Part shown: positions 1 through 35,468 of the stretch, one piece after another
How positions within the stretch are numbered: the stretch's first letter is position 1
Layout of the letters: the number at the start of each line of letters is the position of its first letter
Source: Candidatus Methanophagaceae archaeon
Lineage (GTDB): Archaea > Halobacteriota > Syntropharchaeia > Alkanophagales > Methanospirareceae
Reading direction: 5' to 3'
NCBI GenBank assembly: GCA_013374505.1
Contig: QENJ01000220.1
Coordinates: 1 to 35,468 of the forward strand
DNA: 35,468 nucleotides
Position numbers and translations under genes: made by a program
The notes under the pieces: generated by a model
Told to the model about the DNA's origin: nothing
Databases searched by the model: none
What the model saw: the letters and a program-made list of their open reading frames with translations, nothing else

Positions 1-1119
1 TTTCAAGCTGAAGACAATAAAAACGTATCTCTCGTAGGGTCCACAGAAGTCCCGATACCTGCGCTAAACGCAGGGCGCGAGAAGAAAGTAACAATCACCG
101 TTCAAGTAGACGAAGGTATCCCGAATGGGGTTTATGCCATACCTGTCAAATATTCATGGAATGAATATTATTTTCATCCAGAACGTGGTTATTTTATAAC
201 CATACCGAATAATTTCTTTTATCATCCGGATGTGGGTGGGTTTCATGGTAACCCCGTGACCTCGGACATCGCTTTCACAGTAAGAGGCAGTCCAATACTA
301 ACTCTTGTTGATGTACATACAGAGCCTGAGTACATAAGACCTGGGTCTAAGGGTGTTAAGATAGCTATGACAATAACAAATACCGGCGAAGCGACAGCAA
401 AAGAAGTCGAGGCGAAATTGGCTTGCAATGATGGTATGACACCTTCCAAGTCGGGTGCTACTCATGTATACGTAGGAGGAATTAACGCGGGCTATGGAAT
501 CTCAGCACCGTTTTATGTTAATATTGCAGCAGATGTGGCAGCAGGGGTTTATAACCTTCCATTGGTGATCACGTATAAAGATACGGGGAACCGGGAATAC
601 GTATTGAACAAGAGTATGGAATTAGTGGTGGAAGGCAAGCCGGAGCTTGATATTTATTCGTATTATACCGATCCCACGAACCTAAGCGCGGGCGACTCTG
701 CTGTGCTGCACGTAAGTGTACGGAACGTAGGATCAGAGCAAGCAGAATCGGTTAGCGTTCGTGTAACGGAAGCCGCCGATACACCTTTCAATTTCAGTAC
801 GAAAAGCGATTATGTGGGTAATTTGAAGGTAAATGCCGCTGGCAATGCAGTAATGAAGTTCACTGTAGATGCAAACGCAACGAATAATGTGTATCCACAG
901 GGTTTAGACCTAATATGCCGGGGGGACCCTGGCTCTGGTAATTACACCTTCAACGACAAAATCCAGTTGGAGGTGTTTTCGGTTATGTCGAATACGTCAA
1001 ACCTGTCGGTTACACCAGAAGCGCCTTCTCCTACAGCCCTTGGATTTGATGCTTCACTCACCTTCATTGCTCTCTTCGTAATTTCGGTATTTCTATTGTG
1101 CCGAAAAAGGGGGAAGTAG
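1..1119 (+). CDS. C-terminal part of a secreted/S-layer-like protein with CARDB-type repeats and a C-terminal TM anchor (5' truncated by window)
   Basis: Frame 1 is open from base 1 (FQAEDNKNVSLVGSTEVPIPALNAGREKKVTITV...) through the listed ORF at 232; repeated 'NTGEATAKEVEAKL / NVGSEQAESVSVRV' segments; C-terminal hydrophobic segment then CRKRGK. Confidence 0.75.
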   Translation, partial: FQAEDNKNVSLVGSTEVPIPALNAGREKKVTITVQVDEGIPNGVYAIPVKYSWNEYYFHPERGYFITIPNNFFYHPDVGGFHGNPVTSDIAFTVRGSPILTLVDVHTEPEYIRPGSKGVKIAMTITNTGEATAKEVEAKLACNDGMTPSKSGATHVYVGGINAGYGISAPFYVNIAADVAAGVYNLPLVITYKDTGNREYVLNKSMELVVEGKPELDIYSYYTDPTNLSAGDSAVLHVSVRNVGSEQAESVSVRVTEAADTPFNFSTKSDYVGNLKVNAAGNAVMKFTVDANATNNVYPQGLDLICRGDPGSGNYTFNDKIQLEVFSVMSNTSNLSVTPEAPSPTALGFDASLTFIALFVISVFLLCRKRGK

Positions 1120-1149
1120 AAGGGGATTTACAGATGATCACACAGACTT

Positions 1150-1854
1150 TTACACAAACTTTCCCGCAAAGAATGTTTGTGACAATCCCGTGATAAAGAA
1201 CATGGTGCCCAGGACGACCATAAAAATAGCAATTACGACCATCGCGAGCTCATATCTCCTACCGACAAAAAGCTTTCTCCCTCGTGAAAAAGAATAAGAT
1301 ACGAAGGAATACCAGACGAAATCCGAAAGGAAATGCCCTATTGTAACTAAGAGTATTCCAGTCAGGGCAAGCCACTCAAATCCCGTTAATAAAATTGGGT
1401 ATCCTATTGCTATCCACCAGGGTATAAAAGAAGGATTAAAAGCAGTGAGTAAGAAACCACCAAAAATCGAACTGTTATACTTATTATACTTCACGCCACT
1501 CATTTCAGTGCCTATCATTTCACCTTTTGAAGTCCGTGATTCCACTGCTTTTGCCTCTTTAACAATGCACGCGGACATCAGTATGAGCGCAATCCCGCCT
1601 ATTAGATATATCCCGGATTCGATTTGACTGAAATAGTTTTTCAATTCAAGCCCTAAAAGTACAAGTGCTGATATTAGCAAACATTCAACGGAAACGTGCC
1701 CTATCATAGTAAGTGGTCCGGCTAATGGCCCTTTCTTCAATGTATCGGAGATCACAAAAGCAAAAAGTGGTCCGGGTATCAAAGCTCCGCTCAAACCGGT
1801 TAGAAACCCCAGTCCTACCAGGAATGCACCGCTGACGAATGATGAAGGGTCCAT
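1150..1854 (-). CDS. LysE/RhtB-type transporter family membrane protein
   Basis: 234 aa, several TM segments, N-terminal GLSGALIPGPLFAFVISDTLKKG typical of LysE-type translocators. Confidence 0.7.
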   Translation of the reverse strand: MDPSSFVSGAFLVGLGFLTGLSGALIPGPLFAFVISDTLKKGPLAGPLTMIGHVSVECLLISALVLLGLELKNYFSQIESGIYLIGGIALILMSACIVKEAKAVESRTSKGEMIGTEMSGVKYNKYNSSIFGGFLLTAFNPSFIPWWIAIGYPILLTGFEWLALTGILLVTIGHFLSDFVWYSFVSYSFSRGRKLFVGRRYELAMVVIAIFMVVLGTMFFITGLSQTFFAGKFV

Positions 1855-1955
1855 CTATTTTAAACCAAAGCTCCTCACTTAATAACTGTGAAGCTTATAT
1901 CTATTCATCCGTATATTCATTAATAATAAGATGGAAAAAGGGCTTAACCTGACGG

Positions 1956-2027
1956 GGGCTCGTAGCTCAGTGGAAGAGTGCCTCCTTCGCGAGGAGGAAG
2001 CCACGGGTTCAAATCCCGTCGAGTCCA
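1956..2027 (+). tRNA. tRNA-Ala (anticodon CGC)
   Basis: 72-nt cloverleaf: acceptor GGGCTCG/CGAGTCC with the G3-U70 pair characteristic of tRNA-Ala, anticodon stem CCTCC/GGAGG with loop TTCGCGA, T-arm ACGGG-TTCAAAT-CCCGT. Confidence 0.95.
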
Positions 2028-2053
2028 TAATATACGTATAAAAGGTGATGTAA

Positions 2054-2839
2054 ATGCAAATGATGCCACAGATGGGATATGATAGAGCGATAACGGTGTT
2101 CAGTCCGGATGGAAGGTTATTTCAGGTAGAATACGCACGTGAAGCAGTGAAGAGAGGAACCACGGCCATTGGAATAAAGGCAAAGGATGGTGTTGTGTTA
2201 TTAGTGGACAAAAGATTAACGTCTCGGCTGTTAGAAGGCGGTTCGGTAGAAAAGATATTTCGGATTGATGACCATATAGGAGCAGCAACTTCGGGTTTGG
2301 TCGCGGACGCAAGGGTACTCATAGATAAAGGCCGGGTAGAAGCGCAAGTAAACAAGATCATCTATGACGAGGAGATAGACGTGCAAACTCTGGCGAAAAA
2401 GATATGTGATTTTAAGCAGGCATATACACAAATTGGTGGACTCCGACCTTTTGGCACGGCGTTGTTGATAGGTGGCGTCTATAACGGGGGCAATTATCTC
2501 CTTGAGACGGACCCAAGTGGGGCTTTGCTTGAATATAAAGCGACTGCGATCGGTTCCGGACGGACAATCGTGACAGAGATGTTTGAGGAGATGTATGAAG
2601 AGGACATCACGCTCGAAGAAGCACTCTTGCTCGGTTTGGAAGCTTTGTATAGGGTAACAGAGGGTAATATAGATGTATCAACGGTGGATGCAGGCCTCGC
2701 GGAGTCAGAGAAGAAACAATTCCGGATTTTGAGTGCAGACGAGTTAGAGCCGTATATACTTAAAGTGAAGAAGAGGAATGAGAAGGTAGTTAAGGAAAAG
2801 AGTAAAGAAGATAAAGAAGAAGAAGAGAAGGAGAACTAA
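2054..2839 (+). CDS. psmA: Proteasome subunit alpha
   Basis: [36 protein letters not shown]; highly characteristic N-terminus. Confidence 0.97.
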
Positions 2840-2845
2840 GGGCTA

Positions 2846-3538
2846 ATGGTCAGTTTGGACAAGGCGGTGATAGCGAGGTATAAGCACGGTAAGAAGATTT
2901 TTGAAGTACTTGTAGATCCGGAAAAGGTAGATGCCGTCAAAACGGGTGACGGTGTAGATATGGCCGATGTATTGGCTGCCGAAGAGATATTTGAAGATGT
3001 CTCAAAAGGTGATAAAGCAACAGAAGGCGATTTGATGACTGTATTTTCTACCACCGATGTAGAGGAAATAGCGAGTAGGATAATAAAAGAGGGCGAGGTG
3101 CAACTGACCACCGAGCAAAGACGGAAAAGAGTGGAGGAGAAGAGGAAAATGGTGATAAATCAAATCGCACAAATCGCCATAAATCCTAAGACTGATACTC
3201 CACACCCACCCGCAAGAATAGAGATAGCGATGAAAGAGGCTAAGGTGCATATTGATCCTTTCAAGACGGTAGATGTGCTGGTAAGCGAGACGGTGAAGGC
3301 TATACGGCCAATAATACCCATAAAAATAGAGGAGACACAGATAGCAATAAAGATACCGGCTGCGTATACGGGACATGTATACGATCTAAAGAAGAAGTAC
3401 AAGGTGACGAAAGAGGACTGGCAGGGAGATGGGTCCTACATAGCGTTGTTAGAATTCCCTGCGGGTATGAGAGAGGACGTGTTCTCGTTTTTGAACATGA
3501 TGACGAAAGGTGAAGTTGAGACGAGGATTGTGAAGTAA
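2846..3538 (+). CDS. Ribosome maturation protein SBDS homolog
   Basis: 230 aa; MVSLDKAVIARYKHGKKIFEVLVDPEKV..., position between psmA and rrp4 as in the archaeal exosome superoperon. Confidence 0.95.
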   Translation: MVSLDKAVIARYKHGKKIFEVLVDPEKVDAVKTGDGVDMADVLAAEEIFEDVSKGDKATEGDLMTVFSTTDVEEIASRIIKEGEVQLTTEQRRKRVEEKRKMVINQIAQIAINPKTDTPHPPARIEIAMKEAKVHIDPFKTVDVLVSETVKAIRPIIPIKIEETQIAIKIPAAYTGHVYDLKKKYKVTKEDWQGDGSYIALLEFPAGMREDVFSFLNMMTKGEVETRIVK

Positions 3539-3542
3539 GATA

Positions 3543-4214
3543 ATGTATAAAATAGTAATCCCTGGTGATCTTGTTTCTGATGATGCAAAACGAGCAGGAG
3601 AAGGAACGTACGTTGAAGACGGTAAAGTCTATGCTACGACCTATGGTGTAGTAGATGATAAGGGCGAGATAAGGGTAGTGGCGTTTAGCGGGAAGTATCT
3701 ACCGACAAGGGGCGATGTGGTGATAGGCAAGGTAGTTGAGATTTCGTTCCCATACTGGATCGTGGACATTGCCTCGCCTTACGAAGCGCGAATACACATG
3801 TCGGAAATTTCGACACGGGGTGGAAAGAGAATTGAGTTTGGGGACATGAATGCGATTCTAGATTTGGATGATTTAGTCGCGGTGAAAGTATTAAACGTGG
3901 ATGCGCTGATGAGAATAGACTTGGGCTTGAAGGAAGATTTACATATAGGGCGGGGTAACGGGCGGTTAATAGAGGTACCACCCACTAAAGTGCCCCGTAT
4001 TATAGGACGGAAAGGTTCGATGATAAGGATGTTAAAAGACAAATGTAACTGTTTTATCTTTGTCGCAAAGAACGGTCGCATTTGGATAAAGGGAAAGACA
4101 AAGGATATAAAGCTCGCATCTGAAGTGATATTAATGATTACAAAGGAAGCGCATACATCCGGTTTAACGGACCGCGTGGCAGAATTCTTGAATTCCGTCA
4201 AGACAGAGAGGTAA
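3543..4214 (+). CDS. rrp4: Exosome complex RNA-binding protein Rrp4 (S1 + KH)
   Basis: S1-like domain, KH segment PRIIGRKGSMIRMLKDKCNCFIFVAKNGRIWIKG; gene order. Confidence 0.95.
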   Translation: MYKIVIPGDLVSDDAKRAGEGTYVEDGKVYATTYGVVDDKGEIRVVAFSGKYLPTRGDVVIGKVVEISFPYWIVDIASPYEARIHMSEISTRGGKRIEFGDMNAILDLDDLVAVKVLNVDALMRIDLGLKEDLHIGRGNGRLIEVPPTKVPRIIGRKGSMIRMLKDKCNCFIFVAKNGRIWIKGKTKDIKLASEVILMITKEAHTSGLTDRVAEFLNSVKTER

Positions 4215-4238
4215 AAGGGAGATAGGATAAAGAGTAAA

Positions 4239-4988
4239 ATGAAAAAAGAAGGAGAGATCGAGTTCATAAAAGACGGAAAGAGAGTAGATGGTAGAAGGTT
4301 TGATGAACTCAGGAATATAAAGATAGAGGTAGGGGTCCTAAAGAGGGCAGATGGGTCTTGTTATTTCGAGTTAGGTGATAACAAGGTACTAGCTGCTGTA
4401 TATGGGCCAAGAGAGATGCACCCAAGACACGCTCAGGATGCAAAGATGGCTGTGGTCAAATTCCGGTACAACATGGCACCTTTTTCGGTTGATGACCGGA
4501 AGAGACCGGGACCTGATAGAAGAAGCGTGGAGATTTCAAAAGTAAGTAGAGAAGCATTAGATCCCGTTATTCTAAGGGAATATTATCCGAAGGCTGCGAT
4601 AGAAGTTTATGTAGAGATACTTCAGTCGGATGCCGGCACGAGAACAGCGGGGATAAATGCTGCTTCCGTTGCCCTAGCCGATGCGGGGGTACCAATGAGA
4701 GACCTGGTTTCTTCTGTTGCTGTGGGCAAAGTAGGCGGAGAAATAGTCCTAGATTTGAACGCGGTGGAGGATAATTATGGTGAAGCAGACATGCCGATTG
4801 CGATGATCGCAAGGAGAAATACGATCACCGCGCTGCAAATGGATGGGAATCTGACAAAAGACGAGTTTGAAAAAGGACTGAAGCTTGCAATGAAAGCTTG
4901 TCAGCAGATATATGAATTGCAACGCGCGGCGTTAATAGGGCGCTACAATAAGGACGAGAGTGCGAAGTCTAAGGATAGAGGTACGTAG
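4239..4988 (+). CDS. rrp41: Exosome complex exonuclease Rrp41
   Basis: [21 protein letters not shown]...[28 protein letters not shown]; RNase PH fold signature. Confidence 0.97.
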
Positions 4989-5006
4989 GAACAAGGAGAA
5001 ATAGAG

Positions 5007-5792
5007 ATGGGACTTGAAATTATGGATGATGTAAGGAAAGATTTTGTTCGTAACATGCTAAGCGAGGGTGATAGAGAAGATGGTAGAGGTTTCCGCGAAT
5101 ACCGGGAAATAAGTCTAAAACGGGATATAATAAATAAGGCGGAAGGTTCAGCATGTGTGAAACTAGGGGATACAGAGGTTTTAGTAGGCGCGAAACTCGA
5201 AGTTGGCTCTCCTTTCCCAGATTCTCCGACAGAAGGCGTATTAATAACGAATGCAGAGCTTGTTCCGTTGGCGTCTCCCGAGTTTGAGTCGGGGCCACCA
5301 AATGAAAAAAGTATACAATTAGCGCGAGTAGTGGACCGAGGAATCCGTGGTGCAGGGGTTATAGACTTGGAAAAATTGTGCATAGAAGAGGGGGAGAAGG
5401 TGTGGATACTATTTTTAGATATACATGTATTGGACAACAATGGTAATCTGATAGATGCGGCTGCATTAGGCGCTATTGCTGCGCTTCAGAATATCCGTGT
5501 ACCGAATGAAAGATATGGCTTAACAGGTGATGAAACACTCCAAGTGCATGATACTCCCGTGGATGTAACGATGGTAGAAATAGACGGGACTATAGTGGTA
5601 GACCCGACTTGTAATGAAGAAAACGCTGCTACAAACAGGTTGACAGTAATTTCCAATGCTGATGGTTCTTTGTCAGGGCTACAAAAGACAGGGAGTAACG
5701 GGATGAAGGAAGAAACGATAGTGGAGATGGTGGAGCTAGGAATAGAAAAGGCGGGGGAGATAAGAGAAAAGTTCCTTAAGGTACCTTCCTAA
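5007..5792 (+). CDS. rrp42: Exosome complex protein Rrp42
   Basis: EDGRGFREYREISLKRDIINKAEGSACVKLGDTEVLVGAKLEVGSPFPDSP; RNase PH-like, gene order. Confidence 0.96.
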   Translation: MGLEIMDDVRKDFVRNMLSEGDREDGRGFREYREISLKRDIINKAEGSACVKLGDTEVLVGAKLEVGSPFPDSPTEGVLITNAELVPLASPEFESGPPNEKSIQLARVVDRGIRGAGVIDLEKLCIEEGEKVWILFLDIHVLDNNGNLIDAAALGAIAALQNIRVPNERYGLTGDETLQVHDTPVDVTMVEIDGTIVVDPTCNEENAATNRLTVISNADGSLSGLQKTGSNGMKEETIVEMVELGIEKAGEIREKFLKVPS

Positions 5793-5868
5793 GACTTTCC
5801 TGAGATGAAAATACCGAAAGTTTAATTAATCGGGAACTATATTATTAGTAATAGGGTGATAGTAGCGG

Positions 5869-6378
5869 ATGTTAGAGCCAGATAATTTCGTGGTGAGGGA
5901 ATATTTCAGGAAGAGAATAGGGGATGAAGGATTGAAGATAATGATGACCGTCCCCGAGGGTGAGATAACGGATGAGGAGATCGCAAAGCTGAGCGATACG
6001 AAACTCACAGCGGTAAGGAAAACGTTATATAGGTTATACGAGAATCGGATAGCGGAGTACAGGACTGAGCGAGATGATAACAGTGGCTGGATTACCTATC
6101 TGTGGCGGTTTAATTACACTAACGTGAAGAAGATAATGGAAGATGAAGCGGATGGTAAACTAGCGGAGCTAAACGGGCAGCTTGAAGAGGAACAGAAAGG
6201 TGTGTTTTATCAGTGTGGGTGCCAACGTGTTTTATTTGAAGAGGCAGCGGCTGATAACTTCTTGTGTGCCGAATGTGGCGCGAATTTTGAGTATGTTGCT
6301 AATGATGATTTAATAAATTCGTTAGAGGGGCAGATAGCGAAGCTAGAGAAGTGGAAAGAGAAGATAAAGAACGAATAA
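5869..6378 (+). CDS. tfe: Transcription initiation factor TFE alpha
   Basis: 169 aa; winged helix N-terminus and C-terminal zinc ribbon (CGCQRVLFEEAAADNFLCAECGANF). Confidence 0.92.
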   Translation: MLEPDNFVVREYFRKRIGDEGLKIMMTVPEGEITDEEIAKLSDTKLTAVRKTLYRLYENRIAEYRTERDDNSGWITYLWRFNYTNVKKIMEDEADGKLAELNGQLEEEQKGVFYQCGCQRVLFEEAAADNFLCAECGANFEYVANDDLINSLEGQIAKLEKWKEKIKNE

Positions 6379-6887
6379 ACAAAGAGTGCACAATGTTGAT
6401 GAGAGGTGCGGGATGTAAAGCCTCGGTAATTAAACATTGTGTGGCGGTTGCAGAACTTGCGCTGGAACTCGCTGTTAATCGAAATCGTATTGAGGATTCT
6501 GATAAAGTAGATGAGCAACTGGTTTATACGGGTGCGTTGCTACATGATTTAGGTAGAGCTCGCACACATGGTGTGGATCACGGCGTTGTGGGTGGCGAAA
6601 TGGCAAAAGAGTTAGGGCTACCGGAAAATGTGGTGAGGATATTAGAAAGGCATGTAGGTGCGGGGATAACGGCGGATGAAGCGAAGACACTGGGGCTACC
6701 CGCGAAGGATTTCATGCCAGAGACGATGGAAGAGAAGATAGTAGCAGATGCCGATAACTTGATTAGTAGAGCGAGAAGAACGAGTATAGAAGAAGCAATA
6801 GCGGACTTGAAGAGGAAGTTAGGAACAACGCACCCAACAATAACCCGGGCAATGGCGCTACATGAGGAAGTGATGGGCAACGAGTAA
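6351..6887 (+). CDS. HD-domain protein (predicted metal-dependent phosphohydrolase)
   Basis: KHCVAVAELALELA...YTGALLHDLGRARTHGVDHGVVGGEMAKELG: HD motif; start may be the internal ATG at 6393 because the ORF overlaps tfe by 28 nt. Confidence 0.85.
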   Translation: MEREDKERINKECTMLMRGAGCKASVIKHCVAVAELALELAVNRNRIEDSDKVDEQLVYTGALLHDLGRARTHGVDHGVVGGEMAKELGLPENVVRILERHVGAGITADEAKTLGLPAKDFMPETMEEKIVADADNLISRARRTSIEEAIADLKRKLGTTHPTITRAMALHEEVMGNE

Positions 6888-6953
6888 CACCGAATTCAAA
6901 ACAACCCTTTCTCTTAGGATTTTGATATTGTTTAGGATTTGGTGCTTCAATCT

Positions 6954-7307
6954 TTATCGGTTCAATGCACTTTCTCTTAGCTTATCTTTCAACTCTAACT
7001 TGGTTATCCTCACATTAGATGGATGTATGGGTCATGGCACCTCGGATAAGTCAGACCTCGCAACGACAACTCCTTCCACTGTTATCTTCCCCCGCTTCAG
7101 GTCTATGGTTCTTACTTTTCCTGTCGTTCCTTTATCGTCCCCTCTCATTACCTTTACTGTATCCCCTTTTCGCAGCGGGAAGCCCCTCTTCTCATATTTA
7201 CCCTGCAGTTCGTCAGAAAGCAGTGCACCCATGAACTTGTGTCGCACGTGCAAAGGTGCGTTATACCTTGCTTTTCTCTGTTTCCGTGGCTGTTTAGATT
7301 TTTCCAT
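6954..7307 (-). CDS. rpl24p: Ribosomal protein uL24 (archaeal L24p) with an in-frame UGA at 7032-7034
   Basis: [91 protein letters not shown][UGA][25 protein letters not shown]; the frame continues after UGA to a TAA at 6954-6956; GAGGTGATG Shine-Dalgarno upstream of ATG. Confidence 0.88.
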
Positions 7308-7410
7308 TCTCTTTCATCACCTCAAACCTGTTCGGTTATTTTATTTCACTAATGTTGTTTATTAACCTTTTCAGATATAAAATAAACGTGGCTGAGTTTA
7401 TGAATTTGTT

Positions 7411-8667
7411 ATGCTCGAATATGATGTCGTGGTGGTGGGTGCAGGACCTTCGGGCTGCATGGCCGCGAAATATGTATCGAAAGCGGGAGCTTCTACGTTA
7501 ATTGTGGAGAAGAGTGCAGAACTAGGTGAACCCATACAATGTGCGGGGCTTATAAGTAAAAGAGCGCTAGAAGAGAGCGAACTGAAAGATGTAAAACCAT
7601 TCATAAACAACGAGATAAAAGGTGCTATTGTTCGTTCGCATTCCTATGAATTGAGGATAGAAGTACCATCGCCGGAGAAGAGTGCATTTGCCATAAGGCG
7701 AAACGTGTTTGACAAGGCATTGGCAAAAGCGGCGCAGGAAGAAGGTGCGGACATAATTCTTGGGGGCAAGTTAAAGAATATAATAAAGGGATGCGGAGGG
7801 GAAAAGCAAACATTATTAGTAGATACTGTGGATGGCAAAGAGGAACTAAAAGCAACCGTGGTCATTGGCGCTGACGGCGTTAGGAGCAGTGTGGCAAAGC
7901 TGGCTGCGATGACAGTCACAAGAAACTACTTGAACTGCGTGCAAGTGGAGGGCGAATATGATGCGGACGAAGCATTTGCAGAGATTTTTGTGGGTAGAAC
8001 AATAGCGCCGGGTTTCTTTGCATGGACTATCCCACTTGTAGCGGAAAAGGTTGCTCGGATCGGTCTGTGTACAGATAAAAGGTGTTCACCGCATTCAAGT
8101 CCAATGCCGTTTTTAAAACGGTTTTTGGCGGAGCATCCAGAAATTAAAGGCACACATTCAGGTTTCATGGGTGGCGCAATCCCCATACCCGCAAGTGCAG
8201 GACTGCAAAGGCGAATGCAAGGTCAGAGTACAGTGAAAATAAATGACGGCAACGGCATTATGCTGGTGGGAGATGTCGCGGCACAGGTTAAGCCGATCAC
8301 GGGCGGGGGCATATTTTATGGCTTGAAATGTGGTAAGATCGCGGGGGCAATAGCGGCAGAAGCGTGTTTGAAGAATGACATGGGTGTGCTGCGCGAGTAT
8401 GAAACTAAGTGGCGGGCGGAGATCGGGGCAGAGATAGCGTTTGGGTTGAAGGTGCATAAATTGCGATGTATACTTAACGATGGAGACTTCGATACGATAT
8501 GCCGGGTACTATCTCAGGAGGATATGTTGCAGCGAATAACGAAACATGGCGATATGGACTATCAAGCATTGGCATTCCGTGAATTTGTAAAAAATCCTGT
8601 ACTTTTCAAATTAACAGCAAGGAATATCATAAAATATTTATATGCTAAGCGAAGATTAGATATTTAA
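7411..8667 (+). CDS. Geranylgeranyl reductase family FAD-dependent protein
   Basis: N-terminal [56 protein letters not shown] motif. Confidence 0.9.
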
Positions 8668-8684
8668 GAAAAGGGACGTATAAA

Positions 8685-9149
8685 ATGGCAAGGATGTATG
8701 CAAGGCGGAGAGGTAAGTCTGGGTCTAAGAAGTCGCTTAGTCGCAGGACGGAGGCACCGGAATGGCTGGATTTGTCGGCGGAGGAAGTAGAGACGAAGGT
8801 AGTTACGTTGTATAACCAAGGACTTTCAACAAGCGAGATAGGTATAGAGCTTAGGGATAGCTATGGCATGCCGTGTGTTGCACATGTCACGGGAAAAAAG
8901 ATGACGGGTATTTTAAAGGAACAGAATATTGCACCCGAGATACCAGAAGACCTACAGAATTTGATGCGAAAAGCGCTTCGTGTCAGGAAGCACATAGAGG
9001 TGAATAAGAAAGACGTCCATAATAAAAGAGCACTACAGTTAACGGAATCTAAGATAAGACGGCTTGTAAAGTATTATAGGCGTGAAAAAGTTTTAGCTAT
9101 GGATTGGCGCTACAAGCCAGAAATTGCTGAATTTGTTCTTAGGCGGTGA
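8685..9149 (+). CDS. rps15p: 30S ribosomal protein uS15
   Basis: 154 aa; [36 protein letters not shown]. Confidence 0.95.
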
Positions 9150-9158
9150 TATTGAAAC

Positions 9159-9386
9159 ATGAAAGGATATGGGGAGATATTGGTAGGACTTCTGTTAGTC
9201 GTTTTGGGCGTAGCAGGGATATGGTATTTCCGTGTAGATGTGTTGACTATTATCAAAGGAGTAATCGGCATAATCGTGTTGTTAGTGGGTGCGGTGTTTT
9301 TGATGATTGGCGTGAGTGACGTGAGAGAGAAAGGAGAAGAAGAGTTGACAATGGACACAGAAGACATAAAGGGAGAGGGTGAATAG
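9159..9386 (+). CDS. Small two-TM membrane protein of unknown function
   Basis: 75 aa, two hydrophobic segments, tightly packed between rps15p and rps17e. Confidence 0.65.
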   Translation: MKGYGEILVGLLLVVLGVAGIWYFRVDVLTIIKGVIGIIVLLVGAVFLMIGVSDVREKGEEELTMDTEDIKGEGE

Positions 9387-9387
9387 T

Positions 9388-9582
9388 GTGGGCGCGATTA
9401 AACCGAGATATATAAAGAAATTGGCAAAGCAACTGATACGGGAAGTGGATGAGTTCACTGATGACTTTGACGCAAATAAGAAGATGGTGGAAGAGTACAC
9501 GAATATAAGGAGTAAAGGCGTACGAAACAGAGTAGCAGGATATATAGCACGCAAAAAGAAGGGTAGTAGTGAAGAGGATTGA
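9388..9582 (+). CDS. rps17e: 30S ribosomal protein eS17
   Basis: MGAIKPRYIKKLAKQLIREVDEFTDDFDANKKMVEEYTNIRSKGVRNRVAGYIARK; GTG start at 9388 preferred over 9379. Confidence 0.92.
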   Translation: MGAIKPRYIKKLAKQLIREVDEFTDDFDANKKMVEEYTNIRSKGVRNRVAGYIARKKKGSSEED

Positions 9583-9583
9583 A

Positions 9584-10471
9584 ATGCTGAATATACAGGG
9601 GACGTGTCCTGCACTTATAACGCCTTTTACCAAGGATGACGAAGTAGATGTGGAAGGTTTGAGGCGATTAGTGGATTATACGGTAGAGGGTGGAGTAGCA
9701 GGGATAGTTCCGTGTGGTACGACTGGCGAGTCGGCAACACTTTCTAATGAAGAACATAAGCGTGTGGTAAATGTGGTTGTGGACTGCTCAAAGGTGCCGG
9801 TAATAGCGGGTACGGGCTCGAATAATACCTCGGAGGCAGTAGAGCTCACGAAACATGCGGAAGATGCAGGAGTTGACGGTTGCCTCTTGATTACGCCTTA
9901 TTACAATAAACCGAACGTGAGTGGGCTGAAGGCGCATTTCAGGCGGATTGGTGAATCGGTGGAGTTGCCGCTGATTTTGTATAATATCGCTTCGCGGACG
10001 GGTTTGAATATGACTGCGGATACGATGGTAGAGCTTGCGGCTGAGGTCACAAATATAAAAGGTGTGAAAGAAGCTTCGGGCGATTTGAAACAGGTGGGCG
10101 CGGTTATAAAATTGGCTAAGGAACGTGATTTGGAGTTCACGGTGATCGCAGGTGATGATTTTCTTACGCTGCCTATAATGAGCTTGGGTGGAACGGGTGT
10201 GATTTCGGTGGCTGCGAATATTGTACCGAAGCCGATGAGTGATATGGTGGCTGCGATGTCGAAAGGCGAAGTTGAGAAGGCGCTGGAGATACATCTGCGG
10301 TTGTTTCCGCTGTTTGAGGCGATGTTTCTGGAGACGAATCCGATACCTGTGAAGAAAGCAGCGGAGATTATGGGGCTGGCGTCTGGAGATGTCCGGCTGC
10401 CGTTGGGTGCTTTGAGTGCTGCTAACGAAGAGAAGTTGAGGCGGGTACTGGAAGGGCAGGGGCTGGTGTAG
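9584..10471 (+). CDS. dapA: 4-hydroxy-tetrahydrodipicolinate synthase
   Basis: GTCPALITPFTKDDEVDVEGLRRLVDYTVEGGVAGIVPCGTTGESATLS; YNIASRTG motif; ATG at 9584 (alternative GTG at 9569). Confidence 0.95.
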   Translation: MLNIQGTCPALITPFTKDDEVDVEGLRRLVDYTVEGGVAGIVPCGTTGESATLSNEEHKRVVNVVVDCSKVPVIAGTGSNNTSEAVELTKHAEDAGVDGCLLITPYYNKPNVSGLKAHFRRIGESVELPLILYNIASRTGLNMTADTMVELAAEVTNIKGVKEASGDLKQVGAVIKLAKERDLEFTVIAGDDFLTLPIMSLGGTGVISVAANIVPKPMSDMVAAMSKGEVEKALEIHLRLFPLFEAMFLETNPIPVKKAAEIMGLASGDVRLPLGALSAANEEKLRRVLEGQGLV

Positions 10472-10740
10472 TAAGGTAAATTAAATGTTTGTTTGAGAGA
10501 TTTAATATAAGATTAAAAGTCCGTTGATATGTAAGGTGTGGGCAGGGATGAGAAAGAACTTTCAAAAGGGGTATATGCGCATTGCGGATATAAAACCAAT
10601 TTGGGATGACATACGCATTACGGATATACCTACGTTAAGTGAACTAACTTTCCGGGGCTAAAAACGAAGAGGGCTGTTTTCTTCCCAAAGAATTATAGCT
10701 TACTTGGTAAGGTTCATAACATCGCTGACACGCAACACAT

Positions 10741-11992
10741 TCAGAACTTGCACACGAACTCTTTTACAGTTTCATCACTTTTGTACTCATAAATCTTGAT
10801 AATCCCCGCCTTTTCCGCCTTCTGCCCCCGATAGTAGATCATCAATTGTTCCTGCTTCGTGTGAATGGTCGCCCAAACATATTCATAAGCCAACGATTTA
10901 TTGACCTCAAAATCTTCATTCAAGACATTGATAGTCCCGTCTTCCTTCACGTCCCTTATAAAGTGGACCTTTCCCTCAGTAATCGGCAGATTAATACCAT
11001 CAATCGTAAAATCCACAGGAATTTTGCGATGGCGTATAGACACCAGATTAGCATTCCGGTATTTCCAGTCCTGGCGATTGCTATGCCGTGTCAGGAAGAT
11101 TTTTGCTTCTCTTCGGAGGTGCTCTAGATCCGAGAATCGCTCTCGTGCCCACAATTTCTCTTCGAACTCGCCATTAAAGTCCTCTATCGTACCGTTCATC
11201 CACGGCTTCCTTGGTGCGATAAACACAGGTTCAACGCCAAAACAGAGGCATAGTCTAACAACGCGGCTGAAGTGTCTTGCGTGTCTCAAATCCCCAATGA
11301 AATATGCCCCATTATCCATCTGAATATATTTCGGAATCGCATTATTAGTCCAACAATCAAGTAGGAACTCGATCACTGTATCCATACTCCGGCCTGCGTA
11401 TTGCTGGATATATGCCTTGTTACCGAACGACATCAATCAAGTTCCGGGACGATATAGCACCATAACCTTTGATGTTTCTCGGTCCGATAAAGTCTATTTG
11501 ATGGACCTCATTGACTTTAGTCGGATTCAAAAGAGTGTACCGTTTCTTGGATTTGCACCGGACATATCGCTTTCTCTTTTGGATGAGCAGTTTATTCCTC
11601 TTGATTATGCGTTTAATTGTTGACAAACTTGGTGTATCACCTTCTGAGGATCCAAGCTCGTGCATTCGGAGTTGTATTTCTTCGGCTCCGATACAGCGAT
11701 ACTTTGTATCTTCGTTTTCTCCGTCCATCAATGACTTTCGCGCCTTCACCACAAGAGTTTCTAGCTCTTGATTAGTTTTCCGTTGCACTGTTTTCGGCGC
11801 ACGGGACTCTTCCCTGAACCATTCACTCCTATCACTTTTCTTGAAGTTACTGTGTCTTTCAATCCATTTGTACAACCACGTTCTTGACCTATCAATACTT
11901 CCACAAATTTGGGCTGCTCGTTCGCCTCTAAGGTATCGATTAACTGGATCGATACGCACCTGTTCCTCTTTCGTGTAGTTTGTTTTTGCCAT
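10741..11992 (-). pseudogene. Integrase-core (rve) DDE transposase split by a frameshift near 11420-11436
   Basis: ORF 11420-11992 has HTH region plus HQIDFIGPRNIKGYGAISSRNLIDVV; ORF 10741-11436 continues GNKAYIQQYAGRSMDTV...IQMDNGAYF...PWMNGTIEDFNGEF; D-D-E residues are split across two frames. Confidence 0.85.
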
Positions 11993-12017
11993 AACGCATC
12001 ATCAGATGCACTATGGC
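11988..12017 (-). promoter_or_regulatory. Hairpin occluding the transposase start codon
   Basis: Minus-strand RNA GCCAUAGUGCAUC-UGAU-GAUGCGUUAUGGC: 13-bp stem with a UGAU loop; the AUG (11990-11992) lies in the 3' arm. Confidence 0.6.
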
Positions 12018-12137
12018 TTTTTTATGCAGAAATTACCTAATTGTAAGCGATGTGTTGAGCCTTTCCAACTACGTAACTACTCCAACAGATTGGATCTATG
12101 TAGGCCCTTGATAGGTGATAAAAACTGGGTGATAGAA

Positions 12138-12314
12138 ATGAAAAACACAAAGAAAAGTTTGTGGGGTGAAGGCAGTTTGATGGTAGGGGCATCATCATCC
12201 GCCGTGAGTATTGCTATCAACCCCACAGGCATTTTTTATTTTATTGCATTTGTGGTTTTACTCCTGATTGTGATTTTGATCTGGAGATATTGGAGGAAGA
12301 ACACCATTAAGTAA
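12138..12314 (+). CDS. Possible small single-TM protein
   Basis: 58 aa MKNTKKSLWGEGSLMVGASSSAVSIAINPTGIFYFIAFVVLLLIVILIWRYWRKNTIK, preceded by GGGTGAT; no family recognised. Confidence 0.35.
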   Translation: MKNTKKSLWGEGSLMVGASSSAVSIAINPTGIFYFIAFVVLLLIVILIWRYWRKNTIK

Positions 12315-12444
12315 AAGCAAAATATCTGGTGTAAAATTATTATGCAAATGAAGATATGGTGACTTTTGAGTAAATGTTTGCGAACTGGAATCTGAGAGTC
12401 CCATAGCGGCTTTTTAGACTGGTATTGCATTCATTTATATTGTA

Positions 12445-13500
12445 CTATAACAAGTACTTTTTCAGCATATAATCAACAGCAATACCTGAAACATATTCCC
12501 AATATTTCCATCGTTTAATGAAGGCACCTTTATGCCAAACTTTGAGTCCTCTCAATGTATCTCTGACTTCCACGGTTTCACCAGCCATTTTTTCACTCAC
12601 GTGATACCTTTTCCCCTCAAATTTAACTTTGCCGTTTTCTTTTACTATTCTTTCCGCTTTTTCAAAAAACTGATAATTATCATAGAAACATTTCCGGTCC
12701 TGACTGTGAGCTCTTTCCTTCTTTCCATTTCCCTTTGGATTCTCTACCTCTATTGGGACATCCACGATGCTGAGCATCTGAAGTAACCGAGAGACAACTC
12801 CATTATCGTACTCGCCACCGTTGTCGTGATGGAATAATTCGGGTTTGCGGTGCAACCTGAAAGCTCGAAGGATGGTTAATACAACGAAATAGGAAAGCTT
12901 CTTCGGGAATACGCAAAGAGCCATGTAGCCTCTTGAATAGTCGTCTTCAACATAGATTTGGCATATTAGCGACCCGTTTCCGAGCGTAACCTCCCTGGTA
13001 TCTGCGTGATACATGACGTGTGGCCTGGGTTTTTCATAAAAAATCACTTTCTCGACAATTTCAGAAGATTTATACCGCTCAGGATCGAGAACACGCAAAA
13101 AGCTCATTGTAGGGACGTGAACAGCAAATTCATACGACAGAAGTAAAGACAAATTCCATGAACCAATCCCAGGCTACTGCTGTTTGCTTCTTTAATTGCC
13201 TCTATTCGCCCAGAATCACCATTTGGGGTTCTCTGAGGATTTGTCAACGGGTTCGTGTAGACCATGGATATTCCCCACACCTTCGCGACTCCTCAAATCC
13301 CTGTTTTTGGACTTGAATTTTTATCCTCTTTTTCTCCGTTGTTTTTTTTGAACGCCGCCCGGTATCTTTTTATCTGATGTCGCTGTAATATCCGTTCAAT
13401 TGTTCTGACAGTCTTGTCAAATCCATACAGCTCTGTAACTATGTTCCAAATATCATTTGCGTCCAATTCCTTATTATCTGTAGCTATCTGTACTATTTTT
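12445..13500 (-). pseudogene. Degraded second DDE transposase, unrelated copy adjacent to the first IS
   Basis: Main ORF 12445-13152 with MYHADTREVTLGNGSLICQIYVEDDYSRGYMAL...LFHHDNGGEYDN...VENPKGNGKKERAHSQDR; upstream HTH-like segment ELYGFDKTVRTIERILQRHQIKRYR is separated by a stop and a frame change. Confidence 0.7.
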
Positions 13501-13570
13501 GTCTCAATATCCTCTGGTGTTTTTATATATATTCACAAGTCCATTATAAATTAAGATCGAGAGATAAAAA

Positions 13571-15247
13571 ATGGATCCATATTACCTGACACTAGTGCTG
13601 TACCTAATCCTGATTTACTGGTTTATTGTGGTAGTTCTCGACAGAAAGGGCATTTTAGAGCGATATAATATCTCTGCCTACGGCCCCATTCTGATGATAA
13701 GGACGCTAAGAGGTCAGGATTTTCTGGACAGTATGGCAAAAGGCGAACAAAGGAAAAGATTCTGGCGTATTTATGCCAATATCGGTACTGTCTTAGTACT
13801 TATAGCCATGGTGTTCATGGTAGTCCTCGTGGTGTCTAGCGTGTACTTAACGTTTTTGATGCAACCTGAACCAACGGAGTTGAACGAACCACGTAATTTG
13901 CTGCTTATACCAGTATTAAATGAGTTTATACCTATGTGTGCCTGGATCGGGTTTGTAGTTGCGTTAGTTGTGCATGAGTTTTCGCATGCTATTTTGAGTG
14001 TCGTAGAGCGGATAAAAATAAAGTCAATGGGGCTTTTAGTCCTGGTGGTGCCGATAGGTGCATTCGCAGAGCCAGATAGCGAACAACTATTTGGTAAAAA
14101 AGAAGAAAAAGGAAAGAATAAAGCGGAATACCCGTTAGAGCCCGATAAAGATACGGAAGACGGGAAAAGTAAGAAAATAGCAACGTCTCGTGAACGAACA
14201 CGCATACTTTCCGCAGGTGTAACGAGCAATTTCTGCGTGGCGTTAATTGCATTTGTCCTATTCTTTGGGATTTTATTTTCCATTCAGCCCGTCAGTGACA
14301 CGGTACTTTATGTTTATGATGTTGCCGAAGGCAGTCAAGCGGAAAAATATGGTATCGCACCGGAAACGTTCATCACAAAAATTGACGGTTCAAAGACTAT
14401 GGGCGTAGAAGGAATGAACCTTGTGCTGAAAGAACGGCGTGAGACTTCGCTCACGGTACTGGACAAAACGAGCAAAGAGAGAGAGATACTCGTAATTGAT
14501 GGCACTGAACGAGAAGGGGTGGCAATAGTAAGGGTGGAAGGGGGCACACCTGCTGCTAAAGCTGGTATGAATGATGGTATGTTCATAATAAGGATGGACA
14601 ACAGGAGCATAACCGGGCATAACGATTTCCATGAGTTCATGAATCATACTTTACCCGGGCAGGAAATAGAAGTGCAAACCGGGGAAGAAACGTTTATTGT
14701 AAATCTGGCGAAATCACCGTATTACGCTAATAGGGGCTATTTGGGCATTGGCATCGCCAATAACCCCTTGGGTATGACCGTGGTGGATTTTTCCATAACC
14801 GGTTACCTGCACTATCTGCGTGGTGTATCCCATTCTCTTCTGGTTCTTTCACCCCGCGGGTGGCTGATGTTGACAATCATGCCTTTTGGGACGCTCGATC
14901 AGGGTGGATTCAGCACTTTTAATCCGCTACTATCGCATTTTTATGAGCCCGTAGGTATGGCATCTTTATTCGGCGAAAGTATCTTCTTCATTGCCGACAT
15001 CCTGTTCTGGATCGGCTGGATTAATTTCTATGTGGGGTTATTTAACTGTCTGCCTGCTATTCCGCTGGATGGTGGCTATGTATTTCGCGAGATGCTGAAT
15101 TCTGTGCTGGGGGTAGGCATAAAGGATAAGAAGAAGAAAGAGAAAGTTTCAATGGCTATCGTTAGTATTGTGGCAGTCCTCATCCTTATAGCCATCGTTT
15201 TCATGATTGTGAGTCCTTACGTATTCAGATTTTTTGCTGCTGGATGA
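13571..15247 (+). CDS. Site-2-protease-like M50 family membrane metalloprotease with PDZ-like domain
   Basis: HEFSH motif in VVHEFSHAILSVVERI; later NCLPAIPLDGGYVFREML; multiple TM segments. Confidence 0.9.
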   Translation: MDPYYLTLVLYLILIYWFIVVVLDRKGILERYNISAYGPILMIRTLRGQDFLDSMAKGEQRKRFWRIYANIGTVLVLIAMVFMVVLVVSSVYLTFLMQPEPTELNEPRNLLLIPVLNEFIPMCAWIGFVVALVVHEFSHAILSVVERIKIKSMGLLVLVVPIGAFAEPDSEQLFGKKEEKGKNKAEYPLEPDKDTEDGKSKKIATSRERTRILSAGVTSNFCVALIAFVLFFGILFSIQPVSDTVLYVYDVAEGSQAEKYGIAPETFITKIDGSKTMGVEGMNLVLKERRETSLTVLDKTSKEREILVIDGTEREGVAIVRVEGGTPAAKAGMNDGMFIIRMDNRSITGHNDFHEFMNHTLPGQEIEVQTGEETFIVNLAKSPYYANRGYLGIGIANNPLGMTVVDFSITGYLHYLRGVSHSLLVLSPRGWLMLTIMPFGTLDQGGFSTFNPLLSHFYEPVGMASLFGESIFFIADILFWIGWINFYVGLFNCLPAIPLDGGYVFREMLNSVLGVGIKDKKKKEKVSMAIVSIVAVLILIAIVFMIVSPYVFRFFAAG

Positions 15248-15278
15248 CTCTACTGCGTGTGCATAAAGAAGGTTTTAT

Positions 15279-16115
15279 TTGAAATGCTATATTACATATC
15301 GTAACACAATGCAAAACCTAAAAGAAGGCGAACTTGTGCATCTGATAGATAAAAGAGGCAGAAGGTACCAGCTTTTATTAAAAGCAGGGTCTTCTTTCTC
15401 GTCCACTCATGGCGCTATTTCGCATGATGATATAATCGGCCTGGAAGACGGTAGTGTCATAAGGTCATCGCTCAGAGACTCTATTTTTGTTGTACGACCA
15501 ACGTTAGCGGAATACATAACTAAGATGCGAAAAGGCGCGCAGATAATATACCCAAAAGACATCGCAGTCATTTTAATGCTTGCGGACATATTTCCGGGTG
15601 CAAAAGTGTTAGAAGCGGGTACAGGATCTGGAGCTCTTACGACGGCTTTACTCCGTGCGGTGGGCAAAGACGGAATAGTAGTATCATATGAAAAGAACAC
15701 CGAATTTCAGGCGGTTGCACAGAAAAACATAGATACTTTCTTCGGTAAGGTAGAGCGTACGGACTGTTCGGGGGAGCTGATACTAAAGGAGCAGGATGTG
15801 TACCAGGGCATAGAAGAGAAAGAATTGGACCGCATACTATTGGACCTTTCAGAGCCCTGGCGAGTACTGGAACACGCAGAAGAATCGTTGTTAAACGGTG
15901 GGATCCTCCTTTGCTACAATCCCACGGTACTGCAAATATACAAGCTATCGCGAAGGTTGGAATTGCGATACGGTAGAAGCTTTCGTACGATGGGTATTTA
16001 TGAAGTTGGTCTGCGTGAATGGGAGATAAAAGATCGAAGCATGCGTCCCGAGCATAAAATGATAGCACATACGGGGTTTATTTTTGTAGCAAGAAAATGT
16101 ACCGCGCGTGGATAG
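15279..16115 (+). CDS. trmI: tRNA (adenine-N1)-methyltransferase TrmI, archaeal type
   Basis: IIYPKDIAVILMLADIFPGAKVLEAGTGSGALTTALLRAVG; LDLSEPW motif. Confidence 0.9.
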   Translation: MKCYITYRNTMQNLKEGELVHLIDKRGRRYQLLLKAGSSFSSTHGAISHDDIIGLEDGSVIRSSLRDSIFVVRPTLAEYITKMRKGAQIIYPKDIAVILMLADIFPGAKVLEAGTGSGALTTALLRAVGKDGIVVSYEKNTEFQAVAQKNIDTFFGKVERTDCSGELILKEQDVYQGIEEKELDRILLDLSEPWRVLEHAEESLLNGGILLCYNPTVLQIYKLSRRLELRYGRSFRTMGIYEVGLREWEIKDRSMRPEHKMIAHTGFIFVARKCTARG

Positions 16116-16280
16116 TATTTATGCCCCAGTATATGCGGGTCCACTTATAACGCTGGATATTGTCATGAAGCTTTTTTTATTGTGTCGTTATACCTACTTT
16201 ATTTAAACGAAAAAGCGTATTGATATATTACTCATATGACAAAAATGTTAGGTCTGTCACGTTAAAGGGGTGAGTGAAAG

Positions 16281-19130
16281 GTGAAAGCAGGTACGAAGAA
16301 GATATGGACTTTAACAACGGGGTTGCTCATTCTGATGAGTGTGTTTGCAGTGTGCATAGCGGTGTCTGTATTTGCACAGCCGACACAGTTTCTAAGCTCT
16401 GCGGAACTGTCACAGTTCTTCGATACAGGAAAACCAGCTAATCCTTACCCTAGCATCTCGGGCATACACAACGGAACTTTAACGCCGAAAGTGACAATAC
16501 ATAATGTATCCAAGCTTTACACGTATCCCTGCCCTGGAACCGGTGGGCATACCGAGCACGTTGCATTTTATGATTCGACAACTGACGCCCTGATAACGGA
16601 AGGGTATTGGAATGGCTACACAGATGACGATCGGCACAATGTCTCTTTCTCTGCTTTCACAATGTATGCGGGTATTACTTACAAATTCAGCATACGCACA
16701 GGCTCATATCCGCAGATAATTCATAATCAAACGTTTACAAATGATTATGGCACAATCAACTGCACAGAGTTCATTGATGCAAACGGGCGTTCGCATAACA
16801 ATTGGATACCTGCGCTTCGTCTGTCTGGCAATTTTGTACTCGCAGAAACGGGCTATTGTAATCCAAAGACCGCGTTCACGTCGCACTACAATCCCGTGAA
16901 CATCACGGTAAATCCCTGCGTGCCTCGGTACCAATTACCATTGAACGAGACAGAACTCACGAATTTTGAAACTATAACGTCTCTTGTATTGAGTCAGCAG
17001 GAAAGCGAACTGCTAAAGACGAACGGTTTCGTTATACTGGATTACGGGACGGAAACAGATATTGTAGATCCGTATGAACACATGAAGGAACGTGACATTC
17101 CTATATTCGTTACTGCGGATACATTACTCCATCTTTACCATATCCAGTTCAATGAGATACTCAAAGGAATTGAGGAGCGAGAATTCTTTGATGCACTCGT
17201 GGATATGAGTAATGCAATGCTCGAACGGTCTAAGACAGATTATGAAACTTTTGATGACCCGGCGATGAAGGAAGCGGCGAGAAGAAATGTCGCTTATTTC
17301 TCGGTTGCCTTGACGCTGTTGCAAACGCCGACCGAGGGTTATGATGCAGAAGCGGAGAAGAAGGCGATCGAAGAGTGGAATAAAGAGAACCCGTGGGATA
17401 CGAAAACATTTGTGCCTATAAAAAAAGTGGACTTCTCTACCCCGGATTACGTGAAAATGGACGTAAATGAAGAGTTGGAAAATATAGGGGACCACCAGGG
17501 TTTTTTACCAAGCTACATATTCAACTCTGACCCAAATAGAGGTTGTGATGATAAATGCTGTTACTGTGAGGATTATTCGCAATACGTGCCAAGAGGGCAT
17601 TACACACGAAGCGAGATGCTGAAGCGATATTTCAAAGCGATGATGTGGTATGGCAGGATGGCGTTTCTTTTGAAAGGTGGGGACGTTAGTGAGTGCGGTG
17701 GCGGAGAAGCTCCACTATTAACAGAAGAAGACGCAAAAATTGCTACTATTCAAGCAACTTTGATTTCTTCCGAATTACCCGCGGTCGAAGTAGGTGATAC
17801 GACCACGCAGGAACTATGGACACGGATGTATTCGGTAACCGCCTTTTTTGTTGGTAGTGCAGATGATTTGACGCCGTATGATTACCAAAACGCTATCGGC
17901 GAAGTGTTTGGTTCCGACTTTGATGTTACGGCGTTAGCGGATGATGAGAACTTACTGAATCTAAAAGCGGAACTGGCAAAATTGCCAAGTCCCGAGATAT
18001 ATGGTGGTTCGGGCGTTTGCGTGGTATATCCGCCGATAACGCGCGAAAAACTGCAAGGCTGTCTAGCGAAAACCAAAGGTTTAAGGTTTATGGGGCAGCG
18101 GTTCATTCCCGATTCTTATATGCTCCAGCAATTGGTTTCTCCTGCGGTTGGGCTATATGCAGGAACGAACTGCGAAGATGCTTTTACGTGCTGTTACTCA
18201 GATGTAGGACCCGCAAGATGTTTTCCACGCGGTCTGGATGTGATGACGGTCTTAGGCTCGGAAAGGGCGGAAGCGATCTTGAAAGAAGAAGGCGATACCG
18301 AATACGCAGGTATGAATACCAGTTACCAGCAACAATTGTATTCGTTAGAACATGAATTCGACCAGTTTAACGTTTCTGATTGGAATAGAAACCTGTACTG
18401 GTCGTGGCTGTACACGTTGAAAACGCTCCTTAAAGATTACCCCGCGGGATATCCAACTTTTATGCAGACCGAAGCATGGCAAAATAAGGAGTTGCAGACG
18501 GCTCTCGCTTCCTGGACGGAATTACGGCATGATACGATACTTTATGCCAAGCAGAGTTATACTAATCGAGTATCGGAGCCACTACCACTACCGGTCCATG
18601 AGGTAGTAGGCTACGTGGAACCAGTACCAGAATTTTACGCTCGGTTATTGTCATTAACGGAAATGACAGAAAACGGACTGGAAGACTTGGATGCCCTGAA
18701 TGAAACAGAGAAAGCAAGGCTACAAAGTTTAGAAGGCATTCTTGAGCGGTTGATCACAATATCGGTGGATGAACTTGAGAACAAGGAGTTGAGCGAAGCC
18801 GATTACGAGTTCATATCGGATTTTGGCGAGAATATGGATTCTACTATTGAAGGCGTGAGTAAAGAAGGCAAAGAAACCACGATTGTTGCGGATGTGCATA
18901 CTGATTGTAATACCGGAAAGGTTCTGGAAGAAGGAGTCGGATACGTGAAACTGATTTTAGTTGCCTACAAGGTTCCGGACGGCAGCATAATAGTGGGTGC
19001 GGGTCCGGTATTCAGCTATTACGAGTTCAAACACCCTATGGGGGACCGGTTGACCGATGAGGCGTGGAAGGAGATGCTACAAAATAATCCGCCGGAAGAG
19101 CCTGAATGGGTTAAAGGGTTTAAGGCTTGA
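16281..19130 (+). CDS. Secreted or membrane-anchored DUF3160-type protein
   Basis: N-terminal hydrophobic signal/anchor; GFVILDYGTETDIVDPYEHMKERDIPIFVTADTLLHLYHIQFNEIL; recalled as DUF3160, not searched. Confidence 0.65.
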   Translation: MKAGTKKIWTLTTGLLILMSVFAVCIAVSVFAQPTQFLSSAELSQFFDTGKPANPYPSISGIHNGTLTPKVTIHNVSKLYTYPCPGTGGHTEHVAFYDSTTDALITEGYWNGYTDDDRHNVSFSAFTMYAGITYKFSIRTGSYPQIIHNQTFTNDYGTINCTEFIDANGRSHNNWIPALRLSGNFVLAETGYCNPKTAFTSHYNPVNITVNPCVPRYQLPLNETELTNFETITSLVLSQQESELLKTNGFVILDYGTETDIVDPYEHMKERDIPIFVTADTLLHLYHIQFNEILKGIEEREFFDALVDMSNAMLERSKTDYETFDDPAMKEAARRNVAYFSVALTLLQTPTEGYDAEAEKKAIEEWNKENPWDTKTFVPIKKVDFSTPDYVKMDVNEELENIGDHQGFLPSYIFNSDPNRGCDDKCCYCEDYSQYVPRGHYTRSEMLKRYFKAMMWYGRMAFLLKGGDVSECGGGEAPLLTEEDAKIATIQATLISSELPAVEVGDTTTQELWTRMYSVTAFFVGSADDLTPYDYQNAIGEVFGSDFDVTALADDENLLNLKAELAKLPSPEIYGGSGVCVVYPPITREKLQGCLAKTKGLRFMGQRFIPDSYMLQQLVSPAVGLYAGTNCEDAFTCCYSDVGPARCFPRGLDVMTVLGSERAEAILKEEGDTEYAGMNTSYQQQLYSLEHEFDQFNVSDWNRNLYWSWLYTLKTLLKDYPAGYPTFMQTEAWQNKELQTALASWTELRHDTILYAKQSYTNRVSEPLPLPVHEVVGYVEPVPEFYARLLSLTEMTENGLEDLDALNETEKARLQSLEGILERLITISVDELENKELSEADYEFISDFGENMDSTIEGVSKEGKETTIVADVHTDCNTGKVLEEGVGYVKLILVAYKVPDGSIIVGAGPVFSYYEFKHPMGDRLTDEAWKEMLQNNPPEEPEWVKGFKA

Positions 19131-19142
19131 ATTATTATTCTT

Positions 19143-19958
19143 TTAGCCATACATGTATTGAGATGCGTCAGCCCCGATTCCATCACCGCGATAGACAGCA
19201 GCTTCCTCCTTTTGGCGTTGTAATCGTTCTTCCACACCTTCTGCACTTTCTGTAAGCATCTTTTCTATCTTTTCCGTCTCTATCATTAGCCCTGACATTT
19301 TCTTAAAAGCTCTGAGTGCTCCGGCACATGCTCTCAAATCCTCCGGATATTTGCCCACGCCGAGAATAGAGTAGCTTTCAATGCCCAGTTTAGCAGCAAA
19401 ACCCGGTAGAAGACCGGTTTTACGAATTATGGAATACCTACCTATGTTCTTCCGTGTCATCTTTTCTGTTCCCGACGAAACTTCCTTATCCGAGCCTTCA
19501 AAGAATCCGACATACGCTTCTATTCCGGGCTCTAAATCACGAAAAGGTTCTTGAAAGGGCATGATAACACCCACAGTATATAACTCTTTGACATTGAGCA
19601 CTTTTGCGATGCGAGCTATGGTCTATGCATGTTTATACGCCGCTTTTGGTATATATTCGGTCTCGGGATATTTGCCTACATAACAAAACAACTGCATTTC
19701 CTCGCTGTACCAAATCTCGTCATGCGGGATTTCAAATTCGTCCGCACGCGCTTCCGCCATAGGCGGGAAGTTATAAGAATACAAATCCAATATCTCCTCA
19801 GAATCAGTTAAAAGCTCCTTCAGATGGTAAGGTATGATATTTCCCAGCGGAGGAAACCCTGCAATTAAGATATTATCGTTTTTCTTTGCCTTCTTTTTAA
19901 ACTTCTCCTCGTCCACGTTCCAGTAAATCGAGATCTCGTCTATTTCAAAACGTTCCAT
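19143..19958 (-). CDS. PAC2-family (proteasome assembly chaperone-like) protein interrupted by in-frame UAG at 19623-19625
   Basis: The two listed ORFs (111 aa and 152 aa) are in the same frame: ...IPKAAYKHA[UAG]TIARIAKVLNVKELYTVGVIMPFQEPF...; N-terminal ILIAGFPPLGNIIPYHLKELL; C-terminus ...SQYMYG. Confidence 0.7.
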
Positions 19959-20032
19959 TTTTACGCATCATTAAATTAGCAAGAGGATAATAGAATAAAT
20001 AGAACATATACATAACTATTAAGGGTTGACAA

Positions 20033-21214
20033 ATGAGAGAGGATAGACATGACGTTGTAGTGGTAGGGGCAGGACCCGCAGGTAGTGTAACTGCGAGAGT
20101 TCTCGCAGAGCGTGGATTAGACGTCCTTTTGATAGATAGGAATCTGGAGATCGGCGTGCCGGTAAAATGTGCGGAAGGTGTGAGTAAAGAGATAAAAGAC
20201 CTTGTTACGCTCGATGAGAAATGGATATGTGCAGAGGCAAAAGGAGCGCACATATACAGTCCCGATGGCACGAAAGTGGTGATGGGCGAAGATAACATGG
20301 ATGAAGTGGGCTATGTGCTCGAGCGTAGATTATTTGACAAGTTCCTTGCAAGCGAAGCTGCAAGAGCCGGCGCAGAGTTGCGTATAAAAACAGAAGCTTA
20401 TGACGTCATCAAAGGAGACGGCTATGTGAAAGGCGTCTATGTTCGCGGTATGGATGGCAATACACGCATACATGCACAGATCGTGGTGGGTGCGGACGGT
20501 GTGGAATCGCGGGTGGGCAGATGGGCAGGCATGGACACGCGGCTGTCGCCTTCTGAAGTAACTACCTGTGCTGAGTACCTGATGTGTGGTATCGAGTTTG
20601 ACCGGGAACATTCAGAATTTTTCGTGGGCAGTAATATAGCACCAAAAGGCTATGCCTGGGTATTTCCAAAAGGCGGAGATTGCGCGAATGTGGGTCTCGG
20701 GATATGCGGAGATGTCAGTGGTGAAAACCATCGTGCAATTGATTATTTGAATGCTTTCGTACGTGACAAGTTCCCGAAAGGCAAAATAGTGGCTGAGATG
20801 TACGGTGCGGCACCGCTTAGTGGCCCGTTAAAAGAAAACGTGGCGGACGGGCTTGTTTTAGTAGGTGATGCGGCAAGACAGATAAATCCCATTACCGGTG
20901 GCGGTATTACGTATGCAATGCACGCAGGTGAAATAGCAGGCGATGTAATAGCAAAGGCGGTACAGGAAAAGGATTGTTCAAAGAAGAGGTTGAAGGAATA
21001 CGAGAGTAGATGTAAAGCAAAATTTGGTAAAAGGCTGGATGCCGGTTTGAAAACAAAGGAGTTCTTCTTCAGGATCTCGGACGACGACCTTAATACACTT
21101 GGTCATTCAGTAGAAGGCATAAAAATAGCGGAGATTAATCCTAGAGCACTACTGATGGAATTGATAAAGAAGAATCCAAAGATGCTGCTAGGATTGGCGC
21201 GGCAGTTGCTATAA
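20033..21214 (+). CDS. Geranylgeranyl reductase family FAD-dependent protein (second paralog)
   Basis: [69 protein letters not shown]. Confidence 0.92.
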   Translation: MREDRHDVVVVGAGPAGSVTARVLAERGLDVLLIDRNLEIGVPVKCAEGVSKEIKDLVTLDEKWICAEAKGAHIYSPDGTKVVMGEDNMDEVGYVLERRLFDKFLASEAARAGAELRIKTEAYDVIKGDGYVKGVYVRGMDGNTRIHAQIVVGADGVESRVGRWAGMDTRLSPSEVTTCAEYLMCGIEFDREHSEFFVGSNIAPKGYAWVFPKGGDCANVGLGICGDVSGENHRAIDYLNAFVRDKFPKGKIVAEMYGAAPLSGPLKENVADGLVLVGDAARQINPITGGGITYAMHAGEIAGDVIAKAVQEKDCSKKRLKEYESRCKAKFGKRLDAGLKTKEFFFRISDDDLNTLGHSVEGIKIAEINPRALLMELIKKNPKMLLGLARQLL

Positions 21215-21495
21215 CACTTTTTATTGCGACTCTTCGCCTGATCTTTATTTATCTTTTAGGCATACCGCTTGTGGCTCATCGAAATCAAAATGTCACACGT
21301 ATTGAACTTTTTTAAAAGGCAATCGAAATATTTATTGGGAACGTGTGCAAGAAGTTATTAGGCTATGGTAAAACTTAAAACACTGTTCCTCAAATATCTA
21401 TATTATGTTCTCAGTCGTGGTTGTGTCTTAGCACTGATGAAAGACGACCACATGCAGGACTAAAATAGTACAAATGCGGGGTGATTGACTAATAA

Positions 21496-22293
21496 ATGTG
21501 TGAAAAGCGAACGGGATTGGTAATCGGTATAACACTAGTATTGTTAACAGCGGTATTTGGAACGTTTGCCGCACTTACATTATCACTGCCTACCGCAACT
21601 AACTTCGGCGTGGGCGATACAAGCGGATACAAGAATACTCACGTATTGATACCCGTAAACATTACCAATGTGCAGAATGGACCTGTGCCATGTATAAAAT
21701 TTGATGTGTTATACGATAACCGTGTCCTAAACGTCACGGATGTCCAGCGCGGTACACTAACGTCAGACTGGGCTATTCCTGCATATTTTAACCATGATTG
21801 GGGCACCAGGGTCGCAATAGTGTATAATTCCGTAGATGCAGATTCAATACAGAACGGTTCGACTGGCTCTGTCGTACTGCTTAACTTCAGCGTTATTGGA
21901 GTATCAAGTGACACGAGCTGGATGGACTTCGCTAATATACAACTGGCGGAAGGCTATCCGAACTATCAAATAGGAACCGCGCCAGTAAATAACGGTACGT
22001 TTAGTTTACTAACACAAAGTGGCACAATAGAGGGGCAGGTAACGGACGTCAAGGGTACAGGGTTAAGAACCGTAACTGTTACGCTAACCACACGTGATTC
22101 TGGTGTAGTTGTGGAAACTACAACCACAGATAAAAAGGGTTATTTCGGCCTTACAAACGTTGCGCCGGGTGATTACTACTTGAACTGCTCAAAGCTAAAT
22201 TTTTGTGATGTTTCAGTGATGCTGACGCTACAGCCAGGCGAAACAAAAACGGAAAACATCATCCTTCAGAAGAAAGGCAAACCTACACGCTAA
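21496..22293 (+). CDS. Secreted protein with cohesin-like domain and carboxypeptidase-regulatory-like domain
   Basis: N-terminal hydrophobic segment; VLIPVNITNVQNGPVPCIKFDVLYDNRVLNVTDVQRG...; C-terminal GTIEGQVTDVKGTGLRTVTVTLTTRDSG...TDKKGYFGLTNVAPGDYYLNCSK. Confidence 0.7.
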   Translation: MCEKRTGLVIGITLVLLTAVFGTFAALTLSLPTATNFGVGDTSGYKNTHVLIPVNITNVQNGPVPCIKFDVLYDNRVLNVTDVQRGTLTSDWAIPAYFNHDWGTRVAIVYNSVDADSIQNGSTGSVVLLNFSVIGVSSDTSWMDFANIQLAEGYPNYQIGTAPVNNGTFSLLTQSGTIEGQVTDVKGTGLRTVTVTLTTRDSGVVVETTTTDKKGYFGLTNVAPGDYYLNCSKLNFCDVSVMLTLQPGETKTENIILQKKGKPTR

Positions 22294-22690
22294 TGGTGCT
22301 CAGGTAATACATCGCCATGTATTTACGATTCTTTCTGTGTATCCTTTGCTCTTTGCACACACAATTAAACTTGTAAACGCCCTCCGCCACCTTTCTACTC
22401 CTAGTACAACCACAGTTTTTGTTATCTGTCCTAAGCTTTTGGAACCTTCGTAGTGATCACGACTGAACAGCGTAAATCTTATCGTATGGTGCATCCACTT
22501 TAGACCCGTCAAAACCGGTAATCATACCCGTGATAAACAGTTATCTGTCCGAGTTGTTACCCACCTTTTCTACTCTTCCTGGTTCATTCATATTGCCTAT
22601 TTATAGTTCCATATGCTATCATGAACCAGTTTTTAAAACGAATAATGTGTTTACTTTTATACTACAAATCTAAAATATCATACATACATT

Positions 22691-23659
22691 ATGACAAAAA
22701 GAGGCGTTCAATATTTCACGCTTTCGGAGATAGAACCCCGCATTTGGTTCATGCTGACCGGATGTGACTTCAGTTGCAGAGGTTGTTTCCGCCCCGCACG
22801 CGATGGTGGGGGAACCATGCTCAGCGCGGAAGAGACGCTGGTGCGTGCAGAACAGGCTTGCCTCATGCACTATGGACAGCTACCCCCCAAAGCGATGATC
22901 ACGGGTGGAGAACCTACCTTGGACCGGGAATATCTAATTGCACTCGTTAAAGGTTTGAAGGCGAAAGGCTTTAAAGAGATTATATTGATGTCCAATGGCT
23001 ACGAGATAGGGCTGGAAGAGACTTATGCTTCTGAGTTAGTAGATGCCGGCTTAACCGAGGCACACATAGACGTAAAAGCGTTCTCTGAAGACATCCATAT
23101 ATGGTACACCGGGAAATCAAATAGACCGGTATTGAATGCGGTGAAACTGCTAAATGAGACCGGGATAGAACTGCTTATTCAGACAGTTTACATGCCCGGT
23201 AGCGTGGACGCAGAGGAGATAGAGCGAATAGCTAAGTTCCTTTCGACAGTAAATAAAGCCATAAAACATCGGATAAACCCGTTTACACCGACTTTCGCGT
23301 TTGAAGAGGTCACGAGGCGTCCAACAATAGAAGAGATAGAGCATGCTTACAAACTCGCGGTCAAGCACCTTCCTAATGTTATAATAAGCCAGAGTTGTTA
23401 TCGTGAATATCCTACACCACCGACACAAGAAACCTGGATAACCGTTTATCCTGACCTCACATCCAAGCGCAGAAGCATAAAGGATCAGGAAGAGGATAGG
23501 ATCGCGTGGCTCAGTAAATCAAGAGCGGTACCAGAGGAAGAGATACTGCAAGCGCTTAATCGTGCTGACCCGGCATACTTACTGGAGCTGGGACAGGTAA
23601 TAATGAAAAATACGCCTTTGTATCCGGCTCCAAGCACAGTACAAAAAGACGGTGAATGA
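22691..23659 (+). CDS. Radical SAM protein
   Basis: LTGCDFSCRGCFRPARDGGG: CxxxCxxC cluster motif; ITGGEPTLD. Confidence 0.88.
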   Translation: MTKRGVQYFTLSEIEPRIWFMLTGCDFSCRGCFRPARDGGGTMLSAEETLVRAEQACLMHYGQLPPKAMITGGEPTLDREYLIALVKGLKAKGFKEIILMSNGYEIGLEETYASELVDAGLTEAHIDVKAFSEDIHIWYTGKSNRPVLNAVKLLNETGIELLIQTVYMPGSVDAEEIERIAKFLSTVNKAIKHRINPFTPTFAFEEVTRRPTIEEIEHAYKLAVKHLPNVIISQSCYREYPTPPTQETWITVYPDLTSKRRSIKDQEEDRIAWLSKSRAVPEEEILQALNRADPAYLLELGQVIMKNTPLYPAPSTVQKDGE

Positions 23660-23730
23660 GGTTTGTTAAATCAACCGGTACTACTTCGGTACTAGATCAA
23701 GATCCCGGATCGTGCGGGTAATATGTGTCT

Positions 23731-24096
23731 TCAAATTTGATATTCGTCCCCTATCTTCTTTATTAGCCTCCGGGCTAAGTCATTAATAAAAATAGTGACA
23801 TTACCATTATGTGCAATTTCGATAAGAGTTGGAATGGCTTTTGGGCCTATTTGAACGATAACATCCGATACCAAATCCGCTCTTCTATCTATTTGGTCAT
23901 CCGTACTTGATGAAACTGCTATATAGCATTCAACGGTATATAATAGCGGATTTATCGCTGCAGTACCGTTATCTAATATTTTTGCCACTTTTTCCGCTTT
24001 TTTATTCTTATTTCTGATGCCTAACGTTATTGCCACTGCAAAAATATCATCAAATTCGGGCTGCTCTTCTGGCGATATGCCCCAACCGCCTGTCAT
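23731..24096 (-). CDS. Hypothetical protein
   Basis: 121-aa ORF, HEAT-like helix content (IGPKAIPTLIEIAHNGNVTIFINDLARRLIKKIG); no family recognised. Confidence 0.5.
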   Translation of the reverse strand: MTGGWGISPEEQPEFDDIFAVAITLGIRNKNKKAEKVAKILDNGTAAINPLLYTVECYIAVSSSTDDQIDRRADLVSDVIVQIGPKAIPTLIEIAHNGNVTIFINDLARRLIKKIGDEYQI

Positions 24097-24142
24097 AGTT
24101 TTAATTTAAGAATATCATCATTAAAAAAGACATTTTATTTGT

Positions 24143-25753
24143 ATGCAAGAGGGGAAAGAGAATTCCACGGGATTTGTAAAAAACATCTGGAATAAGCTGC
24201 AAGATTGGTGGATGAGTTTTGAATACAAACATCTGTGGATTGCACGGCTCATTGTGTATTTCACGTATCTTGCTGCAGTAGTTTCGGTTTGCTTTATTCT
24301 ATTCCCGTATTTCAATCTTTATCATACTGAAGCCAATAGTGCCAGATACATGCTCAGCGCATTGGTTCAAAGTCAGGCGGCAATCGTTGCCATTGTCATC
24401 ACACTGACTTTGATTGCGGTTCAACTTACCGCTTCGGCGTATTCGCCACGAGTAATTGACATTTTCAAAAAGAATCCTGATATGTGGATACTTTTGGGTT
24501 GTTACGGTGTATCAATATTCTATGGGTTCATTGTATTGAAATTGGTGGTGGGGAAAGAAGGTGATTTTGTGAGCCGGATTGCCATCTGGTCGTATGGTTC
24601 TGTTTCTATTTCGTTTGAGTTTTGTGTTTCTCTGGCGTATTGGTTTGGAGTATTCACGTTTGTTGTGTTGTTTCCGTATATGTGGAATATTTTTGGTCTT
24701 TTAAAGCCGGGAAATATTATAAAACGATTGGCAACCGAGATTACCAAAGATAAAATTATAAAGAAGGAAGAAGACCCGATTCAGCCTATCGTGGATATTA
24801 TTCATGGTTCAATCATGAAATATGATCTTGAGACAACACGAGTTGGGTTAAAAGCAGTAACTGATCGTGTAATTGGAATTATTGAAACCGAAATTATTGG
24901 TTCAGATGGTGAGAAAGAGATTTCAGAGCGTTTTTGTAGTCATCTAACGCGAGTCGGCAGATTGACTGCAAGCAGAGCGGATGAAGAATCAACCACAGAA
25001 GTTATTAAGAATTTAGAGAACTTTGGGAAAGCAACTGCGGGAAAAGGACTTAAAAAGGCGACAACGCAAGCGGTAATGTCTCTTGAAGTAGTTGGAAAAA
25101 CTGCTGCAGGAAAAGAACTGGAAGATGCGACATGGGAAGCGGTAAAGTTTCTTGGAGAAGTTGGAGTGGCAGCAGCAAAACAAGGTCTTAAAGACGCAAC
25201 AAGCCGGGCAGTATCATCTCTTGAAGGAATTGGGAGATCTGCTGCAGAGAAACGTCTTGATGGTGCGACAAAAATGGCAGCAATAGGTCTTGGAAAGGTT
25301 GGAGAAGCAGCAGCGGAAAAAGGGCTTGGAGACGAAACAAGCCGGGCAGTATCATCTCTTGAAGGAATTGGAAGATCTGCTGCAGAGAAACATCTTGAAG
25401 GTGCGAAAGGGCGAGTAGCAGAATCTCTTGGAATTGTTGGAAATGCAGCAGGAAAACAATGTCTTGAAAGTGCGACACGCCAAGCAGCAACGTCTCTTAT
25501 AGTTGTTGGAATAGCATATGTGAAAAACAGTCTTGAAGATGCGACAAGGCGAGCAGCAAAGTCTCTTGGTCTTGAAAGTGCGACAGAGAAAGCAGCAAGG
25601 TCTCTTGCAGAATTAAAACGTTTAAATGAAGAAATCGTCAAAACTGCGATTAAAACCTACGAATCGATATTTGAAGAAAAAGACCATGACTCCTTCCAAA
25701 AATTCATAAAATTATACAAACAGAAACTCGAAGAACTGCGAGCCGAGAACTGA
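24143..25753 (+). CDS. Membrane protein (DUF2254-like N-terminus) with C-terminal 23-aa tandem repeat domain
   Basis: 536 aa; TM segments and QSQAAIVAIVITLTLIAVQLTASAYSPRVIDIFKKNPDMW; repeats S-L-x-x-(V/I)-G-x-(A/S)-A-x-K-x-L-x-x-A-T-x-x-A. Confidence 0.7.
   Translation: MQEGKENSTGFVKNIWNKLQDWWMSFEYKHLWIARLIVYFTYLAAVVSVCFILFPYFNLYHTEANSARYMLSALVQSQAAIVAIVITLTLIAVQLTASAYSPRVIDIFKKNPDMWILLGCYGVSIFYGFIVLKLVVGKEGDFVSRIAIWSYGSVSISFEFCVSLAYWFGVFTFVVLFPYMWNIFGLLKPGNIIKRLATEITKDKIIKKEEDPIQPIVDIIHGSIMKYDLETTRVGLKAVTDRVIGIIETEIIGSDGEKEISERFCSHLTRVGRLTASRADEESTTEVIKNLENFGKATAGKGLKKATTQAVMSLEVVGKTAAGKELEDATWEAVKFLGEVGVAAAKQGLKDATSRAVSSLEGIGRSAAEKRLDGATKMAAIGLGKVGEAAAEKGLGDETSRAVSSLEGIGRSAAEKHLEGAKGRVAESLGIVGNAAGKQCLESATRQAATSLIVVGIAYVKNSLEDATRRAAKSLGLESATEKAARSLAELKRLNEEIVKTAIKTYESIFEEKDHDSFQKFIKLYKQKLEELRAEN
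25010..25561 (+). repeat. Eight in-frame 69-bp tandem repeats (23 aa each)
   Basis: Units begin at 25010, 25079, 25148, 25217, 25286, 25355, 25424 and 25493; units 4 and 6 are nearly identical in DNA. Confidence 0.85.
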
Positions 25754-25756
25754 TGA

Positions 25757-26065
25757 AAAGATACTTCAAAGGCACACAGCCACATAGAGCAAATAAAAGC
25801 AGAAATCGCTTTTTTACCCGGCCCACCAGAGATAGCTTTAGCAATCGCAAACATTTTCGCATCTTACGAGAAGGTAACAGAACAGCGTAAATTCGTCACG
25901 TATAAGTGCGAAAAAACAGATGGTAAAACTGTTTGCGTAACTTCCACGGGCACCGGCTACCCTTCTGCCGCGATTGTAATAGAAGAGCTTGCGAATTGCG
26001 GCGTTAAGACGTTCATACGAGTGGGCACAACAGGTGCAATTCAAGCGGACATTGAACTTAGGTGA
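25757..26065 (+). pseudogene. Remnant of a uridine phosphorylase-like (PNP/UDP family) gene
   Basis: Frame reads KDTSKAHSHIEQIKAEIAFLPGPPEIALAIANIFASYEKVTEQRKFVTYKCEKTDGKTVCVTSTGTGYPSAAIVIEELANCGVKTFIRVGTTGAIQADIELR*; a +1 frame continues LGDVIIP*. Confidence 0.75.
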
Positions 26066-26156
26066 CGTGATAATACCATAACTATTTAAGTAGCACGTAA
26101 ATGTTTCTTTTATGAAATCATGTATTTTTAAAACAAATAGGAGGTGAAAAAAGAAG

Positions 26157-27673
26157 ATGAAAAGAAAAGTGACCGTGACGGTTTTAGCATTATTCTGTAT
26201 CCTCTTCAAATTAAAGGGTAACCGAGTATTATCTGAAAATCCGCAACTTATAGCCACAAATTTATGCAGATAATACTCCAATTCCGCGCAATATGTGTTA
26301 ATTCCAACCTTAAAAGTAGAGTAAAGTGCTACCTGACCGATAACAGATAAATTTTAGGAATCAAAGCAGGTCAGGACACAGGATTCAGATAATTTGAAGC
26401 CCGCATACGTTTTACCATACTTTTTGAAGAGGATACATTATTCTTGTGCACAGTACTCGCAGTAACTGCTTCAGCACAGGTGACAGATGATCAAGAGCTA
26501 CTGTATTTACTGGGCTCTCGAGCATCGGAGATAGCGATGAAAGACCTACCTTTCGATAAGGACGATCCAAATATTTTGGTAATGTCGAGTGCGAGCTATG
26601 CAATAATTGACGGGCATAATACAGATAGATGTATCGATGGCGTTGCAGATGCAAGTGGTTGTACGGTCGGTAAGGGAAACTTGCTTTTAATACACAGAAG
26701 TAGAGAGAAGCCTCTCTGGTTTGCCTTCTTCAGTAAGAATACGAAAGAGTGCGTGTATCTTCAAGTGAATAATGCGGTGCTCGGTAAGAGTGTTGATGAG
26801 CTCAATGCGCTTGCTGACGAAGAGGTCTTTACAAAGATTACGAAGGCGAATATCGGTGCGGATAAGCTGCTGAGCGAGCCAGAAGCATGGGATGAGAAGA
26901 TGAAGGCAGGGATATTTGGTGGCGGTGCAAAGCCATTTAACAACGAGTTCACGATAATGACGATTGCAAACATCTGGGCAAAAGGCGCACCACCGGAACT
27001 CATTCGTGCAAATCAATTCCATAACCACCTCTGCCCGGGGTCTGCAAGTGGATTTCTCTTCGTCAAATATATAGACAATAATCTGCCATTGGAAAAACCA
27101 AGCCAACGCTACCAGATAATTGCAATTAAGCCCTGGTGCAAGGACGACATCATGCAATGGATATTAGAAGCTACCATAGGAAATAAAAATTACATTGCAA
27201 AGGATCTTACTCCTGAACAGATGAAACAATTGCCAGAAGACGCAAAAGATGTCGCCAATGTCGTAATCAGATGGGATTCTGCTACGGGGACGGGAAAAGG
27301 AATAGTCATAGCATGGGATTGGGATAATGCGTGTCAAATGTGCGGCGGAGTAAGCAAAAAAGACCTCACAGCTTTTGATACACATAGATGGTGGTGGATG
27401 AGGTTGAAGATGAATCAATGGATGTTGGATTACACGGACAGCCCGGAGACACTTATTCACACAGTAAAAGAATTCGATGTCAATAGTCTGGCTGAACTGA
27501 ACTATCTCAAATCTGCTGGCGTAAATCCACTGGTTGAGCTTGGTGTCATGCCAAAATCAGAAACGACACCGACACCCGCAGAAAAAACGCCATCAATCCC
27601 TGGACTTGGTGTCATTGCAGCCATAGCCATAGCAGGTGCGCTTGTGTATGTGGTGAGAAGAAGAAAAGCATAA
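26157..27673 (+). pseudogene. Secreted FmdE-like protein; signal-peptide coding region interrupted by a 242-bp insertion
   Basis: ATG at 26157 after GGAGGTGA; MKRKVTVTVLALF before the insertion and LCTVLAVTASAQVTDD... after it; FmdE-like RANQFHNHLCPGSASGFL...CQMCGG; C-terminal PSIPGLGVIAAIAIAGALVYVVRRRKA anchor. Confidence 0.75.
26196..26437. mobile_element. MITE-like non-coding element, 242 bp
   Basis: Perfect 15-bp TIRs TGTATCCTCTTCAAA / TTTGAAGAGGATACA, flanked by TTATTC at 26190-26195 and 26438-26443. Confidence 0.85.
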
Positions 27674-27804
27674 TATAACTCACTAAGAAAGTTTAAAAAT
27701 CCGGGTCGTGAGGGCGTAAACGTAACATTACCCTCATCCTTCCCTTCCCTTTTTTTGCAGGAATACTATTACGGGAAAAAATCGGAAAACTTATAAAAGC
27801 CGTC

Positions 27805-28650
27805 TCACAAATAACTCTTGCAAAACTCTACATTCCTTTTCAACTCTTCATAATCCATTTCGTCCTTATTTCTATTTCGCCAGAAAGTCTCTATCAACAG
27901 ATATTTATAACTCGTACTCTTCAAAAGCGCGAATATCTTATCGAACTCCAACTCGCCTTTTCCTATTGATAAATGGTCCTGCTTCTCTGTAAGACAGCAA
28001 TCATGCAAATGCACCGCCAGTATTTTCGCACCACATTTCTCTATCCACTGCTCAATATAATCCATATAGCTACCTTTTTTCTGTCCCACTGTGCTCAACA
28101 GCTCGGATAAAACTGCATGCCCAACATCAAAGGTGAAATACAAATTCGGTGCCGAAATAGCTTCGAGTATCAGGTCAGATTGTTCCAGAGTAACCAGATC
28201 ATTCTCCACCGTTACTACTATACCGGATTTCGCCGCTATTTCTGTTATCGCGTGGCATCTTCCGAGTCCTTTTGTTTTTATCTGCATCCGCACATCCTCT
28301 AGCTTAAACGTGGAAACTTGTGGATGTAAGTGCAAATTGTAATATAACGAAATAGGCTGGAACTCAGCAGAAAAATCCAGGCAACGCTTCAAAACGGTCA
28401 TACTCGCATCTGCCAACTCCTCTCTTGGATGTGCCACTGATATATCAAGCGGAGAATGAAACGCGATTTTCAAGCCTCTGTCTTCTAATAAACTCTTCAG
28501 CTCTTCCCGTTCCGCATGTTTCATACAGTCAGGCAATGGATAGTCTAACGAAAACTCAAAATAATCCAGTTCAAGCTTGTACAGCTCTTCTATTGTCCGC
28601 TTGAATGGGCGGTTGCCGTACCATACCGGTGCGCCTAAGAGAATACTCAT
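27805..28650 (-). CDS. Xylose isomerase-like TIM barrel (AP endonuclease 2 superfamily) protein
   Basis: 281 aa; IAFHSPLDISVAHP, VTVENDLVTLEQSDLILEAI, YFTFDVGHAVLS, ILAVHLHDC. Confidence 0.8.
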   Translation of the reverse strand: MSILLGAPVWYGNRPFKRTIEELYKLELDYFEFSLDYPLPDCMKHAEREELKSLLEDRGLKIAFHSPLDISVAHPREELADASMTVLKRCLDFSAEFQPISLYYNLHLHPQVSTFKLEDVRMQIKTKGLGRCHAITEIAAKSGIVVTVENDLVTLEQSDLILEAISAPNLYFTFDVGHAVLSELLSTVGQKKGSYMDYIEQWIEKCGAKILAVHLHDCCLTEKQDHLSIGKGELEFDKIFALLKSTSYKYLLIETFWRNRNKDEMDYEELKRNVEFCKSYL

Positions 28651-28734
28651 CTGTTATTACCTCACGATTTGTTTAATGGCCAAATAGGGAATAGAACTTT
28701 CCATTTTTTATTTTTATAATCCCTATTTGCCTTT

Positions 28735-30075
28735 TTATTCCTTCCTTTTAACAAACAACGTTAACCCCTCTCGTGCAACAATTTCCACTTTCTCGCCCTC
28801 TTCTATTTCATCTGCCTGTGTTCGTGCATTCCAGATTTCGCCATGTATCTTTATAGTGCCTTTTTCTTCTGTTATTTCCGTATCGGCCTTCGTTACTTGT
28901 CCGATAAGTTCTTCACCACCCACTTTTATGCTTCGCTTTCTCAGCTTCAATACCGCTCCGAGCGCGAATATAAAAAAAACAGCGGATGCAGCGGCAATAC
29001 CTAATATAGTAAGTAAAAAACCTCTGAACCATTCGGGATCGAAGAGTAAAGGCTCTTTTGGGAGTATCAGAGCGCCTATTATCAGGCATACCACTCCGCC
29101 CACAGTGAGTATCCCAAAAGTCGGTGTAAGTGCCTCAGCTATGAATAAAATAACGGCGATTACTAATAAAAGTACACCAAACATATTCACCCCGAAAAGC
29201 CCCATACCGTATAGCGCTAAAATCAGGCATATCGCACCTATCATCTCCGGTACGTAAGTCCCGGGCGACATGAACCCAAAAATCAGCCCATATATGCCAA
29301 CCATAAAGAGAATAAATGCTATTTGCGGGTTGCCAAGCAGATTTAATACAGAAGACCGCGTACTCTTCTTCTTTATGTATAACGAAGCATCCGCAGTCGC
29401 TAAAGTCTGGTTTTCACCGTTTACTTCTACTGTCATGCCATCCACGGCATTCAAAAGCTCGGTTTCGTCCTCGGCAATGAGGTCAATTATTCCTCTTTCT
29501 AGGGCGGTATTCTCATTCAGCACATCGTTATCGGTGACGAACCGCTTTGCCTGCGTTGCATTCCTACCCCTTGAGGCTGCTATGCTCTCCAGATGCCCGG
29601 CGTAGAACTTTATTGTCTTATTATCCGCAGCCTTTCTGCCTTCTATACCTATCGCAACCGGCATTGCCGCACCTGTTGTCGTTCCGGGAGACATCGCTGC
29701 GATATTACCGGAAACCAGGATAAAAGCACCTGCAGATGCTGCAATCGCGCCTTTTGGCGTTACATACGTGATAACCGGCGTTTGCGAATTCAAAATCGCT
29801 TCCGTTATTTTACGTGTGGAATCCACAATTCCGCCTGGTGTATTTAGTTCGAGCAATACCGCTTCTGCACTCATATCTTCTGCTTCTCTTAAACCTTCCA
29901 CGACCTCTAAAGCTGTGCCTTCTGTAATCGTGCCCTCGATTTTCAGTACGTAAATTACGTTTTTATCGTCTTTGCTCTCGCCGCTAACGTAGGTGACAAA
30001 GGCAAGTAGCACGAGCACGATAAATATACTGCGTAGAAGTTTAGTAGTCATCGTTGCAGACCTGTTGTGTAACAA
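28735..30075 (-). CDS. NfeD-like membrane-bound ClpP-class serine protease
   Basis: YVLKIEGTITEGTALEVVEGL...AEAVLLELNTPGGIVDSTRKITEAI...GAIAASAGAFIL; TM region and C-terminal OB-fold-like domain. Confidence 0.92.
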   Translation of the reverse strand: MLHNRSATMTTKLLRSIFIVLVLLAFVTYVSGESKDDKNVIYVLKIEGTITEGTALEVVEGLREAEDMSAEAVLLELNTPGGIVDSTRKITEAILNSQTPVITYVTPKGAIAASAGAFILVSGNIAAMSPGTTTGAAMPVAIGIEGRKAADNKTIKFYAGHLESIAASRGRNATQAKRFVTDNDVLNENTALERGIIDLIAEDETELLNAVDGMTVEVNGENQTLATADASLYIKKKSTRSSVLNLLGNPQIAFILFMVGIYGLIFGFMSPGTYVPEMIGAICLILALYGMGLFGVNMFGVLLLVIAVILFIAEALTPTFGILTVGGVVCLIIGALILPKEPLLFDPEWFRGFLLTILGIAAASAVFFIFALGAVLKLRKRSIKVGGEELIGQVTKADTEITEEKGTIKIHGEIWNARTQADEIEEGEKVEIVAREGLTLFVKRKE

Positions 30076-30131
30076 TAAATAAGTTATATGTCTTTCCGCA
30101 TTAAAATGTATAGCACTGGTAATTGTAATAA

Positions 30132-30509
30132 ATGAAGAGCGGAAAAATGTTTACAGAAGAAGATTTTGCACTCGATACTCTCGTGCAAGGAATGAAAAAA
30201 CCGGAACTGGGCTGTATTGTCTCGTTCATCGGTGTCGTGCGGGATGACGAGGGAACAAAGGGCATGGAAATAGAGATAGACGAGCAAACGGCGAAAACTG
30301 AGCTTGAGCAGCTAAAACGAGAAGCACTGGAGAACTTTGACATAGAATCAGTGGAAATAGTGCACAGAAAAGGTTTTTTAGACGTGAGTGATAGCATCGT
30401 GGCTATTTTAGTGGGTGCGGGACACCGAAAAGAAGCGTTCCGAGCTTGTGAACATCTGATAGACGTATTGAGGCTAAGCGGGTCTATACGGTTGACCGAC
30501 CGGAAATAA
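30132..30509 (+). CDS. moaE: Molybdopterin synthase catalytic subunit MoaE
   Basis: GCIVSFIGVVRDDEGTKGMEIEIDEQTAK...ESVEIVHRKGFLDVSDSIVAILVGAGHRKEAFRACEHLID. Confidence 0.92.
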   Translation: MKSGKMFTEEDFALDTLVQGMKKPELGCIVSFIGVVRDDEGTKGMEIEIDEQTAKTELEQLKREALENFDIESVEIVHRKGFLDVSDSIVAILVGAGHRKEAFRACEHLIDVLRLSGSIRLTDRK

Positions 30510-30554
30510 TATATATTTGCACAAACAAAGTTATAGCAAGAGTGTGAAATAGAA

Positions 30555-31838
30555 ATGGCAAAAGAAGACAACCATCTATTCTTTGGTGGTGTGGACGTTG
30601 TAGAACTGGCTGAACGATACGGTACGCCGCTCTATGTGACAGATGAGACAATGTTAAGAGCGAATATCAGGAATTATAAACGTACTTTCGGGAAGCCCAA
30701 CACGGACATAGATACCGACATATTCTTTGCGGTAAAAGCAAACGGTAATTTAGCGATTTTGAAGGTGCTGGCACAAGAGGGTATGGGTGCGGATGTGTTT
30801 TCAGCAGGCGAACTCCATCTTACTAAGTTAGCGGGCATACCACGTGAAAAGATTTTGTTCAACGGTAATTCAAAGAGCGAAGACGACTTAAGAACTGCGG
30901 TAGAGTCGGGTGTAAAGATCTCAGTAGATTCGCGTGACGAGCTGAGCGCTTTAGCTGCGGTTACTGACGAGCTGGGCAAAGAAGCGGCGATAGCCATACG
31001 AGTAAATCCTGATGTATCGCCTGCGGTAAATCCCAAAATAGCCACGGGCTTAAAAGAATCGCAATTCGGGGTGCCATACCACGAAATTATATCTGTCTGC
31101 GAAGAAGCAGAGCAGTATAGAAACATTGCTCTTAAAGGCTTGCATTGTCATATCGGCTCGCAAATACTGAAGTTAAACGTATTTGGCGAAGCTGCGGAGA
31201 AGATGATGAACCTCGTTGAGCAATTACATGAACGTGGAATGGAACTCGAATTCGTGGACCTCGGTGGCGGGCTTGGAATCGGTTATAGTGACGAGGATAA
31301 AAAGATAGTGCCTACGCCTGACGACCTCGCAGAAGTAATATTACCTATTCTTACAGATAGGATGAATTCATTGGGGCTAAACCTGAAGCTAATCCTGGAG
31401 CCGGGACGGTCTATTGCCGGCACTACCGCCATACTACTAAGCCATGTGAATGCGGTTAAGCCCGCGCATAAGATTTTCGTGGCGATAGATGCCGGGTTTA
31501 ATTTGTTGATACGACCTGTGATGTACGATGCGTACCATGAAGTGGTGGTAGCGAACAGGCAAAATGAGCGTGCTTCGACTCTATATACCGTTGTTGGTCC
31601 CGTATGCGAATCCGGAGATATAATCGCGAAGGACAGGATGCTGCCGGCAGTAAAACGAGGCGATTTGATTGCAATACAGGATGTCGGTGCTTACGGTTTC
31701 TCGATGAGTTCGCAATATAATGGACGGCCGAGATGTGCCGAGGTGCTTGTAAATGATGGCACGGTGGATTTGATACGGTCGAGAGAGGGCATAGAAGATT
31801 TGTTGAGGACACAAAAGGTTCCGGATAGGTTGATGTGA
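30555..31838 (+). CDS. lysA: Diaminopimelate decarboxylase
   Basis: YGTPLYVTDETMLRANIR...FFAVKANGNLAILKVLAQEGMGADVFSAGEL; HCHIGSQ. Confidence 0.96.
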   Translation: MAKEDNHLFFGGVDVVELAERYGTPLYVTDETMLRANIRNYKRTFGKPNTDIDTDIFFAVKANGNLAILKVLAQEGMGADVFSAGELHLTKLAGIPREKILFNGNSKSEDDLRTAVESGVKISVDSRDELSALAAVTDELGKEAAIAIRVNPDVSPAVNPKIATGLKESQFGVPYHEIISVCEEAEQYRNIALKGLHCHIGSQILKLNVFGEAAEKMMNLVEQLHERGMELEFVDLGGGLGIGYSDEDKKIVPTPDDLAEVILPILTDRMNSLGLNLKLILEPGRSIAGTTAILLSHVNAVKPAHKIFVAIDAGFNLLIRPVMYDAYHEVVVANRQNERASTLYTVVGPVCESGDIIAKDRMLPAVKRGDLIAIQDVGAYGFSMSSQYNGRPRCAEVLVNDGTVDLIRSREGIEDLLRTQKVPDRLM

Positions 31839-32761
31839 GTGAAAAAGGCATGAAAATCGGGATATTAGGTCCTGCCGGGACGTTTACGGAAACGGCGGCA
31901 GTGCAGTGGCTGAAAGAGTCAGTAAAGAATGATACAGGCGAGATAAACTATTATGACACGATATTTGAGGTAGCGGAAGGACTGTTAAAGAACGAGGTGG
32001 ACTATGGGATTGTACCAATCGAGAATTCTCTGGAAGGTTCTGTGGGTGAGACCTTAGATGTTCTATCAGGCGAAAATGCCGAAGGCGGTATGCAGATAGT
32101 AGGCGAGATATTAGTGCCGATACGGATTTGTTTGATGGCGAAACAAAACCTTTCTTTAAAAAAGAAAGCTTTAGCAAAGAAACATGTTTATTCGTCTCAC
32201 GAAGACGATGCACAGGCTCTTGCCGGAATAAGAACGATAGTTTCTCGCCCGCATGCACTGGCGCAGTGTAAGCGGTTCCTACGGGAACGGTGTAAAGGGC
32301 TGGAACTGAAAGCTGTGGACAGTACGGCGGGTGCTGCGAAATTGGCTTCGCAATCAGAAGAGTTAGCAGCGTTAGCGTCTGAAGAAGCAGCGGACAAATA
32401 CGGGCTTAATATAATCGTGGAAGATGTGCAGGACCGAGATAGTGTTACGAGATTTGTCGTGCTTTCTTCTTCTGGTATAAAAACATATCCTACCGGTAAC
32501 GATAAGACTTCTATATTGCTATACCTGAAGGACAGTCCGGGTGCGTTATACGATACTTTGGGTGAATTTGCACAACGTGAAATAAGCCTCACGAAGATTG
32601 AGTCACGACCGTCAAAGAAGGCTATGGGTGATTATATGTTTCACATCGATTGCGAAGGGCATATAGAGGAGAAGAAGATAAAAGAAGCGTTAGAAGGTGT
32701 TAAAACTAAGGTGGTGATGTTGAAAATGCTGGGTGCTTATCCTGTGGCAAGTAACTATTAA
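31835..32761 (+). CDS. pheA: Prephenate dehydratase
   Basis: KIGILGPAGTFTETAAVQWL...VDYGIVPIENSLEGSVGETLD...SVTRFVVLS; C-terminal ACT domain SILLYLKDSPGALYDTLGEFAQREISLTKIESRPSK. Confidence 0.95.
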   Translation: MSEKGMKIGILGPAGTFTETAAVQWLKESVKNDTGEINYYDTIFEVAEGLLKNEVDYGIVPIENSLEGSVGETLDVLSGENAEGGMQIVGEILVPIRICLMAKQNLSLKKKALAKKHVYSSHEDDAQALAGIRTIVSRPHALAQCKRFLRERCKGLELKAVDSTAGAAKLASQSEELAALASEEAADKYGLNIIVEDVQDRDSVTRFVVLSSSGIKTYPTGNDKTSILLYLKDSPGALYDTLGEFAQREISLTKIESRPSKKAMGDYMFHIDCEGHIEEKKIKEALEGVKTKVVMLKMLGAYPVASNY

Positions 32762-32770
32762 GATTGTGGT

Positions 32771-32871
32771 TTCTAAAAAGGTTGCGGGTAAACAGCACAG
32801 GAGTGATTTTAACCATCTGGCGGATCAAACTACGAGGCACCGTCCCACTCTGACTAAAATCGGAGGCATCC
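32771..32871 (-). repeat. Fragment A: truncated group II intron-like sequence
   Basis: First 70 bp match 34446-34515 with 5 mismatches; weaker similarity continues to GCATCC at 32871. Confidence 0.7.
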
Positions 32872-32937
32872 ATGAGAGCAGTTGAATAAACTATAAAGGT
32901 GAACTATATAGAAGGGCAATATTATAGTTGATTAGAT

Positions 32938-33735
32938 ATGGAGTTTAACGAGAGCGATTTGATTAGGGAATATCTAAAATTTTGTGACTTAAGAAATAAA
33001 GCACTTCATACGAAAGAGATGGACTTATCCAACATAGACTGGTTTTATCCAACAAAACTCCTCCCATTAGGCATTTTCATAAAAACAAATCGCGATATTT
33101 CTGTTATCCCTCCAACCTCCTCTTATGTTTTAAGTTATTATAATATCATCACTAAGGGTAAGCAACACGTTTCTCCTAGAAGTAGCTATCATCCTATTGC
33201 AGAAATACCACCCGATGAGCATCAACGAGAAAGAATGCTTGAACCGTTATATGCTTTTGAAAGTGATTATATTGGTGGTCGTAATGCCTTTGCTTATCTT
33301 ATTGGTGAATTAGTTGATAATGTGTACCAACATTCAAGCTTCTCAACCGCGTATATAATGGCTCAGAAATATCCAACAAAGCGATTTATAGAGATCAGTA
33401 TAATGGACAATGGGATTACTATACCAGGATCTTTCAAAGAAGCGGGATTTGAATTTGATGATACCACCGCCCTTTCAGAAGCAATAAAAGGGCAATCTAC
33501 AAAACACGATAAAGAAAGAGGGTTTGGCTTAATATCTTCCATAAACTTACTTACAAAGGGTTTAGATGGAGAATGTTTAATCGTGTCGAGAAAGGGGGGA
33601 TTCACCGCGGAAGGGGAAGGCGAGAAAACTTTTTATAATATGGGTAAATATTATGCACTAAACGGCACATTAATATCTATTAGAGTACCTTATATAACTA
33701 AAACGGTGAATATATATGACTACCTTGAGCAGTGA
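32938..33735 (+). CDS. GHKL/HATPase-domain protein (anti-sigma/histidine-kinase-like ATPase)
   Basis: N box ELVDNVYQHS, G1 IMDNGITIPGSF, G2 KERGFGLISSINLL. Confidence 0.8.
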   Translation: MEFNESDLIREYLKFCDLRNKALHTKEMDLSNIDWFYPTKLLPLGIFIKTNRDISVIPPTSSYVLSYYNIITKGKQHVSPRSSYHPIAEIPPDEHQRERMLEPLYAFESDYIGGRNAFAYLIGELVDNVYQHSSFSTAYIMAQKYPTKRFIEISIMDNGITIPGSFKEAGFEFDDTTALSEAIKGQSTKHDKERGFGLISSINLLTKGLDGECLIVSRKGGFTAEGEGEKTFYNMGKYYALNGTLISIRVPYITKTVNIYDYLEQ

Positions 33736-34048
33736 AATAGTATTGCAGCTTGCAGAACACATATCTGAGAATTTAGCTTTTAGAGATAGTGTAGACAATT
33801 TATTTAGTCATATAGCTAGTCTTGAAGAAACTAATATAATAATCGATTTTTTAGGAATCAAATCAATAACCGGCTCATTTGCACATCAATACATAATAAA
33901 CAAAAAAAAGGCTATAAAACATCTCACCGAGAGAAATATGCCCCTTGATGTTAAAAAGATGTTTGAACTAGTAGAACGGCGAAATTTAAAACCTAGAGAA
34001 ATAAGCACTGAACCCATAGAGGTCTTAGATGTCGTTTCCAGTTTTTAA
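33716..34048 (+). CDS. STAS-like DUF4325-type protein
   Basis: 110 aa; NIIIDFLGIKSITGSFAHQYI...; overlaps the HATPase gene end by 20 nt. Confidence 0.7.
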   Translation: MTTLSSEIVLQLAEHISENLAFRDSVDNLFSHIASLEETNIIIDFLGIKSITGSFAHQYIINKKKAIKHLTERNMPLDVKKMFELVERRNLKPREISTEPIEVLDVVSSF

Positions 34049-34059
34049 GTTGCAGAGTA

Positions 34060-34590
34060 AGAAGAGAGCTTTCAACCTCCGTCCCCTCATCGAACAGCAC
34101 GTACGGATTTCCCGTATGCTGCTCTCCTTTCAAACTTTAGGAAAGTTTGACCAAAAAGTTTCGCAAATACCGACCATAATCGGTCATGCTAACCCTCTAT
34201 GGGGATTCCAGTTTTCACCCCCCGTAGAGGCATCGAACTTCCCCAAGTGGAGGGCGGGTCGTCGTTTAGCACATCCCACCTCGGGTTCGCTTGCGCTTCG
34301 GGCTGAAGACCGCCTCAGGCTCTTCAGAAAACTTTTAGAAAAAGTTTTATCAAAAATGCTTTCGCTATCCCCCTTACGAGGGACACCATGCCACTGTTGG
34401 CTTCTGCATAATCCAAGCCGTAGGCGGATGTTTTTGATTAGCCTTTTCTAAAAAGGTTGCGGGTAAACAGCACAGGAGGGATTTTAACCCTCTGGCTGAT
34501 TAAATTACGAGGCACGCCGCCACACCCGAATGAATTCGGGTGCATCCGTTGTGCGTACAGGGCTTCACATCCCTTTCTTGTGTTCATTTA
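34060..34590 (-). mobile_element. Truncated group II intron (5'/domain I part, no RT ORF)
   Basis: Minus strand contains CAGCCAGAGGGTTAAAATCCCTCCTG...TTACCCGCAACC...GGATTATGCAGAAGCCAACAGTGGCATGGTGTCCCTCGTAAGGGGGATAG...GCATACGGGAAATCCGTACGTGCTGTTCGATGAGGGG, resembling archaeal/bacterial group II introns. Confidence 0.7.
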
Positions 34591-35468
34591 ACATCATTTT
34601 TTAAAAACGTAACATTTCCTCTATTTATTCTATTAACATATAACTCTATCTCCCCACTCAATTCAGATTTTTTTGCATAACCATTTTCAATCTTGATTAA
34701 CGAACCTATACTTAGCCTGTCGACAAGATCAGTATATTCATCCCAAAGTGATACATCAATGCTACCAGTGTCATCTGATATGTAAACATGTGCTATTTTT
34801 CCTCCTTCAAATTCATTTTTAACACCAACCGAATCAACTTTGCAGATAATATTGCAGAGTTTATTTGGCTCAATACCAGCAATTTTTGTAATGCTCTCTT
34901 CTATATCACCATCATACATTGGAATATTCTCGCCAAATTTTGATAAATCTCCCAAAAATAGCGTTTTCCAGTTTATACGACCTGATTCAACAGCCTCTTT
35001 GATTTTTTTCTGAGTAGGATTCAAATAAGCACTCTTTCCTGTTTTAACCTCCATAAAAATTATCGTAATCTGATCATCTGTATTTCTATCTTTAACGTCG
35101 GTATATCTATCAAAAATCACATAATCAATAGGGCTTCCTATGAAACGAGCATCTGCTGGATTGTATTCAAATATTGGCAGAAGAGGGGCCATTTGTTCCC
35201 CAATTCTTCCTTTTAAACTGGCACGACTCGTTTCAAGTGTTTTCTTCTTTATAGCTTTTTCCGCTTCCCTCTTCCAATTTTCAAATCTTGCTTCGTAATC
35301 TCTTTCTATTGATGCCTTAAGTTCTTCTTTTTGCCGATTAAAAAATTCTTTTCCTTTCTCTTCTACCCTTTCGAGAACTTCACCCTTCGAAACTGCTTTA
35401 TATATCAAAAACCCAAGAATAAAACCAAAAATTAGAGCTAATAATATGAAAAATATCATTCCATCCAT
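34584..35468 (-). CDS. Membrane-anchored predicted endonuclease (Holliday-junction-resolvase-like) fused to OB-fold domain
   Basis: N-terminal TM, coiled coil, GRIGEQMAPLLPIFEYNPADARFIGSPIDYVIFD...IIFMEVKTGKSAYLNPTQKKIKEAVESG; C-terminal GKIAHVYISDDTGSIDVSLWDEYTDLVDRLSIGSLIKIENGYAKKSE; start codon lies at the window edge. Confidence 0.7.
   Translation of the reverse strand: MDGMIFFILLALIFGFILGFLIYKAVSKGEVLERVEEKGKEFFNRQKEELKASIERDYEARFENWKREAEKAIKKKTLETSRASLKGRIGEQMAPLLPIFEYNPADARFIGSPIDYVIFDRYTDVKDRNTDDQITIIFMEVKTGKSAYLNPTQKKIKEAVESGRINWKTLFLGDLSKFGENIPMYDGDIEESITKIAGIEPNKLCNIICKVDSVGVKNEFEGGKIAHVYISDDTGSIDVSLWDEYTDLVDRLSIGSLIKIENGYAKKSELSGEIELYVNRINRGNVTFLKNDVK

Follow-up and report, generated by a model that had tools for sequence, protein, structure and literature searches.

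A 240-bp ANME-1 MITE interrupts the signal-peptide codons of a gene for a secreted FmdE-like protein. We are confident in the explanation that an IS66-family DDE transposase mobilised it in trans and that the exported form of the protein has most likely been lost. The window analysed here, a stretch of 35,468 nucleotides, is contig C2 of a 2.57-Mb assembly in 369 contigs, an incomplete MAG. The features are listed below, in window coordinates unless a locus is named; G002 is the genome of a sister species.

26140..26147, plus strand: native ribosome site GGAGGTGA; pairs with the archaeal anti-SD at -15.8 kcal/mol
26157..26273, plus strand: frame as now read from the native ATG; TAA inside the element after 38 codons
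26189..26196, plus strand: left copy of the target duplication ATTATTCT, single in G002
26197..26436, plus strand: MITE, GTATCC...GGATAC, 240 bp, absent at the orthologous G002 site
26197..26210, plus strand: left terminal inverted repeat GTATCCTCTTCAAA
26197-26222: 26 bp identical to one end of the 2005-bp IS66-type element on contig C223
26423..26436, minus strand: right terminal inverted repeat TTTGAAGAGGATAC
26437..26444, plus strand: right copy of the target duplication ATTATTCT, single in G002
26444..26446, plus strand: possible rescue start TTG (409-aa ORF), preceded at 11 nt by GAGG within the repeat; SD duplex -5.8 kcal/mol
26445..27673, plus strand: remainder of the interrupted CDS, frame intact (native CDS, 26157-26196 joined to 26445-27673)
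about 27017-27328, plus strand: PF02663 FmdE domain
L086 (G000:C223) 702-2706: full-length IS66-type element, 2005 bp; transposase ORF intact, duplication GTTTTATC

A first-pass annotation of the window had proposed a 242-bp MITE-like insertion with perfect 15-bp terminal repeats and a TTATTC duplication. The insertion and its repeats stand, but both ends had been drawn one base too far out. The outermost T/A belongs to the target duplication, since other copies of the element lack this T/A while GTATCC/GGATAC and the 8-bp duplications are kept. The element thus measures 240 bp, its terminal inverted repeats are perfect over 14 bp, and the duplication is the 8-bp ATTATTCT. The joined, element-free sequence is identical under both sets of boundaries, and the features that had been described (inverted and direct repeats, a readable empty site, the ribosome site, the premature stop) are all present. 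In 200 first-order Markov shuffles of the window, no inverted repeat of 12 bp or more, spanning 100-600 bp, was flanked by an exact 8-bp duplication; the window itself has one such case. The element contains no ORF of transposase size, and its length is under the MITE limit of about 300 bp.

The decisive proof of insertion is the empty site in G002. The orthologous gene, 96% identical in nucleotide sequence to the window gene, has one ATTATTCT and no insert; its start is uninterrupted (MKIKVTVTVLVLFLCTVLAVSASAQVTDD) and encodes an intact signal peptide (MKIKVTVTVLVLFLCTVLAVSASAQ), and the upstream region is syntenic with the window at 90% identity. The insertion most likely postdates the divergence from G002. 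A related genome with an empty site was among the checks that the annotation had proposed, and G002 supplies it. The annotation had also named two observations that would speak against an insertion, namely a lack of other copies and retention of the sequence by all orthologs, and neither holds. Its reading of a MITE-like insertion is borne out by the G002 site, by copies elsewhere with unrelated flanks and duplications of their own, and by a transposase-bearing element with matching ends. We regard it as very improbable that the assembly wrongly placed a repeat in the FmdE-like gene. In favour of such an error, the source MAG is fragmented into 369 contigs and contig ends are a frequent position of copies in other MAGs; this insertion, however, is internal to a 35-kb contig and is flanked by a perfect 8-bp duplication whose sequence is single in G002, and misjoins do not create such duplications.

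The 5' end of the same gene carries a different MITE in G002. This second element, of 235 bp (CATGACTTTCGG...CCGAAAGTCATG), is located in the leader of the orthologue, upstream of its ribosome site (L058, G002:C28, 1178-1412), and is flanked by the 5-bp duplication TTTTA; copies at 90% occur in G014 and G001, where the 5-bp duplications read from the loci are TAATA and ATATA. Because the G002 element is different and is absent from the window, the two sister species acquired insertions from different MITE families, independently, at the 5' end of one gene. This hints that export of this protein is perhaps dispensable in these species, or that selection on it changes.

Across Methanophagales (the ANME-1 archaea) we found ten full-length copies of the window MITE family. 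The nine besides that in the window (one each in G004, G005/GoMg2, G014/CONS3730, WYZ-LMO13, B131_G9 and CSMAG_2415, and three in UBA203) are 240-250 bp long and lie in both orientations between unrelated flanks. DNA searches returned a full-length copy in G004 at 88% identity, copies in G005 and G014 at 71%, and a short relative of 165 bp in G001. A search of GTDB contigs with the terminal-repeat pattern returned nine stretches, every one from a record labelled Methanophagales or 'Methanosarcinales' (ANME-1 GoMg2, CONS3730B06UFb1, SB_Co_68, WYZ-LMO13, CSMAG_2415, B131_G9 and three in UBA203), three of which are the G004, G005 and G014 copies already found by DNA search. The further copies with the same terminal repeats that the annotation had proposed to look for thus exist in other Methanophagales genomes, while the window's own genome yielded one full copy and a right-end relic and, in this incomplete MAG, no more. 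An exact 8-bp duplication flanks seven copies (window, G005, G014, WYZ-LMO13, B131_G9 and two in UBA203) and is different at every one; the duplication at the G004 copy matches at 7/8 positions, no duplication flanks one of the UBA203 copies or the short G001 element, and the CSMAG_2415 copy begins at a contig end. Target sites are mostly AT-rich. The G004 copy interrupts the frame of a multi-pass transporter-like protein, as judged by eye, and one UBA203 copy a long repeat-rich, beta-helix-like frame. Viral carriage was considered and rejected, as the terminal-repeat pattern had no match in IMG/VR. In the open-access literature we found no paper on MITEs in ANME-1 or on insertion sequences in Methanophagales, which is weak evidence of absence. 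Separately, another short element with related ends (GTATCCTCTTTAAATTTCATGG) is present in the window's genome at L029 (G000:C281) 496-765; its 26-bp repeats are 96% complementary, it contains internal repeat copies, and no clear target duplication flanks it.

These copies bear on the idea that the 240 bp are a fixed leader or structured RNA of the FmdE-like gene, which we consider very improbable. The single strand has strong hairpin potential (z -4.75) and the interior is conserved between copies (82% mean column identity), as a structured RNA would have it. However, the copies lie at unrelated places and in both orientations, the perfectly kept long helix is formed by the terminal repeats pairing as inverted repeats, and covariation contributes only -2.29 of -30.14 kcal/mol. 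The empty G002 site refutes a gene leader and, together with the absence of an Rfam match, led us to reject this candidate.

The family falls into two subfamilies. In subfamily 1 (window, G004, CSMAG) the transposase-side IS end is on the left (ATTAAAGGGTAAC), whereas in subfamily 2 (G005, G014, UBA203, B131_G9) this position has the sequence found at the opposite end of related IS copies (AAATTGATTGGTAA). From one subfamily to the other both inverted repeats change together, and the interior can be aligned throughout. G005 and G014 belong to different genera; their MITE copies are 97% identical, compared with 75% for a host gene (a thin yardstick of one NfeD-like gene, taken from the window), which suggests that the MITE spread recently between genera. 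A more far-reaching proposal, which we think unlikely, is that ANME-1 genera have retained the interior as a cassette, selfish or functional, which would exchange its ends to track resident IS66 transposases, move between genera and repeatedly silence or relocate secreted proteins.

A candidate source of the transposase is present in the same genome. The annotation had proposed a search for a full-length element with matching terminal repeats and a transposase, and the element at C223:702-2706 answers to this description, with a 26-bp identical end and an intact ORF. Its own 8-bp duplication GTTTTATC lies on both sides, and the intact transposase frame comprises about 565 residues from an inner ATG. 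The product matches Pfam PF03050 (IS66 DDE transposase) at 2.3e-9 and 37.5 bits (cut-off 23.1 bits), and D, D and E motifs are readable (QIDDT, LLSDD, HNNDAE); against NCBIfam NF033517 it scores 49.7, below the equivalog cut-off of 180. IS66 elements are reported to have 8-bp target duplications and ends starting GTAAGCG (PMC11946415). The C223 element resembles them in its DDE transposase match and its duplication length, on which we claim it as 'divergent IS66-type'. It is not a typical member, since its transposase is divergent, only one ORF was seen, and its ends begin GTATCCTCT (GTATCC), not GTAAGCG. Related IS elements occur in 26 of the 58 genomes of the class, weak matches and fragments included. 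As the first 26 bp of the window MITE equal one end of this element, which has an 8-bp duplication and an ORF above the PF03050 cut-off, we class the MITE as IS66-type, and in all likelihood it was moved by the IS66-family transposase of the same genome. Some observations count against this explanation: the IS ends differ from those of IS66, the MAG yielded only one full MITE copy and a relic, and no similarity between the interior of the MITE and the C223 IS could be detected. The MITE is therefore not a simple internal deletion of that IS.

In the proposed mechanism, an IS66-family DDE transposase would act in trans on the non-autonomous 240-bp MITE, which would transpose into the T-rich signal-peptide codons of the FmdE-like gene and duplicate 8 bp of the target. 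Translation from the native ATG now ends inside the element, so that the exported form is most likely lost, leaving at best a low-level cytoplasmic form from TTG 26444 or the ATG at codon 45.

The interrupted gene is the only one of its kind found in this incomplete MAG. Its product has PF02663 and, by eye, a signal peptide and a PGF-CTERM-like C-terminal anchor. An in-frame signal peptide behind a ribosome site had been read from the element-free sequence, in agreement with the intact G002 start. The stop inside the element that had also been noted follows 38 codons of the frame from ATG 26157, at 26271-26273. The TTG at 26444 is the only restart that would keep any signal-peptide residues; its ribosome site is weak, and its product would begin MCTVLAVTASAQ, lacking a charged n-region. 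Because the native frame stops in the element and this TTG has a weak ribosome site, export of the protein is likely lost. The annotation's 'probably lost' is thus plausible and unrefuted as a reading of the sequence.

It is possible, though we rather doubt it, that the gene is still usefully expressed from a start in or just after the element, as a cytoplasmic, tail-anchored FmdE-like protein, the insertion having changed its location without destroying it. This would alter the consequence only and is compatible with a MITE origin. The downstream frame is intact, with dN 0.021, dS 0.094 and dN/dS of about 0.23 relative to G002, and the window branch, polarised with G025, has few changes (5 synonymous, 3 non-synonymous). 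Weak SD-like sites precede the TTG and, as GGAG, the ATG at codon 45 (-6.6 kcal/mol). Yet both are far weaker than the native site, and the 11-nt TTG spacing is long. A newly gained rescue start at codon 45 was rejected, since this methionine is common to several homologs, G002 being the exception; relaxed selection after the insertion was likewise rejected, as the changes are too few to tell. A recent insertion accounts equally well for the absence of decay, and the undecayed gene body does not prove loss of function. Either the insertion is recent or the remainder of the gene is still in use, and the data do not separate the two. Among neighbouring observations, tandem or fused repeats of the FmdE-like protein occur in L060 (G014:C27) and L064 (G023:C192), with several matches in one G014 stretch, and window positions 24143-25753 encode a membrane protein whose C-terminal half has many degenerate short repeats (ATxxAAxSLxxxG-like).

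The event is well documented but of an ordinary kind. It shows, for an uncultured archaeon that oxidises methane, a gene disrupted by an insertion that is polarised, has a real empty site and can be assigned a likely transposase, and it documents a MITE family across Methanophagales, apparently between genera. Unlike IS66 elements, the window MITE lacks a transposase, while its terminal repeats match a full-length 2005-bp relative. Prokaryotic MITEs have been reviewed (PMC10969869), with examples from the archaea Sulfolobus and Haloquadratum and, in bacteria, MITEPsy1 and MITECca01, for which the parents are given as 'IS5?' and IS982, respectively; in the review text examined, IS66 is not mentioned. 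The window MITE differs from the reviewed MITEs in its ANME-1 host and in an interior that is common to copies in different genera but not similar to the parent IS. It resembles them in its length below 300 bp, its terminal inverted repeats and target duplication, the absence of a transposase, its occurrence in several copies and its intragenic insertions.
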